Shown: positions 1 to 64,000 of the stretch, one piece after another | Position numbering within the stretch: the first letter of the stretch is position 1 | Layout: each line of letters begins with the position of its first letter | From: Chitinophagales bacterium | Lineage (GTDB): Bacteria; Bacteroidota; Bacteroidia; Chitinophagales; CAIODY01 | Reading direction: 5' to 3' | Length of the DNA: 64,000 bases | NCBI GenBank assembly: GCA_947452995.1 | Contig: CANGEV010000003.1 | Location: 62,001 to 126,000 of the forward strand | The notes under the pieces: model-generated | What the model was told of the DNA's origin: nothing | Seen by the model: the letters and a program-made list of their open reading frames with translations, nothing else | The model's database searches: none | Program-made: the position numbers and the translations under genes

Positions 1-2
1 CA

Positions 3-854
3 GAGAATATAACGGACGAATTTATGTTAGGGCATTACCATGAATCGCATTTCGCTCCGATAGAAGCAGGCGACGCGGTTATATGCTTTAATTTCAGAAC
101 AGACCGTTGTAGAGAAATTACGCAATGTCTAACGCAAGAAGCGTTTCCAGCATTTGAGATGCAGCCTATCAAAGATTTACATTATGTGACAATGACGCGT
201 TATGACGACAACTTCAAGAATGTAGGCGTTTTATTCGACAAGGATAATTTACGTTTACCATTAGGGGAAGTACTTTCTAATGCAGGGAAAACACAGATAC
301 GAATTGCGGAAACGGAGAAATACCCGCATGTCACTTTCTTTTTTAATGGCGGAAGAGAAAATGTATTTGAAGGCGAAAAAAGAATTTTAATCCCTTCACC
401 AAAAGTAGCCACCTATGATTTACAGCCGGAAATGAGTGCTCCGCAAATTACTGAAGCTATCCTTCCAGAAATTGAAAAAGGTGAAGTGGATTTCATTTGT
501 TTAAATTTCGCAAACACCGATATGGTAGGTCATACAGGGGTATTCACCGCTGCGATGAAAGCTGCCTCAACCGTAGACAACTGTGTGCGACAAATTGTTG
601 AATTAGCAGTACGCAAAGGTTATAGCATATTCTTAACTGCAGATCACGGCAATGCTGATTTTATGGTAAACCCAGATGGAAGTCCGAATACAGCCCATTC
701 CATGAATCCTGTTCCACTATTCTTCATCGATCCGCAGGCGAACGATTATGATTTACACAGTGGAAAATTAGCCGACCTTGCTCCAACCATTTTGCAATGG
801 ATGGGCTTAACGGTTCCTAAGGAAATGGATGGAAAAAACTTGCTAAAACATTAA
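3..854 (+). CDS. gpmI: 2,3-bisphosphoglycerate-independent phosphoglycerate mutase, 3' part
   Basis: C-terminal part of the Mn-dependent glycolytic enzyme that interconverts 3- and 2-phosphoglycerate in the cytosol. The frame is open from the left window edge and begins with the ENITDEF stretch typical of the family, so the true start lies outside the window. Metal-site motifs of the alkaline-phosphatase fold are visible: FANTDMVGHTG near residues 160-170 and TADHGNADFM near 205-215 of the visible part. The C-terminus (PTILQWMGLTVPKEMDGKNLL) is complete. The last four bases overlap the end of the convergent BatA-like gene. Identification is firm; only the 5' part is missing. Confidence 0.95.
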   Translation, partial: ENITDEFMLGHYHESHFAPIEAGDAVICFNFRTDRCREITQCLTQEAFPAFEMQPIKDLHYVTMTRYDDNFKNVGVLFDKDNLRLPLGEVLSNAGKTQIRIAETEKYPHVTFFFNGGRENVFEGEKRILIPSPKVATYDLQPEMSAPQITEAILPEIEKGEVDFICLNFANTDMVGHTGVFTAAMKAASTVDNCVRQIVELAVRKGYSIFLTADHGNADFMVNPDGSPNTAHSMNPVPLFFIDPQANDYDLHSGKLADLAPTILQWMGLTVPKEMDGKNLLKH

Positions 855-2866
855 CGCCAAAAGCGCAAAAGAGCTACTTCAGCTAATACAAAAAGTAAGG
901 CAAGGATAATGAGCCACTGCCAATAGTGTATCCCTTCTTGCATTTGATTGACTACCACGCCTGCGTTAGCTGCGTCAGCTTCGATAATTGATGCGTGTAG
1001 CAATTTTGCCCAACTTTCTACATTAGTATATTCTACCGGGGCAGATTCATTTCGACTATAGTTGAACGCCAATTCATATGCCTTCGACTGATCCCCTAAG
1101 GTATAACAGCCCGGCTTATTCAATTGGTTATGAAGAGTGATAAATAGACTTTGTCCAACAATTCGTTGTTCAGGTATGACATCAATATTGGCTGATTTTA
1201 AATGATATGCTTCTTCCGCATTCTTCGAATTGTAAGGCAACTCTATCGGACGTGATGATCCTAAGTCATACGCCAAAGGCTTTCGATCGGAAGATGCCAA
1301 CATCATTTTAGCCATCATAGGTGCAAAAAGTGCTTTTCTTGAAAAATTCGTCGATTCGTTAGCTAGTGAAAAGCCAAAAACAAAGACTTCAACACTACCC
1401 TTCTGCGCCGCTATTAATAATGGCGTTTCCTCTTTGGAATTTAAAAGTACATCTCCATTCACGCCTGACTGTATGGTGGCAGAAAGTGAATATGCGCTAG
1501 TAACGGAAGGCATCTCCATAGACTCATCGATCTTGCGGAACATATCCTTAAAAAAGGGATTTTGCGCATTTATAGGAGATAACACAACAGGACTGTATTT
1601 TTTACCCAATCCAATACCATAGGCTTGAAGAAAAGAATTCAGGTCTTCCGCATTCTTATCAGCAGGAAAAAGTACTAGACTTAGGCTTTGACCATTGATT
1701 CGCTTTTCAATCGTGGCAAGAATTCCTCCATTGATGTTTGAAACGTCTTGAAGAATCAACACATCCGCCTGTTCCATTTGATTATAATTGATATGATTAT
1801 AATCGCTAAAAAAGAAATCCGCATTTTTAAAACCTGCTGCCAATGCACTAAAACAAGTACTATTCGTATTACTAGACAAGCAATACACATTGAAGCTAGA
1901 CTTTACCTCTAATGTAAAATAGTAATCGTTATCGAAGTTGATGGGCTCATCATTGATATGTAATACGCCTGTTGTATAACCTGACTGATGGACAGCAATT
2001 GGAATGGTATCGATTTGAATAGCCTTGGGTGCTATATTTACCGAACCAACATATTTCTGTTCTTTGTTAAGTGTTAGGCTTAAACGCACATTTTCAGCCG
2101 CATCCTCTCCATAATTATGTAAGCGCACCAATAATTTACTGGCCTGATCTTGCATTTGAATCGGTTGTTCTAGCCAACAGCTATCGATAGCAATATTCGC
2201 TTTTGAATTTGCGAAGAAAGGAATGGCAATGGCATGAATCGTAGAATCATTTACAAAAGAAGAAAAATTACGTTCCCCTTCTTGAAAGTCGGACAGATAA
2301 TAGCAATACGCGTTATCCGACTTATTCAACTCGATAATATCTTTTTGTTTTTCCAATATGCTATTCCACTTCGGTGAAGCGGGCACAATGGCAAGTTCTT
2401 CAACATATTGAATCGCTTGCTTTTTTGTCAGTAAACGTTGTTCATGACCATAGCAAGATGCACTTAAAACCTGAATTTGTGCAGCCTCTTTTTGTGCCTT
2501 AATGATTTCAATTGCTTTACGCCGGGCTAATTCAAAATTAGCCACCCCATTATTAGTATTGCGCATGCTAAAGGAATTATCCAAATAGATGCTTATGAGT
2601 GATGGGCTTTTTGCAGCTTGGTTAGTAAAGGGGATAAAGGGTTGCGCGAAGGCCAGTACCAAAGATGCGATCATCAACATACGGGCAAGTAGAACAAGCC
2701 AATGTTTTATTTTATTTCTTTGGTCACTTTCTTGTTGTAGTTCTTGTAGAAATCGGAAGTTAGAAAACTGCAAAACCTTATAGCGACGAAAGTTGAAGAG
2801 ATGAATCACAACAGGAATCGCCATCAAAGAAAGAAACCACAAATATCCAGGATGCAAAAAATGCAT
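851..2866 (-). CDS. BatA-type membrane protein with VWA-like domain
   Basis: A 671-residue inner-membrane protein. The N-terminus has the arrangement of BatA N-terminal domains: a membrane helix at about 7-24, the conserved HLFNFRRYKVLQFSNFRFL segment, and a second helix at about 57-77. A von Willebrand A-like domain follows with a MIDAS-like DNSFS (DxSxS) at 96-100. A final helix (about 648-667) lies at the extreme C-terminus, so most of the chain is periplasmic. It follows the MoxR ATPase gene by 12 bases, and MoxR/VWA pairs act as metal- or chaperone-type assembly modules. The exact substrate is unknown. The ATG start is not preceded by a purine-rich ribosome site, which is normal here. 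Confidence 0.85.
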   Translation of the reverse strand: MHFLHPGYLWFLSLMAIPVVIHLFNFRRYKVLQFSNFRFLQELQQESDQRNKIKHWLVLLARMLMIASLVLAFAQPFIPFTNQAAKSPSLISIYLDNSFSMRNTNNGVANFELARRKAIEIIKAQKEAAQIQVLSASCYGHEQRLLTKKQAIQYVEELAIVPASPKWNSILEKQKDIIELNKSDNAYCYYLSDFQEGERNFSSFVNDSTIHAIAIPFFANSKANIAIDSCWLEQPIQMQDQASKLLVRLHNYGEDAAENVRLSLTLNKEQKYVGSVNIAPKAIQIDTIPIAVHQSGYTTGVLHINDEPINFDNDYYFTLEVKSSFNVYCLSSNTNSTCFSALAAGFKNADFFFSDYNHINYNQMEQADVLILQDVSNINGGILATIEKRINGQSLSLVLFPADKNAEDLNSFLQAYGIGLGKKYSPVVLSPINAQNPFFKDMFRKIDESMEMPSVTSAYSLSATIQSGVNGDVLLNSKEETPLLIAAQKGSVEVFVFGFSLANESTNFSRKALFAPMMAKMMLASSDRKPLAYDLGSSRPIELPYNSKNAEEAYHLKSANIDVIPEQRIVGQSLFITLHNQLNKPGCYTLGDQSKAYELAFNYSRNESAPVEYTNVESWAKLLHASIIEADAANAGVVVNQMQEGIHYWQWLIILALLFVLAEVALLRFWR

Positions 2867-2878
2867 ATATGGGACGGT

Positions 2879-3838
2879 TTAGTATAAAGAGGTGAGAATG
2901 CTACTTAAGCTGACACCCTCTGCCTCTGCTTTATAATTCGCAACAACACGATGACGAAGCACGGCTTCCGCAATGGCACGCACATCCTCTTGATCAGGCG
3001 CAAATTTACCTTGCATGGCTGCATGACATTTAGCACCTAAGACCAAATATTGTGAGGCACGTGGACCGGCACCCCAAGCGATATATTTTCGCACCAGCTC
3101 ATTGGCTAACTCTGAATTTGGTCGTGTTGAGGCACTTAATTTAACCGCATATTCAAGTACATTATCCGCGATGGGCATACGACGAATGAGCTGTTGAAAG
3201 AATTGAATTTGTTCGGCGGAGACGATTTTCTTCAACTGAACTTGTTGAGCATTGGTGGTATTTTTAACGACCTCCACTTCTTCTTTAAAGCTAGGATAAT
3301 CGAGGGTCAATTGAAACATAAATCGGTCCAATTGAGCTTCTGGTAAAGGATAGGTTCCTTCTTGTTCAATTGGATTTTGGGTTGCCAAAACAAAGAATGG
3401 GGAAGGCAAAGCGTGCATTTGACCGCCAACCGTTACATATCGCTCCTGCATAGCTTCTAACAAAGCAGACTGTGTTTTCGGAGGTGTCCGATTTATCTCG
3501 TCGGCTAGTAATATATTGGCGAAGAGTGGTCCTGGAATGAATTTAAACTGTCTTTGTTCGTTCAAAATTTCGGTGCCAGTAATATCTGACGGCATTAAAT
3601 CAGGCGTAAACTGAATGCGCTTGAAGGATAAATCAAGCACATCACTAATTGATTTTACCAAAAGTGTTTTGGCAAGACCCGGCACCCCAACTAATAAGGA
3701 GTGTCCATTACAAAATATCGCCATTAATACTTTATCAACGGCCTCTTGTTGTCCAACAATTGCTTTTCCAATTTCGGAGCGTAATTGTTTAACCGCTTCA
3801 TTAAAAGCCTTTACAGCTTCAACATCATTTGAATACAT
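2879..3838 (-). CDS. MoxR-family AAA+ ATPase
   Basis: A 319-residue AAA+ ATPase of the MoxR family, cytosolic, which uses ATP hydrolysis to remodel or activate partner proteins, usually VWA proteins. Walker A (GVPGLAKT, residues 51-58) and Walker B (ILLADEINR, about 109-117) are intact, and the sensor-1 region reads FVLATQNPIEQEGTYPLPEAQLDRF. The start was placed at the ATG at 3838. An upstream non-ATG start would add 28 residues that overlap the preceding gene and resemble no family member. It lies 4 bases after the SurA-like gene and 12 before the BatA-like gene, so the three are probably one operon. Confidence 0.93.
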   Translation of the reverse strand: MYSNDVEAVKAFNEAVKQLRSEIGKAIVGQQEAVDKVLMAIFCNGHSLLVGVPGLAKTLLVKSISDVLDLSFKRIQFTPDLMPSDITGTEILNEQRQFKFIPGPLFANILLADEINRTPPKTQSALLEAMQERYVTVGGQMHALPSPFFVLATQNPIEQEGTYPLPEAQLDRFMFQLTLDYPSFKEEVEVVKNTTNAQQVQLKKIVSAEQIQFFQQLIRRMPIADNVLEYAVKLSASTRPNSELANELVRKYIAWGAGPRASQYLVLGAKCHAAMQGKFAPDQEDVRAIAEAVLRHRVVANYKAEAEGVSLSSILTSLY

Positions 3839-3842
3839 AGTA

Positions 3843-5201
3843 TCAATCTTGTTTTTGTAAGAAATCAGCTGCTGCAGGGCAGTTTTGATAAGCAGGATCA
3901 ATTTGAATATAATTCTTAGCAACTGTCTTGTGAATCCAGTTTTTTAGAATATGGTCTTGTTTATCCTGTTGCGTTAACTCTTGCAATTTAGCATAATCCG
4001 TTGCAACAGACAATTGATGGGGGGACGTACGATTGCGTAGGTACAAAATACGCACTGCGTCTTTACCATCTTTAGTTTTACAATAATGCGCTTGACTGAA
4101 ACGTCCTACCGACATGGTATCAATATAAAAGAAAACGTCTGGAGCGATATTCGCAACATCCAACAGGGTGGTGCCATTAGCAGCATCCATCATCATGCCG
4201 CCACTCAATTTTGACGCTTCGTCTGAAGTATAACGGCTCACGGCAATGCTGAATTCTATCGAATCATGAATCAACCAGCGATACACAGAATCCAAACGCG
4301 ACTTCGCATATTCTAAATCTGCTGCGCGTGATTTCGGAATGATTAATATATGCTTGGCCTTGGCCTTTTCACCTTGACGACTAATCATTTTAATGATGTG
4401 ATAGCCATATTGCGTTTCTACGATATTACTTACTTGACCATCTTTCAACTTAAACAGGGCTGCTTCAAACTCCGGCACCATATCACCACGTGAAACAACG
4501 CCTAGGTCGCCGCCACGGGATCCGGAACCTGGATCTTCTGAATACAATTTAGCTTGATTCTCGAACGAAAGACCGTAATCCACAATACGTTTTTTTATAT
4601 CCAACAGTTTTTGTTTGGCATCTTCTTTACTTTCATTAGAAACCTTTGGTGTAAGAATAATTTCACCTATTTCCAACTGAGCAGAAATTAAAGGCAAAGA
4701 ATCTTTAGGTATTTTCTCAAAAAACTGACGTACCTCCATTGGAGACACCTTTACTTCTCCTACTACTTTTTGTTGCATGCGTTGTGATTGCAATTGATCA
4801 GTAATAGCCTCTCTGAATTCTTCTTTTAATTTCACAATTGGCTTGTGATAATACTCTTCCAAACGCTCACGAGACCCAATCTGCTGAATAAAATAGCTCA
4901 TACGGCGATCCAATTCTGACTCTACTTCTTCCGGGGTAACCATTACCGAATCTTTATTAGCTTGTGCTACCAACAATTTCTGCATCAACATTTGACCAAA
5001 CAACAAGCATTCTGCATTTGCAGGAATGGTTCCGCCTTGTGCCTTTATTTGGGCCATTTGAACTTGCAAGTCAGATTGAAGAATAATTTTATTATCAACC
5101 ACCGCTATAACTTTATCCAAGGCAAGCGAATCTTTCGCTTGTCCGAAAGCAAGAGAACGAGTAAATAAGAAAATCGATAAAAACAAAATGGTATAACGCA
5201 T
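3843..5201 (-). CDS. SurA-like periplasmic peptidyl-prolyl isomerase
   Basis: A 452-residue exported chaperone/isomerase. A signal peptide ends around FTRSLAFGQA. It is followed by a SurA N-terminal chaperone region (DKVIAVVDNKIILQSDLQVQM), a clear parvulin domain at about residues 170-275 (GEIILTPKV...GGDLGVVSRGDMVPEFEAALFKL...GYHIIKMISR), and a second, more diverged parvulin domain beginning KAKHILIIPK. The role would be escorting outer-membrane barrel proteins, which suits a genome rich in barrels and T9SS components. The ATG at 5201 is preferred over a TTG three codons upstream because it starts directly at the basic and hydrophobic signal segment MRYTILFL. Confidence 0.9.
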   Translation of the reverse strand: MRYTILFLSIFLFTRSLAFGQAKDSLALDKVIAVVDNKIILQSDLQVQMAQIKAQGGTIPANAECLLFGQMLMQKLLVAQANKDSVMVTPEEVESELDRRMSYFIQQIGSRERLEEYYHKPIVKLKEEFREAITDQLQSQRMQQKVVGEVKVSPMEVRQFFEKIPKDSLPLISAQLEIGEIILTPKVSNESKEDAKQKLLDIKKRIVDYGLSFENQAKLYSEDPGSGSRGGDLGVVSRGDMVPEFEAALFKLKDGQVSNIVETQYGYHIIKMISRQGEKAKAKHILIIPKSRAADLEYAKSRLDSVYRWLIHDSIEFSIAVSRYTSDEASKLSGGMMMDAANGTTLLDVANIAPDVFFYIDTMSVGRFSQAHYCKTKDGKDAVRILYLRNRTSPHQLSVATDYAKLQELTQQDKQDHILKNWIHKTVAKNYIQIDPAYQNCPAAADFLQKQD

Positions 5202-5219
5202 AATAGACAAATGTACAAT

Positions 5220-8200
5220 TTAGAAATTAATACTTCGAGTGATCTCAAAAACATCTAATGATTTCAAATCAAGCGAGAAACTGATTCGATGTAAAAGATT
5301 CTTTGGCAAATTGTTTGCTGAGTATTGCTGATTGTAATAATTTTCAAAATCAGGTGAAATCCAAATTGGTAGATAAATTTGAATAAATGTTCCAGCACGC
5401 AAAGCCAAGCCAACCTCGTACTGCATATTATGGATCAATTTATACTTCGAGTCGAAATACCCAATGGTACCGTATACTTGTAGCGGCGCTTTAACTGGCA
5501 AGTCGTATGCTAAACGCAGGGTTGACATCCATGTATTTGAAATTCCTACTTGATTCATCAAAAGAGGTGTTGCTGCGGTAAAGCCCCCTTCTTGTAAAAA
5601 TACTTGATGCGACCAGAAGCCTGTCTGGGCAGTTCGCGCAATAAAGTATTGATCATAGCGATAATCTTGTGAACCATTAAAATTGCTAAGCTGTAAAGTA
5701 GCTCCTTTAGTCACATAACCAGCGAAGACACGATAACTCAAACTTCGTTTGTGAAAAGCAGTCTGTATACGACTTGAGCCAATTCTATTGGTACTGGTGC
5801 TTAATAAGAATTTACCTTCAAGGCTTGCCCAAGATTTGGAGGTATTGCCGATAATTTCTTGACGGAAATAAATATTCCATGGATGAAAAACATGCGGATT
5901 TTCTAATTGATAGGTTAATGCAAAAATCGGAGAAGGTTTCCAAACAGCCGACTCTAATTTACTTTCAGAGCCATAGCCAAGCAAAGTGGCAGATAACTCA
6001 TAACGTTCGCTGATTTTATTACGAGGATTCGGATTTTTAGGAATGACAACTACAGAAGGACGGATCAAGGTGTATTGACGTAGACTTGCACTTTCTGTAA
6101 ATCTTTTAATGAATAGAATTGGACGGATACCTTCTAGGACATTATTAGGAGCCATAGGTATGCTATATGAAACACGATACAAACCTCCTATTTGTTTACT
6201 ACGTGTTCCATAAACTGGTGCACATTCAAATTCAAACTTTTTATTCGGGAAGGCATGATTATATACGCCAAGCCCTATCTGCCAACCATCATACGCATTA
6301 TAAAGAACGACTGGGGTTAAGTAAACAGCTTTAACCAATGGATTTTCGATTCCCAAGAGCGGACGAGCAGCAATGGACGGAGTACGGTGTAACAGCTTGT
6401 TAAAATACCAGCAATTGTTTTGGCGATTTATTTCTGGAATGGTATAGTTGGCGTCTATCTGCAAACGATCATAATTACCATATGGGAACAAAACATCCAT
6501 TCTGCCCAGAAAACCTCCATAAGGAATACTCCGTACGATAGAGTCCTTTTGAATTGCTTCAATGGTATATGGCGTTCTTACTCTTGGATTTTTATTATCC
6601 ACCCATACTTTATAATATGCTGAAGTGCCAATATGCACCGTATCTTGAAGAACTTTGTGAATGTTCATATCAATCTTTTCTGTGCTCGGAATTAGTTGAT
6701 CGAAGAACCAGGTTAAATTTGGATTATTTCTAAGAAAAACTTCGCGAATATCCGCTGGTTGCGGGTGTTTGAGGCTCCATTCATCGAAATATTGTTGCAT
6801 GATATGATCAAAGGAGTCTTGCCCTATAGTAGCGGCTAAGTAATTGAATAAAAGCGGCGTTTTTGCATAAACATCAGAAAAGTAATTTAACGTGCTGAAC
6901 ACTTCAGAACGGGCTCCGGTAGCTTGATCACGATTTAAACGAGCATTATATAAATAAGCAAGATAGTTCATGGTATTACCATTAAAACTAGCACTCGACA
7001 AATTGAAGCCATTTTTAAACTGTACCGCTAACATCTTAAAAAAGCCTTTTTTAGCATTTTGTGGCACTTGATGCTTTAACTCCGTATATCGTTTTTCATA
7101 ATAAGAGTTAATACCTTCATCCATCCAAGGAAACACGCGTTCGTTGGAACCTAACATACCTTGAAACCAGTTGTGCCCCACTTCGTGAACTATTACTGTT
7201 TCCAATTCGCTTTCAGAACTTACTCCACCAATAACAGTAATCATAGGATATTCCATGCCACCTCCTGCCTTCAAGGCCCCCTCCACTGCTGTTACTGAAT
7301 TATACTTATAATCGCCTACCCATGCACTATAATAACGAATGGCGTCATTAATCACATGGGTTTGATCTTTCCATAATTTCGCTTGCTTATTCGTAAAATA
7401 TAGCCACGTTTCTACTATACGACCAGAATTAGGCAAAAGCACTTCACCACGCAGGACATTATAACGTTTATCAGCAAACCATGCAAAGTCGCTTACATTT
7501 TCAGCATGATAATGCAAGGTTTTGAACTCAGGGGAACTAAATGGGAAATGCAGGTCTTTATCATATGCATCGATGGTACGGTTAGAATCCGCAAGATGAT
7601 GTAAAAATTTTATCTCGCTACTATCTAACAAATCTCCAGTGGCGCCGACAATATAATTTTTGGGGAGGCTTATTTGAACATTATAAGTTGCAAACTCTGC
7701 ATAGAACTCCCCTTGATCCAAGTAAGGAATTGCATGCCATCCATTACGATCATAAACCGCGGGCTTGGGGTACCATTGCGTCACTTGATATTGCTGTGCA
7801 TCATGTCCGATACGAGAAAAGCAATATGGCATTTGCACGACGAATGGCGTGCTTAAATGTATCGTTTCACCTGGCAGAATTGGCTTCGGCAGCCCAACAT
7901 AAGCGATATCAATATTTTCTTGATCTAAGGTATACCCTACTGCAACATTATTAATAATAAAATGCATGGAATCAATCCAGCCACGAAGGGAATCCTTAGC
8001 TAAATAATAATCTGTTTTCGCGTCCTCCAGCTGCTGTTTAGCAAAAGCGCTAGAATTATCTTTAAATGCATTCGCCCAAAGATGCATCGGAAACATAAAA
8101 AGTGTATCGGACGACTGATTGGTATACTCCAGCTCCATTTTACCATGGAGGCGATGTTTAGTATCATCCAATCGTACATCGATATCGTACTTGAGCGTTT

Positions 8201-8291
8201 GTTGAAAATATGGTTTAGTTTTTGCTTGTGAAAAACAGGCAAACGAAGTACCTAAAATGATGGCTAGCAGGAAGAAGGTTCTTTTTCTCAT
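5220..8291 (-). CDS. M1-family (gluzincin) metallopeptidase, large form
   Basis: A 1023-residue exported zinc peptidase of family M1. A signal peptide (about residues 1-22) precedes the N-terminal beta domain. The substrate-binding motif is GGMEYP (344-349), the zinc site is HEVGHNW (H369, E370, H373), and the third ligand is E392 in WMDEGINSYYEKRY. The last 350 residues or so are beta-rich with many aromatic residues, resembling an outer-membrane or surface beta domain, and end in a terminal phenylalanine (SINF), which is the outer-membrane barrel signature. It therefore may be anchored in the outer membrane rather than free in the periplasm. It starts 10 bases upstream of the SurA-like gene and may be cotranscribed with it. 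Confidence 0.9.
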   Translation of the reverse strand: MRKRTFFLLAIILGTSFACFSQAKTKPYFQQTLKYDIDVRLDDTKHRLHGKMELEYTNQSSDTLFMFPMHLWANAFKDNSSAFAKQQLEDAKTDYYLAKDSLRGWIDSMHFIINNVAVGYTLDQENIDIAYVGLPKPILPGETIHLSTPFVVQMPYCFSRIGHDAQQYQVTQWYPKPAVYDRNGWHAIPYLDQGEFYAEFATYNVQISLPKNYIVGATGDLLDSSEIKFLHHLADSNRTIDAYDKDLHFPFSSPEFKTLHYHAENVSDFAWFADKRYNVLRGEVLLPNSGRIVETWLYFTNKQAKLWKDQTHVINDAIRYYSAWVGDYKYNSVTAVEGALKAGGGMEYPMITVIGGVSSESELETVIVHEVGHNWFQGMLGSNERVFPWMDEGINSYYEKRYTELKHQVPQNAKKGFFKMLAVQFKNGFNLSSASFNGNTMNYLAYLYNARLNRDQATGARSEVFSTLNYFSDVYAKTPLLFNYLAATIGQDSFDHIMQQYFDEWSLKHPQPADIREVFLRNNPNLTWFFDQLIPSTEKIDMNIHKVLQDTVHIGTSAYYKVWVDNKNPRVRTPYTIEAIQKDSIVRSIPYGGFLGRMDVLFPYGNYDRLQIDANYTIPEINRQNNCWYFNKLLHRTPSIAARPLLGIENPLVKAVYLTPVVLYNAYDGWQIGLGVYNHAFPNKKFEFECAPVYGTRSKQIGGLYRVSYSIPMAPNNVLEGIRPILFIKRFTESASLRQYTLIRPSVVVIPKNPNPRNKISERYELSATLLGYGSESKLESAVWKPSPIFALTYQLENPHVFHPWNIYFRQEIIGNTSKSWASLEGKFLLSTSTNRIGSSRIQTAFHKRSLSYRVFAGYVTKGATLQLSNFNGSQDYRYDQYFIARTAQTGFWSHQVFLQEGGFTAATPLLMNQVGISNTWMSTLRLAYDLPVKAPLQVYGTIGYFDSKYKLIHNMQYEVGLALRAGTFIQIYLPIWISPDFENYYNQQYSANNLPKNLLHRISFSLDLKSLDVFEITRSINF

Positions 8292-8332
8292 AATAAAACG
8301 TGAGTGCTAAAATACAATTCTTGCTTGTTAAA

Positions 8333-8363
8333 TTGGTGTAAAACGAACAATTGCTTATCTTTT
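8333..8363 (+). promoter_or_regulatory. Possible promoter of the UMF1-type transporter
   Basis: TTGG (8333-8336) lies 19 bases before TATCTTTT (8356-8363), close to the Bacteroidota consensus TTTG-N19-TAnnTTTG but with the last base of the -7 box changed. The ATG at 8373 is 9 bases downstream. Confidence 0.3.
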
Positions 8364-8372
8364 CGAAATAAT

Positions 8373-9683
8373 ATGTCAACAATTCCTGTAAATAACAAAA
8401 GAATCATCAATGGCTGGGCCATGTATGACTGGGCGAATTCTGTATATGCATTAGTTATAGCCACTGCAATTTTCCCTCCTTATTACAATTATGTAACCTC
8501 TTCAAACGGTCATAAAGTAAGTATTTTCGGACATTGGTTAGACAACTCAGCGATTTACTTTTTCTCCATTTCTTTATCGTTTTTGATCGTAGCTTTCCTC
8601 TCCCCTATTTTATCTGCTTTGGCGGATAGTATTGGTAATAAAAAGCCATTTATGCAGTTCTTTTGCTGGCTAGGCTCTTTATCCTGCATGAGTATGTTTT
8701 TCTTCGACAAAAGCAATATTAGTTTAGGTATTGCTTTGATAATATTGGCAGGAATAGGCTTTAGTGGCAGTATTGTATTTTATAACGCCTACCTTCCTGA
8801 AATTGCAAGTGAGGATCAACAAGACAAAGTAAGTGCAAAAGGGTTTGGTATGGGGTATTTTGGAAGTTCACTTCTTTTAGTTTTTTGCTTATTACTGATT
8901 CTGCATCCAACCTGGTTTGGACTGCAGAAAAATCTATTTGGCTATGACTCCTTCCCTGTTCGTTTTTCCTTTTTACTTACAGGCTTATGGTGGCTTGGTT
9001 TTGCCCAGATAACATTTAGAAGATTACCTTCAACGCCGATTAATTACGAGCATGTTCACGCCGGGGTTATCAAATCAGGTTATGCAGCATTACATGATGT
9101 ACTCAAACAACTTCGTAATACACCTATTTTAAAGCGTTTTCTGATAGCCTTCTTCTTTTATTCAATGGGGGTTCAAACAGTAATGTATGTGGCCTCAACT
9201 TTCGGTAGCAAAGAGATCAAGCTTGCGCAAGATCAGCTAATCCTCACTATGTTAATCATTCAATACATTGGTGTTGGAGGGGCCTTCCTTTTTGCGTGGT
9301 TATCTAAAAAAATCGGCAACTTTAAATCTCTCACGCTAGCAGTGGTCCTATGGATTTTCATCTGTTTCGGTGCATACTTTGTTTATAGTGCAATCCCATT
9401 TTTAATACTAGGTGGCTGTGTCGGATTAGTAATGGGAGGTATACAAAGTTTATCACGAAGCACGTACAGTAAATTACTTCCTGAAACGGAAAATCACGCT
9501 TCCTTTTTCTCCTTTTTTGACGTGAGCGAAAAATTAGCTATAACCCTAGGCACCTTTTCCTTTGGATTTATAGATGAATGGACAGGCAGTATGCGAAACT
9601 CAATTGTAGTACTTATTGCGTATTTTGTCGTTGGAATTATAATTCTTGGAAACATCTTGTGGAAAGTACACAAGTCAAAATAA
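8373..9683 (+). CDS. UMF1/Atg22-like major facilitator transporter
   Basis: A 436-residue inner-membrane protein with about 12 hydrophobic helices. The N-terminal signature INGWAMYDWANSVYALVIATAIFPPYY is characteristic of the UMF1 (Atg22-like) branch of the major facilitator superfamily, as is the late GGIQSLSRSTYSKLLPE segment. Relatives include vacuolar effluxers, but substrates of the bacterial members are largely unknown. The ATG at 8373 was chosen because the preceding 23 in-frame codons (Cys/Asn-rich) lie in the promoter-like region and match nothing in the family. The PorG-like gene follows after 11 bases. Confidence 0.88.
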   Translation: MSTIPVNNKRIINGWAMYDWANSVYALVIATAIFPPYYNYVTSSNGHKVSIFGHWLDNSAIYFFSISLSFLIVAFLSPILSALADSIGNKKPFMQFFCWLGSLSCMSMFFFDKSNISLGIALIILAGIGFSGSIVFYNAYLPEIASEDQQDKVSAKGFGMGYFGSSLLLVFCLLLILHPTWFGLQKNLFGYDSFPVRFSFLLTGLWWLGFAQITFRRLPSTPINYEHVHAGVIKSGYAALHDVLKQLRNTPILKRFLIAFFFYSMGVQTVMYVASTFGSKEIKLAQDQLILTMLIIQYIGVGGAFLFAWLSKKIGNFKSLTLAVVLWIFICFGAYFVYSAIPFLILGGCVGLVMGGIQSLSRSTYSKLLPETENHASFFSFFDVSEKLAITLGTFSFGFIDEWTGSMRNSIVVLIAYFVVGIIILGNILWKVHKSK

Positions 9684-9694
9684 TTATATAGTAG

Positions 9695-10603
9695 ATGAAA
9701 CACCCATTATATCTGCTTTTACTTTTGTTGGTTCTACATTCCAATACGTTTGCAGGTGGAAATCACCGCAATCCCTACAAGACGAAAAACAAGTTTAGCA
9801 ATTCGCGAAAGATCAACAAAAGTAATTGGGAACTAGGATTGGCTAGCGGACTGACTCAATATGTCGGAGAATTAAGCACTACAATCCCGCATCCAAAAAC
9901 ATGGAAACCTTATTACGGTCCGAGTGTTCGATTTACCGTTAGCCCATATTGGTCTGCAAGATTTATTGGCACTTATGGTGCAATTGCAGGTGATGATGCC
10001 TTAGCAAAAGGCTATGCACATCAACAGAGAAATCTTAGCTTCAAATCAGACATTGCAGAGGCTTCTTTACAATTCGATTGGAACATATTAGGCTTTGAGC
10101 CAATCAACAAAAGAAAGCCTTTGACTCCTTTTATCTTTTCAGGAATTTCCTTTTATCACTATAATCCGAGAGCATTGTATAAAGGTCAATGGTACGATTT
10201 ACAGCCACTAGGGACAGAGGGACAGGGAATTCCGGGTTATGGGCCCAAGTACAAGCTCAATCAAATTTCTATTCCATTTGGAGGAGGCATTAAGTACGCC
10301 TTTCGCGCAAGCGATGGAAATTATATCAGCTTAACGGCTGAAATGAGCATGCATAAGACGTTTACCGATTTTTTAGATGATGTGAGTGGTACCTATCTCC
10401 CATTAGATTACCTGGCCAAAAACAATGGTGCGATGGCAGCAGAATTATCCATACGAGCTGATGAATATTATGGCTATCACGTAGATTATACCTTCGATAG
10501 TACACGCGGTAATCCTAAAACGAAAGACTGGTATGTCTATACCGGACTAACAATTGCCTATATTTTCTACAAAAAGGAGTATTTTTACGAATTCGCAAAT
10601 TAA
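9695..10603 (+). CDS. PorG-like outer-membrane beta-barrel protein (DUF6089), copy 1
   Basis: A 302-residue exported beta-barrel protein with a signal peptide (about 1-20, ending NTFAGG). It has the features of the DUF6089 family that includes PorG of the type IX secretion system: NWELGLASGLTQYVGELS at the start of the barrel, PLGTEGQGIPGYGPKY, and IPFGGGIKYAFR followed by KTFTDFLDDVSGTY. PorG is an outer-membrane part of the T9SS, so a role in secretion or outer-membrane architecture is likely, although this paralogue may have drifted. The next gene is a clear paralogue 6 bases downstream. Confidence 0.8.
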   Translation: MKHPLYLLLLLLVLHSNTFAGGNHRNPYKTKNKFSNSRKINKSNWELGLASGLTQYVGELSTTIPHPKTWKPYYGPSVRFTVSPYWSARFIGTYGAIAGDDALAKGYAHQQRNLSFKSDIAEASLQFDWNILGFEPINKRKPLTPFIFSGISFYHYNPRALYKGQWYDLQPLGTEGQGIPGYGPKYKLNQISIPFGGGIKYAFRASDGNYISLTAEMSMHKTFTDFLDDVSGTYLPLDYLAKNNGAMAAELSIRADEYYGYHVDYTFDSTRGNPKTKDWYVYTGLTIAYIFYKKEYFYEFAN

Positions 10604-10609
10604 ACGACC

Positions 10610-11485
10610 ATGTTAAAAAGAGTTTTATCTGTCTGCTTATTAAGTTTTTTACTTCTTTTTGGGATTAAAAATACTGTAAACGCTCAATTTGTTGAAGGTG
10701 GCGTTGGTGGTGGATTTAGCTTTTATCTTGGCGATATTGTTGCACCTTATGGAGAAATCACCCAATATCATCCTGCAGCAAACATGTTTGTTAGAGGAAC
10801 CATTCTAAAAGGTCTTGTTAGTGGACGTTTTGGTGTAAGTAAAGGCAGTGTATCTGCTGACGATAAATACTCAATTGACAAGTTTCATATCGTTCGAAAT
10901 TTGAACTTTACGAGTCCAATTACAGAAGCATACCTTGTTGGAGAATTGAATTTATTTGCATTTAATCCTTGTCGTAACAGAAAGTTTAGTCCATACTTTG
11001 TAGGAGGTATTGCGGCATTTCATTTTGATCCAATGACAAGCTATTATGGCGAATTTTACCACTTACAACCACTTGGAACGGAAGGTCAAGGACTTCCTGG
11101 TTACGCTTCAAAATATAGTTTAACGCAATTATCTATTCCGATGGGAGGAGGGATTAAATATGCTATCAATAAGCGATTAATTGTCTCTGGAGAATTTGTA
11201 ATGCGTAAGACATTTACCGACTATTTAGACGACGTCAGCACTGTATATCCTGATCGTGCGCAATTAGCCAGCGTAAACGGATCTGCAGCGGCCGATTTAA
11301 CCTATAGAGGCTTTAAACATTATGACGATAGTTCGTTAAAAGGTGTGCAACGCGGAGATAAAGGAGATAAAGATTGGTACAATTTTGTACAAATCAATTT
11401 CTCTTATGTATTTTTCTCGCGTTGTCAGGCTTCTGAATATCGCGGACGAATGTATATCGGCCGTATTGGTTGTTATAACTTCTAG
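10610..11485 (+). CDS. PorG-like outer-membrane beta-barrel protein (DUF6089), copy 2
   Basis: A 291-residue exported barrel with a signal peptide ending NTVNAQF. It is a tandem paralogue of the preceding protein: PLGTEGQGLPGYASKYSLTQ, LSIPMGGGIKYAIN and KTFTDYLDDVSTVYP align one to one with copy 1. It starts FVEGGVGGGFSFYLGDI, closer to the usual DUF6089 opening, and ends with an aromatic residue (GCYNF) as outer-membrane barrels do. The C-terminus is Cys- and Arg-rich (SRCQASEYRGRMYIGRIGCYNF), unlike copy 1. It is probably cotranscribed with copy 1. Either copy could be the T9SS PorG. Confidence 0.8.
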   Translation: MLKRVLSVCLLSFLLLFGIKNTVNAQFVEGGVGGGFSFYLGDIVAPYGEITQYHPAANMFVRGTILKGLVSGRFGVSKGSVSADDKYSIDKFHIVRNLNFTSPITEAYLVGELNLFAFNPCRNRKFSPYFVGGIAAFHFDPMTSYYGEFYHLQPLGTEGQGLPGYASKYSLTQLSIPMGGGIKYAINKRLIVSGEFVMRKTFTDYLDDVSTVYPDRAQLASVNGSAAADLTYRGFKHYDDSSLKGVQRGDKGDKDWYNFVQINFSYVFFSRCQASEYRGRMYIGRIGCYNF

Positions 11486-13177
11486 TTAATAACGAAGTAC
11501 TACCCCTACCACACCATTGATTCCATAAACAGGATATCCTAAGGTGTACGAATATTTTTGATTGGCAATATTATTCAATTGAATATACGCGCTCACGTTT
11601 GAGTTGTAATGGTAAGACGCATTCAAATTAACATCCGCGCTGCCACTCAACTTTTCTAATGAATTGCCGCGCATATATTGGCGATTACTCCATCCAAAGA
11701 CTTGCATTCCAAATTCCCAATTTTGCTCGTATTTATAATTAGCTTGCAAGCCTCCAACAAATGCAGGCGCGAAATTAGCGTAGAATTTATTCGGTAAATA
11801 ATAATTGGTATAATCAGCCCAAAGCCCTGCGCGAATTATTTCAGACTTATTATAATTAAGTTCGGCATGCACATTAAATTGCGAAGCTTTTGTATCAACA
11901 TAATGCATATGATAATTGCGAAGATTGTTAGAATCTGCCATTGTCAAGAAACCTTGATGTTTTGTTTGAACGTAAGCAAAGCGAGCATTATACGTAAACT
12001 CTTTATTGAAAGAGCCACGCAATCCTAAGAAGATGTCTTGACGAATTGTGTTCTTTATCAAGGTAGAATCAAGGACTGGAGAAAGCGCAAACATAGAACG
12101 GTAGGTGTTTTTCAATACATTACCTTTCATCCCTAAGTAAACTTGTAAATTTTGCGCAATTAAATCTTTTCCTAATTCCACATCTGGATTAATATAGGAA
12201 GCTCCTTGGCTCAATTGAACATTAGCTCCAAGGCGTGCGAACCATTCTTTCTGTTCAATATTATAAAAAGGTGATGCACTCAACAATGAATTCTTATAAC
12301 TAGTTAAACTCGGATCCCATGTTGCATGGGCACTACTAAAGCTATTAAAATCTTCGCTGATTCTAATCCCTGCGATGGCTCCGTTTTCAAGAGGCTTTTG
12401 GACTTTAGCTTCGGCCCAAACACCATTCTCCGAAATAGAATGTGTGGTAGAGTCTAATCGAGAGAGTAAATAAGGCTTCACAGTAAGTTTATAATCAAGT
12501 TCCTTATTCTCATCTGCATTCAACTTACGAAAGATGATTGTTGGGGCTACAATATGTGTCATAAACTTATCATTCATCGACACTTTATAACTCTCACTAT
12601 TTAAGGCATACGGACGAAACACATCATTTGTATAGGTAATATCCCCTTCTAATACGTTAGCAGGCATCAAATATTGATATTGCAATTGTGCCTTACTTTG
12701 CGCAAATCGTTGCACAGGATTTGGAGCGCTATTCGATGAATGATGAAATAAGTTTACGCCGTAACGAAAGCTAGCATTATTGACATTATTATAACGTAAG
12801 TCGACATATGGCGTTGTATAATTACCAAATCCTAACTTGGCATAAAGTGTTGGCAATACCAGCTGCTGTTTATCTTTAGGAAGCATCACTGCTTTTAATT
12901 CTGGCGACTGCGGTAACACGGTCAATAAACGTGTTGGAACGGAATATGTCAATTTAGGCACTTCAATTTTTACCTTTGGCATTTCCGGAGAGAAATTAAT
13001 TTTAACTGCATCGGCCAAAATTGGCTGATACGGCTTAATAATATCAATCTGTTCCGTCTCCATAGTGGTATCAACCTTTGGTGTAAGCGCTGCAATAGGC
13101 GTTTGGGCTGAAGCGGTATATTCAAAAAGAGTACAGCTAATCAGTAGCGTTGCGATATATTTAAACGATTGTTTCAT
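11486..13177 (-). CDS. Outer-membrane beta-barrel protein paired with the TPR protein
   Basis: A 563-residue exported protein with a signal peptide ending TASAQ. A proline-rich periplasmic stretch (about 30-105, rich in PKVKIEVPKLTYSVP-type sequence) precedes a long barrel-like region of alternating aromatic and polar strands, ending VVGVVLRY. The barrel resembles the C-terminal part of TonB-dependent receptors, but no N-terminal plug domain or TonB box was seen, so energised uptake is doubtful. It begins 4 bases after the stop of the 1027-residue TPR gene, so the two are almost certainly cotranscribed and may form one envelope complex. Specific function not recognised. Confidence 0.7.
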   Translation of the reverse strand: MKQSFKYIATLLISCTLFEYTASAQTPIAALTPKVDTTMETEQIDIIKPYQPILADAVKINFSPEMPKVKIEVPKLTYSVPTRLLTVLPQSPELKAVMLPKDKQQLVLPTLYAKLGFGNYTTPYVDLRYNNVNNASFRYGVNLFHHSSNSAPNPVQRFAQSKAQLQYQYLMPANVLEGDITYTNDVFRPYALNSESYKVSMNDKFMTHIVAPTIIFRKLNADENKELDYKLTVKPYLLSRLDSTTHSISENGVWAEAKVQKPLENGAIAGIRISEDFNSFSSAHATWDPSLTSYKNSLLSASPFYNIEQKEWFARLGANVQLSQGASYINPDVELGKDLIAQNLQVYLGMKGNVLKNTYRSMFALSPVLDSTLIKNTIRQDIFLGLRGSFNKEFTYNARFAYVQTKHQGFLTMADSNNLRNYHMHYVDTKASQFNVHAELNYNKSEIIRAGLWADYTNYYLPNKFYANFAPAFVGGLQANYKYEQNWEFGMQVFGWSNRQYMRGNSLEKLSGSADVNLNASYHYNSNVSAYIQLNNIANQKYSYTLGYPVYGINGVVGVVLRY

Positions 13178-13181
13178 CTTA

Positions 13182-16100
13182 TTATTTGCTTGGAGTTTCG
13201 TTTAATAATTTAGAGTCGTTAGATTCCTTAGACTGAATTTGAATCATTTTTTCATCTGCACGTTGTTGCAATGCGGTGTCTTTTACATTTTCAAACAGCG
13301 TCTCTAAGGTTGATTTAGCCTGAATATATTCCTTTTCGGCGGTATAGACATCGGCAAGCAGTAAGAGCGTCTCTCCGATCCAACGCTCATACGTTGGGAA
13401 TTCATTGATAATATCATAACAAGCATCTTCGGCACGTTGGTAGTTCCCTTTCATGTATTTTATCTTCGCGAGGCAGAACCGAGCTTCGGCAGCTTGTTCT
13501 CCTTTATTATTTTTCAAACAAGCGGAGAATTCTTTTTCTGCTGTCAAGGTATCATTCACATTGAAAGCCATTTTACCTAAGTAAAAATGTGCTTCATTTT
13601 GATCAACGGTCGAATACGCTTCGTCCGTACTTACGGTTTGAGCGTATTTTGCACAAACATCATTTTTATCGAGCTTATAAGCAGAACGCATTGCACCAAG
13701 AATCCCTTCCGCCTTATTTTTCTTATACGCACTTCGCTCAGCCATCAATTGATAATAATTCAATGCCTGCGGATAATCTTTCAAATGAACGTAGGCAATA
13801 AACGCAGCCTTTTGCACCGCGCGCTCTGTATAGTCGTTCGGACTCATATTAGCAATGGCTGAGAAATCTGTAAAGGCTTTCCCCCACTCGCTTTGTTTTG
13901 CATACGACTCGGCACGCACAAACAATGCATTAGGTATAAAATAACCTTTAGGGTACTTATCGACATAAGAACTTACTCCTTCAATTGCAGCGTTATATTT
14001 CTGTGTATTGAAATTATTTTCGGCAGCTTCATAAAGTAGGCTATCTTCATTTGATGCGCTCAAAGACAAGCCCGGTTGTGTTTTTAAATAACCTAGGAAC
14101 CCATTTGCATCGCCTTTATCGATATACAAATTACGGATACCTAAAAGGGCTTCTGTCGCTTCAGGTGTATTTGGAAAATCTTTTACCAATTCTTTATACG
14201 CCTCTAGCGCCTTTTCATCTTGGTCAGTGTTCACATACACCAAAGCCATTTGCACACGTGCTTTTTTATAAAAAGGACTTTTTGGATAATTAGCAATCAC
14301 ATCAGCATAGGCACCTTCAGCTTCTTTATACTTTTCATCATTAAAGTACGTGTTTGCAATTTCGATTTTAGAATCATCGACATAAACTGACTTGGCATTT
14401 GCTTGTGCCACTTGCGAAAGCACCTCAATTTTACCTGCATTGTCGTTTGTTAATCCTAGAATAATTCCTTTCTGATATAATGCATAATCATTACCTGCAG
14501 CTTTAGCGTTGATTACACTATTGTAATAGGTTGTTGCCTTGTCATAAATCTTTTGAATGAAATAGCAGTCGGCTATACGGAGATTAACGTCAGTCCATAA
14601 TTTCGACTTTTCCTTTGCTAACTCCAAACAGGAATTGAGGTACTGCAATGCCTGATCATGTTTTTGCATTTTTAGGTAACAATACGCTAAATCATAATAA
14701 ACGTTAGCCAGATTTGCATTGGACACCTTTGCGCCAGCCATTTCAGAGAGACTGAGGTATTTATTAAATTCGAGAATAGCATCTTGATAACTACCGTCAT
14801 AGTAAGCGATTTCACCTTTCCAAAAAGCAGCGTCGGCCACCATTTGATTATTCACGGGATAGCGTAAAGAACGTTCAAAGAAATTACGCGCACCATGAAA
14901 ATCACGGTTGTGATATTTCTGAACACCTGAACAGAACGCAGCTTTTTGATAAGCAGCTTTTAAACGAGGTGATTTATTAGAGATAGACTCCAGCAATTCT
15001 AATGCTGCCGCATAATTATTAGAACGAACGTAAATATCAGTCAGCATTTCCTTTGCTTCCCCTAGCATTTTAGAATCCGGGTATTCTTTAACAAAGGATT
15101 GTAAGGTGGTTAGAGAAACCTCGTCAAGCCCTTCATCAAAAGCTAATTTAGCAGCTAGAAATTCTGACTGCTCAGAGATTTCTTTATCGAAGTTTAGTTT
15201 AGCAGCCTGACTGAAAGCAGTGCGGGCACTCGTTTTGTTATTCGTTTGCAAGTAACAATCTCCAAGAATATAAAGAGAAAACTGACCTAAAGTATCTTTC
15301 AATACGTTCAAGTCCTTAAGATGTTCAATTGCGTTTTTAAAATCACCCGTTTTATATTGTGCGAAGGCGATTTGATATAAATCGTCCTTACGCATTTTTT
15401 TATTTTGAGCTGCAAAAGCAGTGAGGTAGGTTAAAGCGTTCGCATATTCTTTCTTTTGAAAATAGGTTTGACCAATCAAATATTGAATATCACTCTTGTT
15501 TTGAACATTCTCCTTTTTCAAAACATCTTCTGCATAGCTCAAAAGCTGTTCATATTTTTTCTGAGAAAAATAAATACGGCATAAATAATATGGAACGATT
15601 AGTTCGTAGTCGGGATACAGTTTCACTTTTTCAAAATAAGTAGCTGCGTCATCAATATTTTTGAGGTTATAGCTAATAAATCCAGCGTAGTAGGTTGATT
15701 TGGCCGCATACTTCGAACGCCCATTAGCTAGGCTTTTGAAGATTGGCAATGCCTTTTCATTTTTCTTCGCAACAAAATAACTATAGGCCAAACAAAAATT
15801 GGCTTCTTGATTCTCTGCATAGCTTAAACCAGAAAGATCTACCTTTTCCAAAAACTGAATTGCTTCTTTGAATTGATTTTTTCTAAAGTTGTAAACGCCA
15901 AGATAGAAACGTGTATTATTAGCACGAGTGGTATTCGAAAAATCCTTCAAATACTTTTTCAAAAGATATTCTGCATCGGGCTGATTTAATTGCATGGCGC
16001 AAACAGCATTATAATAATTGGCATCAGCCTGCCACAAACGCCATTTATTCTGATCGGCCGAACCTTTTGGACTAGCCAAAAACTCATTGAATAGCTGTTG

Positions 16101-16265
16101 GGCTTGCCAATATTGCTCCACTTCGAACATAGAGACAGCATCTCTAAAAACGGTTTCCGGAGAGGTATAATGAGCAGTTTGCTGCGCTTGTAAGCTCTTA
16201 GGGAAAGCAGTTACAAGTAAAATAGCCAAAATAAAATAGCGGCGGATGATAAACTTCTGAAGCAT
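13182..16265 (-). CDS. Large exported tetratricopeptide-repeat protein
   Basis: A 1027-residue protein made almost wholly of TPR helix pairs after a signal peptide (about 1-27, ending SLQAQ). Many repeat units are readable, for example YYNAVCAMQLNQPDAEYLLKKY, ANAGRSKYAA-type second helices, and the later AEGAYADVIANYPKSPFYKKA and ALEAYKELVKDFPNTPEA, which resemble the YbgF/BamD (outer-membrane lipoprotein) class of TPR. The protein is probably periplasmic and a scaffold. Its partner is likely the beta-barrel encoded 4 bases downstream. No catalytic domain was seen. The arrangement suits an outer-membrane assembly or transport complex, but the function is unknown. Confidence 0.78.
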   Translation of the reverse strand: MLQKFIIRRYFILAILLVTAFPKSLQAQQTAHYTSPETVFRDAVSMFEVEQYWQAQQLFNEFLASPKGSADQNKWRLWQADANYYNAVCAMQLNQPDAEYLLKKYLKDFSNTTRANNTRFYLGVYNFRKNQFKEAIQFLEKVDLSGLSYAENQEANFCLAYSYFVAKKNEKALPIFKSLANGRSKYAAKSTYYAGFISYNLKNIDDAATYFEKVKLYPDYELIVPYYLCRIYFSQKKYEQLLSYAEDVLKKENVQNKSDIQYLIGQTYFQKKEYANALTYLTAFAAQNKKMRKDDLYQIAFAQYKTGDFKNAIEHLKDLNVLKDTLGQFSLYILGDCYLQTNNKTSARTAFSQAAKLNFDKEISEQSEFLAAKLAFDEGLDEVSLTTLQSFVKEYPDSKMLGEAKEMLTDIYVRSNNYAAALELLESISNKSPRLKAAYQKAAFCSGVQKYHNRDFHGARNFFERSLRYPVNNQMVADAAFWKGEIAYYDGSYQDAILEFNKYLSLSEMAGAKVSNANLANVYYDLAYCYLKMQKHDQALQYLNSCLELAKEKSKLWTDVNLRIADCYFIQKIYDKATTYYNSVINAKAAGNDYALYQKGIILGLTNDNAGKIEVLSQVAQANAKSVYVDDSKIEIANTYFNDEKYKEAEGAYADVIANYPKSPFYKKARVQMALVYVNTDQDEKALEAYKELVKDFPNTPEATEALLGIRNLYIDKGDANGFLGYLKTQPGLSLSASNEDSLLYEAAENNFNTQKYNAAIEGVSSYVDKYPKGYFIPNALFVRAESYAKQSEWGKAFTDFSAIANMSPNDYTERAVQKAAFIAYVHLKDYPQALNYYQLMAERSAYKKNKAEGILGAMRSAYKLDKNDVCAKYAQTVSTDEAYSTVDQNEAHFYLGKMAFNVNDTLTAEKEFSACLKNNKGEQAAEARFCLAKIKYMKGNYQRAEDACYDIINEFPTYERWIGETLLLLADVYTAEKEYIQAKSTLETLFENVKDTALQQRADEKMIQIQSKESNDSKLLNETPSK

Positions 16266-16392
16266 ACGAAAACATTAGAACTCTTTTGTACGGAATTCTT
16301 CAGCTTAAAGTTATACTAAGCCATATTGAGATTGGAATTGCAAGCTTTCTAATTGTTCACAAAGCAAGCTTCAATTGTACACCTTTATGGAT

Positions 16393-17526
16393 TTATTCGA
16401 AGTGCGAAAAATCAGTTGGGATATTATCGCCCATCCACATCTGATCAACCTTTCCATTATGCACCTTAATGACCGTTGGATTTTTCGGCGAAAGTTGACG
16501 CAAGAATTCAGGATCTGAGCACTGGAAAAAGGGCAAAGTCCAGTTCATATCATGTCTAAGTTTATCGGACGCACTTGCATTTAATCCAGAGACTCCGATT
16601 ACAGCGACTTTGTTTTCATCTGCACTTTTTAGCAATAGATTTAATTTACGTTGAACAAGCTCACTCAAATGATTCGTTTCACGAAAAACAATCCAAAGGC
16701 TTATTCCATTATCATTAAGAATTGAATCTTGAACAGGTCTGTTAAAGGCATCTAGGAGTTTAAAGCCAACTTCGTTAGGTAAAGCGCCTTTGCGTACTAA
16801 TACCGTGGCACTTTTCTCAAAAAGATATTTCTTTTTATTAGCAAGTTCTTTCAAATGCTCACCGATTTTATCTGCGCCAAAGGAATCAAGTTGTTGCTTT
16901 TTTAAATTATAGTAATAGAAGAAGGTGGCGAAACTATCTTTCGGAGCGCTAGGTGATAAGGCCCATTTATTACGCATGTCTAACCCCTTTTTAAGGGCAA
17001 GTTTACTATATAAAGCTCCATGAGTGAAGGTATAATACGGTAATGCGATTACGAAAATAGTGGCTAATACAAAGAAAAAAACGTTCCATTTAAACCCGCC
17101 AATTGCTTCTATATGACTTTTACCCAGCAATAAGAATGCACTCAATACAAGAATAAAAATATCGCGATAAAAGGCTACGAGGGGCGACCAATGCAAGAGC
17201 TCCCCGAAGGATGGCATTTCTACAAAAGATCGATTAATACTGATGAATGCAGTAAGACAAGTACCTATCAACGCATAAGCAGCCACCAACCACGCAAAAA
17301 CATTAATAAAAGCCCCTAGTAACAGGGCAATCCCTAGCAACATTGTCGCCGCGCCCACCATCATTCCCCAATAGATAGCGAATGGAGTTAGCACATTTAG
17401 GTGCATTACTCCAAAATAGACTTCAATTTTGTTCGCAAATGCAATTGGATCATTTAGCATTAAGACACCACTCAAAAGCAACCAAATGCCGATAAGATAA
17501 CGACTAAGCTGAACGAAAAAACGCAT
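16393..17526 (-). CDS. DoxX-type membrane protein with thioredoxin-like C-terminus (BT_3928-like)
   Basis: A 377-residue inner-membrane protein. The N-terminal half has about four or five helices of the DoxX type (LSRYLIGIWLLLSGVLMLNDPIAFANKIEVYF; MVGAATMLLGIALLLGAF). The C-terminal half (about 185-377) looks like a thioredoxin-like fold (SLWIVFRETNHLSELVQRKLNLLL...VAVIGVSGLNAS...PTVIKVHNGKVDQMWMG) but has no CxxC pair, so disulfide exchange is unlikely. Proteins of this layout are widespread in Bacteroidota next to DUF1599 and folP, as here, and are often named after BT_3928. Role unknown; a redox or metabolite-sensing membrane function is only a guess. Confidence 0.75.
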   Translation of the reverse strand: MRFFVQLSRYLIGIWLLLSGVLMLNDPIAFANKIEVYFGVMHLNVLTPFAIYWGMMVGAATMLLGIALLLGAFINVFAWLVAAYALIGTCLTAFISINRSFVEMPSFGELLHWSPLVAFYRDIFILVLSAFLLLGKSHIEAIGGFKWNVFFFVLATIFVIALPYYTFTHGALYSKLALKKGLDMRNKWALSPSAPKDSFATFFYYYNLKKQQLDSFGADKIGEHLKELANKKKYLFEKSATVLVRKGALPNEVGFKLLDAFNRPVQDSILNDNGISLWIVFRETNHLSELVQRKLNLLLKSADENKVAVIGVSGLNASASDKLRHDMNWTLPFFQCSDPEFLRQLSPKNPTVIKVHNGKVDQMWMGDNIPTDFSHFE

Positions 17527-17538
17527 ATCAAACTAATT

Positions 17539-18117
17539 TTAAGCGTTGGCAGAAGTATTCAAATGCCACTGGCCCAATTCTTTTAAACGAATCATGGCGA
17601 AAATAGCATAATTGATCATATCAAAATAAGAAGCTGAAATCCCTTCACTAATCAATGTTTTACCTTGATTATCCTCAATCTGGCGAATGCGATACAGCTT
17701 CATCAAAATCAAGTCTGTGATGCTGCTTACGCGCATTTCACGCCAAGCTTCTCCATAATCATGATTTTTATTACGCATGAGCTGTCGAGCCTCTTCTACT
17801 TTTTTATTGAACAAAAATTCTGTCTCTTCCAAACTAAGTTCAAGCTTCTCATCATTAGGCAAATCCATTTGCATCAAGGCTATAACACAGTAGTTTACAA
17901 TACCAATAAATTCAGCTTCGACGCCTTCATTGACTTTCATTTCACCTTTTTCTTGAATCGTACGAATCCGATTTGCTTTGATAAAAATCTGGTCGGTAAT
18001 ACTACTCAGACGTAGGATACGCCAAGCAGTTCCATAATCCTTTGTTTTAAGAAAGAAGATAGAAGAGCAGATATTAACTGCTTCGTTATACTGAGTTATC
18101 GTTTTTTCGAGTGACAT
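17539..18117 (-). CDS. DUF1599 protein with two internal repeats
   Basis: A 192-residue cytosolic protein of the DUF1599 family, described in Pfam as a nucleotide-modification-associated domain. Two copies of the domain are directly visible: KDYGTAWRILRLSSITDQI in the first half and HDYGEAWREMRVSSITDLI in the second, each followed by a KxxRIRxI segment and an EGxxAxxxxxxNYxxxAxxxL segment. The fold is probably all-alpha, MazG-like. The gene sits between folP (divergent, 51 bases) and the DoxX-type gene (12 bases downstream), a conserved Bacteroidota arrangement that hints at a link to folate or nucleotide metabolism. Biochemical activity unproven. Confidence 0.82.
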   Translation of the reverse strand: MSLEKTITQYNEAVNICSSIFFLKTKDYGTAWRILRLSSITDQIFIKANRIRTIQEKGEMKVNEGVEAEFIGIVNYCVIALMQMDLPNDEKLELSLEETEFLFNKKVEEARQLMRNKNHDYGEAWREMRVSSITDLILMKLYRIRQIEDNQGKTLISEGISASYFDMINYAIFAMIRLKELGQWHLNTSANA

Positions 18118-18168
18118 AGTGAATGCTTAAAGATACAATTTTTAAAGAAAATAAATGACCTTTGCAGT

Positions 18169-19014
18169 ATGAAAACAGGTAATTGTCAGAGCATCAAATT
18201 AATGCGAGGTATACTCAGCTTAGATGAGGCTCAAATAATGGGTATTATTAATTGTACGCCTGACTCTTTTCATGAGGCAAGTAGGCAGATGACGATGGAT
18301 AGTTTGTCAAAGACGATAGAAAAGATGTTTAAAGACGGCGCGCGGATAATCGATTTTGGCGGTCAATCTACTCGACCAGGAGCCGAACAAGTAGGCATTC
18401 AGGAGGAAATGGATAGAGTTTTACCTGCCATTGAACTTACGAGAGCTACGTTTCCCGAATTAATTTGCTCCATAGATACTTTTTACGGAGCGGTTGCAGA
18501 AGCTGCTATCGAAGCGGGAGCTGAGATCATAAACGACATCTCTGCCGGCAGTATGGATGAAAGCATATGGTCTGTTGCGGCCCGCACACAAGTGCCTTAT
18601 GTTTTAATGCATATGCAAGGTACGCCAATGGATATGCAGCTTGCGCCAAGCTATACTAATGTGAGCCAGGAAGTATTTGTTTTTTTACAGGAGAAATTGG
18701 CTCAACTTGCGGCTATCGGTATTGAAGAAGTGATTATCGACCTAGGCTTCGGCTTCGGAAAAAACACAGCGCACAATTACGAACTTTTGCGTAATCTCGA
18801 ATTATTCCACACCTTACAAAAGCCAATTTTAACCGGCATTTCTCGAAAGTCTATGATTTACAAAACCCTTGGAATAGATGCGAGCGAAGCCTTAAATGGC
18901 ACAAGTATCTTGCATGCATGGGCCCTAGAACGAGGATCGCAAATTTTACGCGTACATGATGTAAAAGAAGCAAAAGAGGCCATCCAATTATGGAGCGCTT
19001 TCAGCAGCTATTAA
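18169..19014 (+). CDS. folP: Dihydropteroate synthase
   Basis: A 281-residue cytosolic enzyme joining p-aminobenzoate to dihydropterin pyrophosphate in folate synthesis, the target of sulfonamides. Family motifs in order: IMGIINCTPDSF, GGQSTRPGAEQV, CSIDTFYG, NDISAGSMD, MHMQGTPMDMQ, IIDLGFGFGK and TGISRKSMIYK. All conserved loops are present, with no sign of the insertions typical of sulfonamide-resistant Sul enzymes. The ATG at 18169 lies 4 bases after a GACCTTTG element, suggesting a very short or absent leader. The last four bases overlap the convergent rfbB gene. Confidence 0.97.
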   Translation: MKTGNCQSIKLMRGILSLDEAQIMGIINCTPDSFHEASRQMTMDSLSKTIEKMFKDGARIIDFGGQSTRPGAEQVGIQEEMDRVLPAIELTRATFPELICSIDTFYGAVAEAAIEAGAEIINDISAGSMDESIWSVAARTQVPYVLMHMQGTPMDMQLAPSYTNVSQEVFVFLQEKLAQLAAIGIEEVIIDLGFGFGKNTAHNYELLRNLELFHTLQKPILTGISRKSMIYKTLGIDASEALNGTSILHAWALERGSQILRVHDVKEAKEAIQLWSAFSSY

Positions 19015-20063
19015 CGAGCAACGTACTGCGACTCGTAATAGTTTTGATAAGCCCCTGAAGTAACGCGATTAAGCCATTCTTCGTTTGTTAAATACCAATC
19101 TACGGTACGTTCCAAGCCTTCTTCGAATTGCAAGGAAGGCTCCCAACCTAATTCATTTTTTAATTTATTGGCGTCAATTGCATAACGCAAATCATGACCA
19201 GCACGATCTTTCACAAAGGTAATCAGCTTAGATGTTTCACCTTCAGTACGATTAAGCTTACGATCCATAATAGAACATAACAAATGGATCAAGTCAATAT
19301 TCTTCCACTCATTGAAACCGCCAATATTATAGGTTTGCCCCACTCGTCCATTATGAAAAATGGTATCAATAGCGCGTGCATGATCTTCTACAAATAACCA
19401 ATCGCGAACATTTTCACCTGTACCATAAACAGGAACCGGTTTATTATTGCGCATATTGAAAATAGCCAATGGGATTAGCTTTTCAGGAAAATGATTCGGC
19501 CCATAGTTATTACTGCAATTCGACAAAACGACCGGCATTCCATAGGTATCATGATAAGCGCGAACAAAATGATCACTTGCAGCTTTTGAAGCGCTGTAAG
19601 GACTATGTGGATCATAAGGAGTATCTTCTGTAAATAGTCCAGTTTCCCCTAGCGAGCCATAAACTTCATCTGTACTAACATGATAGAAACGTTTTCCTTC
19701 CCAATTAGCTTTCCATGATTGACGTGCTGCATTTAATAGTACAGCAGTTCCCATAACATTCGTACGCACAAAAGCTAATGGATCCATAATACTTCGATCC
19801 ACATGAGATTCGGCAGCTAGATGAATTACACCATCAAACTGTTCTTTTGAAAAAAGAGCATTGATAAAGGTTTCATCTGTTATGTCGCCTTTTACAAACG
19901 TATAATTGGACGAATTTTCTAAATCTTTCAAATTCTCTAAATTACCTGCGTATGTAAGTGCATCCAAATTATAAATGCTATAATTAGGATAGTTTGTCAC
20001 GAAGCGACGTACAACATGAGATCCTATAAATCCCGCACCACCAGTTATCAAAATCTTTTTCAT
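19011..20063 (-). CDS. rfbB: dTDP-glucose 4,6-dehydratase
   Basis: A 350-residue extended short-chain dehydrogenase that converts dTDP-glucose to the 4-keto-6-deoxy sugar on the way to dTDP-rhamnose and related surface sugars. The NAD-binding GGAGFIG is at residues 8-14, the catalytic TDE at 131-133 and the YxxxK pair at Y156/K160 (YSASKAASDHFVRAY). The ATG at 20063 (MKKILITGGAG) is used; a TTG two codons upstream is unlikely. The gene is an orphan here: rfbA, rfbC and rfbD are not neighbours. A TAAATTTG box lies only 3 bases before the ATG. Confidence 0.95.
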   Translation of the reverse strand: MKKILITGGAGFIGSHVVRRFVTNYPNYSIYNLDALTYAGNLENLKDLENSSNYTFVKGDITDETFINALFSKEQFDGVIHLAAESHVDRSIMDPLAFVRTNVMGTAVLLNAARQSWKANWEGKRFYHVSTDEVYGSLGETGLFTEDTPYDPHSPYSASKAASDHFVRAYHDTYGMPVVLSNCSNNYGPNHFPEKLIPLAIFNMRNNKPVPVYGTGENVRDWLFVEDHARAIDTIFHNGRVGQTYNIGGFNEWKNIDLIHLLCSIMDRKLNRTEGETSKLITFVKDRAGHDLRYAIDANKLKNELGWEPSLQFEEGLERTVDWYLTNEEWLNRVTSGAYQNYYESQYVAR

Positions 20064-20066
20064 AAT

Positions 20067-20074
20067 CAAATTTA
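20067..20074 (-). promoter_or_regulatory. TAAATTTG box directly before rfbB
   Basis: On the minus strand TAAATTTG matches the Bacteroidota -7 consensus TAnnTTTG and ends 3 bases before the rfbB ATG. A TTTG element at the expected distance upstream was not found, so this is a half-supported promoter. If used, transcription would begin at or next to the start codon. Confidence 0.4.
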
Positions 20075-20186
20075 CAATTTTGAAATTAATTTCCCACTAC
20101 TAAATACATGTAGAGAGAGCTCACATGAACTATAACAACTTAAAATTAAAGCAAGCCTAGTGGAAGGCTGTGTAATAAAATTATAT

Positions 20187-20894
20187 TTATTTCGAACACA
20201 CTGCAATCATCGCTCCGAAAGCACCTCCTTTCTGCGGCCACTGAGCCGATGGACAATACGTTCGTGAGATGGCACCATCCAAGTATAACGCATTTTTACA
20301 TCCTAATTTCTTAAAATAGTTTGCAAATTCATAGAACGTGACTTCGTCCTTCGACATAGCAAACACAAGCTTCCCATTGGGTAATATTCCTACCCCATTT
20401 CGAATATTGGTATTTACCGATTTAGGAGCAAAAAGTGGATTTAATTTACCGTCGATGACCAACATTGGGCCCGATTGTGTTGCGTATAATAAAGTATCAG
20501 CGATGGCATATTGATCTGTTGGAATCAATACAGGTTTCTGATGAATAGAAATTGCAAAGACACCGTTTGGTTCCATATAAAAATTACCGGAATGACCTTT
20601 ACTTCGATTTACTTTATGGAGCAGTGATTTATTTTCAATATACAGCCCTACCGGAGCGTGGTTAATATCATACATGCCAGCATTCATAAGTAAATGCACG
20701 TTTTTTCCTTCCTGTTCTAAGGCAGTTAATAATTTATCGAAGCTTTGTAAAGGCTGCTTATCGGGCCCTTTCCATCGCATTTCTATCGACTCTTTATTCA
20801 AATCAACGATATAGGTTAAGAATCGATCCTCACTTTTCTTGATAAAACTTAAAAAGAAAATAATGCTAATTACTATTGATAAAACAGCGCGCAA
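20187..20894 (-). CDS. Exported phosphodiester glycosidase-family protein (DUF2233/NAGPA-like)
   Basis: A 235-residue protein with an N-terminal hydrophobic export or anchor segment (about 3-18) and a phosphodiester glycosidase domain, the family of the enzyme that removes GlcNAc from GlcNAc-1-phosphodiesters. Family features: HLLMNAGMYDINHAPVGLYIENKSLLHKVN, GNFYMEPNGVFAI, ATQSGPMLVIDGKLNP, RNGVGILPNGKLVFAMS and ALYLDGAISRTY. The best start is a TTG at 20894, because no ATG occurs before the domain and the murQ stop is 8 bases upstream. It is coupled to murQ, so a role in releasing or trimming amino-sugar phosphodiesters during wall turnover is an inference. Confidence 0.85.
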   Translation of the reverse strand: MRAVLSIVISIIFFLSFIKKSEDRFLTYIVDLNKESIEMRWKGPDKQPLQSFDKLLTALEQEGKNVHLLMNAGMYDINHAPVGLYIENKSLLHKVNRSKGHSGNFYMEPNGVFAISIHQKPVLIPTDQYAIADTLLYATQSGPMLVIDGKLNPLFAPKSVNTNIRNGVGILPNGKLVFAMSKDEVTFYEFANYFKKLGCKNALYLDGAISRTYCPSAQWPQKGGAFGAMIAVCSK

Positions 20895-20902
20895 AGTATG
20901 GT

Positions 20903-21721
20903 TTATTTATGGTTTGTTTTCAGCCATTCATCATAGGCTTTTTTAACAGAGGATTCCTGCAAGAGCAATGCTTGGGCTTCCTCGTAGGCTAATCCCGTTT
21001 TTTCCATTAACATTTTTACGCCACGATCAACTAGTTTTTCGTTGCTCAACTGCATATTAACCATTCGATTACCTTCTACCCTTCCCATTTGAATCATGAC
21101 AGTGGTGCTAATCATATTTAATACTAACTTCTGTGCTGTACCACTTTTCATACGAGTGCTTCCTGTTACAAATTCAGGTCCTACAGCCACTTCAATTGGA
21201 TAATCGCAAGCCGCAGCAACGGGAGAATCAATATTACACGTAATACAACCTGTGGTGATTCCATTCTCACGACAGGTATTTAATGCGCCGATGACATAAG
21301 GTGTCGTTCCAGAGGCGGCTATACCAACAACAACATCTTTGCTATTAATGGCGTAGGCTTGTAAATCTTTCCAACCTTGGCTTCTGTCATCTTCAGCAAA
21401 TTCGACTGCTTTGCGAATCGCAGCATCACCACCTGCAATCAAGCCAAGCACCAATCCTTGCGGAACGCCGAAAGTAGGTGGACATTCCGAAGCATCCACA
21501 ATACCTAATCGTCCACTCGTACCAGCACCTATATAAAATAAGCGCCCTCCTGCTAGCATTCTATCGCTAACAACTTCAAGCAAACGTTGAATCTGCGGAA
21601 TGGCTTTTTTTACGGCATTGGGAACCGTCTGATCTTCTTCGTTGATATGTTGCAATAAAGACGAGATCGACATTTTGTCGAGGTCTTGGTGATTTGATTC
21701 CTGCTCCGTTAGTTTAATCAT
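20903..21721 (-). CDS. murQ: N-acetylmuramic acid 6-phosphate etherase
   Basis: A 272-residue cytosolic SIS-domain enzyme that cleaves the lactyl ether of MurNAc-6-phosphate to give GlcNAc-6-phosphate in peptidoglycan recycling. Family motifs: KLTEQESNHQDLDKMS at the start, LFYIGAGTSGRLGIVDASECPPTFG, GIAASGTTPYVIGAL, and FVTGSTRMKSGTAQKLVLNMIST. The ATG at 21721 is chosen because family members start close to the KLTEQ motif; another ATG 8 codons upstream (21745) is possible. No MurK/AmgK-type kinase or PTS gene is adjacent. It lies between the J-domain and glycosidase genes in a leftward operon. Confidence 0.95.
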   Translation of the reverse strand: MIKLTEQESNHQDLDKMSISSLLQHINEEDQTVPNAVKKAIPQIQRLLEVVSDRMLAGGRLFYIGAGTSGRLGIVDASECPPTFGVPQGLVLGLIAGGDAAIRKAVEFAEDDRSQGWKDLQAYAINSKDVVVGIAASGTTPYVIGALNTCRENGITTGCITCNIDSPVAAACDYPIEVAVGPEFVTGSTRMKSGTAQKLVLNMISTTVMIQMGRVEGNRMVNMQLSNEKLVDRGVKMLMEKTGLAYEEAQALLLQESSVKKAYDEWLKTNHK

Positions 21722-21757
21722 GATTAAATTTACAATCCTTATCATTTAAATTAAAAC

Positions 21758-22711
21758 TCAATACTCCATACAATCAGCTAATAGTCCTTTTTTCAACACA
21801 ATTGGCAGGTCATAACTTCTAAGCTTACTATAGCTTTCTACTTTTGTCTTTAATCGAGTATCAATTATCGAATTTATCGCAGGCATTGTCCAATTTCTTG
21901 TGGAAACTAATTGTTGATGGCGCCAGCTCCACAGACCTTCAAAATAGGGTTTTGCCGTTAAAAAGTTGATTAGTAGTACTACATTAAAAACAAATCCAAC
22001 TCCAAGCGAACGCATAAACTTAGTAGCGGTCAGGCTTTGCAATTTATCCTTTAGATAATTCACTAGTAGAAAGGCAAAAGGACTTCCAAATAGTATTGCG
22101 AGTTGAATAGGCAGAGGAATGAAGGTTCGCATGCCAATTCCCCAGAAGAAGAATAAGTTGGCAATAAAAAAGAAAATGATCAAAAACACTGGATTCACAA
22201 CAAGTACACGAGTAGCCCGAAAGAAGCTTCTCCAGGACAATTTACGCGATACGAAAATCGTTATAATTGCTAAGCCACTAATGATTATCCCGGCTGCATT
22301 ATACAGCGAGCTCCCTTTATAGATATAGAAGGTAAAAACACCTAGGACTATGAATGCAATCAGTCGAATAAGTCCTAAAAAAAATGGTTCGATTGCCTCA
22401 TTCACTTTTACATCATCGGGATCGACGTAACGTTGAGAGAAGTCGCGAGCAACTTGTTGCGAGCGGTGCATCCATCCATCATAGTTTTCTTTCGGAGGCG
22501 CGAATTTATCATACGAACGAGGTTCCAATAACACACGTTGGGCTGCTTGCAAACGAATAAATTGCTCTTGTGCTTCGGCAGAGGGATTCACATCTGGATG
22601 CACCGACTTCGCCAAACGACGAAACGCCTTGCGTATTTGCAAAGGCGTTGCTGTCATACTAACACCCAATAACTGAGCTGCTTCTTGACGTGTTAGCGTA
22701 TTCGTATTCAT
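21758..22711 (-). CDS. Membrane-anchored J-domain protein
   Basis: A 317-residue protein with an N-terminal J-domain (residues 8-70) carrying the diagnostic HPD (VHPDVNP) and the basic helix (QIRKAFRRLAKS), the part that stimulates DnaK ATPase activity. It is followed by a linker and four or five hydrophobic helices (about 110-250: FFLGLIRLIAFIVLGVFTFYIYKG; VFLIIFFFIANLFFFWGIG; FVFNVVLLINFLTAK). There is no Gly/Phe region, zinc fingers or substrate domain of classic DnaJ. It therefore would recruit DnaK to the membrane, substrate unknown. It starts 6 bases after parC and belongs to the topoisomerase operon. Confidence 0.82.
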   Translation of the reverse strand: MNTNTLTRQEAAQLLGVSMTATPLQIRKAFRRLAKSVHPDVNPSAEAQEQFIRLQAAQRVLLEPRSYDKFAPPKENYDGWMHRSQQVARDFSQRYVDPDDVKVNEAIEPFFLGLIRLIAFIVLGVFTFYIYKGSSLYNAAGIIISGLAIITIFVSRKLSWRSFFRATRVLVVNPVFLIIFFFIANLFFFWGIGMRTFIPLPIQLAILFGSPFAFLLVNYLKDKLQSLTATKFMRSLGVGFVFNVVLLINFLTAKPYFEGLWSWRHQQLVSTRNWTMPAINSIIDTRLKTKVESYSKLRSYDLPIVLKKGLLADCMEY

Positions 22712-22717
22712 TGTTTT

Positions 22718-25246
22718 TTAAAACAATTCACCTGTTTTTGGCAAGGTTTGTGGCGTATCCATGGCCCATTCGGCAGAGAGCACGTCTGTCGCAACCTTAG
22801 TACCGACCGTCCGCCATCCTTTTACTTCACAGGTTAGTTTCAAATCAGAAACATATTCTACTGCATCTGACTTTTTCTTACCAACTTTTAAACGCACTTT
22901 CGGATGCGGATGCGTTGTGGCCAATAACAATTTATTGCCGTCGCCTTCTTTGATAAATAAGAATTTGGTACCTAAAGTAGTTGTCTCAATTTTGAAACGC
23001 TTTACATTATAATTTTTCTGGTCTGCATCAAAGTACAAGCAAGAAACTATATTCTCAGGATTGAATTTCTCTACACTAATTACATCTTTCGACTCATAGC
23101 GATTAGTCAATTCGTAATTCGTTATTTCGTAATTACCATCCTTGTATAAAGCTAGAATACGATCTTCGCCAGAAAAGCTTCCAAGGTATTGACCTTTTCC
23201 GTCGGTATTCAATCGACCCACCTCTTCATCAAACCAAACTTTAATTCCACTCAAAGTTGATTCACCTTTTTCTTTGAATGTAATTTTATGAACCGGATAT
23301 TTCGTCAATTGATTTCCTGCCGAAGAACGTCCTTTAATTTCCAGTTCTGCAAAATCATAATCAAACACTTTAATACGCGCATTGGCGGTTGGTTTCAATA
23401 CCACGTTCACCTTTTCTGCCTCACCATTTGCATTGCTACTAAAATATAAGACTTTAGATTTCGGATCACCTTTCGTAAGGTCATATTCTTTATCACGTGT
23501 CACACCGCCAGCTTGAAAGCGCTTGACATACGCGACCCCACTTGCACCATCCACATAGGCCATGTTATAGGTCGTTCGTTCATCATTTTTCTTAAAGATC
23601 TCAATGCTGATAATATCTTTTCCGACGAATGTTTTTTCGGCCACCTTTGTAACCATCATTTTACCATCCTTACGGAAGACAATCACATTATCGAGATCAG
23701 AACAGTCGAAAGCGAACTCATCTTTCTTTAACGAAGTACCGATAAATCCTTCACTCCAATTAACGTATAACTTTACGTTCGCTTGTGCTACGGCAGAAAC
23801 TTGAATCGTATCGAAGGTTCTAATTTCTGTACGGCGCTCACGTCCTTTACCGAATTTCTTTAATAAGTTTTCGTAATAGTTGATTGCGAAATCACGCAAA
23901 TGAACAATATCATGCTCTGTTTGCTCGATGTCTGCTTCAATTCCTTGAATTAAATCATCCGCTTTTTTCTTATCATATTTAGAAATACGTTTGATTTTGA
24001 TTTCAGTTAACGCAACAATATCATCACGAGTGATTGCGCGTTTGAATTTCTTAATATATGGTTCTAAGCCTTTTTCAATCACACTCAACACTTCTTCCCA
24101 CGATTCAGCATCTTCGATATCACGATAGATTTTCTTTTCAATGAAAATCTTTTCTAGCGAAGACGACATCCAAGATTCTTCTAACTCTTGCAATTTAATC
24201 TCTAGTTCACGACCTAATAAGGTCATGGTCTCATCTGTAGAAATTTTCAAGAGTTCACTCACCCCAATAAACATTGGCTTGTCGCCGACGATAACACAAG
24301 CATTGGGAGAGATTGATATTTCACAATCCGTAAATGCATAAAGCGCGTCAATGGTGACATCCGGAGAAATACCTGGCGCTAATTGCACTTCGATTTCAAC
24401 ATCTTTCGCTGTATTATCAATGATCTTTTTAATCTTGATTTTACCGCTATCATTTGCTTTTACAATGCTATCCATTAAAGAAGTTGTCGTAACACCGAAT
24501 GGCACATCTTTAATCAATAAGGTCTTTTTATCAAACTCTACAATCCTCGCTCTCACACGTACTTTCCCTCCGCGCTTTCCATCATTATAATTGCTCACAT
24601 CAATCATACCTCCCGTTAAGAAATCTGGGTAGATTTCAAACTTACGTCCTTTAAGGTATTGTACAGAGGCGTGGATTAATTCACAGAAATTATGAGGCAA
24701 TACTTTAGTAGCCAAACCTACAGCGATACCTTCTACCCCTTGCGCAAGAAGCAAAGGGAATTTCATAGGCAGAGCCACTGGTTCTTTTTTACGACCGTCA
24801 TAACTCATCTGCCATTGCGTAGTTTTCGCATTGAAAGCGATTTCTAAAGCGAACTTACTTAAACGTGCTTCGATATAACGAGCAGCGGCTGCATCATCTC
24901 CGGTACGTACATCGCCCCAGTTTCCTTGCGTTTCAATCAACAAATCTTTCTGCCCTAATCCCACAATTGCCTCGCTAATAGACGCATCTCCATGCGGGTG
25001 ATATTGCATGGTTTGTCCGATGACGTTTGCCACCTTATTAAAACGGCCATCATCCATTTCCTTCATGGAATGTAAAATACGGCGTTGAACAGGTTTCAAG
25101 CCATCTTCAACAGCAGGAACGGCACGTTCAAGAATTACATAAGAAGCGTAATCCAAAAACCATGTCTTGTACAAATCATTCACCATGGCAATATCATTGC
25201 CGGAGGCGCTATTATTTTCTTCGATCGGTTGTATATTTTCTTCCAT
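22718..25246 (-). CDS. parC: DNA topoisomerase IV subunit A (GyrA/ParC family)
   Basis: An 842-residue type IIA topoisomerase subunit that cuts and rejoins DNA; with ParE it decatenates replicated chromosomes. The breakage-reunion domain starts LYKTWFLDYASYVILERAVPAVEDGLKPVQRRIL, and the active-site pair is R123-Y124 in AAARYIEARLS. The C-terminal 350 residues or so form diverged beta-propeller-like repeats, but no GyrA-box was seen, which favours topoisomerase IV over gyrase. The resistance-region equivalent reads QYHPHGDASISEAI. It is linked to parE upstream (6 bases) and the J-domain gene downstream (6 bases). Confidence 0.93.
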   Translation of the reverse strand: MEENIQPIEENNSASGNDIAMVNDLYKTWFLDYASYVILERAVPAVEDGLKPVQRRILHSMKEMDDGRFNKVANVIGQTMQYHPHGDASISEAIVGLGQKDLLIETQGNWGDVRTGDDAAAARYIEARLSKFALEIAFNAKTTQWQMSYDGRKKEPVALPMKFPLLLAQGVEGIAVGLATKVLPHNFCELIHASVQYLKGRKFEIYPDFLTGGMIDVSNYNDGKRGGKVRVRARIVEFDKKTLLIKDVPFGVTTTSLMDSIVKANDSGKIKIKKIIDNTAKDVEIEVQLAPGISPDVTIDALYAFTDCEISISPNACVIVGDKPMFIGVSELLKISTDETMTLLGRELEIKLQELEESWMSSSLEKIFIEKKIYRDIEDAESWEEVLSVIEKGLEPYIKKFKRAITRDDIVALTEIKIKRISKYDKKKADDLIQGIEADIEQTEHDIVHLRDFAINYYENLLKKFGKGRERRTEIRTFDTIQVSAVAQANVKLYVNWSEGFIGTSLKKDEFAFDCSDLDNVIVFRKDGKMMVTKVAEKTFVGKDIISIEIFKKNDERTTYNMAYVDGASGVAYVKRFQAGGVTRDKEYDLTKGDPKSKVLYFSSNANGEAEKVNVVLKPTANARIKVFDYDFAELEIKGRSSAGNQLTKYPVHKITFKEKGESTLSGIKVWFDEEVGRLNTDGKGQYLGSFSGEDRILALYKDGNYEITNYELTNRYESKDVISVEKFNPENIVSCLYFDADQKNYNVKRFKIETTTLGTKFLFIKEGDGNKLLLATTHPHPKVRLKVGKKKSDAVEYVSDLKLTCEVKGWRTVGTKVATDVLSAEWAMDTPQTLPKTGELF

Positions 25247-25252
25247 GCCTGA

Positions 25253-27136
25253 TTAAACTAAAGATTCTTCAATATTAGACTCAACTACCAAATTATCAAT
25301 GATGAATTCTTGACGCGCTGGCGTATTTTTACCCATATAATATTCCAAAATTTTAGGAATTGAAATATCGCCTTGCATGATAATTGGTTGCAAGCGCATT
25401 TCTGCTCCAATGAAGTTAGCGAACTCATGCGGAGATATCTCTCCAAGTCCTTTAAATCGAGTTATTTCGGGTTTATGACCTAATTTTTTAATTGCATTTC
25501 GACGTTCTTCATCCGTATAACAATAAATCGTTTCCTGTTTATTTCTTACGCGGAACAAAGGCGTTTCCAAAATATAAACGTGACCATTCTTCACAAGATC
25601 CGGAAAGAACTGCAAGAAGAAGGTCATTAATAATAAGCGGATATGCATTCCATCGACATCGGCATCGGTGGCTATAATCACTGAATTATAACGTAGGCCA
25701 TCTAATCCGTCTTCGATATTCAATGCGTGTTGCAATAAATTGAACTCTTCATTCTCGTACACGATTTTCTTGGTAAGTCCATAACAATTCAAAGGCTTAC
25801 CACGCAAGCTGAAAACGGCCTGCGTTTCTACGCTACGCGACTTCGTAATAGAACCACTTGCCGAATCACCCTCCGTTATAAAAATGGTGGTGTCTAGTTT
25901 TCTCGTTTCCAGTTCCTCTTTGTTTTTACCTTCGGCCACATCATTAAAGTGATAGCGACAATCTCTTAATTTACGGTTATGAAGATTTGCTTTTTTTGCG
26001 CGTTCATTCGCCAACTTCTTAATCCCTGCGATTTCTTTTCGTTCTCTTTCACTTTGTAAAATCCGCTTCAAGAGCGCATCGGCCACAGAAGGATTCTTAT
26101 GTAAGAAGTTATCCAACTCTTTCCCTAAGAAGTCGCCGATAAACGTTTTCATCGTAACCCCATTTTCTGGGGCGGTAGTTAATGAGCCTAATTTAGTTTT
26201 GGTTTGTGATTCAAATACAGGTTCTTGAATACGTACAGCGACTGCGCCAACTACTGAAGCACGAATATCTGCTGCGTCAAAATCTTTCTTATAAAATTCA
26301 CGAACCGTTTTAACGATCGCCTCGCGGAAGGCGGCCAAATGGGTACCTCCTTGGGTGGTATACTGGCCGTTTACATAGCTGTAATACTCTTCCCCATACT
26401 GATCGCCGTGCGAAATTGCTACCTCGATATCTTCCCCTTTAAGATGAATGATTGGGTAACGAAGTTCGACGTTTTGTGTTTTATGTGTTAGAAGGTCGAG
26501 CAATCCATTTTTGGAAACGTATTTCTCGCCATTGAAATTGATAACAAGACCGGCATTTAGATAGCAGTAATTTCGAAGTTGATTTTCGATATATTCATGA
26601 ATGAAATGATACTTCTTAAAGACAGTATCATCAGCTACGAAAATAATTTCAGTACCATTTCCTTCGGAAGTCTTTTCTTCTTTAAATTCTTTAACGAGCT
26701 CGCCACGTTCAAATTCAGCCTTTTTGCTAATTCCTTCACGTACAGCACGAACAGAGAAATAAGAACTCAGTGCGTTTACGGCTTTTGTACCAACCCCATT
26801 CAATCCTACAGACTTCTGAAATGCTTTGCTATCATACTTTCCTCCGGTATTGATTTTGCTCACTACCTCAACCACCTTTCCTAAAGGAATACCACGACCA
26901 TAATCACGTACGCGAACGCGTTTATCTTCCAACTCAATATCAATCTGCTTACCATAGCCCATCATATGTTCATCGATACAGTTATCGATGACCTCCTTCA
27001 TTAGAATATAAATACCATCATCGGCAGAGGATCCGTCACCTAGTTTACCGATATACATCCCCGGACGCAAACGAATATGCTCTTTCCAATCCAAAGACCG
27101 GATGGAGGATTCGTCATAAATTACTTCTTTAGCCAT
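25253..27136 (-). CDS. parE: DNA topoisomerase IV subunit B
   Basis: A 627-residue GHKL ATPase subunit of topoisomerase IV. The ATP site shows E48/N52 ([17 protein letters not shown]), the DYGRGIP motif and [14 protein letters not shown]. The TOPRIM domain has EGDSASGS and [17 protein letters not shown]. Family length. The start at the ATG at 27136 ([10 protein letters not shown]) is used; a TTG two codons upstream is not needed. It heads the leftward operon parE-parC-J-domain-murQ-glycosidase, and its upstream region is shared with the divergent lipoprotein gene. Confidence 0.95.
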
Positions 27137-27304
27137 ATTCAAAACTAGTTTTAAAACATTAGGGCTCCGCAGAACCCACCTAATAATCGCGAAAATAAAT
27201 TTACCCTTTCAAAAAAAGGCCATTATTTACGCGCCAATGTTCACAATTGTTTAAAATTTGTCCTAAAAACTGACATTTAAACGAAAATGGGTACCATTTA
27301 TCAA

Positions 27305-27331
27305 ATTTTAGGAGATTTTAGGTTATTTTAG
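27305..27331 (+). repeat. Three ATTTTAG direct repeats at 10-base spacing
   Basis: ATTTTAG occurs at 27305, 27315 and 27325, exactly one helical turn apart, 25-51 bases before the GTG of the lipoprotein gene. An inverted partial copy (CCTAAAA) is at 27263-27269. The layout suits a cooperative regulator-binding site on one face of the helix; no recognised operator name. Confidence 0.6.
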
Positions 27332-27355
27332 CTACAAAGTTAAAAGCGTCAAAAA

Positions 27356-28048
27356 GTGAATAGAATTACAAGTTTAAGTATTGCCCTAATTGCTCTAATT
27401 GTCTTGGCATTGAGTTTACAATCGTGTTCCAAGAAAAAGTACACCTTGAAAGGAGCCATAATGAAAAGCTGCGGAACGCCTTGGGCCAATACCACCTTTG
27501 AATTAAGGCAGCGTGGTTCTTCTCAGTATACTCGTTCTCTTTCAGGTGGCGTAGTTGCCGAAATCACCACAGACGGTGGAGGAAATTTTAGTTATACGTA
27601 CAAAGAGTTAGTTGAAAGTGATTCATTGGCAATTTTCTTTGGAAGTAGTGATACCGCATTGTGTGTAATGACAGGAATCCCAGCAAATAGTGATGAGAAT
27701 TTGGTAGCCTATAAGTCGCTTGAACTTGAACTACACTTCTCTGCTGCGGGTATTGCACCTGCACCTTTATTATATGGAGCTTCAGATACTTTATATATCG
27801 GCAGTGATACCGCATTTGTTGGGCCTTTTTATGAAGGCACAGACCTAGGCTTCGTAAAAATTCATCCGAACGTTAAAAACTTCAATTATCTCAAACAAGA
27901 ATACAAACTTGTATGGGGTATAGGATTCAGAGATTATTATAATCACCTCAAAACCCTTGGCCGATACAATGAAGGCTTCGGGGTTGTGCGCTACACCATT
28001 GCAGGATGTGGCAAAGACAACCGGGTTACTATTTCATTGGTCCCTTAA
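27356..28048 (+). CDS. Hypothetical lipoprotein upstream of the M4 metalloprotease
   Basis: A 230-residue predicted lipoprotein. A GTG start precedes a hydrophobic signal with a lipobox-like LQSC at about 21-24, so the mature protein would be lipid-anchored at Cys24. After that comes a beta-sandwich-like region (TLKGAIMKSCGTPWANTTFELRQ...TTDGGGNFSYTYKE) resembling carboxypeptidase-regulatory-like or surface adhesin domains. No catalytic motif was seen. The M4 protease gene begins 9 bases downstream, so they are probably cotranscribed and the lipoprotein could be a partner or an inhibitor, which is speculative. Family not recognised. Confidence 0.65.
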   Translation: MNRITSLSIALIALIVLALSLQSCSKKKYTLKGAIMKSCGTPWANTTFELRQRGSSQYTRSLSGGVVAEITTDGGGNFSYTYKELVESDSLAIFFGSSDTALCVMTGIPANSDENLVAYKSLELELHFSAAGIAPAPLLYGASDTLYIGSDTAFVGPFYEGTDLGFVKIHPNVKNFNYLKQEYKLVWGIGFRDYYNHLKTLGRYNEGFGVVRYTIAGCGKDNRVTISLVP

Positions 28049-28057
28049 ACAATATTT

Positions 28058-31000
28058 ATGAAAAAGACATTTTTGCTTATTGCTTCTTTTTTCTTCTTCT
28101 TGCAAAGTATTGCCGCAGAGAGAATTTATAGAGGCCAGGATGCCTATGTACGTATCAAAGGTGCCGACTGTATCCGCTTTACAGACGAGACTACTTTATT
28201 AAACTATGTTCACTTTGCAGCTAATGAGATGCCTTCATATGGTAATCTAACTAAAGTAGTTGCAAGTCTTACTAAATGGAATGCCGATTACTCCCTTGTT
28301 TTACTCAATAGCAGTAATGACAATTTAGGTTATACCCATTTCCGCTTCCAAGAAACCTACAAAGGAATTCCTGTGAGTGGATCAATGTGGCTAGTACATG
28401 TAATTCAAAACAAAATAAGCAGTATGAATGGGACGCTCTACCCTATTCAAGCGAGTAATGCTAACGCAAATGTGAGCGCTAGTAACGCTTTGCAAATTGC
28501 TTTGCAAAAAGTAGGTGCACAGCACTATAAATGGGAAATAGCGAGCGAGGAGCAACAACTCAAATTAGAAACAAAAAATACACAGGCTACCTATTATCCA
28601 AAAGCTGATTTGGTGTGGCTGAAAACGAAAAATGGAATTGTTTTAGTGTACGCTTTCAATATCTATGCACAAAAGCCTTTCGGTAGAACCATACAATATA
28701 TCAATGCACAAAATGGAAATTGGGAAGGGAGTGAAAATTTGATTAAAGAAATCGGTGTAAATGGAATTGCACACACTAAATATTCCGGCGTAAGAACCAT
28801 ACAAACGGACAGTACTTCGCCTACCCATTTTGTTTTGCAAGAGAATACCAGGGGCAATGGCATATTCACCTTTAATAGCGCTACAACAACAAATTATCCG
28901 AGCACCGACTTTGTAGATACCGACAACAATTGGAATAATGTAAATGCTGCCCAAGATGAAGTGGCTACCGATGCACATTGGGGAGCTGAAATGACCTATG
29001 ATTTTTACAACACGACGTATGGTAGAAACAGTATTGATAATGCAGGTTTTGCATTATATAGTTATGTCCACTATGATGTTGGAATGGTCAATGCATTCTG
29101 GGATGGGCAACGTATGAGCTATGGTGATGGCGGAGGAGGAACGCCTCCATTAACCGCATTAGACGTAACAGGCCATGAAATTACACATGGTTTGAGCACC
29201 TTCACCGCCAACTTCGCTGGTGGGAATGAACCAGGCGCTTTGAACGAGGGCTTTAGCGATATTGCAGGTAAAACGATTGAACACTGGGCTCGGCCGACTA
29301 ATTGGAATTGGATTATTGGAAACGATCTAAACATGCCGATCCGCAATATGTCGAATCCAAATGCATTAGGGGATCCAGATACGTATCAAGGAACAAACTG
29401 GGACTTCGCAACGCAAGAGGTACACCGTAATAGTACTGTTTTGAGCTATTGGTTTTACCTATTAACAGTTGGAGGAAGCGGCACGAATGATATCAATAAC
29501 ACATTCAATATTACAGCGCAAGGCTGGACTAAATCCAATGCAATTGCCTTCAGAGCACAAACCGTTTATTTATTTCCGAACTCACAATACAGTGATGCAA
29601 GGTTCTACACCATTCAAGCAGCTATCGATTTATATGGCGCTTGTACGCCAGAAGTGATTCAAACAACCAATGCTTGGTATGCTGTTGGCGTTGGACCTGT
29701 TTTCACGGCCTCCGTTACAGCATCCTTTAGCTCGCCTACACCGATATCTTGCGGAGTTCCATTCACTACAACGTTCAATAGTCATTCTACTAATGCAGGA
29801 ACCTTTACATGGAATTTCGGAGACGGAAGTCCTGCTGGAACCGGTGCCAACACAACCCATACTTATAATGCACCTGGAACGTATACTGTAACACTTATTG
29901 CAGATGGAAATACCTGTGGTAGAGACACCGCAACACTCGTTAATTTAATTGTAATCGATACAAATTACCAATGTATAAACATGCCAGCATCCGGCACAGG
30001 TAATAATGTGAACGCCTGTAATGGTATTATGTATGATTCAGGCGGACCAAATAGCAATTATCCAGACAATCAAACTAGTCAAATTTCCATTGCCCCAAGT
30101 GGTGCACAATCGCTCAATTTAAAATTCTATTCCTTTGGTACTGAACAAGGGTATGACTCTCTAGTTATCTATGACGGAATTGGAACAACAGGTACTATCA
30201 TCGGACATTGGGGAGGCGGTGTGATTCCTAATAGTGGCAATACAATTTCTACTCCTAATGGTGCAATCACACTCTTATTCACTTCCGATGTAGGGGTAAA
30301 TGATCTTGGTTTTTGTATGCAATGGAACTGTATTCAATCTACTGTTCCTCCTGTAGCAGCTTTCAGTGCTGATAATACCAATTCATGCAACGGCACTATT
30401 CATTTCACCGATCAAACGAGTTTTGGTGCTACAAGTTGGCATTGGACATTTGGAGATGGAACAGCCTCTAGTGCGCAAAACCCAACGCATAGTTATCTTA
30501 ATAATGGAACTTATGCTGTACAATTGATTGCGAGTAATCCTTATGGATCGGATACACTTTTAAAAAACAATTACATAAGCATTAACCGCAGCGGTACCGG
30601 CCCTAGCACTACGAATGATACTAGTTGTAGTGGTGCTGGTCAATTAACGGCTACACCAAACGTTAACGGAAGCACTGTGAATTGGTATGATGCAAACGGC
30701 AATATTATTGGCACGGGGTATTCAATTAATACACCTTCTAATAGTATTGCAACAACTTATTTTGCAGAGGAACTAACACCTGGAATAATCGATTCTGTTG
30801 GACCTGCGAATAATACATTTGGAGGAGGTTCTAATTTTACAGGAAGTACAAATCGATATTTAACCTTTGACTGTTATTCTCCGTGTACCTTGATTTCGGT
30901 TAAGGTAATTTCTGGTGCAGCAGGTAACCGTACCATTGAATTACGTGATGCTGCAGGTACTGTTTTGCAGTCGGCAACTGTTAACATAGGTTCCGGCACA

Positions 31001-31984
31001 CAAATCGTACCTTTGAACTTCGCTATTCCTGTCGGATCAAATTTACAATTAGGCCTTACAAGTGGTGGAGCAGGTTTTAATTTGTACAGAAACAATGCAG
31101 GTGCTGCATTCCCTTATACCAATGGCCCTATAAGCATTACAGGCACAAATGCCGGTCAGCCAGGCTATTACTATTTCTTCTACAATTGGAAGATTCAAGG
31201 TGCTGCTTGCGCAACAAATGTTAGTCCGGCGACTGTTTACATAGGAGGTAACTTCACCGCGTCTGTTAGCAATAGTGGAAGTAACAATCTATGCCCTGGT
31301 CAAGGAACCGTTCTGCAAGCCCCTGCCGGAGCAGCTTTCACCTATGTTTGGTTAAACAATGGTGTTATTGTTAATGGTCAATCTACTGCTCAATTGAACG
31401 TTGCACAATCAGGGAATTATAGTGTGATCATGAGTGCTGCAGGATGTGGTAGCGATACTAGTACTGCTGTAACTATTAACACATCGAATCTAGCTGCCAA
31501 CTTCCAATATACCTTAGGCACTAGTGCTAACACTATTCAATTTGCAGATAAATCAAGTGGTACACCATTGACGATTTCATGGGACTTTGGTGACGGACAA
31601 TCAGCGAATGGATCGAATGTAATGCATACCTATAACAATAGCGGAAGTTATATAGTTACTTTAATTGTGAATGATGGCACTTGCTCGGATACAACTTCGC
31701 AACAAATAAACATCGATTTCAATCTTGCGATATCGAATTTACAACAGATAGATTTTCGTATCAGACCAAATCCTGCAACTGATTATATCGAGCTTGTTTA
31801 TCCTTCAAATAAAACACCTTATTCAGTCTATATCTTAGATGCAATAGGTCGCGTTTGCTATGAAGGCATTGCCATTCAAACGCCGACACGAATTGATGTC
31901 AACAATTTAAGTAAGGGTTTCTATTATGTTGAATTGCATACTGCCGGTCAGGTAATTGCAAGAAAGCAATGGATTAAGCAATAA
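28058..31984 (+). CDS. Secreted M4 (thermolysin-like) metalloprotease, CUB and PKD modules, T9SS sorting domain
   Basis: A 1308-residue secreted zinc protease. Order: signal peptide (about 1-20); FTP/PepSY-like propeptide (about 60-240, including LGYTHFRFQETYKGIPVSGS); M4 catalytic domain (about 260-545) with HEITH (H373, E374, H377) and the third zinc ligand E397 in ALNEGFSD; a PKD domain (about 560-635, FTWNFGDGSPAG); a CUB-like domain (about 645-755); a second PKD (about 765-835); Ig-like stretches; a third PKD near 1185-1235; and a T9SS type A sorting domain at the end (RIRPNPATDYIELVYP...LSKGFYYVELH). It is therefore exported by the T9SS to the surface or medium and probably degrades extracellular protein. 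Confidence 0.93.
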   Translation: MKKTFLLIASFFFFLQSIAAERIYRGQDAYVRIKGADCIRFTDETTLLNYVHFAANEMPSYGNLTKVVASLTKWNADYSLVLLNSSNDNLGYTHFRFQETYKGIPVSGSMWLVHVIQNKISSMNGTLYPIQASNANANVSASNALQIALQKVGAQHYKWEIASEEQQLKLETKNTQATYYPKADLVWLKTKNGIVLVYAFNIYAQKPFGRTIQYINAQNGNWEGSENLIKEIGVNGIAHTKYSGVRTIQTDSTSPTHFVLQENTRGNGIFTFNSATTTNYPSTDFVDTDNNWNNVNAAQDEVATDAHWGAEMTYDFYNTTYGRNSIDNAGFALYSYVHYDVGMVNAFWDGQRMSYGDGGGGTPPLTALDVTGHEITHGLSTFTANFAGGNEPGALNEGFSDIAGKTIEHWARPTNWNWIIGNDLNMPIRNMSNPNALGDPDTYQGTNWDFATQEVHRNSTVLSYWFYLLTVGGSGTNDINNTFNITAQGWTKSNAIAFRAQTVYLFPNSQYSDARFYTIQAAIDLYGACTPEVIQTTNAWYAVGVGPVFTASVTASFSSPTPISCGVPFTTTFNSHSTNAGTFTWNFGDGSPAGTGANTTHTYNAPGTYTVTLIADGNTCGRDTATLVNLIVIDTNYQCINMPASGTGNNVNACNGIMYDSGGPNSNYPDNQTSQISIAPSGAQSLNLKFYSFGTEQGYDSLVIYDGIGTTGTIIGHWGGGVIPNSGNTISTPNGAITLLFTSDVGVNDLGFCMQWNCIQSTVPPVAAFSADNTNSCNGTIHFTDQTSFGATSWHWTFGDGTASSAQNPTHSYLNNGTYAVQLIASNPYGSDTLLKNNYISINRSGTGPSTTNDTSCSGAGQLTATPNVNGSTVNWYDANGNIIGTGYSINTPSNSIATTYFAEELTPGIIDSVGPANNTFGGGSNFTGSTNRYLTFDCYSPCTLISVKVISGAAGNRTIELRDAAGTVLQSATVNIGSGTQIVPLNFAIPVGSNLQLGLTSGGAGFNLYRNNAGAAFPYTNGPISITGTNAGQPGYYYFFYNWKIQGAACATNVSPATVYIGGNFTASVSNSGSNNLCPGQGTVLQAPAGAAFTYVWLNNGVIVNGQSTAQLNVAQSGNYSVIMSAAGCGSDTSTAVTINTSNLAANFQYTLGTSANTIQFADKSSGTPLTISWDFGDGQSANGSNVMHTYNNSGSYIVTLIVNDGTCSDTTSQQINIDFNLAISNLQQIDFRIRPNPATDYIELVYPSNKTPYSVYILDAIGRVCYEGIAIQTPTRIDVNNLSKGFYYVELHTAGQVIARKQWIKQ

Positions 31985-31986
31985 GT

Positions 31987-33240
31987 TTAGTCCTCGAAAT
32001 GTAAATCCCACAGCGCTGGTGCCCATTTTACTGCGGTTGAAGAAACCCCTAATGTGATTCCTGCGCCAATTAACACAGATGGAACGAGTCCGATATATCG
32101 TGCTGCCAGACCTGATTCAAAGGAACCAATTTCATTTGAAGAGCCAATAAAAATGGAGTTGATAGACATTACTCGACCGCGCATTTCATCTGGCGTATAC
32201 TTTTGATAAATCACAGAACGAACAATCACACTGATATTATCAAAAGCACCACTTAGCAATAAAAAAGCGAACGAGAGCCATAAATATGGACTTAAGGCAA
32301 AACCAATCATACAAAGTCCAAATAAGAAAATATTTAGTAGAAACCATTTACCGGCATGTCTTCCTAATGGACGATAGCTCACCCAAAAGCTACATAGCAC
32401 GGCTCCGATAGAAGGGGCAGCTCTTAAAATACCTATTGCCTCTTCACCAAGATGTAACTGTTTATCAACAAAAACGGGTATCAAAGCCACGGCTCCGCCA
32501 AACAAGACGGCCAACATATCAATAAGCATAGCGGAATAAAGTATAGGCGTTTTACGAACAAACAAAACACCTTGCCAAACTCGATTCATATGCGATTCAT
32601 CCCGCTTAATTTCAACAGGAATATGAATGTGAACAATAGACGACATAAACAAAACACCCATCGCACACATACCCAGTACCAAATAAAGAGTGGATTGTAC
32701 ACCAAGGACATTATAAAGAATTCCGCCAAGCGCAGGACCAGCCACACAAGCTGTATTCCACACGATACTTCCGATGGTGGCAGATTGTGCATACATATTC
32801 TTTGGAACAATTTGTGCCATAAGCGCTCCTTGTGCAGGAGCAAAAAAACCACGACTGATTCCTGTTAAAAATATTATTCCATAAATAAGCCATATCGTAA
32901 CATCAACCCCTATTTGATTTTTAAAGAGCACCACAAATGTTAATACGATAATTGACAATAAATAGCCACAAGATGCGAATATCACCATTTTTTTACGATT
33001 GTAAATATCGGCTAGTGAACCCGCAAAAAATGCAGTGATTAAATAAGGAATAGCTTCTGAAAGACCTGTCAAACCGAGTGCCATCGGGTCTTTTGTAAGG
33101 TAGTAGACGTAGATTGCTATCAGCACGCTTTGCATTTGTAAGCCAAGTAAAAACAATAAACGCCCTATTTGATAATTTCTATAGGAAGTAATCTTTAAAA
33201 CCGAAAGTGTCTGAAAACGATCTAACCAATGATTTGACAT
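31987..33240 (-). CDS. Major facilitator transporter (EntS-like, MFS_3 type)
   Basis: A 417-residue inner-membrane protein with about 12 helices. The N-terminus (SYRNYQIGRLLFLLGLQMQSVLIAIYVYYLT), the loop FAGSLADIYNRKKM and the later VIYQKYTPDEMRGRVMSINSIFIGSSNEIGSFESG match the enterobactin-exporter-like MFS branch. The substrate cannot be told from sequence, and no siderophore biosynthesis genes are nearby. It converges on the M4 protease gene with only 2 bases between stops. The ATG is 4 bases after a GACCTTTG element on the minus strand, as for folP. Confidence 0.82.
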   Translation of the reverse strand: MSNHWLDRFQTLSVLKITSYRNYQIGRLLFLLGLQMQSVLIAIYVYYLTKDPMALGLTGLSEAIPYLITAFFAGSLADIYNRKKMVIFASCGYLLSIIVLTFVVLFKNQIGVDVTIWLIYGIIFLTGISRGFFAPAQGALMAQIVPKNMYAQSATIGSIVWNTACVAGPALGGILYNVLGVQSTLYLVLGMCAMGVLFMSSIVHIHIPVEIKRDESHMNRVWQGVLFVRKTPILYSAMLIDMLAVLFGGAVALIPVFVDKQLHLGEEAIGILRAAPSIGAVLCSFWVSYRPLGRHAGKWFLLNIFLFGLCMIGFALSPYLWLSFAFLLLSGAFDNISVIVRSVIYQKYTPDEMRGRVMSINSIFIGSSNEIGSFESGLAARYIGLVPSVLIGAGITLGVSSTAVKWAPALWDLHFED

Positions 33241-33298
33241 TAAGCAAAGGTCTATAATTACTACTTAAATTTCTGCGTAAAAAATCTTTTGGTTTCGT

Positions 33299-33306
33299 TA
33301 AATTTG
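33299..33306 (+). promoter_or_regulatory. TAAATTTG box before the chromate transporter
   Basis: TAAATTTG matches TAnnTTTG and ends 6 bases before the ATG at 33313. No good TTTG element was found at 19-20 bases upstream, so support is partial. Confidence 0.4.
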
Positions 33307-33312
33307 AGCGTT

Positions 33313-34503
33313 ATGTTTTGGCGTGTGCATATAGATTTCATTTTGGATATCATTCGATTATCCTTTACTGCATTCGGCGGTCCGCAAGCGCATCTCACTT
33401 TAATGTTGGAGCGTATGTCGCGAAAGAAACAGTATATTACGGAGAACGAATTATTGGAGTTATCGGCTTTTTGCGGGATTTTACCGGGTCCGACCTCCAC
33501 ACAAACAATTACGGGCATTGCATATAAACGCGGTAAGTTACCTTTAGCTGCACTTACGTTATTTATTTGGGTCTTACCTGCAACGCTAGCAATGCTGGCC
33601 TTATTAGTTATATTAAGTTTTGTAGATAAAGGTCTATTTATACGAATGAATCTAATGGAATATGTCCAACCCATGGCCATTGGATTTATGCTCTACAGTG
33701 CATTTAAAATGGGAAAAGTCGTTTTGACCTATATTAATGCGTGGATAATTTTATTTTTTGCCATAGTGATATCTACGCTTATCCCCAGTGTTTTCACCTT
33801 CCCTGCCATTGTTTTGATAGCCGCTTTGATAGCGAATTTCAGAAAGGATAACCTCGTGCCCTATAAATTCCAACTCCCTTTGCGATGGAGAAATATCTTC
33901 TTATTCTTCGGAATATTCATTGCCACGGCGATATTAGGTAAAGTTTTACGTCCATTAGGAAATAATGTTTATCGTCCATTCGTATTATTTGAAAACTTTT
34001 ATCGGTTTGGATCGATGGTTTTTGGTGGAGGACATTTACTATATCCACTCATGTATGAACAATTTGTAGCGCATAAACATTATTTGACTGCTTCTGAAAT
34101 TCTAACGGGCTACGGAATTCAACAAGCCTTGCCTGGCCCTGTTTTTTCTATTGCTGCCTATTCAGGAGGTTTGACAATGCGTGATTTAGGCTTACGTTAT
34201 GAAATTCTCGGTGGCGCTATTTCAACTTTTGCAATTTTTTTACCTGGCACACTCCTACTCTTTTTTCTCTTTCCATTTTGGGAGCATCTTCGAAAATACC
34301 CCTTTATTAAGCGTTCTTTGATGGGTATCAATGCAGCAGCTATTGGTATGTTACTTTCCACAACCTTTATTTCATTTAAAAACATGGAGGGTGGTATCTT
34401 GGACATCTTCATAATTATTAGCACCTTTATTCTTCTCTCTATTGAAAAAATCCCAGGTGCATTCATCGTACTTGCTGCTATACTCGCTGCCTGGATTTGG
34501 TAA
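33313..34503 (+). CDS. chrA: Chromate/anion transporter (ChrA family)
   Basis: A 396-residue inner-membrane protein of the CHR family with two homologous halves. Half one has LSFTAFGGPQAHLTLM and GILPGPTSTQTITGIAY; half two has FGSMVFGGGHLLYPLMYEQF and QALPGPVFSIAAYSGGL, the paired FGGP/PGP signatures of bidomain chromate transporters. About 10-12 helices are visible. Whether it moves chromate, sulfate or another anion is not shown. The ATG at 33313 (MFWRVHIDF) is preferred over an upstream TTG because it starts at the conserved amphipathic segment and lies 6 bases after a TAAATTTG box. Confidence 0.85.
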   Translation: MFWRVHIDFILDIIRLSFTAFGGPQAHLTLMLERMSRKKQYITENELLELSAFCGILPGPTSTQTITGIAYKRGKLPLAALTLFIWVLPATLAMLALLVILSFVDKGLFIRMNLMEYVQPMAIGFMLYSAFKMGKVVLTYINAWIILFFAIVISTLIPSVFTFPAIVLIAALIANFRKDNLVPYKFQLPLRWRNIFLFFGIFIATAILGKVLRPLGNNVYRPFVLFENFYRFGSMVFGGGHLLYPLMYEQFVAHKHYLTASEILTGYGIQQALPGPVFSIAAYSGGLTMRDLGLRYEILGGAISTFAIFLPGTLLLFFLFPFWEHLRKYPFIKRSLMGINAAAIGMLLSTTFISFKNMEGGILDIFIIISTFILLSIEKIPGAFIVLAAILAAWIW

Positions 34504-34509
34504 TATCTA

Positions 34510-36156
34510 ATGAAACTAAATAAATTAAAATACTGGCTCCCCGCCCTCGTTCTGTTAGCCTATGCTTTTACAGAATCTTTCCTTGTAATTTCCGGCCGAC
34601 AGATGGATCTCTTTGCGGCTGTTTTTAGAAAAGTGAACGAAGAATATGTCGATGCGCCGTCAGGAACGATGCTTTTAAAGAAAGGTATTGATGGTATGTG
34701 TAAGGAACTCGACCCCTATACCGTTTTATTTACAGAGAATGAAATTACGGACTACCGACTTCGGACTAAAGGCAAGTATGGTGGCATAGGCCTAAACATC
34801 GAAAATATTGGTGATAGCCTGGTGGTGACAGAACTTTTGGAAGGACAGGCTGCAGCAAAAGCAGGTATTAAAATTGGGGATCGTATAATTCAAGTTGCAG
34901 GAGTTCCCACTGATCATCGCAAATCTGAAGATATTAGTCCTTTGATTAGTGGAACCCCAGGTAGTTTTGTCCAGATTGATGTTCATCGTTGCGGAGTAAT
35001 TGGCGCAAAGCATTTTGAAATTCTGCGAGAAGAAGTAAAAATGAATAGCGTCCCTTATTATAAATTATTAAAAGGTGATATTGCGTATTTACAATTGAGT
35101 GGGTTTACGGAAAATTGCTCGCGAGATGTTACCGATGCGCTGCAGAAGATGAGCAAAATTGCTCCTTTAAAAGGAATTATAATGGATTTACGAGATAATG
35201 GAGGAGGATTGTTGGAAGAGGCTGTTAAAATTGTAGGATTCTTCGTTCCGAAAGAAACTTTGGTGGTGACGATGAAGGGTAAAATTCCGGATGCAAGACA
35301 AACACATCGTACGCCTGTTGATCCAATTTATCCAAATACCCCACTTAGTATCCTAATAAATGGTCATTCAGCTAGCGCGAGTGAAATCGTTGCAGGAGCC
35401 TTACAGGATCTCGATCGAGCTCTCATCATCGGCGAGAAATCATATGGCAAAGGATTAGTACAAGTAACGAAGCCCTTAAGTATGGGTAATCAAATAAAAG
35501 TAACCATTGCAAAATATTATATTCCGAGTGGCAGATGCATACAGAAATTGGATTATGCACACCGTGATGCTGATGGTAAAGCGAGTACGAAAAAAGATGA
35601 TGACAAAAAGGAATTTTATACACTTGTGAATAAACGAAAAGTTTTAGAAGGAGGAGGCATTGATCCTGATATCACCATAACGAACTACGACAATAACCCT
35701 TCATTGAAACAATTATTTGAAACACATTTGAATGCTTCTTTTATTGGCTTATATCAATCTCTCCCGTATCCGGCAGAAGACACCTTGGTCACAACTAAAA
35801 TTAGCAATCAAACGTGGCATCTATATTTAAGCTACCTCTCGGGACATCAAAAGCAATTTCAATCTAACTATAGCACGACCATTCAAAAACTAGACGGAAT
35901 TGCAACAACTGATCATTGGAATTCTGAACAAAAAAACAACTGGTCTAAAATTAAAACCCAATTACAATTTAATCCCCAGAAAATTGCTTCCCAAAATGAA
36001 GAAATATTACAAAAATTCCTAAAAAAAGAAATTCTTAGCGCCCTTAAAGGTGCTGCTTTGGCACAAGCCTTTTGGGTACAAGCAGACCCTGTGATGCAAG
36101 AGGCGACACGCGTAATCAGTCAAGAATCAATTTATAATAATTTCTTTAAACGCTAA
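34510..36156 (+). CDS. S41-family C-terminal processing protease
   Basis: A 548-residue exported serine protease of family S41 (CtpA/Prc-like). Order: hydrophobic N-terminal segment (about 8-26); DVxxxYVDxP-type N-terminal region (KVNEEYVDAPSGTMLLKKGIDGM); PDZ domain (about 85-175: YGGIGLNIENIGDSLVVTELLEGQAAAKAGIKIGDRI); catalytic core with LRDNGGGLLEEAVKI, the nucleophile region GHSASASEIVAGAL near 287-300, and the general-base lysine in GEKSYGKGLVQ near 313. The C-terminal 170 residues are helical and specific to this group. It starts 6 bases after the chrA stop. Confidence 0.9.
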   Translation: MKLNKLKYWLPALVLLAYAFTESFLVISGRQMDLFAAVFRKVNEEYVDAPSGTMLLKKGIDGMCKELDPYTVLFTENEITDYRLRTKGKYGGIGLNIENIGDSLVVTELLEGQAAAKAGIKIGDRIIQVAGVPTDHRKSEDISPLISGTPGSFVQIDVHRCGVIGAKHFEILREEVKMNSVPYYKLLKGDIAYLQLSGFTENCSRDVTDALQKMSKIAPLKGIIMDLRDNGGGLLEEAVKIVGFFVPKETLVVTMKGKIPDARQTHRTPVDPIYPNTPLSILINGHSASASEIVAGALQDLDRALIIGEKSYGKGLVQVTKPLSMGNQIKVTIAKYYIPSGRCIQKLDYAHRDADGKASTKKDDDKKEFYTLVNKRKVLEGGGIDPDITITNYDNNPSLKQLFETHLNASFIGLYQSLPYPAEDTLVTTKISNQTWHLYLSYLSGHQKQFQSNYSTTIQKLDGIATTDHWNSEQKNNWSKIKTQLQFNPQKIASQNEEILQKFLKKEILSALKGAALAQAFWVQADPVMQEATRVISQESIYNNFFKR

Positions 36157-36174
36157 TTGACATACATCAATGCT

Positions 36175-36182
36175 TACTTTTG
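36175..36182 (+). promoter_or_regulatory. TACTTTTG box before yceI-like gene
   Basis: TACTTTTG matches TAnnTTTG and lies 33 bases before the ATG at 36216. The TTG at 36157-36159 is only 15 bases upstream, shorter than the usual 19-20, so only the -7 element is well supported. Confidence 0.4.
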
Positions 36183-36215
36183 AATAATACGATTACCTTT
36201 ACAAAAAATAATAGT

Positions 36216-36797
36216 ATGAAAAAACAGTTTCTTTTCGCTTTACCGATTGCGGCTTTAATCGGTTTGATGTCTTTTAACTCTGCGATGAACACGTACGAGT
36301 TAGACGGTGCGCATTCAGGATTACGTTTTGGTGTAACCCATATGGGCTTGAGCACTGTAGAGGGATTTTTTACAAAGTGTTCTAGCAAGTTTGTATGCTC
36401 GGCTCCTGATTACTCTGATGCGAACGTTAGTTTCACTGCTGAAGTTGGAAGTATCAATACCTTTAATGAATACAGAGATAAAGATTTATTGTCACAAGGT
36501 TATTTTGATTCTGACAAATTTTCAACGATCAACTTCCAAAGTTCAGGTGTTAAATTATTACCGAATAATAAAATAATGATTTACGGAAATGTAACACTCC
36601 ATGGTGTAACAAAACCTGCTCAATTCGAAGGAACCCTTAAAGCAGGCAAAAACTTAATGAGCGGTAAAGAAACGATTGCTTACCATATGATTGGCGTAAT
36701 TAAGCGTTCAGATTTTGAATTAATGCCTAAATTACCGATTAGCATCGTTTCTGATGAAGTGGAAATTACAGCAAATGGGGAATTAAGCAAAATGTAA
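36216..36797 (+). CDS. YceI-family exported lipid-binding protein
   Basis: A 193-residue exported protein of the YceI family, a lipocalin-like barrel that binds isoprenoid-type lipids in characterised members. A signal peptide (about 1-25) is followed by the family pattern YELDGAHSGLRFGVTHMGLSTVEGFFTKCSS, VGSINTFNEYRDKDLLSQGYFDSDKFSTINF, and GNVTLHGVTKPAQFEG. Family length. The ATG at 36216 was chosen because a signal peptide starts there; an in-frame TTG upstream adds a charged stretch with no signal character. It probably has its own promoter. Physiological ligand unknown. Confidence 0.9.
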   Translation: MKKQFLFALPIAALIGLMSFNSAMNTYELDGAHSGLRFGVTHMGLSTVEGFFTKCSSKFVCSAPDYSDANVSFTAEVGSINTFNEYRDKDLLSQGYFDSDKFSTINFQSSGVKLLPNNKIMIYGNVTLHGVTKPAQFEGTLKAGKNLMSGKETIAYHMIGVIKRSDFELMPKLPISIVSDEVEITANGELSKM

Positions 36798-36811
36798 AAA
36801 TTCAGTTAAAT

Positions 36812-36842
36812 TTTGAATTTCATCCATTTTACCGTATATTTG
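36812..36842 (+). promoter_or_regulatory. Promoter of the rimP-nusA-infB operon
   Basis: TTTG (36812-36815), exactly 19 bases, then TATATTTG (36835-36842): a perfect match to the Bacteroidota housekeeping promoter TTTG-N19-TAnnTTTG. Transcription would start at about 36848-36850, giving a leader of about 60 bases before the rimP ATG at 36912. Confidence 0.75.
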
Positions 36843-36865
36843 CGTTAGAAAATGGAAAATGATAG

Positions 36866-36892
36866 AAAGGGGGACATTTGTTCCCCTTTTTT
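36866..36892 (+). terminator. Terminator-like leader hairpin (possible attenuator) before rimP
   Basis: AAAGGGG (36866-36872) pairs with CCCCTTT (36883-36889) around a 10-base loop, and the right arm runs straight into more T residues (six T in all, 36887-36892). It lies between the operon promoter and the rimP start chosen here. It has the form of an intrinsic terminator and is well placed for attenuation of rimP-nusA-infB. Regulation by it is inference. Confidence 0.6.
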
Positions 36893-36911
36893 CATACCCA
36901 CCTATGAAAAT

Positions 36912-37373
36912 ATGTTAAGTAACGAGCAAACAAAATTTATAGAAGATCAGTTAATGGAAGCATTAACAGATACAGATCTTTTCGTTGTAGAAAGTCATTT
37001 CTTACCTGATAGTCGAATTGAAATTTTTCTTGATAGCGACTCAGGCGTTACGATTAAGCAATGTACCTTAATCGCACGACACATTAACAAGGCCTTAATT
37101 GAAAAATATGGTGAAGAATTCGACTACGAACTAGAAGTCGGTTCAGCAGGCCTAGAGCACCCACTAAAAGAGCATCGCCAATACGTTAAAAATATTGGTC
37201 GTCAATTGGAGGTTACTTTTCTGGATGGAGCCTACTTAGAAGGCAAATTGACAGAAGTTGGCGAGGAACAGTTTACCATTCAATATATCCCTGCTAAAGC
37301 AAAGCATAAGAAAGAGCTTCGTACAATTCGTTTCGACGAGACAAAAGCTGTTTTAGTAGGTGTTACTTTTTAA
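36912..37373 (+). CDS. rimP: Ribosome maturation factor RimP
   Basis: A 153-residue cytosolic factor for 30S subunit maturation. Family features: VVESHFLPDSRIEIFLDSDSGVTIKQCTLIARHI, then YELEVGSAGLEHPLKEHRQYVKNIGRQLEV and the C-terminal SH3-like part. The ATG at 36912 (MLSNEQTKF) gives the usual family length. An in-frame ATG at 36852 would add 20 residues (MENDRKGDICSPFF...) encoded by the leader hairpin and not typical of RimP. First gene of the rimP-nusA-infB operon, 43 bases before nusA. Confidence 0.92.
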   Translation: MLSNEQTKFIEDQLMEALTDTDLFVVESHFLPDSRIEIFLDSDSGVTIKQCTLIARHINKALIEKYGEEFDYELEVGSAGLEHPLKEHRQYVKNIGRQLEVTFLDGAYLEGKLTEVGEEQFTIQYIPAKAKHKKELRTIRFDETKAVLVGVTF

Positions 37374-37416
37374 ATAATTCATAAAAACGAAATAATTATC
37401 ATTAAAAATCCACAAT

Positions 37417-38673
37417 ATGAACCACGTTAATCTTATCGAGTCGTTCTCAGAGTTTAAAGAGTTCAAAAACATCGATCGCCCAACCTTGATGCGCGTACTC
37501 GAAGATGTATTCAAAACTCTTTGTCGTAAGAAATTCGGAACAGACGAAAATATCGATGTGATCGTTAATACAGAGAAAGGTGACCTTGAAATTTGGCGTC
37601 GCCGTATGATTGTGGAAGATGGTCAAGTTGAAGACCCGAATCTACAAATCGAACTTACAGAAGCCTTGACTATCGAGCCTGACTTCCAAGTAGGAGATGA
37701 GACGTATGAAGAAATCAAAATGGAAGATTTTGGTCGTCGCGCTGTTTTAACGGCTCGTCAGACTTTAGTTTCGCGTGTAGCAGAATTAGAGAAAGATGAA
37801 ATCTACAAGAAATATAAAGATCGTGTTGGTGAAATATTGAGTGCTGAAGTTTACCAAGTTTGGAAGCGTGAAATTCTTTGTTTGGATGATGATGGTAACG
37901 AATTAATCCTTCCAAAGAACGAGCAAATTCCTGCTGATACTTATAAAAAAGGTGATTCATTACGTGCTGTTGTTAAGAAAGTTGACTTGCGCAACAACAA
38001 CCCATTGATCATCTTGTCTCGTACAGAACCTACTTTCCTAGCTAAATTGCTAGAGTTGGAAGTTCCGGAAATCTTCGATGGCATCATTACCATTAAGAAA
38101 ATTGTTCGTGAGCCAGGTGAACGTGCAAAAGTAGCGGTAGAATCCTTCGACGATCGTATCGATCCAGTAGGAGCCTGCGTAGGTATGAAAGGAAGTCGTA
38201 TTCATGGCATTGTACGTGAATTACGCAATGAAAATATTGACGTTATCAATTGGAGTACAAATATTCAATTGATGATTCAACGTTCATTAACGCCAGCAAA
38301 AATCACTTCAATTGAAATGAATACTGCTGGTGACCATTCAAAAGTATTTTTACGCCCTGAAGAAGTTTCTAAGGCAATTGGTCGTGGAGGTGTTAACATC
38401 AAATTGGCTAGCCGCATGGTTGGTTGTGAGATTGATGTCTTCCGTGACAATGAAGAGGCAACTGAAGGTGATGAAGATTTCGATATCGAATTGCAAGAAT
38501 TTGCAGATGAAATCGATCAGTGGATTATTGATGCCTTAAAAGGTATCGGTTGCGATACAGCGAAAGACGTTCTTACTTTAGATGAAGAAGAATTGGCTCG
38601 TCGTGCCGACCTAGAGGAGGAAACCATTAAAGAAGTGGTAAGAATCCTTAAAACAGAATTCGAGAAAGGATAA
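37417..38673 (+). CDS. nusA: Transcription elongation/termination factor NusA
   Basis: A 418-residue RNA-polymerase-binding factor. Domains: N-terminal RNAP-binding domain (about 1-130), S1 domain (about 135-205: DRVGEILSAEVYQVWKREILCL), KH1 (about 230-300: RTEPTFLAKLLELEVPEIFDGII...GERAKVAVESFDDRIDPVGACVGMKGSRI), KH2 (about 310-370: VFLRPEEVSKAIGRGGVNIKLASRMVG) and a short acidic C-terminus with one helix-hairpin-like repeat. NusA promotes pausing and hairpin-dependent termination, so it could act on the hairpin in its own operon leader. ATG start; infB follows after 53 bases. Confidence 0.96.
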   Translation: MNHVNLIESFSEFKEFKNIDRPTLMRVLEDVFKTLCRKKFGTDENIDVIVNTEKGDLEIWRRRMIVEDGQVEDPNLQIELTEALTIEPDFQVGDETYEEIKMEDFGRRAVLTARQTLVSRVAELEKDEIYKKYKDRVGEILSAEVYQVWKREILCLDDDGNELILPKNEQIPADTYKKGDSLRAVVKKVDLRNNNPLIILSRTEPTFLAKLLELEVPEIFDGIITIKKIVREPGERAKVAVESFDDRIDPVGACVGMKGSRIHGIVRELRNENIDVINWSTNIQLMIQRSLTPAKITSIEMNTAGDHSKVFLRPEEVSKAIGRGGVNIKLASRMVGCEIDVFRDNEEATEGDEDFDIELQEFADEIDQWIIDALKGIGCDTAKDVLTLDEEELARRADLEEETIKEVVRILKTEFEKG

Positions 38674-38726
38674 AAAAGTGAACACTTATTGATTTTTCCT
38701 TTTTCAAAACAAACCAAAACAAAACA

Positions 38727-41687
38727 ATGTCAGATCAACCCGCAAAAATATTTCGATTAGCCGCCGTTGCCAAAGAGCTGAACGTGGGTCGCGAGCACCT
38801 GGTGGAAACCTTGAATAAAAAAGGTTTCAAAGTAGATAATAATCCGAATGGCAAGTTGACGGAGGACATGTACCTTGTATTAATGAAGGAATACAATGCG
38901 GATGCTGCAGCTAAAATGGAGGCAGCCACCGTTAAATTGGAAAAACCTCATCCGGTTATTTTGGAAACAAAGAAGGAAGAAGCATTCATTTCTCATCGTA
39001 AAAAGGAGGAAGACCAACCTGAAATTGTAATCAAAGGTAAGATCAACCCAATTGCAAAAGCGAAGCCAGAAGGAAAGAAAATAGTTGACGAAGTTCCTGT
39101 TGTTATAGAAACTCCTGCTCCGGTAGAGGCTGAAACCCCAATAGAAGCTCCTGAAGCAAAGCCGACTAAAGTAAAGAAAACAGCAAAGTCAGAACCAGAG
39201 GTACCTGTTGAACCTAAGGCTGAAGAAATTGTTGTTACACCTGTAGAAGCACCTATTAAAGAAAAGGAGGTTGAAAAAATAGAACGTAAAAAGGTAACGC
39301 TAGAAGGTCCTAAAGTTGTCGGGAAGCTACCTTCGAAAGAAGAAGTTGAAGAAGAAGCTAAAGCAAAAAAAGCTGCAGCGGCCAAAGCTAAAGCTGCAGA
39401 ACCAATGCAGCCGGAAGTAATTAAGGCTGGCATTCAAGAGATGCAATTTGCACAGCCCACTAATTCTAGTGTGGAACCTGAGAAAATTGAGACCAAACGA
39501 GCTGTATTAAGCGGACCAACCGTTGTAAACAAGATTGATTTATCTCAATTCAATACGCCTAAGCCTGCGGATAAGCCTAGTGATAATAAATCTGGCAATA
39601 ACGCAGACAACAAACGTAAACGTATTCAAGCCAAACCTAATGAACGTTTTAAGCCTACTTATGGTAATCAAGGTGGTGGCGGAGGCAATCGTCCTGGTGG
39701 CGGCGGTGGCGGGAATCGTCCTGGTGGCGGTCCTAATGATCGAAACAGAAATCATAACAACAATAGAAGAGGTGAAGCTGCTCCTCCTCCAACGGAGCAA
39801 GAGATCCAAGAACAAATTAGAAAGACATTAGCTGAATTACGTGCTGGGTCTCAAAAAAGTAACAAGTCGAAATACCGTCGTGAAAAGCGTCAAGCACATG
39901 CTGACGAAGCGGCAGAAACAAACGCAAATCAAGATAGTAGCATATTGCATGTAACAGAATTTATCTCTGTTAGCGAATTGGCGTCTTTGATGAACAAATC
40001 AGCAATTGATATCATCAGAGCGTGTATGTCTTTAGGTATTATCGTTTCTATCAACCAACGTTTAGATGCGGAAATCATCGAAGTAGTTGCTGGAGAATTC
40101 GGCTTCAAAGCAACATTCGTAAAAGCGGATGAAGATTTAATTGAAGAAGATGAAATAGATGCTCCAGAGGATTTATTACCGCGCGCTCCGATTGTTACTA
40201 TCATGGGTCACGTCGATCACGGTAAGACTTCCCTACTCGATTATATACGTCGTGAGAATGTGGTTGCTGGTGAAGCCGGTGGTATCACCCAACATATTGG
40301 TGCTTATGAAGTGACTTTACCAAACGGAAAAGAAATCACCTTCTTAGATACTCCTGGTCACGAAGCCTTTACTGCGATGCGTGCACGTGGTGCGAAAGTG
40401 ACGGACGTTGCTGTTATCGTAGTTTCAGCTGACGACTCTGTCATGCCGCAAACAAAAGAAGCAATTTCACACGCACAAGCCGCAAACGTACCTATCATCT
40501 TCGCTATCAATAAAATTGATAAAGATGGCGCTAACCCAGAAAAAATCAAGGAGCAATTAGCAGGTATGAACTTATTAGTAGAAGATTGGGGTGGTAAAAT
40601 TCAATCCCAAGAAATCTCTGCTAAGAAGGGTTTAAACGTAGATAAACTTCTTGAAAAAATATTATTAGAAGCGGAAATGCTTGATTTGAAAACGAATCCT
40701 AATAAAGGAGCTATCGGATCAATCATTGAAGCAACTTTGGACAAAGGACGTGGCTATGTAGCAACGGTACTCGTTCAAGAAGGCACCTTGGAAATTGGTG
40801 ACGTAATTGTTGCAGGGGCACAGTTTGGTCGTGTAAAAGCGATGTTTAACGAACGTGGTCAAAAGAAAACAACAGCAGGACCTTCTACTCCAGTTCAAAT
40901 TTTGGGCTTAGATGGAGCGCCACAAGCAGGTGAAAAATTCCGTGCTTATGACGACGAACAAGAAGCGAAAGAGGTTGCAACAAAACGTCAACAAATTGTT
41001 CGTGAGCAAGGATATCGTACGAAGAAACATATCACATTGGATGAAATTGGTCGCCGTCTTGCATTAGGCAACTTCAAACAGTTAAACATCTTGGTGAAAG
41101 CCGACGTGGATGGATCTGTAGAAGCCTTAAGTGATTCGTTAATCAAGTTGTCTAACGAAGAGATTCAAGTGAATGTTGTATTGAAGGCTGTTGGTCAGAT
41201 TTCAGAAAGTGATATCTTATTGGCTTCGGCATCAGATGCGATTGTGATTGGCTTTAATGTTCGTCCGAGCTTGCAAGCACGTAAATTGGCAGAACAAGAG
41301 AATATCGAAGTTAAGCAATACTCTATTATCTACGACGCGATCGAAGAATTGAAAGCAGCGATCGAAGGTATGATGGTTCCTAAAACGGAAGAGAAAATTG
41401 TCGCTAATATCGAAATTCGCGAAGTATTCAAGATTACGAAAGTTGGTAACGTAGCAGGTTGTTATGTTATAGACGGTAAGATGAACAGAAATGCAAAAAT
41501 TCGTATAATCCGTGATGGTATCGTGATCTATGGAGGCGAATTAGCGGCCTTAAAACGTTTCAAAGATGACGTTAAGGAAGTTTCTGCCGGTATGGAATGC
41601 GGTTTGAGTATCAAGAATTACAACGACATTAAAGTAGGCGATATCGTAGAAGCTTACGAAGATGTAGAAGTAAAAAAGAAAATTTAA
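38727..41687 (+). CDS. infB: Translation initiation factor IF-2
   Basis: A 986-residue GTPase that delivers initiator tRNA to the 30S subunit. The IF2-N region ([28 protein letters not shown]) opens the protein, followed by a long Lys/Glu/Ala/Pro-rich linker and a Gly/Arg/Asn-rich low-complexity tract (about 310-355). The G domain has GHVDHGKTS (about 493-501), DTPGHEAF and NKIDK; domains II, III and C2 complete the protein, ending [13 protein letters not shown]. The linker is long compared with many bacteria. Last gene of the operon; a strong terminator follows 18 bases after the stop. Confidence 0.97.
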
Positions 41688-41705
41688 TTTAACCTAAACA
41701 CAATA

Positions 41706-41755
41706 AAAACCCGACATGCCTCGTTATTAGTACGATATGTCGGGTTTTATTTTTT
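41706..41755 (+). terminator. Intrinsic terminator after infB
   Basis: A perfect 12-base-pair stem, AAAACCCGACAT (41706-41717) with ATGTCGGGTTTT (41737-41748), and a T-rich tail to 41755. The loop has an extra CGT/ACG pairing. It ends 4 bases before the cdsA start codon, so cdsA must rely on read-through or on a promoter overlapping this structure. Confidence 0.88.
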
Positions 41756-41759
41756 AAGT

Positions 41760-42584
41760 ATGGGACAAAGAATCATCTGGGGCATCGTATATGGTGTAGT
41801 ACTTATCGGAACATTACTAAGTGGTAACGCAATCGCATTAGCGATTATGTTAGGTGCCATCGCTGTATTATGTCTGAATGAGTTTTTCGTTATGATGACA
41901 CAGGCTTTGCCAAGCTTTCAAAATAGACTTTCTTTTTATCAAAGTTGGGGCGTTTACGGAGGTGGGCTTGTCGTACTTCTGGGTTCTTTGACTTTTGCGG
42001 GACTTGTGTTTCCGATGTTTTTCTATGCAGCTTGTCTGCTATTGTATTTGCCGTTTTTTGCAGAACTGTTTGCCAAGGAAGGTGATCGCAATTTTTTAAA
42101 CATTGGGATATGGGGGGCTTCGTTATTGTATGTCGTGTTGCCGATGTTGGCAGCGAATGTCGTTGCGTATAGAAATGGGCATTTACAATGGCAAGGATTG
42201 ATGGGTCTGTTCATTCTAATATGGACAAATGACAGCATGCAGTACTTTACGGGCAGGGCAATTGGCAAACATCCTTTGTATGAGAGTGTATCGCCGAAGA
42301 AGACTATTGAAGGGGCAATCGGAGGTATTGTGTTTACTACGGCTGCAGGTTATTTATTATCGATTTATTGGCATTGCTTCGACAGCAAACATTGGATGCT
42401 ACTAGCGGCTACGACAGCCATTTTCGGCATTCTTGGAGACCTGATTGAATCTGTGTTGAAAAGACAAATTGGAATAAAAGATAGCGGTAGGTTTTTACCA
42501 GGTCATGGTGGTGCACTAGACCGTTTCGATTCCCTTTTAATAGTAACGCCAATAGCTGCTTTACTATTACTCATTTGGCCTTAA
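41760..42584 (+). CDS. cdsA: Phosphatidate cytidylyltransferase
   Basis: A 274-residue inner-membrane enzyme making CDP-diacylglycerol from phosphatidate and CTP, the precursor of all phospholipids. About eight helices are visible. The family signature is clear at the C-terminus: YESVSPKKTIEGAIGGI (about 178-194) and ESVLKRQIGIKDSGRFLPGHGGALDRFDSLL (about 226-256). ATG start at 41760, directly after the infB terminator. TATTTTTT, 4 bases before the ATG, may serve as a -7 box. The ComF-type gene overlaps its end by 10 bases. Confidence 0.93.
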   Translation: MGQRIIWGIVYGVVLIGTLLSGNAIALAIMLGAIAVLCLNEFFVMMTQALPSFQNRLSFYQSWGVYGGGLVVLLGSLTFAGLVFPMFFYAACLLLYLPFFAELFAKEGDRNFLNIGIWGASLLYVVLPMLAANVVAYRNGHLQWQGLMGLFILIWTNDSMQYFTGRAIGKHPLYESVSPKKTIEGAIGGIVFTTAAGYLLSIYWHCFDSKHWMLLAATTAIFGILGDLIESVLKRQIGIKDSGRFLPGHGGALDRFDSLLIVTPIAALLLLIWP

Positions 42585-43279
42585 TCAATTTATTAAACAC
42601 CTATAGTGCGGAACTGCTGCATTGGATATACCCTGTTTATTGTCCTTGCTGTGAAAGAAGTGTTTCAGGTAATCGTAAAGGTATATGCCATACCTGTTTA
42701 CAACGATTGCCATTAACCCCCTATCATCAAGAAGGCAATAACCCAATATTAGAAAGACTTTACGGAAGGATTCCACTAGCACATGGGATGTCAATGCTTC
42801 GTTATGAAAAGTCCGGTATGGCACAACAATTAATTCACGCCTTAAAATATGAGAAACGGCCAGAGATCGGAGAAGCGCTTGGAGAACTATACGGAAAGCG
42901 ATTACTTAAAGATTTTGGACAAATAAATTATACTTCCATTATCCCTGTCCCCTTACACACGAAAAAGCGACATAAACGCGGTTATAATCAAAGTGAAGAG
43001 TTTGCAAAAGGCTTATCAGCGAGTTTGCAAATCCCTGTTTATGATAAAATCCTACTCCGTAATAGAAATGCGTCTACGCAAACAGCACTCAGTCGCGAAG
43101 CCCGATGGAATAATGTCGCAATGGATTACGAACTGCGTAACGAAGCCATATTAAGCAATCAACATATACTACTCGTGGATGATGTACTCACGACAGGAGC
43201 CACACTCGAAGCTTGTGGACGTATATTATTAAGCATACCACACATTACCTTGAGTGTTGCAACAATTGCTATTGCTTAA
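42575..43279 (+). CDS. ComF-family phosphoribosyltransferase
   Basis: A 234-residue protein of the ComF family: an N-terminal zinc-binding region with C23/C26 and C38/C41 (CPCC...CHTC), then a type I phosphoribosyltransferase domain with SIIPVPLHTKKRHKRGYNQSEEFAKGL and the PRPP motif ILLVDDVLTTGATLEACG near the C-terminus. ComF proteins take part in DNA uptake in competent bacteria and in DNA repair or metabolism elsewhere; the true role here is unknown. The start is a TTG inside the end of cdsA, since no ATG occurs before the zinc motif, so translation is probably coupled to cdsA. Confidence 0.87.
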   Translation: MALINLLNTYSAELLHWIYPVYCPCCERSVSGNRKGICHTCLQRLPLTPYHQEGNNPILERLYGRIPLAHGMSMLRYEKSGMAQQLIHALKYEKRPEIGEALGELYGKRLLKDFGQINYTSIIPVPLHTKKRHKRGYNQSEEFAKGLSASLQIPVYDKILLRNRNASTQTALSREARWNNVAMDYELRNEAILSNQHILLVDDVLTTGATLEACGRILLSIPHITLSVATIAIA

Positions 43280-46039
43280 TTATTTCAAATTATTTAGCAC
43301 TTGCATAAGATCTGCATCCGTTTTATAACGTACCTCGCGTGGCTTGCTACCTTGCGAAGGCCCTACAATTCCTGCTGCTTCTAATTGATCCATGATACGT
43401 CCTGCGCGATTATAGCCTAGCTTTAATTTACGTTGAATCATGGAAGTACTACCTTGTTGCGTTGCCACAATAATTTTAGCCGCTTCCTCAAAGTACTCAT
43501 CACGCTCATCGCCTAACTCAATATCCCCAATTTCTTTATCATTAGGATCAATATATTCTGGTAACAAATGCGCAGTTCCATAACCTTGCTGTTCTGAAAT
43601 ATGCTCTACGATTGCTTCAATTTCAGGGGTATCACAGAAAGCACATTGCACACGCAATAACTCGCCACCATACGATAACAACATATCCCCTTTACCAATT
43701 AATTGCTCAGCGCCTCCGGTATCAAGGATGGTGCGTGAATCAATCTTCGATGAAACCTTAAACGCAATACGCGCTGGGAAGTTGGCCTTAATCGTACCTG
43801 TGATAATATTTACCGAAGGACGTTGTGTGGCGATAATCAAGTGAATACCGACAGCACGCGCGAGCTGGGCAATACGCGCGATTGGCATTTCAACTTCTTT
43901 GCCGGCAGTCATAATCAAATCGGCAAACTCATCTATTACCACAACAATATAAGGCAAGTATTCATGTCCGCGCATCGGATTTAATTTGCGAGCAGTGAAC
44001 TTGCGATTATACTCGATAATATTTTTACAAATGGCGTCCTTCAACAAATCATAACGACGATCCATTTCTATACACAGCGAGTTGAGTGTAGCAACAACCT
44101 TCTTCGTGTCGGTAATGATTGGCTCTTCTTCGTTCGGCAGTTTTGCCAAGAAATGCTTTTCAATCACTTTATAAATACTCAACTCGACCTTTTTAGGATC
44201 AACCATCACAAACTTCAATTGGGAAGGATGTTTTTTGTATAACAATGAAACCAAAAGAGCATTCAAACCAACTGACTTACCTTGCCCTGTGGCACCTGCC
44301 ATCAACAAGTGCGGCATTTTGGCGAGGTCGACCACAATATTTTCGTTCGCGATATTTTTACCAATGGCAACAGGTAATTCCATACTTGCGTTGACAAACT
44401 TCTCGCTCGCAAGCAAAGAACGCATGCCTACGATTTCCTTTTTAATGTTAGGGACTTCGATACCAATTGTTCCTTTACCAGGAATTGGTGCGATGATACG
44501 AATCCCTAATGCTGCCAATGAAAGCGCGATATCATCTTCTAAGTTTTTAATTTTAGAGATACGCACACCTGGCGCAGGTACAATTTCATAAAGCGTTACT
44601 GTTGGTCCGATCGTCGCTTTGATCTTATCGATGGAGATTCCGTAATTGGAAAGTGTATTGACGATTTGATTTTTGTTTTGTTCTAGCTCGTCTTTTGTAA
44701 CGGAGTTGCCTTCGTTCAAATACTCATTTAACAAATCAAGCGTAGGATATTTGTAATGCGACAAATCTTTGGTAGGATCATAATCATCCAAACTTCCGAC
44801 AGCGGTTACATCTAATGCTTTCTCCTCAATTTTTGGAATGACATCCATTTTCGGTCCTTCAGCAGGCTTTGTTTCCTCGACCGTAAATTCAGGTTCGGCA
44901 GAACGAGCTTCCTTGCTAGGAGCACTATAGGTAACGGTTTCAAAAGGATCTTCTTCCTCTTCTTCTTCTTCAAATTCTTCCTCAGTATCCTCAACAGGAT
45001 TATTCATAGCGGCAAGACTTTCAGCGATAAAGCTAACGGCAGCAGACTGTTCTGGCTTAGGACGTTCACTTACTTCGAAAGAGGTTGCTTCCGAATTATC
45101 AATCAACTCAGGTTGTTCAGTGCTTGCGGTGCTTAAAACGAATGCCTCTTCAGGTTTCGATTCTACAATTTCTATAGCTGGTTCAGGTGTTGCATCAACG
45201 GGCACACCTTGATAGGTGATCGTGGCACCATTATCTGGAGAATTGTTTACAACGGTGGTGCTTGCATAGGCTTCTTTCATCGCTTCTGCTTCGGCAGAGA
45301 AGGCATTATCAAAAACGACGGGCGCTTCCATTGCGGCGGCGGCGGCTTGCATGGCTGCATCGTGTGTGGCATTCCGTCGACGTTCTAGCCAATCGGTGAG
45401 CCATTCCATTTCGAAGCCAATATTGTATACAGCTACTAAATAAATGATCAGTCCAACGAATAAAAGTGCGCCTGTTCCAATCGCACCAACAAAACCAGTC
45501 AAGTAGGAACTAATCGCATCGCCCATAGCGCCACCCCATGCAAATCCGGCATGCGGTGTGACAAAGCTCAAAAGTGTGGTAAGCCAAAAGGTGGTTAAAA
45601 TGCCGAATTGAGTTAAAGACCAAGTAGGGAGTTTAAAATTTTTACGCATTAAATTGACGCCAAAGGCCATTAACACGATACTCCAAAAATACGCTGCAAC
45701 ACCTACCCCATCGTAGATACACCAATGTGCAATAAATGCGCCCCAGCTGCCAATGGTATTCGCATATTCAAGCTTGGCTACATTGAAAAACCCGCCTACA
45801 CTTGCGTTAAATACTTTATCCTGATCAAGTCGCCAGGTGAAGGAATATGAGCAGAAGGCGATGAAGGATAAAAACGAAAGAACAACGATGATTAAACCGC
45901 TGATGGTCTTCCAGCGCTGATCAGAAGCAATTTCTTTAGCTCCCATATCATCTTCCATTTTCGTTTCATTCAGTTGAAATCCTTTTGAATCCCCTGATTG
46001 CTTAGTAGCTTTTTTAGAAGTAGTGTCTTTTTTTGCCAT
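43280..46039 (-). CDS. ftsK: DNA translocase FtsK
   Basis: A 919-residue septal DNA pump. N-terminus: four or five membrane helices (about 45-200). Middle: a long acidic linker (about 240-430, with EEEFEEEEEEEDPFE). Then the alpha-beta motor with Walker A GATGQGKSVGLN (about 579-590) and Walker B YIVVVIDEFADLIM, and the C-terminal gamma winged helix SMIQRKLKLGYNRAGRIMDQLEAAGIVG, which reads orientation sequences on the chromosome. Family length. It acts in chromosome dimer resolution and segregation at division, together with topoisomerase IV encoded elsewhere in the window. Converges on the ComF-type gene. Confidence 0.95.
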   Translation of the reverse strand: MAKKDTTSKKATKQSGDSKGFQLNETKMEDDMGAKEIASDQRWKTISGLIIVVLSFLSFIAFCSYSFTWRLDQDKVFNASVGGFFNVAKLEYANTIGSWGAFIAHWCIYDGVGVAAYFWSIVLMAFGVNLMRKNFKLPTWSLTQFGILTTFWLTTLLSFVTPHAGFAWGGAMGDAISSYLTGFVGAIGTGALLFVGLIIYLVAVYNIGFEMEWLTDWLERRRNATHDAAMQAAAAAMEAPVVFDNAFSAEAEAMKEAYASTTVVNNSPDNGATITYQGVPVDATPEPAIEIVESKPEEAFVLSTASTEQPELIDNSEATSFEVSERPKPEQSAAVSFIAESLAAMNNPVEDTEEEFEEEEEEEDPFETVTYSAPSKEARSAEPEFTVEETKPAEGPKMDVIPKIEEKALDVTAVGSLDDYDPTKDLSHYKYPTLDLLNEYLNEGNSVTKDELEQNKNQIVNTLSNYGISIDKIKATIGPTVTLYEIVPAPGVRISKIKNLEDDIALSLAALGIRIIAPIPGKGTIGIEVPNIKKEIVGMRSLLASEKFVNASMELPVAIGKNIANENIVVDLAKMPHLLMAGATGQGKSVGLNALLVSLLYKKHPSQLKFVMVDPKKVELSIYKVIEKHFLAKLPNEEEPIITDTKKVVATLNSLCIEMDRRYDLLKDAICKNIIEYNRKFTARKLNPMRGHEYLPYIVVVIDEFADLIMTAGKEVEMPIARIAQLARAVGIHLIIATQRPSVNIITGTIKANFPARIAFKVSSKIDSRTILDTGGAEQLIGKGDMLLSYGGELLRVQCAFCDTPEIEAIVEHISEQQGYGTAHLLPEYIDPNDKEIGDIELGDERDEYFEEAAKIIVATQQGSTSMIQRKLKLGYNRAGRIMDQLEAAGIVGPSQGSKPREVRYKTDADLMQVLNNLK

Positions 46040-46153
46040 AGTAGTAAATACCCTAGCAAATTACGGAAGCGCGGCCAGCAAACTATCACGCGTTGTGAAC
46101 AGCTTCAAATGCTTAATGCTGAATTGTTTATTAAAAAGGACGGAAAAGGTGTT

Positions 46154-46319
46154 AATTAAGAATTATTAATAATTTACTATCGCCTTGTTTTAATACTTTT
46201 CTTACGCTTTTTTCGAGTTATAAGACTGGTTGAATTCGGTATAATAATCATGATTCAATATCGATTGCCACATCTTTCAGGACAAGACACAAGACATTCA
46301 TAATTCTAAATTCTTAATT
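46154..46319. repeat. AT-rich intergenic segment with short inverted repeats
   Basis: In the 281-base gap before ftsK, AATTAAGAATT (46154-46164) and its reverse complement AATTCTTAATT (46309-46319) flank a segment that also holds the palindrome AATTATTAATAATT (46161-46174). No open reading frame of note. Could be a degenerate miniature element or chance in AT-rich DNA. Confidence 0.25.
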
Positions 46320-46320
46320 C

Positions 46321-47064
46321 TTAAACCCCTTTCCCGAGTCGTGCGGCTTTCTCCATACGTAAAACAACTACGCCTAGGAGCCCTTCTTTAAAAATCTTTG
46401 TCGACATCTTAGAAACCCCTTTCTCACGATCTTTGAAGGTGATTGGGACTTCTTTGATGCGGGCACCATGTAAGAAAGATTTATATTTCATTTCTATTTG
46501 AAAAGCATATCCGATAAATCGAACACGATCCAAATTCAACTTTTCTAAGATCTCGCGACGATAGCAAATGAATCCTGCAGTTGGATCTTTTACAGGCATG
46601 CCTGTTATTAATCGAACATACAATGAGGCGCCATAACTTAACATAAGACGATTCATCGGCCAGTTTTGCACCTTACCACCTCTTGTATAACGACTACCAA
46701 CAGCAATATCAAAACCCTCTTCAACACATGTTCTTTCTAAATCTGGCAAGGAACTAGGAGGATGCGAAAAATCACAATCCATTTCAAAAATCAAATCATA
46801 ACCACGTTCCAAAGCCCACTTAAAACCGGCTATGTAAGCCGTTCCTAAGCCTGATTTCGCCTTCCGTTCCATTAAGTGAATTCTTCCCGACGACTGCACT
46901 TGCATTGCCTTCACTAAATCGGCGGTACCATCCGGAGAACCATCGTCGATTACTAAAATCTCGTAATGCGAAGCAATGTCTAATACAGCAGGAATCAAAC
47001 TTCCAACGTTTTCACTCTCGTTGTAAGTTGGGACAATGATAATAGTCTTGGGAGGCGTCTGCAT
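46321..47064 (-). CDS. Polyprenol-phosphate mannosyltransferase-like GT2 enzyme
   Basis: A 247-residue glycosyltransferase of family 2 resembling dolichol- or polyprenol-phosphate mannose synthase, which moves a sugar from a nucleotide donor to a lipid phosphate on the inner face of the membrane. Motifs: IIIVPTYNESENV at the start, IDDGSPDGTADLV, the metal-binding DCD in FEMDCDFSHPP, SRYTRGGKVQNWP, DPTAGFICYRR and the KEVPITFKDREKGVSKM stretch. No C-terminal membrane helices, as in soluble members. It starts at an ATG sharing bases (TAATG) with the stop of the exonuclease gene upstream, so translation is coupled. Confidence 0.88.
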   Translation of the reverse strand: MQTPPKTIIIVPTYNESENVGSLIPAVLDIASHYEILVIDDGSPDGTADLVKAMQVQSSGRIHLMERKAKSGLGTAYIAGFKWALERGYDLIFEMDCDFSHPPSSLPDLERTCVEEGFDIAVGSRYTRGGKVQNWPMNRLMLSYGASLYVRLITGMPVKDPTAGFICYRREILEKLNLDRVRFIGYAFQIEMKYKSFLHGARIKEVPITFKDREKGVSKMSTKIFKEGLLGVVVLRMEKAARLGKGV

Positions 47065-47951
47065 TATCCTATCATTTTATCTTTAAGCTCTTTCAACTTT
47101 GACTTTGAATGTAAAGGAAAATCGGCCTCCATAAACCATTTATAATAGCCTGGATCTTTCCGTAAAACCTCTTCTACTGGCATATCCTTGTACTTCCCAA
47201 AATTAAAACAAGCCTTTCCATAGCGTTCAACAAAACGGCGCGCCATATCGATTATCTTACCTGAATTATCTTCACTGTATTTAGCCAAGAAAGAAACATC
47301 ATTTTGCAATTCACTATAACGTCCTAATTGCGCTAATAGTACTTCATAGGTCGCTTCAATATCAGCCATTGCGCTATGCGCATTCTCCAATTTCTTGCCG
47401 CAATAAAATAAATAAGCTGCCTCCAAGGTACGACGTTCCATTTTATGAAAAATACGTTGTACATCAACACATAATCTTGTTTCAATACGTATATCAATTC
47501 CACAACGTAATAGTTCCTCAACTAACATAGGAACATCAAACTTATTACTATTAAAACCTCCGAAATCGCAGTCTTCTAAAAAGGCATTTACTTCCATGGC
47601 AATCGCTGCGAATAAAGGTTTATCCTTCACTGCATCATCGGTAAAGCCGTGTACCGCAGAAGATTCAGCCGGTATAGGCATTCCAGGATTACATACCTGA
47701 TGATATTTTTCTACTTCACCAGATTGTAAAACTTTAATTATTGCAATTTCAATAATACGATCCTTGGCTACATCGACACCTGTTGTTTCAAGATCAAAAA
47801 AAGCTAATGGTCGTTGTAATTGCAATGCACTCACGGAAGTAGGTTTTAAAGGATTGGAGTCGTATGTACGCACTAAATCTTTTATTTTTTCACGCTTAGA
47901 TCGTTTGCGATCAACTTTTAAAGGTTCCCCAAATAAATCTAAGCCTGACAC
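47064..47951 (-). CDS. DnaQ-like 3'-5' exonuclease
   Basis: A 295-residue DEDDh exonuclease related to the epsilon subunit of DNA polymerase III and to ExoX. Exo I is FFDLETTGVD (D53, E55); Exo III is HSAMADIEAT near 190-199. The C-terminal domain (FNFGKYKDMPVEEVLRKDPGYYKWFMEADFP) is the ExoX-like extension seen in Bacteroidota homologues. The start is a GTG at 47951, since no ATG lies between it and the promoter box. Role is probably DNA repair or proofreading. Coupled by TAATG overlap to the glycosyltransferase gene. Confidence 0.88.
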   Translation of the reverse strand: MSGLDLFGEPLKVDRKRSKREKIKDLVRTYDSNPLKPTSVSALQLQRPLAFFDLETTGVDVAKDRIIEIAIIKVLQSGEVEKYHQVCNPGMPIPAESSAVHGFTDDAVKDKPLFAAIAMEVNAFLEDCDFGGFNSNKFDVPMLVEELLRCGIDIRIETRLCVDVQRIFHKMERRTLEAAYLFYCGKKLENAHSAMADIEATYEVLLAQLGRYSELQNDVSFLAKYSEDNSGKIIDMARRFVERYGKACFNFGKYKDMPVEEVLRKDPGYYKWFMEADFPLHSKSKLKELKDKMIG

Positions 47952-47968
47952 AATAATAGTTTAGAATT

Positions 47969-47976
47969 CAAATATA
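47969..47976 (-). promoter_or_regulatory. TATATTTG box before the exonuclease gene
   Basis: On the minus strand TATATTTG matches TAnnTTTG and lies 17 bases before the GTG at 47951. The TTTG element upstream is not obvious. Confidence 0.4.
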
Positions 47977-48023
47977 AGTAATTCAACGACTAAAATGATA
48001 AAATCATAATGCCTTGTGAATGA

Positions 48024-48055
48024 TTTCACAATTCAAGTTGTAGTGCTTAAATTTG
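48024..48055 (+). promoter_or_regulatory. Promoter of the bacilliredoxin gene
   Basis: TTTC (48024-48027), 20 bases, TAAATTTG (48048-48055): one mismatch from the Bacteroidota consensus. The ATG at 48073 is 17 bases further on. Confidence 0.55.
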
Positions 48056-48072
48056 CAAAAAATAATCCCATT

Positions 48073-48486
48073 ATGTATCCAGCAGAAATCGTTAATCCAA
48101 TGAAAGCAGAAATGACTGCTGTCGGATTTACAGAACTTACGACCCCACAGCAAGTGGATGATATGATGCATGCAGGCGGCACTACGCTTGTGTTTTTTAA
48201 CAGCGTATGCGGTTGCGCAGCAGGTTCGGCTCGTCCGGGTGTAAAAATGGCTGTGCAGCACAGTGCAAAAAAACCACAAAACTTAACTACTGTTTTCGCT
48301 GGTTTTGATGTAGATGCCGTTAAGCAAGCACGCACATACACCTTGCCTTATCCTCCATCTTCGCCATGTATTGCGCTTTTTAAAGATGGTCAGATCGTTC
48401 ACTTCATCGAACGTCACCACATTGAAGGCAGATCTGCTGAAATGGTTGCTCAAAATCTTATGGGTGCATTCGAAGAACATTGTTAA
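48073..48486 (+). CDS. BrxA/BrxB-family bacilliredoxin
   Basis: A 137-residue thioredoxin-fold protein of the YphP/BrxA/BrxB family. The active site is C46-G47-C48 in FFNSVCGCAAGSARPGV, typical of bacilliredoxins, which remove bacillithiol from proteins after oxidative stress. Other family stretches: MYPAEIVNPMKAEM at the N-terminus and LPYPPSSPCIALFKDGQIVHFIERHHIEGRSAE near the C-terminus. The ATG at 48073 matches the family start exactly; an in-frame TTG 19 codons upstream would run through the promoter box. Single gene with its own promoter and terminator. Confidence 0.92.
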   Translation: MYPAEIVNPMKAEMTAVGFTELTTPQQVDDMMHAGGTTLVFFNSVCGCAAGSARPGVKMAVQHSAKKPQNLTTVFAGFDVDAVKQARTYTLPYPPSSPCIALFKDGQIVHFIERHHIEGRSAEMVAQNLMGAFEEHC

Positions 48487-48506
48487 TCGAAGCTACACTC
48501 CAAGAT

Positions 48507-48544
48507 AAAAGGCTATACATTGCGAATGTGTAGCCTTTTTTTTA
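48507..48544 (+). terminator. Intrinsic terminator after the bacilliredoxin gene
   Basis: AAAAGGCTATACATT (48507-48521) pairs with AATGTGTAGCCTTTT (48525-48539), with one G-T pair and a short GCG loop, followed by a long T-run. Confidence 0.88.
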
Positions 48545-48566
48545 TATTCGCATAAACCTATATCAA

Positions 48567-49349
48567 ATGAAAAAAATCTTTACACTTCTATTTGCCTTAG
48601 TTGCTTTGGGCATTACTCAAAAATCCTTCGCTCAATGTACGCCCGACTTAAGTTGGAATACTTCTGGCATTCGACCTGATAGCACTACCAACCTACCGGA
48701 TGGTTGCGAAAATATCCCTTATTCAACACAAATGGATATCTACGTTCCAGATTCTGTACACCAAATGCAAGCTGGGACAAGCGTTGCCATTTATATCGAT
48801 TCGGTTCGTTTGTTAAGTGTAACAGGCTTACCTGCAGGCATGACATATGTAACAAATCCTGCTAGTGGAAAGTTTGCAAAATACGCACATGGTTGTGCCT
48901 TAATTTCAGGAACTTGTAGCACACCAGGCACTTACCCTTTAACAGTTATCACCAAAGCTTCGGTACGTTTGCTACTTCCATTCATTCCTGCTACCGTACG
49001 TTATGACACTGTTAGATACTACCGTATCAACATCAATGCTGCAGGTGGAGCCAATTGTAATGTTGGTATTGAAAATCATTTGAACCCTACTGAAATGGGT
49101 ATTCACAGTGTGGTAGCGAATGTAAACGAAAACTATTTACAAGTAACGTGCAATGCTCCGGCAGCGACTCCTACTCTTTTCCGTGTAGTGAATTCTATCG
49201 GACAAGAAGTTTATTCAAACAAGGTTTCAACACAACAAGGCTACCAAATTATTCGTCTTGAAAATTTTGAAGCAGAATCTGGTATCTATGTTTTGCAAAT
49301 GCAACAAGGTAATCAGTTTAAGTCGTATAAATTGCAAGTAATTAAGTAA
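48567..49349 (+). CDS. Small secreted protein with T9SS type A sorting domain
   Basis: A 260-residue secreted protein with a signal peptide (about 1-22, ending KSFAQ). The mature part has a Cys-containing beta domain (CTPDLSWNTSGIRPDSTTNLPDGCENIPYS) of no recognised family, and a T9SS sorting domain in the last 80 residues or so (NENYLQVTCNAPAATPTLFRVVNSIGQEVYSN...ESGIYVLQMQQGNQFKSYKLQVIK). It is therefore delivered to the cell surface or medium by the type IX system. Single gene between two terminators. Function of the N-terminal domain unknown. Confidence 0.85.
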   Translation: MKKIFTLLFALVALGITQKSFAQCTPDLSWNTSGIRPDSTTNLPDGCENIPYSTQMDIYVPDSVHQMQAGTSVAIYIDSVRLLSVTGLPAGMTYVTNPASGKFAKYAHGCALISGTCSTPGTYPLTVITKASVRLLLPFIPATVRYDTVRYYRININAAGGANCNVGIENHLNPTEMGIHSVVANVNENYLQVTCNAPAATPTLFRVVNSIGQEVYSNKVSTQQGYQIIRLENFEAESGIYVLQMQQGNQFKSYKLQVIK

Positions 49350-49364
49350 TCTAAAGTAGTTTAA

Positions 49365-49396
49365 GGAGCAGGTGTGCGAACGCCTGCTCCTTTTTT
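49365..49396 (+). terminator. Intrinsic terminator after the small T9SS protein
   Basis: GGAGCAGGTG (49365-49374) pairs with CGCCTGCTCC (49381-49390) across a TGCGAA loop, followed by six T. Confidence 0.9.
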
Positions 49397-49413
49397 ATTA
49401 AAATCATTCAATC

Positions 49414-50184
49414 GTGTCTTTATATTATATTCGATTTGGGTTTGACGGAACAGCCTTTCATGGCTATCAGACACAAGACAATGAGCTTAATTTGAGAACA
49501 GCGCAGCAAGAACTTGAAGAGAAACTCAGTATTCTTTTCAGAGAAAAAATTGTGATTACGGGTGCTTCGCGCACTGACACGGGTGTTCATATCGTAGAAT
49601 CATTTGCGCACTTTAAAACGGAGCAGCCACTTCCAGAACATGCTGTTCGGAGGATTAATTTTATGCTCCCTTCAGATATTGGCGTAAGTCGTTTAGGACT
49701 TGCTCCGGAAGGGTTTCATTCAAGATTCGACGCGATACAACGACACTATATTTATCATATTCATTATGACAAAGATCCATTTCTGCATAACAGATCTCTG
49801 CACTTTCCATACCGTCATTTGGATTTGGATAAAATGAATGAGGCTGCGGCTTATTTAAAGGAACAAACAGACTTTGCCACTTTCTGTAAACGAAATAGCG
49901 ATAATAAAACAACTCGTTGTAGAATCGATTATATTCAATGGAGTCAGCGTACAGCAAATCGAATTCAATTTGAAGTACATGCGGATCGTTTTTTGCGTGG
50001 GATGATTAGAGGACTCGTTGGAACGATGATAAAAGTGGGTAATGGGAAAACGAGCTTTGAGCAGTTCAAAGAAATTGTTGCCTCCCACGACAACAAGAAC
50101 GCTGATTTCAGCGTTCCTGGTTGTGGCTTATACCTTACACGGGTAATTTACCCGGAAGCCCTAGAGAAGGCACTTTTAGCGTAA
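49414..50184 (+). CDS. truA: tRNA pseudouridine synthase A
   Basis: A 256-residue enzyme that makes pseudouridine at positions 38-40 of the tRNA anticodon arm. The catalytic aspartate is D55 in GASRTDTGVH, and the family patterns RFGFDGTAFHGYQTQ, HFPYRHLDLDKMNEAAAYL, DFATFCKRNSDNKTTRC and DRFLRGMIRGLVGTMIKVG are complete. The start is a GTG at 49414, 18 bases after the preceding terminator; no ATG fits the family start. Converges on the LamG/SprB-type gene. Confidence 0.95.
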   Translation: MSLYYIRFGFDGTAFHGYQTQDNELNLRTAQQELEEKLSILFREKIVITGASRTDTGVHIVESFAHFKTEQPLPEHAVRRINFMLPSDIGVSRLGLAPEGFHSRFDAIQRHYIYHIHYDKDPFLHNRSLHFPYRHLDLDKMNEAAAYLKEQTDFATFCKRNSDNKTTRCRIDYIQWSQRTANRIQFEVHADRFLRGMIRGLVGTMIKVGNGKTSFEQFKEIVASHDNKNADFSVPGCGLYLTRVIYPEALEKALLA

Positions 50185-50190
50185 TAAGCT

Positions 50191-53100
50191 TTACTTAATC
50201 AGCTTGGTATTATACGATACCTTATTATTTCTATCCGAAATACTGATTATATATAAGCCGTCATTCAATGCCGGAGTTGAGATTTGATTGACCCCGAACG
50301 CAATGGCTTGTTTATAGATGATTTGTCCGATTGTATTACGGATTTCAATTTGAGACGCATTGACATTATTATTCAACAAATGAATCGTTTGATGCGCTTC
50401 ATCTGACCAATAAACATTATATAATTTTTTAGCTACTGTATTGGCAAAGCCTTCTCCGAATTCAAAATCAACTCTCGCTGAACGTGTTGTATCACTGCAT
50501 ATGCTATCAGAAAGCACACAGCGGTACTGATCAACAGTTGGCGTCAATGTAGTAATGAAAATTTCTAGATAGCTAGAATTAATGCCGGAATAAGTCATTT
50601 TCTTATATCCATCATGGCAATTAATCCAAATTCCTGAAGAATCTACTTGCCATTGATAATTAATTCCGCTACTACTTGATAGAACATTAAGTGCCAAGGA
50701 AGAAGTCCAAAACTGTAAAGTGTCACGAGGTTCAACCAACACGAAATTTGCTGTTGGTCCGGCAACAATCGTATCGATTATTGTGGTCGAACAAACGTTA
50801 GAATCTGTAATAATACAGGAATAAATTCCGGCGCCTAAATTTTGCTGTGTATTGGTGTTGCCTGCCAAAGGCGCTGCATTAAATTGCCACATATAATGAT
50901 ACATTGGTATGCCGCCAACCACATATAAATTAATGCTTGCGTCGTTGGATGCGCCGCAGGTGATAGTAGTTGTGCTGGCATTTGCTAGCAATGGCGTCGG
51001 GCTCACCACATGAAAAGTGTCGTAGGCATGACAATTATTGGCATCCGTTACAAGCACCGAGTATGCTCCATTTGCAAGATTATGGATACTAGTATTTGTT
51101 GAACCATTCGACCATGCATAGGTATATGGTTGAATACCTCCTACTCCAGCGTGCACAGCTACAAAGCCATTCGCTTGACCTGCACACGGCTGATTTAAGA
51201 AGCTCGAATCGACTATAACTTGAATCGGTGTTGGTTGATTTACGGTAAAATTAACAGTCGCGCAATTCATATAATCCGCAACTACAACGCATTGATAATT
51301 GCCAGCGTAAAGGTTAATGGCGGAGTCGACAGTTGAAACGGACGGATTCCATTGATACTCCATATAATTAGCCACATGTCCATTATAATTAACTTGCAGA
51401 TAGGCTGCTCCATTTGCTGCTCCACCACAACTATTATTGGTTACATTGACTGTTGCCGTGATTGGTGAATAATTATATAACAATTTTACTTCACTCAAAG
51501 AAATCGCTCGTGAGTAAACAGCAATATCGTCTAAGATTCCTGAATAATACTCTCCATAATGCGTATTACCTAAAATGGCACGACAGTTTGGCGCAAGATT
51601 AAAGATCACGTTTGAGTCAACGAATGCTAGTGCGGAGTCGATATAGACATTCACCATGTTGGCATCATAGGTGAAGGTCAACAGACTTGGCTTGTTTGGA
51701 TTAATATACGCGTTAGAAGAAATCAAATTTAGACTTCCATTTTGGCGATTTAAATCAAAAACAATTGTATCGTTACGAACACCAATCCAATATCCATTCC
51801 CGAATGTATTCAAGTTAGAAAAAATAGTAGCGTTGTGATTCTGCGGATTCGAGTTTGTTTGAAGCCAAGCCGCAATAGAGAATTGATTTAGGTTGAAGGC
51901 ATAACCAGTACCTAATGCCACGCTATCTTGAATAATCGTTGCGTTTGAATTCAGACTAATAGCTGATTCTGAGCAACTACTTCGATTAGGAACATATACG
52001 CCACCAAAATTGCTACCAAAGTTCATGAAGCCCGACTCATCAAGCGTATTATGATTAAAAGGATACCATGCATACAGTCCATTCGTACTCATATAAGGTG
52101 GAATTGTAATTGGAAATGGACAGGCTGTTTGCTGGTTGAAGGTATCCGTACTTGCTAAAAAACAATTATGCGCATCTGTTACATAAACAGTGTAAGTTCC
52201 ATTCGCGCAATAAAGTGCATTTCCCGCATAGGAAGTAACGCCACCATTTGAAGACCCCCAGATATAATAATAGGGAGGTGTTCCTCCGGATGCAATTGCC
52301 TGCACATTGCCATTCGCAGAAAACACACATGCAGGTTCTGATGCCCGATGAATACCAAACTGCAAAGGCTTTGGAGCTGTAATAACAATCGTATCTACAG
52401 TAATGCAGCCATTATCATCACTAGCGTTAAACAAATAAATCCCTTGCGGCAAATATTGTGCTGTATCGTTTGTACTTACAGCAGGTGTCCAAGTCAATTG
52501 ATAATTAGAAGTTGGATTTAAAGTACCTCCAGTTACAGCTTGAATGATGGTGGCATTACTATCGCCATAGCATGAAGGCGCGGTTTGAAATACCGTTTGA
52601 ATTTGTATCGCAGCAGGTACGGTTAATGTCACTGGCAACGTTAAACAGCGATCATTTTGATCTTGAATAAGTACAGTCAACTGTTCGGATACTGATGATG
52701 TAACACTATCTCCGACTCCGATTACGGTAGGTGTACTATTGCGAGCAGTCCAAGTATAAGTGTAATTTTGAAATACAGATCCAGACACATGCACTGCAGC
52801 AGTGCTTAATTGATTACCACAAAGCGCTTGATGACTTGTAATCGTAGCTGAGATTGGCTGATTAAAGTAAAGACTTTGTATTTCTGCAACGGTTAATAAA
52901 CGGCTCCACCAGCCTATATCCTCTAAAGCACCACCAGCAGCTTCGCCAAAAATAGAATTGCCAAAAATAATATTCGCATTCGGATTGATAGCTATCACAC
53001 CAGGGATTATCACTTTGAGCACAGTATCAACATAAATACGTGTGGCACCAAGAGAGTAGGTCATAACATAGTGATGCCAATTTTTTGTTGCTCCTAAGCC

Positions 53101-53553
53101 TATGTTAGATAAGGTAGAAGTTGAGGTGATTTTGTTGCCGAACTTATTAAAATCAAAAAGTATCTGACTATTATATAATCCGAATTGAAATCCACCCATG
53201 CTATCATTCCAACTCACAAAACTATGAATATTGGTATCTTGTGGATTGGCATTCGACCATAGTGAAATCGTGAACTGATTTGCGAATAAATTAACACCAT
53301 AGTGAACGCCCAAAGAATCTCCATCACGATTAAACTCGAGCGCAGAATTTAAACAACCATTTCTTCCTGCTACCTTATTTTGACGACTCAAAATTCCATC
53401 GCGCATATTTCCGCTTGAATCAGCAGCTAAACTATTGTTCAAGGAATACCAAAGTTCTATTCCTGACTTCGGAACATAGCTTGGTAGGTTTTGTGCGTTG
53501 CTATAAAAAACAATAGAGAAACAAACCAAGAGGAGTGTAAGTTTCAATTTCAT
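50191..53553 (-). CDS. Large surface protein with two LamG domains, SprB repeats and T9SS sorting domain
   Basis: A 1120-residue secreted protein. A signal peptide (about 1-20) precedes LamG/concanavalin-like domain 1 (about 30-235: GIELWYSLNNSLAADSSGNMRDG...NLFANQFTISLW), Ig/SprB-like repeats (about 240-475) with GGTPPYYYIWGSSNGG and CFLASTD, a second LamG domain (about 490-705: LYAWYPFNHNTLDESGFMNFG), more SprB repeats (QPYTYAWSNGSTNTSIHNLANGAYSVLVTDANNC), and a T9SS sorting domain (QIEIRNTIGQIIYKQ...LNDGLYIISISDRNNKVSYNTKLIK). It is probably an adhesin or surface-layer protein; ligand unknown. Confidence 0.88.
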   Translation of the reverse strand: MKLKLTLLLVCFSIVFYSNAQNLPSYVPKSGIELWYSLNNSLAADSSGNMRDGILSRQNKVAGRNGCLNSALEFNRDGDSLGVHYGVNLFANQFTISLWSNANPQDTNIHSFVSWNDSMGGFQFGLYNSQILFDFNKFGNKITSTSTLSNIGLGATKNWHHYVMTYSLGATRIYVDTVLKVIIPGVIAINPNANIIFGNSIFGEAAGGALEDIGWWSRLLTVAEIQSLYFNQPISATITSHQALCGNQLSTAAVHVSGSVFQNYTYTWTARNSTPTVIGVGDSVTSSVSEQLTVLIQDQNDRCLTLPVTLTVPAAIQIQTVFQTAPSCYGDSNATIIQAVTGGTLNPTSNYQLTWTPAVSTNDTAQYLPQGIYLFNASDDNGCITVDTIVITAPKPLQFGIHRASEPACVFSANGNVQAIASGGTPPYYYIWGSSNGGVTSYAGNALYCANGTYTVYVTDAHNCFLASTDTFNQQTACPFPITIPPYMSTNGLYAWYPFNHNTLDESGFMNFGSNFGGVYVPNRSSCSESAISLNSNATIIQDSVALGTGYAFNLNQFSIAAWLQTNSNPQNHNATIFSNLNTFGNGYWIGVRNDTIVFDLNRQNGSLNLISSNAYINPNKPSLLTFTYDANMVNVYIDSALAFVDSNVIFNLAPNCRAILGNTHYGEYYSGILDDIAVYSRAISLSEVKLLYNYSPITATVNVTNNSCGGAANGAAYLQVNYNGHVANYMEYQWNPSVSTVDSAINLYAGNYQCVVVADYMNCATVNFTVNQPTPIQVIVDSSFLNQPCAGQANGFVAVHAGVGGIQPYTYAWSNGSTNTSIHNLANGAYSVLVTDANNCHAYDTFHVVSPTPLLANASTTTITCGASNDASINLYVVGGIPMYHYMWQFNAAPLAGNTNTQQNLGAGIYSCIITDSNVCSTTIIDTIVAGPTANFVLVEPRDTLQFWTSSLALNVLSSSSGINYQWQVDSSGIWINCHDGYKKMTYSGINSSYLEIFITTLTPTVDQYRCVLSDSICSDTTRSARVDFEFGEGFANTVAKKLYNVYWSDEAHQTIHLLNNNVNASQIEIRNTIGQIIYKQAIAFGVNQISTPALNDGLYIISISDRNNKVSYNTKLIK

Positions 53554-53605
53554 ATCAAAAGTGGTTTCCTTAAAAATAATGATATTGCAGGAATCTTTAT
53601 AATAA

Positions 53606-53629
53606 AAAAGGAGGCCGAAGCCTCCTTTT
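53606..53629 (-). terminator. Intrinsic terminator after ahcY
   Basis: GGAGGC (53610-53615), CGAA loop, GCCTCC (53620-53625), with A-runs and T-runs on both sides so it can act in both directions. It lies 21 bases past the ahcY stop on the minus strand and upstream of the LamG/SprB gene. Confidence 0.82.
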
Positions 53630-53649
53630 GTGCATTAATCTTTTGCAGA

Positions 53650-54978
53650 TTAGTAACGGTACATTTCTGGTTTGAAAGGACCTGCTACAGGAATACCTAA
53701 GTATTCTGATTGAGCAGAAGTCAACTCTTCTAATTCAACACCAATTTTCTTCAAATGCAAACGAGCTACTTTTTCATCTAAATGTTTAGGAAGAACGTAC
53801 ACTTTGTTTTCATATTTATCTGCGTTCAACCACAATTCCAATTGAGCTAAAGTTTGGTTTGTGAAAGAATTTGACATAACAAAGGAAGGGTGACCAGTCG
53901 CGCAACCTAAGTTAACTAAACGACCTTCAGCTAAAACAATCACTTCTTTACCTTCGATATTGTACAAGTCTACTTGAGGCTTGATAGTATCTTTCGTATT
54001 GCCATAATTATCATTCAACCAAGCCATATCAATTTCAATATCGAAGTGCCCGATATTACAAACGATTGCTTTATCTTTCATTGAACGGAAATGTTTTTCA
54101 GTGATCAAATCGCGACAACCAGAGGCTGTAACGATAATGTCAGCTTCTTTAACAGCAGCTTCCATTTTCTTCACTTCGTAACCGTCCATTGCTGCTTGCA
54201 AAGCACAGATTGGATCGATTTCAGTAACGATAACACGGCAACCTGCTGCACGTAATGAATCAGCAGAACCTTTACCTACGTCGCCATAACCACCTACAAC
54301 AGCCACTTTACCAGCCATCATAATATCTGTTGCACGACGAATCGCATCCACACATGATTCACGACAACCGTATTTATTATCAAATTTAGATTTTGTAACA
54401 GAGTCGTTCACATTGAAAGCAGGCATTGGTAATGTACCTTTAGCCATACGCTCATATAAACGGTGAACACCGGTTGTAGTCTCTTCACTCAAACCTTTGA
54501 TACCAGCTACTAATTCAGGATATTTATCCAAAACGATATTCGTTAAATCGCCCCCATCATCCAAGATCATATTCAACGGACGATCTGCACCTCCAAAGAA
54601 TAATGTTTGTTCAATACACCAGTCAGCATCTTCCAAAGATTGACCTTTCCAAGCAAAAACACCGATACCAGCTTCAGCGATTGCAGCTGCAGCGTTATCT
54701 TGTGTTGAGAAGATATTACAAGAACTCCATTTAACCTCTGCACCCAAATCAACTAATGTTTCAATCAAAACAGCCGTTTGGATTGTCATGTGTAAACAAC
54801 CTGCGATGCGCGCACCTTTCAATGGTTGTTTTCCTTTATATTCTTCACGAAGAGCCATCAAACCTGGCATTTCAGCTTCAGCCAAGCGGATTTCTTTACG
54901 TCCCCAAGCTGCTAAACTCATGTCAGCAACCTTGTGTTTCAGATTAAAATCAATCTGTGTTTTTGTTGTGGTACTCAT
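53650..54978 (-). CDS. ahcY: S-adenosylhomocysteine hydrolase
   Basis: A 442-residue cytosolic NAD-dependent enzyme splitting S-adenosylhomocysteine into adenosine and homocysteine, which clears the inhibitory product of methylation. Family features: [52 protein letters not shown], the NAD-binding [17 protein letters not shown], and the C-terminal [46 protein letters not shown]. Full length. It has its own promoter. No SAH riboswitch-like structure was recognised upstream. metF, which feeds the same methyl cycle, lies 2 kb away. Confidence 0.97.
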
Positions 54979-55017
54979 ATTATTGAATTTATAATGTTTG
55001 GTTTGTTTTCACCTTTG

Positions 55018-55049
55018 CAAATGTAGGAGTTTCCCTATTCATTCCCAAA
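55018..55049 (-). promoter_or_regulatory. Promoter of ahcY
   Basis: On the minus strand TTTG (55049-55046), 20 bases, TACATTTG (55025-55018): a full match to the Bacteroidota promoter form. The leader to the ATG at 54978 would be about 30 bases. Confidence 0.7.
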
Positions 55050-55139
55050 TAAGAGTTAAAACAAGCTGTTTCCATAAATGTTTTGAATAAATAGGCTAAA
55101 AAGCTTCAACAAAAGCTCCATTTTCAGGCTAGTTCCTAT

Positions 55140-55147
55140 TATTTTTG
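55140..55147 (+). promoter_or_regulatory. TATTTTTG box before the multihaem cytochrome gene
   Basis: TATTTTTG matches TAnnTTTG and ends 4 bases before the GTG at 55152. No TTTG is found at the standard distance upstream. Confidence 0.35.
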
Positions 55148-55151
55148 AACG

Positions 55152-57083
55152 GTGCGCCGCAGTTATGTCTTTTTATTGTCTATCGTAGCAGGTTTTGCTC
55201 TTTATTTGCTCTCGTGCCAGCAAGCAAGCAATACACCTAGCTCCCCCTTTCTGAATGTATATGATAGTACAGCACATTATGTTGGTATGCAAACTTGCAA
55301 AGGCTGCCATTCCGATATCTACGCTAGCTTCATGGAAACAGGGATGGGACAGAGCTGGGACAGAGCTCGGCCTTATAAATCTAAGGCCATTTTTGGTGAT
55401 AATCAACTTGTTTACGACAGCATTAATAATCTGTATTATCATCCTTATTGGAAAGACTCCATCTTACACATATTAGAATACCGCAAAGAAGATGGCAAAA
55501 TCGTTCATGAGCGGGATCAAACCATAGATTATATCGTAGGGAGTGGACAACATACCAATTCACACTTATTTACTGTCAATAATTATCTCTACCAAGCACC
55601 TATTACTTTTTACACACAGCTCGGCTTGTGGGATTTAGCACCAGGTTTTGAAAATGGACAAAACTCTAAATTCACGCGTCCTATACAACAAGAGTGTATT
55701 ACCTGTCATAATTTCTATCCTAAAATCGACCCTGCAGCAGAAAACCGATATTCGGATGTTCCTACAGGGATTCAATGCGAACGCTGTCATGGCCCCGGAA
55801 GTATACATGTCGCGCAAAAACAAAACGGCATTTTGGTCGACATTAAAACGCAAACGGATTATAGTATTGTCAACCCACGTAAGCTCGATCGCGAACGACA
55901 AATCAGCGTTTGTCAACGTTGTCATTTGCAAGGTATATCTGTTTTAAATGAAGGGAAAACATTTTTCGACTTCCGCCCAGGAATGCTATTGAGTGAAGTG
56001 ATGCACACCTTCGTCCCGAGATATACCGATAGCCTCGACAATTTTATCATGGCCTCGCATGTCGATCGGATGAAAATGAGTCGTTGCTTTATCCAATCAG
56101 ACATGACTTGTTTGAGTTGTCATAATCCGCATATAAGCGTAAAGAAAACAAGTGCAGCCTATTGGGATGAAAAATGTACTACTTGTCATTCTTCCAAAGG
56201 AACAACGTGTACGGCAAAAGACGCGACAGGACAAGTAGAAAAAAGCAAGTGCGTGAGCTGTCATATGCCGATGAGCGGAAGTAAAGATATTCCGCATGTA
56301 CAGATCCACGATCATAATATTCGTAAGCCCCTTTCTTCGCAAGAGATTAAGTCTATTGCTCAGTTCGTGCGCCTCGCTTGTGTCAGTGATCAACAAGCTC
56401 CAGGAGCATTGACAGAGGCAAATGCATTTTTAAATTTATTTGAAGAATATGAAAGCAATGCCCTTTATTTAGAAAAGGCGTCCAGCTTACTCCATACTAT
56501 TCCAGAGAATGAAAGAACCAATCGATGGCTTAGCTTAAGTATTCGTCTTTACTTTTTAAAAAACGATTTTAAACAATTGATTGCTGTGTATCATGCAAAT
56601 TCCAATTTGCTTAGCAATGCAGAGGCATGGACAAACTATCGCTTAGGGGAAGCGTTCATGCAACAAGGAGACATGCAAGAGGCGATCCATTTTTTAAAAG
56701 AAGCAAACACCCAACAGTCTAAGAATCTTGAATTCATCAACAAACTTGGCGAAGCATACTTTAAAAACAAGCAGGTATCTCTTGCGCAAGCCTGTTTTAA
56801 GCAGGTACTTTCTCTTAATTCGAAAAACATTTCGGCTAACGTGAGTAACGCGTGGTGTGAACATCTTGCAGGCAACGACGCAGAATCAATTCGCTTTTAC
56901 AAAAGTGCATTAGCATTGAATCCTGATTACTATACTGCATTAATAGGCTTGGCTCAATTGTATGTGCTACAAAAAAATTACGGCGCTGCAAAACCATTAG
57001 CTTTGAGAGCAAAGAAAATAAACAACACAGAAGCTGTTAGAGCCTTATTACAAGAAATAAATTTAGGAGGAGGTCCGGATTAA
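55152..57083 (+). CDS. Seven-haem c-type cytochrome lipoprotein with TPR domain
   Basis: A 643-residue protein. A GTG start leads into a hydrophobic signal with a lipobox LLSC at 19-22, so it is probably lipid-anchored at Cys22. Seven CxxCH haem-binding motifs are present at residues 49-53, 182-186, 209-213, 254-258, 320-324, 342-346 and 367-371, in the style of cytochrome c-554-like multihaem domains. The C-terminal part (about 425-640) has TPR repeats (WTNYRLGEAFMQQGDMQEAIHFLKEAN; LEFINKLGEAYFKNKQVSLAQACFKQVL). It is a periplasmic electron carrier or reductase with a protein-binding tail. Partner and acceptor unknown. The last 4 bases overlap the convergent metF gene. Confidence 0.88.
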   Translation: MRRSYVFLLSIVAGFALYLLSCQQASNTPSSPFLNVYDSTAHYVGMQTCKGCHSDIYASFMETGMGQSWDRARPYKSKAIFGDNQLVYDSINNLYYHPYWKDSILHILEYRKEDGKIVHERDQTIDYIVGSGQHTNSHLFTVNNYLYQAPITFYTQLGLWDLAPGFENGQNSKFTRPIQQECITCHNFYPKIDPAAENRYSDVPTGIQCERCHGPGSIHVAQKQNGILVDIKTQTDYSIVNPRKLDRERQISVCQRCHLQGISVLNEGKTFFDFRPGMLLSEVMHTFVPRYTDSLDNFIMASHVDRMKMSRCFIQSDMTCLSCHNPHISVKKTSAAYWDEKCTTCHSSKGTTCTAKDATGQVEKSKCVSCHMPMSGSKDIPHVQIHDHNIRKPLSSQEIKSIAQFVRLACVSDQQAPGALTEANAFLNLFEEYESNALYLEKASSLLHTIPENERTNRWLSLSIRLYFLKNDFKQLIAVYHANSNLLSNAEAWTNYRLGEAFMQQGDMQEAIHFLKEANTQQSKNLEFINKLGEAYFKNKQVSLAQACFKQVLSLNSKNISANVSNAWCEHLAGNDAESIRFYKSALALNPDYYTALIGLAQLYVLQKNYGAAKPLALRAKKINNTEAVRALLQEINLGGGPD

Positions 57084-58036
57084 AATACTTGTGAAGCGAT
57101 TTGTTTCACCGCCTTCACGCTACTCATTGTATAGTAATGAATAATCGGAGCTCCGTTAGCAATTAGCTCTTTCGATTGAGCGGTACACCACTCAATCCCT
57201 GCCTGCATAATCGCCTCTTCATTATGTTTTACCTTTTCAACAGCATTCACCAAATCAGCAGGCAAGTCAATGCTAAACGCTTTTGGTAAGGTCATCAACT
57301 GACGATAGGTCGTAAGCGGCTTCAAGCCAGGTATGATTGGAATATTGATACCAGCTGCACGACAATTCTTGACGAAGTCGAAATATTTTTGATTATCAAA
57401 AAACATTTGGGTCATGATAAAATCTGCACCTGCATCTGCTTTGGCCTTCAAATATTTAAAATCAACTTCAGCATTAGGAGATTCTCCATGTTTCTCTGGA
57501 TAGCCTGCGACACCAAGACAGAAATTAGTTCTCCATGCATCTTGCGACTCTTCAAGATAAATTCCTCGGTTCATGTTAACCGCTTGTTTCAACAAATCAA
57601 TTGCATGGGGATGCCCACCTTTTTCAGGATAGAAATTTGCTTGTCCTTTCATCGCATCACCACGTAAACACAAAATATTCTCAACACCCAAGAAGTCAAG
57701 ATCAATTAGAGCATCCTCTGTTTCTTCTACAGTAAAACCTCCACAGATTAAATGCGGCACGGCATCCACCTTATATCTATTCATGATAGCTGCACAAATA
57801 CCTACTGTTCCAGGACGTTTACGAACCGCAATTTCTTCAAAACGCCCGTCTGACATTTTCTTGAAATGCGTTTCTGCACGATGATACGTGACGTTGATGA
57901 AAGGGGGTTTAAATTCCATGAGCGGATCTAAAACATCCGCAATTGACTGAAAAGATTTCCCTTTCAACGGTGGCAAAACCTCGAATGAAATCAATGGTCG
58001 ACCGTTAGCTCTTTGCAAATGTTCTGATACTTTCAT
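57080..58036 (-). CDS. metF: Methylenetetrahydrofolate reductase
   Basis: A 318-residue flavoprotein reducing 5,10-methylene- to 5-methyl-tetrahydrofolate, the methyl donor for methionine synthase. Family features: ISFEVLPPLKGKSFQSI, PPFINVTYHRAE, KRPGTVGICAAIMNRY, PHLICGGFTVEETEDALIDLDFLGVENILCLRGD, DFIMTQMFFDNQKYFDFVK and IPGLKPLTTYRQL. Family length. It starts 1 base after the gldH stop, so it is cotranscribed with gldH and ricT. Together with ahcY and folP it links folate and methyl-group metabolism. Confidence 0.96.
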   Translation of the reverse strand: MKVSEHLQRANGRPLISFEVLPPLKGKSFQSIADVLDPLMEFKPPFINVTYHRAETHFKKMSDGRFEEIAVRKRPGTVGICAAIMNRYKVDAVPHLICGGFTVEETEDALIDLDFLGVENILCLRGDAMKGQANFYPEKGGHPHAIDLLKQAVNMNRGIYLEESQDAWRTNFCLGVAGYPEKHGESPNAEVDFKYLKAKADAGADFIMTQMFFDNQKYFDFVKNCRAAGINIPIIPGLKPLTTYRQLMTLPKAFSIDLPADLVNAVEKVKHNEEAIMQAGIEWCTAQSKELIANGAPIIHYYTMSSVKAVKQIASQVF

Positions 58037-58037
58037 G

Positions 58038-58541
58038 CTATTTCTTCACTTTATAAGGAGAACCTGGTTCTAAACGAATACCAACAGACATAACAGCGGG
58101 CAAAGGACTTACGCGCATATCTTGTTCAATACTTATTTGATACCTACCAGCTACTTTCCCAAAACTAATATCATGACACCATTGGTGCATCATCCAAACC
58201 CCATTCAACCCTTCGCCAAGCCACTTACCTGAAGGCTCTGCAAGTAAGACATTTTCCCGGCGATGTAAAACTTTTCCTTCTGGCGTTAAGATGTGTAGCC
58301 AAACATATAGGTTCATATAAGGATAGGCCTCCAAATGACGCACATTGATGTAAAGTCGATACGGCTTGCTCGTATCAGGAACTTCGAAAACGAAGTTTGG
58401 CTTAAAATTATAATCCCAATTGTAGCCCGGTACGATGGTATTCTTATCGTAGATTTCATTAGGCGTACAAGCAGAAAATGTTTTGACAAACATTATCAAA
58501 CACAGTACTAGAATGGCACTATGGGTTATTTTCCGGAGCAC
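58038..58541 (-). CDS. gldH: Gliding motility lipoprotein GldH
   Basis: A 167-residue lipoprotein of the GldH family, needed for gliding in Flavobacterium. A GTG start at 58541 gives a 24-residue signal with a lipobox ending TFSAC, so the mature protein starts at Cys25. The body has family stretches GYNWDYNFKPNFVFEVPDTSKPYRLYINVRH and YPYMNLYVWLHILTPEGKVLHRR, and a terminal VGIRLEPGSPYKVKK. Starts further upstream in this frame would lie deep inside ricT and add a long unrelated stretch. The start overlaps the last 23 bases of ricT. Presence of gldH and T9SS cargo suggests gliding or T9SS-linked motility, not proof of it. Confidence 0.8.
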   Translation of the reverse strand: MLRKITHSAILVLCLIMFVKTFSACTPNEIYDKNTIVPGYNWDYNFKPNFVFEVPDTSKPYRLYINVRHLEAYPYMNLYVWLHILTPEGKVLHRRENVLLAEPSGKWLGEGLNGVWMMHQWCHDISFGKVAGRYQISIEQDMRVSPLPAVMSVGIRLEPGSPYKVKK

Positions 58542-59967
58542 TTGGACTAGGTTTTGAATTATCCTGATTGGTATTATTAGGATTAGGGTTTCTGTCGCGA
58601 CGCTGTGGGCGGTTGCGATTATGCTGTGGACGGCGATCACGGTTTTGTTGCGGAGCATTTCCTTGCGGACGTTGTTCTCCGTTACTTGCCGCACCTCCTT
58701 CTACATTAGGCTTAGGCGCTTGTGGTCCTCTATTATCTCGATTATGTCGCTTATCGCGATGTTCTCTTGCTTGTGGGTTATTTGAGGCAGGACGTTGTTC
58801 GCGATTTTGATTCGCGTTAGGATTTCTGCCTTCCCCACCACCACGTTGATCCTTGTTTTTCTTCTTATTACGCTCTGCTGTTTTACGCAAAGACGAGATA
58901 GAAGTCTGCGCCGCCAAATCCACATGTTCTGGTTCTTGATCCGCAGGTGCTTGTAAGATAACCTTCACCTTGTCTAGATCTGCCGCAGGCTTGTTTTGCT
59001 TATTTAATTCAAGAATCTCACGTACTCGTTCGATATTCAACGGATATAACTTTGTAGAACCTGGATAGCTATACCACATTAAGAATTTGAAGATATCTGT
59101 TTTTTGCAGATAAGCATCTCCTCTTTCCGTATGCAACTTATCCGCGTTTTTAGGGAACACTTTTAAGGCATCCAAATAAGTATCTAATTCGAAGTTAAGG
59201 CAGCATTTCAATCGTCCACACTGACCACTTAATTTCGCTTGATTGATAGATAGGTTTTGATAACGAACAACGGTGATATTTACGTTTTTAAAGGTCGACA
59301 ACCACGTTGAGCAACATAGTTCTCTTCCGCACATACCGATACCTCCTACCAAACCAGCTTCCTGACGGGAGCCGATTTGTTTCATTTCTACCTTCACATT
59401 AAACTCACGTGCATACACTTTGATCAACTCACGAAAATCGACACGACCATCCGCGATATAATAGAAAATTGCCTTTCTTGCATCGGCTTGAAATTCAACA
59501 TCGCTAATTTTCATATCCAATTTCAAATTACGCGCAATAACGCGTGATTTAATCATGGAATCTTCCTCCTTTGCACGTAGTTCTTTTAGCTTCTGAAGCT
59601 CTTCTTGGGTTGCAAGGCGAAGTACTTTTCGTTCAATAGTGCGTTCTTGTACATTTTTCTTCTTCATTTGATAGCGAACAAGATCGCCGCTAAGGACGAT
59701 TGTTCCTATATCCATACCTACAGAAGACTCAACACATACAAAATCACCCGTCCCTAACTCCGCGGACGGGTTAAGGTAAAAATCCTTACGTTGGCCATTT
59801 TTGAAGGCAACTTCCACATAAGGATAGCGACTAGCCAGATCACCTACAGGCACATCTGTCAACCAGTCGTAACTATTCATTTTATTGCAAGCTCCGCTCG
59901 AACACGCACCACTATCGCCGCATCCACTTGGTGTTCCACAAGAGCCTCCGCATGATCCACAACCCAT
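58519..59967 (-). CDS. ricT: PSP1/RicT-family iron-sulfur regulator with basic disordered tail
   Basis: A 482-residue protein of the PSP1 family (RicT/YaaT). A Cys-rich N-terminus (MGCGSCGGSCGTPSGCGDSGACSSGAC) may bind a cluster, followed by the PSP1 core (about 40-330) with GMCGRELCCSTWL and GQCGRLKCCLNFELDTYL. The last 117 residues (about 366-482) are Asn/Arg/Gln/Pro/Gly-rich and intrinsically disordered-looking, like RNA-binding tails. RicT in Bacillus works with RicA and RicF in RNase Y-dependent mRNA processing; those genes are not here. The ATG at 59967 begins exactly at the family Cys motif; a TTG or GTG upstream is less likely. Confidence 0.88.
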   Translation of the reverse strand: MGCGSCGGSCGTPSGCGDSGACSSGACNKMNSYDWLTDVPVGDLASRYPYVEVAFKNGQRKDFYLNPSAELGTGDFVCVESSVGMDIGTIVLSGDLVRYQMKKKNVQERTIERKVLRLATQEELQKLKELRAKEEDSMIKSRVIARNLKLDMKISDVEFQADARKAIFYYIADGRVDFRELIKVYAREFNVKVEMKQIGSRQEAGLVGGIGMCGRELCCSTWLSTFKNVNITVVRYQNLSINQAKLSGQCGRLKCCLNFELDTYLDALKVFPKNADKLHTERGDAYLQKTDIFKFLMWYSYPGSTKLYPLNIERVREILELNKQNKPAADLDKVKVILQAPADQEPEHVDLAAQTSISSLRKTAERNKKKNKDQRGGGEGRNPNANQNREQRPASNNPQAREHRDKRHNRDNRGPQAPKPNVEGGAASNGEQRPQGNAPQQNRDRRPQHNRNRPQRRDRNPNPNNTNQDNSKPSPSAPENNP

Positions 59968-60052
59968 TTCCTTCAATACGTTTAATTTCACAATCCCCTT
60001 CCTTTCGAAAGGGCTTACATTCAAATTTAACTAATTTAAGTTATACTTAAGA

Positions 60053-62311
60053 TTAATCTTCTACTGGAATAGATTTACCTTTCTCCATATAGTATTCCAA
60101 ACTATTTTCATGAAGATATTGGTATTCACTCAAGACGCCAAATTCAATCCCATTGATACTTAAGCTGTCACCGCCAACATTACCAATCATTTCTGTAGGC
60201 ACGTTCATCTCAGTCATCAATGCTTCGAAAGCATCTTGATGTTCGGCACGAACAGTAACTACGATACGACTTTGCGCTTCACCAAACAAAAGTGCGTCCG
60301 GACGTAAATTGTCATCACGCATTTCGATATCAGCTCCAAGGCCATTTACCATCGCACTTTCCAAAAGCGTGATAAACAAACCGCCTTCTGAAATATCATG
60401 TGCTGAAGTTACTAAGCCGGATTGAATTGCTTTGCGCATTCCTTGTTGAAGACTGAATTCAGTATTCAAGTCGAAATAGGGTGCCGGAGAATGTTTAACA
60501 CGACAATAGTGAATCAAATATTGCGAAGACGCAATATCATTCTTGTTATCACCTAACAAATAAATCATATCCCCTTCATTTTGAAAGGCAATACCAGTCA
60601 TATGTTCAGGCTTTTGAACCAAACCGACCATTCCGATTGTAGGTGTTGGTAAAACAGGAATATCATTACATTGGTTATAGAAGCTAACGTTACCGCCGGT
60701 TACAGGGGTATCGAACTTTTCGCAGGCTTCTTTCATTCCTAAAATAGCGTTTGCGAAAGTATAGTATACTTCTTCATTGTACGGATTACCAAAGTTCAGA
60801 CAATTAGTGATTGCTAAAGGCTCACCTCCAGAACAAGTGATATTACGCGCTGCTTCTGCAACTGCGATTGCCGTTCCCTTATGCGGTTCGGCATAGATAT
60901 AATACGGATTACAATCAACCGACATTGCGATTGATTTGTTGGTACCTTGCACGCGTACCACCGGAGCTGCGCTAGGATTGTTTGTGGAGCGATTACCTAC
61001 CTGCACCATGCTATCATATTGACGGTAAATCCAACGTTTGCTAGCAATATTTGGCAATGCAGCTATGTGTTTAGCTACGCTTACTAAATCTTCCGGCACT
61101 TCAACCGTTTCCATTTTGAAGTTACGAATGGTACCGAAGTAAGCAGGTTCTTTCATGGCTCGTTCGTATACAGGCGACTCACCGCCTAATACCAAGAAAC
61201 GCGGCGTTACGCTAGCAATCATTTCTCCATTATAGAAATACTCTAATTTCTCTTCTTTGGTTACTTCGCCGATTACAGCACAATTCAAATCCCACTTTTC
61301 GAAAATATCTTCTATTTTCTTCTCCATCCCTTTTTTAGCTACCACGAGCATACGCTCTTGTGATTCGCTTAGAAGGATTTCCCATGCCTTCATATTTTGC
61401 TGACGCGTTGGCACTTTAGAAAGATCGATCTTCATCCCTACTTCACCTTTTGCACTCATTTCAGCTGTCGAACAAATGATCCCTGCAGCACCCATATCTT
61501 GCATACCCGCTACACAGCCAGCAGCAATCGCTTCAAGAGTCGCTTCCAACAATAATTTCTCCATAAAAGGATCACCAACTTGAACGCTCGGTAATTCGTT
61601 AGCAGAATCTTCCGTAATATCAGCAGAAGCAAAAGAAGCACCGTGGATACCATCCTTTCCAGTAGCAGAACCTACGATATAAACTTTAGAACCGGGTTCG
61701 CCAGCTGTAGCAGAAACCGTTTGTCCTACTTTAACAATCCCTGCGCTGAACGCATTTACCAACGGATTGATATTATAAGCTTCGTCGAAATAAACTTCTC
61801 CTCCAACTGTAGGAACGCCAAAGCAATTGCCGTAGTCGCCAATTCCTTTCACCACACCACGCACTAAATGACGCGTATTGAAATGCTTGAAATCACCAAA
61901 ACGTAGAGAGTTCAAAGAAGCAATTGGACGAGCGCCCATTGTGAAGATATCGCGACTAATCCCTCCTACTCCTGTTGCAGCACCTTGGTATGGTTCGATA
62001 GCGGAAGGGTGATTATGCGATTCAATTTTGAACGCACAAGCGTAGCCATCACCGATGTCGACCAAACCTGCGTTCTCCTCACCTGCTTTAGCAAGGATAT
62101 GTTTGCCATCTTTTGGCAACTTCTTCAACCAAAGAATTGAATTTTTATAGCAGCAATGTTCACTCCACATTACGCTGAACATAGACAGCTCTGTGAAGTT
62201 AGGCTCGCGGCCCATCAAACTTTGTATTTTTTCCCATTCTTCTTGGCGCAAACCTAATTCCAATGCACCTTCTAGGGTGGCTTTCTGTAACTTATCGTTC
62301 GGAGTACTCAT
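60053..62311 (-). CDS. purL: Phosphoribosylformylglycinamidine synthase subunit PurL
   Basis: A 752-residue cytosolic enzyme of purine synthesis that converts FGAR to FGAM using ATP and ammonia. It has the length of the small PurL that works with PurS and PurQ, which are not adjacent. Motifs: [97 protein letters not shown] and [22 protein letters not shown] at 62311. It is the first gene of a leftward set purL-ricT-gldH-metF, with 85 bases before ricT. Confidence 0.96.
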
Positions 62312-62394
62312 AATTATTCGAATAAGTGGCGAAAATACGATTTGCGGAGGATATTTTGTAGCTTAATTATTCACAAAGGAGGTATACAATCCGA

Positions 62395-62426
62395 TTGGCC
62401 TTTTTTCTAAGAAAACCTTATATTTG
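62395..62426 (+). promoter_or_regulatory. Promoter of the serine palmitoyltransferase gene
   Basis: TTGG (62395-62398), 20 bases, TATATTTG (62419-62426). The ATG at 62453 follows after 26 bases. Confidence 0.62.
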
Positions 62427-62452
62427 TGGTTCTTAACCAATAATCAGAAAGA

Positions 62453-63727
62453 ATGACAACGGATTTGTTTGCAAAGTTGCGTAAGGATTTAGGTCCTATT
62501 GGGCAACACTCTAAAATGGCACATGGCTATTTTGCATTCCCCCGCTTAGAAGGGGAAATTGGAAGTCGAATGATGTTCAAAGGCAAAGAACGTATTGTTT
62601 GGAGCTTGAATAACTACTTAGGATTAGCGAATCACCCAGAAGTGCGTGCGACAGATGCTAAGGCAGCTGCTGACTACGGCTTTTCAACTCCAATGGGTGC
62701 GCGTATGATGAGCGGAAACAGTAGCATTATCGAAGCTTTTGAGCAAGAATTAGCTTCTTTCGTTCATAAGCAAGATGCTTTCCTTTTAAACTTCGGTTAT
62801 CAAGGGGTTGTATCTGTAATCGATGCAATCGTTAATCGTCATGATGTGATTGTATACGACGCTGAATCGCATGCATGTATTTTGGACGGGGTTCGTTTGC
62901 ATATGGGCAAACGTTTCGTCTTCAAACATAATGACATGGCTTCTTGCGAATCGATGTTAGAAAAGGCGAAGAAAATTACGGATCAAACGGGTGGCGGTAT
63001 TTTGGTAATCACCGAAGGTGTTTTCGGCATGAGTGGTAACCAAGGCAACTTGAAAGGCATTATCGAATTGAAGAAAAAATTCGACTTCCGCTTAATGGTG
63101 GATGACGCACATGGCTTCGGTATGGTTGGTCCGACAGGGGCTGGTACCGGAGAAGAGCAAGGTTGCCAAGATGGCGTTGATTTATATGTCTCTACTTTTG
63201 CAAAAGCGATGGCTTCTATCGGCGCTTTCGTTGCTGGTGATGAAGATATCATCTGGTACTTACGTTATAATATGCGTTCGCAAATCTTTGCTAAAACATT
63301 ACCGATGCCTATCGTATTAGGCAACCGTAAACGTTTAGAGATGTTGCGCACCATGCCCGAGCTTCGTCAAAAACTTTGGAAGAACGTGAAACATCTTCAG
63401 GATGGGCTACGTGCTATAGGCTTAAACTTAGGCACAACGAATACCTGCGTGACTCCGGTATTCTTACAAGGTGGTGTCGCACAAGCAACCCAAATCATTT
63501 ATGATATCCGTGAAAAGCACAATATTTTCTGTTCAGTAGTAACGTATCCAGTTATTCCAAAAGGACAAATCTTATTGCGTTTGATTCCTACGGCAGCGCA
63601 TACTGAACAAGATATCGAATTGACGCTTGCTGCGTTCAAAGAGGTTTACGAAAAGTTGAATTCTGGCGCTTATGATGGCGATGAGGAAGCAGCTTTGAAG
63701 AAAATGTTTGAAGCGGTTCAATCTTAA
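62453..63727 (+). CDS. Serine palmitoyltransferase-like PLP enzyme (AONS family)
   Basis: A 424-residue alpha-oxoamine synthase. Key residues: H140 that stacks on PLP (YDAESHACILDG), the DDAH segment at D217-H220, and the Schiff-base lysine K251 in VSTFAKAMASIGAF. The long C-terminus and the start LFAKLRKDLGPIGQHSKMAHGYFAFP match Bacteroidota homologues named serine palmitoyltransferase, the first enzyme of sphingolipid synthesis (serine plus palmitoyl-CoA to 3-ketosphinganine), rather than BioF or KBL. Bacteroidota make sphingolipids, so this fits the phylum. Substrate not proven by sequence. A SDR-type gene follows in the opposite orientation. Confidence 0.85.
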   Translation: MTTDLFAKLRKDLGPIGQHSKMAHGYFAFPRLEGEIGSRMMFKGKERIVWSLNNYLGLANHPEVRATDAKAAADYGFSTPMGARMMSGNSSIIEAFEQELASFVHKQDAFLLNFGYQGVVSVIDAIVNRHDVIVYDAESHACILDGVRLHMGKRFVFKHNDMASCESMLEKAKKITDQTGGGILVITEGVFGMSGNQGNLKGIIELKKKFDFRLMVDDAHGFGMVGPTGAGTGEEQGCQDGVDLYVSTFAKAMASIGAFVAGDEDIIWYLRYNMRSQIFAKTLPMPIVLGNRKRLEMLRTMPELRQKLWKNVKHLQDGLRAIGLNLGTTNTCVTPVFLQGGVAQATQIIYDIREKHNIFCSVVTYPVIPKGQILLRLIPTAAHTEQDIELTLAAFKEVYEKLNSGAYDGDEEAALKKMFEAVQS

Positions 63728-63743
63728 GATCCTTCTCAACAAT

Positions 63744-63780
63744 AAAAAAATCCCTGTCGTATTCGAACAGGGATTTTTTT
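63744..63780. terminator. Bidirectional terminator between spt-like gene and SDR gene
   Basis: AAAAAATCCCTGT (63745-63757) pairs with ACAGGGATTTTTT (63767-63779) with T-runs on both strands. It serves both convergent genes; the tail on the plus strand reaches the SDR stop codon. Confidence 0.88.
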
Positions 63781-64000
63781 TTAGCCTTTATAATTCCATT
63801 TGAATATGGTAAACAATACACGCGGAAAAAAGCGCACCATAAAATGATTGGCGAGGCCAACTTTACTATGCAGTTTCCAATATTTCTTTCTCTTCAATTG
63901 CTTTAAAATACTTGAAGCGGTAACCTGACGAGAATTGGTCAGCAAGGAATTTCTCCGAGGAACATCCACGGGTTCTCCGCTTGCGTTAAGTGTTTTCTTC
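63781..64000 (-). CDS. Probable short-chain dehydrogenase, C-terminal part
   Basis: The last 72 residues or so of a protein running off the right window edge. The reading frame is open to base 64000 and the residues before the first visible start read KKTLNASGEP, so the true start is outside. The pattern LLTNSRQVTASSILKQLKRKKYWKLHSKVGLANHFMVRFFPRVLF resembles the C-terminal helix of classical SDRs, in which a VAxxIL segment is followed by a basic stretch and a hydrophobic Phe/Pro-rich end. If so, it could reduce the 3-ketosphinganine made by the convergent enzyme, which is inference from position. Confidence 0.5.
   Translation of the reverse strand, partial: KKTLNASGEPVDVPRRNSLLTNSRQVTASSILKQLKRKKYWKLHSKVGLANHFMVRFFPRVLFTIFKWNYKG

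Follow-up and report, generated by a model that had tools for sequence, protein, structure and literature searches.

A conserved terminator hairpin in the rimP-nusA-infB leader of a Chitinophagales bacterium, with a probable role in NusA feedback

The genes rimP, nusA and infB follow one another on the forward strand of the window (the whole 64,000 nt stretch of DNA that was analysed), which belongs to a genome of 2.54 Mb; its nearest relatives by NusA are metagenome-assembled genomes of Chitinophagales. Pfam searches confirmed RimP, NusA and IF-2 domains downstream of a hairpin that lies between the promoter and rimP (Table 1). The promoter, upstream of the hairpin, is of the Bacteroidota type, and the spacing between TTG and TAnnTTTG is the established promoter layout of this phylum. 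The TAnnTTTG -7 box has been reported in Flavobacterium (PMC9723704). Direct reading of positions 36864-36892 on the forward strand gives AGAAAGGGGGAC ATTT GTTCCCCTTTTTT, which RNAfold folds into a 12-bp stem (36864-36875 with 36880-36891) containing two G-U pairs; the T tract is separated from the rimP start codon by 19 nt. The full leader sequence from 36813 to 36914 is TTGAATTTCATCCATTTTACCGTATATTTGCGTTAGAAAATGGAAAATGATAGAAAGGGGGACATTTGTTCCCCTTTTTTCATACCCACCTATGAAAATATG. The leader fold has a free energy of -22 kcal/mol (z = -3.4), a stability equalled by 2 of 200 shuffles, and a consensus scan places the terminator on the forward strand, with 0.5 terminator-like sites expected from shuffles of the region. 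Sequence, fold and scan thus agree that the consensus promoter, GGGG/CCCC stem and T-tail described in an initial annotation of this DNA are all present.

Table 1. Coordinates of the features of the rimP-nusA-infB leader and operon within the window.
Feature	Position	Strand	Basis or remark
TTG, -33-type promoter element	36813..36815	+	19 nt before TATATTTG; Bacteroidota layout
-7 box TATATTTG (TAnnTTTG)	36835..36842	+	exact consensus; predicted transcription start about 36847-36850
Upstream ATG extension, in frame with rimP	36852..36911	+	no stop before rimP; unconserved; judged incidental
5' arm of terminator hairpin, AGAAAGGGGGAC, core GGGGAC	36864..36875	+	RNAfold, core of relatives, covariation
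Loop ATTT	36876..36879	+	fold; core loop of relatives 3-8
3' arm GTTCCCCTTTTT	36880..36891	+	fold; GYYCCC core of relatives; outer A-U pairs overlap T tract
T tract TTTTTT	36887..36892	+	sequence; predicted RNA 3' ends about 36889-36893
rimP (ribosome maturation factor)	36912..37373	+	PF02576; likeliest start ATG 36912, from which homologues align
nusA, proposed sensor and regulator	37417..38673	+	PF08529 and KH domains
infB (IF-2)	38727..41687	+	PF11987, PF00009

Bacteroidia loci were gathered through NusA and RimP homology, and a first set of 106 distinct rimP leaders was obtained. A hairpin with a T tract was scored in 103 of these, and no member of 530 dinucleotide shuffles reached the 10th percentile of the real scores; the three remaining leaders also have an imperfect GGGG/CCCC hairpin when inspected by eye. 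Folding gave a similar picture, with a free energy of -8 kcal/mol or lower in 103 of 106 leaders and in 6% of shuffles. The core GGGRRC, a loop of 3-8 and GYYCCC occur in 101 of the 106 leaders (GGGRRC in 99 of the 101, GAGGAC in two), and the T-rich tail is conserved position by position. In 98 of 103 relatives a TAnnTTTG box occurs no more than 60 nt upstream of the stem, and the TTTG-to-stem spacing has a median of 18 nt (10-25 nt, 5th-95th percentile). In Chitinophaga and its relatives (L012, L021, L025, L029, L030, L034, L039) a stretch resembling ATGATTCAA, or else ATGATWCTAACGAAG, is conserved immediately 5' of the stem to a degree that exceeds its surroundings; its frames differ and it is probably non-coding.

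Covariation was counted on alignment A2, in which loops were trimmed to three bases (an earlier alignment, A1, had a misaligned 5' arm). Across 58 distinct sequences 94.7% of cells are paired and both-side changes occur in 7 of 10 pairs, figures which are biased towards structure for the six inner pairs, since these were picked by pattern. Double-change cells number 74. Shuffles give 19.6, with none of 500 reaching the real count, and slid structures give 3-14. The cells are not independent events, since related sequences share changes. The outer pairs, which were not used for picking sequences, contribute 27 (columns 3-21) and 18 (columns 2-22) double changes. Conservation and covariation in related rimP leaders had been put forward in the initial annotation as the test of the stem, and the 103 of 106 leaders and their compensatory changes bear it out. 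Judged from sequence, the hairpin is an intrinsic terminator close to the promoter and acts as an attenuator; because it is conserved in relatives, we discount a chance origin.

The ATG at 36852 had been taken as the start of an in-frame reading frame of 20 codons that might encode a leader peptide, in which case translation of the short frame would decide whether the hairpin forms. This frame does cross the stem, as it does in the nearest relative, but it has no stop of its own before rimP; it is open as far as 37373 (36852-37373, 173 codons) and is better described as an alternative N-terminal extension of RimP than as a closed leader ORF. Furthermore, an ATG between promoter and stem is missing from 67 of 103 relatives. 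Among the others, 10 frames continue into rimP, 10 close before the end of the stem and 16 terminate at other places, with unrelated codons. There is no conserved short ORF, and we regard leader-peptide attenuation as scarcely credible.

A wider sample of 158 genomes, together with six of family f24, supplied 115 rimP leaders from 32 families. A folding scan that took in odd hairpin lengths and interrupted tails found a single hairpin with a T tract at -8 kcal/mol or lower in 108 of the 115, as against 10% of shuffles, with at least one member in each of the 32 families; an ungapped scan gave 89 of 115, which is a lower bound. One of the seven loci below the cut, L207, has a hairpin farther upstream. 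The hairpin is therefore near-universal in the phylum and was noted for Flavobacteriaceae in 2021 (PMC9723704), so that the Bacteroidota setting, which had been presented as a peculiarity of this leader, is not one. Stem sequences differ completely between clades, examples being GAGGGGAC/GTCCCCTC, AAAGTGGGG/CCCCACTTT, ATAGCCCG/CGGGCTAT, TCGCCC/GGGCGA and AAGGC/GCCTT, and the T tract is retained throughout. It is the position and the terminator anatomy that persist, not the sequence, and this suggests that selection acts on termination itself.

Two variants of the arrangement were also seen in this sample. Several loci of families f36 and f54 (L162, L166, L146, L193, L134 and others) have reverse polarity, with a C-rich 5' arm, TCGCCC...GGGCGA, and a tail of TTTTTGTTTG or similar. 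Tandem terminator-like hairpins stand before rimP in L154, L158, L168 and L183 (f33), L171 and L187 (f49) and L148 (f45), the pair being GGGGGGC..GCCGCCC-T6 followed by CGTCCG..CGGGCG-T6, which recalls the tandem terminators of the E. coli leader.

Two explanations that dispense with attenuation can be set against these comparisons. The first is that the hairpin is the 3' terminator of yceI, which ends at 36797 on the same strand, about 70 nt before the stem. The rimP promoter, however, lies between yceI and the hairpin, and in relatives the hairpin is kept beside varied and often opposite-strand neighbours: the upstream genes form 51 protein clusters; of 93 nearest ORFs, 28 run on the opposite strand; and where the strand is the same, the stop is a median of 135 nt away. 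We rejected an upstream gene's terminator on this diversity and strandedness and allow it next to no probability, although the hairpin may, as a side effect, stop readthrough from yceI. The second explanation is post-transcriptional, the structure either stabilising the 5' end of the mRNA or tuning translation near the start codon. The stem ends close to the rimP start in relatives (median 14 nt), and Shine-Dalgarno sequences are rarely used in Bacteroidota (PMC9723704). Yet this distance varies widely (3-48 nt, 5th-95th percentile), and a stabilising or translational hairpin has no need of a T tract, which is nonetheless kept through complete turnover of the stem; we consider such a role improbable.

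The stem itself is not peculiar to the leader. Within the same genome the GGGRRC type also occurs in ordinary 3' terminators, and the hairpins at C1:59446, C4:50846, C6:53304 and C13:67917 lie just past stop codons and resemble terminators of this kind. One case, L228 (G000:C1:58600-60600, local 847-876, reverse strand), is a GGGGAC/GTCCCC terminator past the stop of one gene, with the start codon of a lipoprotein-like gene only about a dozen bases 3' of it. When the stem was made into a covariance model (R1), many terminators on both strands in relatives were matched, and the window's own hairpin was absent from the matches at E <= 0.05, so that the model cannot define a regulon. On the 3' terminators of the genome and the both-strand matches of R1 we rejected a dedicated stem motif or regulon, and neither a rimP-specific RNA motif nor a dedicated NusA recognition motif is visible in the sequences compared. 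A comparison of terminator strength with 3' terminators of the same loci was set aside, as the control set was polluted by false ORFs.

Searches against Rfam gave a consistent result. RF01770, the gammaproteobacterial rimP leader (cut-off 47 bits), had no match in the window region or in ten Bacteroidota leaders at E <= 5 or 2, and the E. coli leader, as positive control, scored 102 bits; no cis-regulatory family matched the window region above threshold at E <= 5. A match to STnc40 (E = 0.12) was below the gathering score and was taken as chance. A riboswitch or ribosomal-protein leader was likewise rejected, there being only 10-25 nt between TTTG and stem and nothing above the Rfam threshold.

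Which gene of the operon the element belongs to is indicated by family f52 (30 genomes, 26 genera), where a RimP match was found in none of the 30 genomes and NusA in 26. A hairpin with a T tract precedes nusA in 22 of these 26 leaders at -6 kcal/mol or lower (shuffles 5%) and in 18 of 26 at -8 kcal/mol or lower (shuffles 1%). The stem is GGGC/GCCC, and a typical leader has GATGGGCTnnnAGCCCATTTTTTG following a TTTTGTAA-like box. Of the four leaders below the -6 kcal/mol cut, L236 and L254 have a similar hairpin by eye. In L259, counted among the 22, the hairpin is a different one, which may belong to the upstream gene on the same strand; the nearest ORF is on the opposite strand in 20 of 26. 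In examples such as L264-L269 (G341, G214, G249, G164, G371, G367) nusA is the first gene and nusA, infB and a short rbfA-like ORF are still together. Since the terminator is kept before nusA where rimP is absent, the element goes with nusA-infB, and RimP cannot be required for it.

This bears on the possibility that the feedback factor at the hairpin is RimP, which binds rRNA, or IF-2, both of which are encoded in the operon. Naville and Gautheret (PMC2965389) mentioned feedback by RimP as possible, but the terminator of f52 has been kept at nusA without rimP. The f52 comparison separates RimP from NusA, not IF-2 from NusA, infB following nusA in all six loci checked. IF-2 has no known role in termination, and we judge either protein very improbable as the sensor.

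The terminator anatomy, the position after the promoter, the conservation with compensatory changes and the linkage to nusA are all evident in the sequences compared. From these we infer actual termination in this organism and a sensing role for NusA, a reading to which we assign a probability of roughly 0.68: the hairpin would be an attenuator in the rimP-nusA-infB leader at which NusA raises the frequency of stopping, and the operon would thereby damp its own output. RNA polymerase would start at about 36848 and, about 40-45 nt further on, encounter the hairpin with its U tract, where a fraction of complexes would stop and release an RNA of ~45 nt while the remainder read on into rimP-nusA-infB. 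NusA, which favours hairpin folding and pausing, would enlarge the stopped fraction, and plentiful NusA would lower rimP-nusA-infB output. Sensing of its own level by NusA, as the initial annotation proposed, is the best-supported mechanism, given that the element stays with nusA after loss of rimP and that NusA feedback has been published or proposed elsewhere. Three considerations count against it. The predicted hairpins look strong (median about -17 kcal/mol in the set of 106), and with such strength termination might be so complete that the switch could no longer be tuned; the GGGRRC stem, as described above, is shared with ordinary 3' terminators of the genome; and the loss of rimP does not distinguish NusA from IF-2, whose gene lies in the operon as well. 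The lack of a specific motif is compatible with NusA, because a general effect on hairpin-dependent termination would need none.

The same observations could be read more simply, as a terminator that stops a fixed fraction of transcripts and sets the operon's level or insulates it, with no factor sensing anything. The ~20 nt 5' of the stem show neither an antiterminator nor a ligand domain, and the stem is of an ordinary terminator type present at 3' ends in the same genome. Against this, near-universal retention after the promoter in 32 families and retention with nusA after loss of rimP suggest regulation tied to the operon, and responsiveness to NusA has been published for B. subtilis (PMC12288461). 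We regard a fixed fraction as unlikely, if not negligibly so, and prefer feedback through NusA. We would give an even chance to a broader proposition, that the 'rimP leader' is a terminator of the nusA operon, retained throughout Bacteroidota (as delimited in GTDB), its stem replaced clade by clade, which follows nusA rather than rimP and on which NusA acts through its general effect on hairpin-dependent termination, with no fixed RNA motif.

Few feedback loops could be simpler than a terminator that senses its own termination factor, and the comparisons suggest that such a loop has been kept across a phylum far from the model organisms while its sequence turns over. If the nusA-operon proposition is true, the rimP-less family is a natural demonstration of it. 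As comparative evidence, this family assigns the loop to nusA and speaks against the idea of RimP feedback left open in 2010. The rimP leader is also a compact site at which the action of NusA in Bacteroidota could be tested, and it suggests that a family is missing from Rfam. Our literature search, with most subscription journals outside its scope, found no paper on the phylum-wide distribution or the rimP-less case.

Premature terminators before rimP, to which the initial annotation referred, are known from other phyla, and feedback by NusA on this operon has been published for B. subtilis and proposed for S. agalactiae and E. coli. The rimP-leader was termed the 'most ubiquitous transcription attenuator' by Naville and Gautheret (2010, PMC2965389), who proposed NusA as its regulator; Bacteroidetes are not named in their main text. 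Their element, like ours, is a single G-rich/C-rich terminator hairpin with a T stretch, situated between promoter and rimP, with no visible antiterminator, and the 19 nt found here falls within their range of 4-130 nt before rimP. The stem core is GGGc(...)gCCC in their set; in Bacteroidia GGG and CCC are present, but as GGGRRC(...)GYYCCC, while the rimP-less family has GGGC/GCCC and other Bacteroidota clades have unrelated stems. Furthermore, their stem motif was specific to the leader within their own set, whereas here it is shared with ordinary terminators of the genome; we still file the hairpin as a rimP-leader attenuator, since stem specificity is a property of that set and not a criterion for calling one. 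RF01770 shares the gene position and class of function but models a leader with tandem terminators, and the E. coli rimP gene is preceded by two terminators, feedback by NusA having been proposed there as well.

NusA is a general factor for termination and pausing; B. subtilis cannot do without it, and about 75% of intrinsic terminators in that species are stimulated by it (PMC12288461). The same paper cites autoregulation of NusA by attenuation in the leader of the nusA operon. There, as here, an intrinsic terminator lies in the 5' leader of the transcription unit that includes nusA, but NusA dependence has been shown for B. subtilis where here we only infer it, and that leader is about 180 nt long (PMC2965389) compared with about 60. 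In the same phylum as our genome, a structured 5' element before rimP was among 64 structured 5' regions reported in 2021 for Flavobacterium psychrophilum (PMC9723704); it is kept in other Flavobacteriaceae and has no Rfam match, and the main text gives no mechanism, promoter spacing or phylum-wide spread for it. The closest architectural match is the compact rimP-nusA-infB leader of S. agalactiae, where termination 31 nt past the start was reported and NusA feedback proposed (PMC4448216), although the phylum and promoter type are different and the short RNA was there seen by RNA-seq. By comparison with these systems, the hairpin in the window appears to be a real, conserved attenuator of a kind already known.
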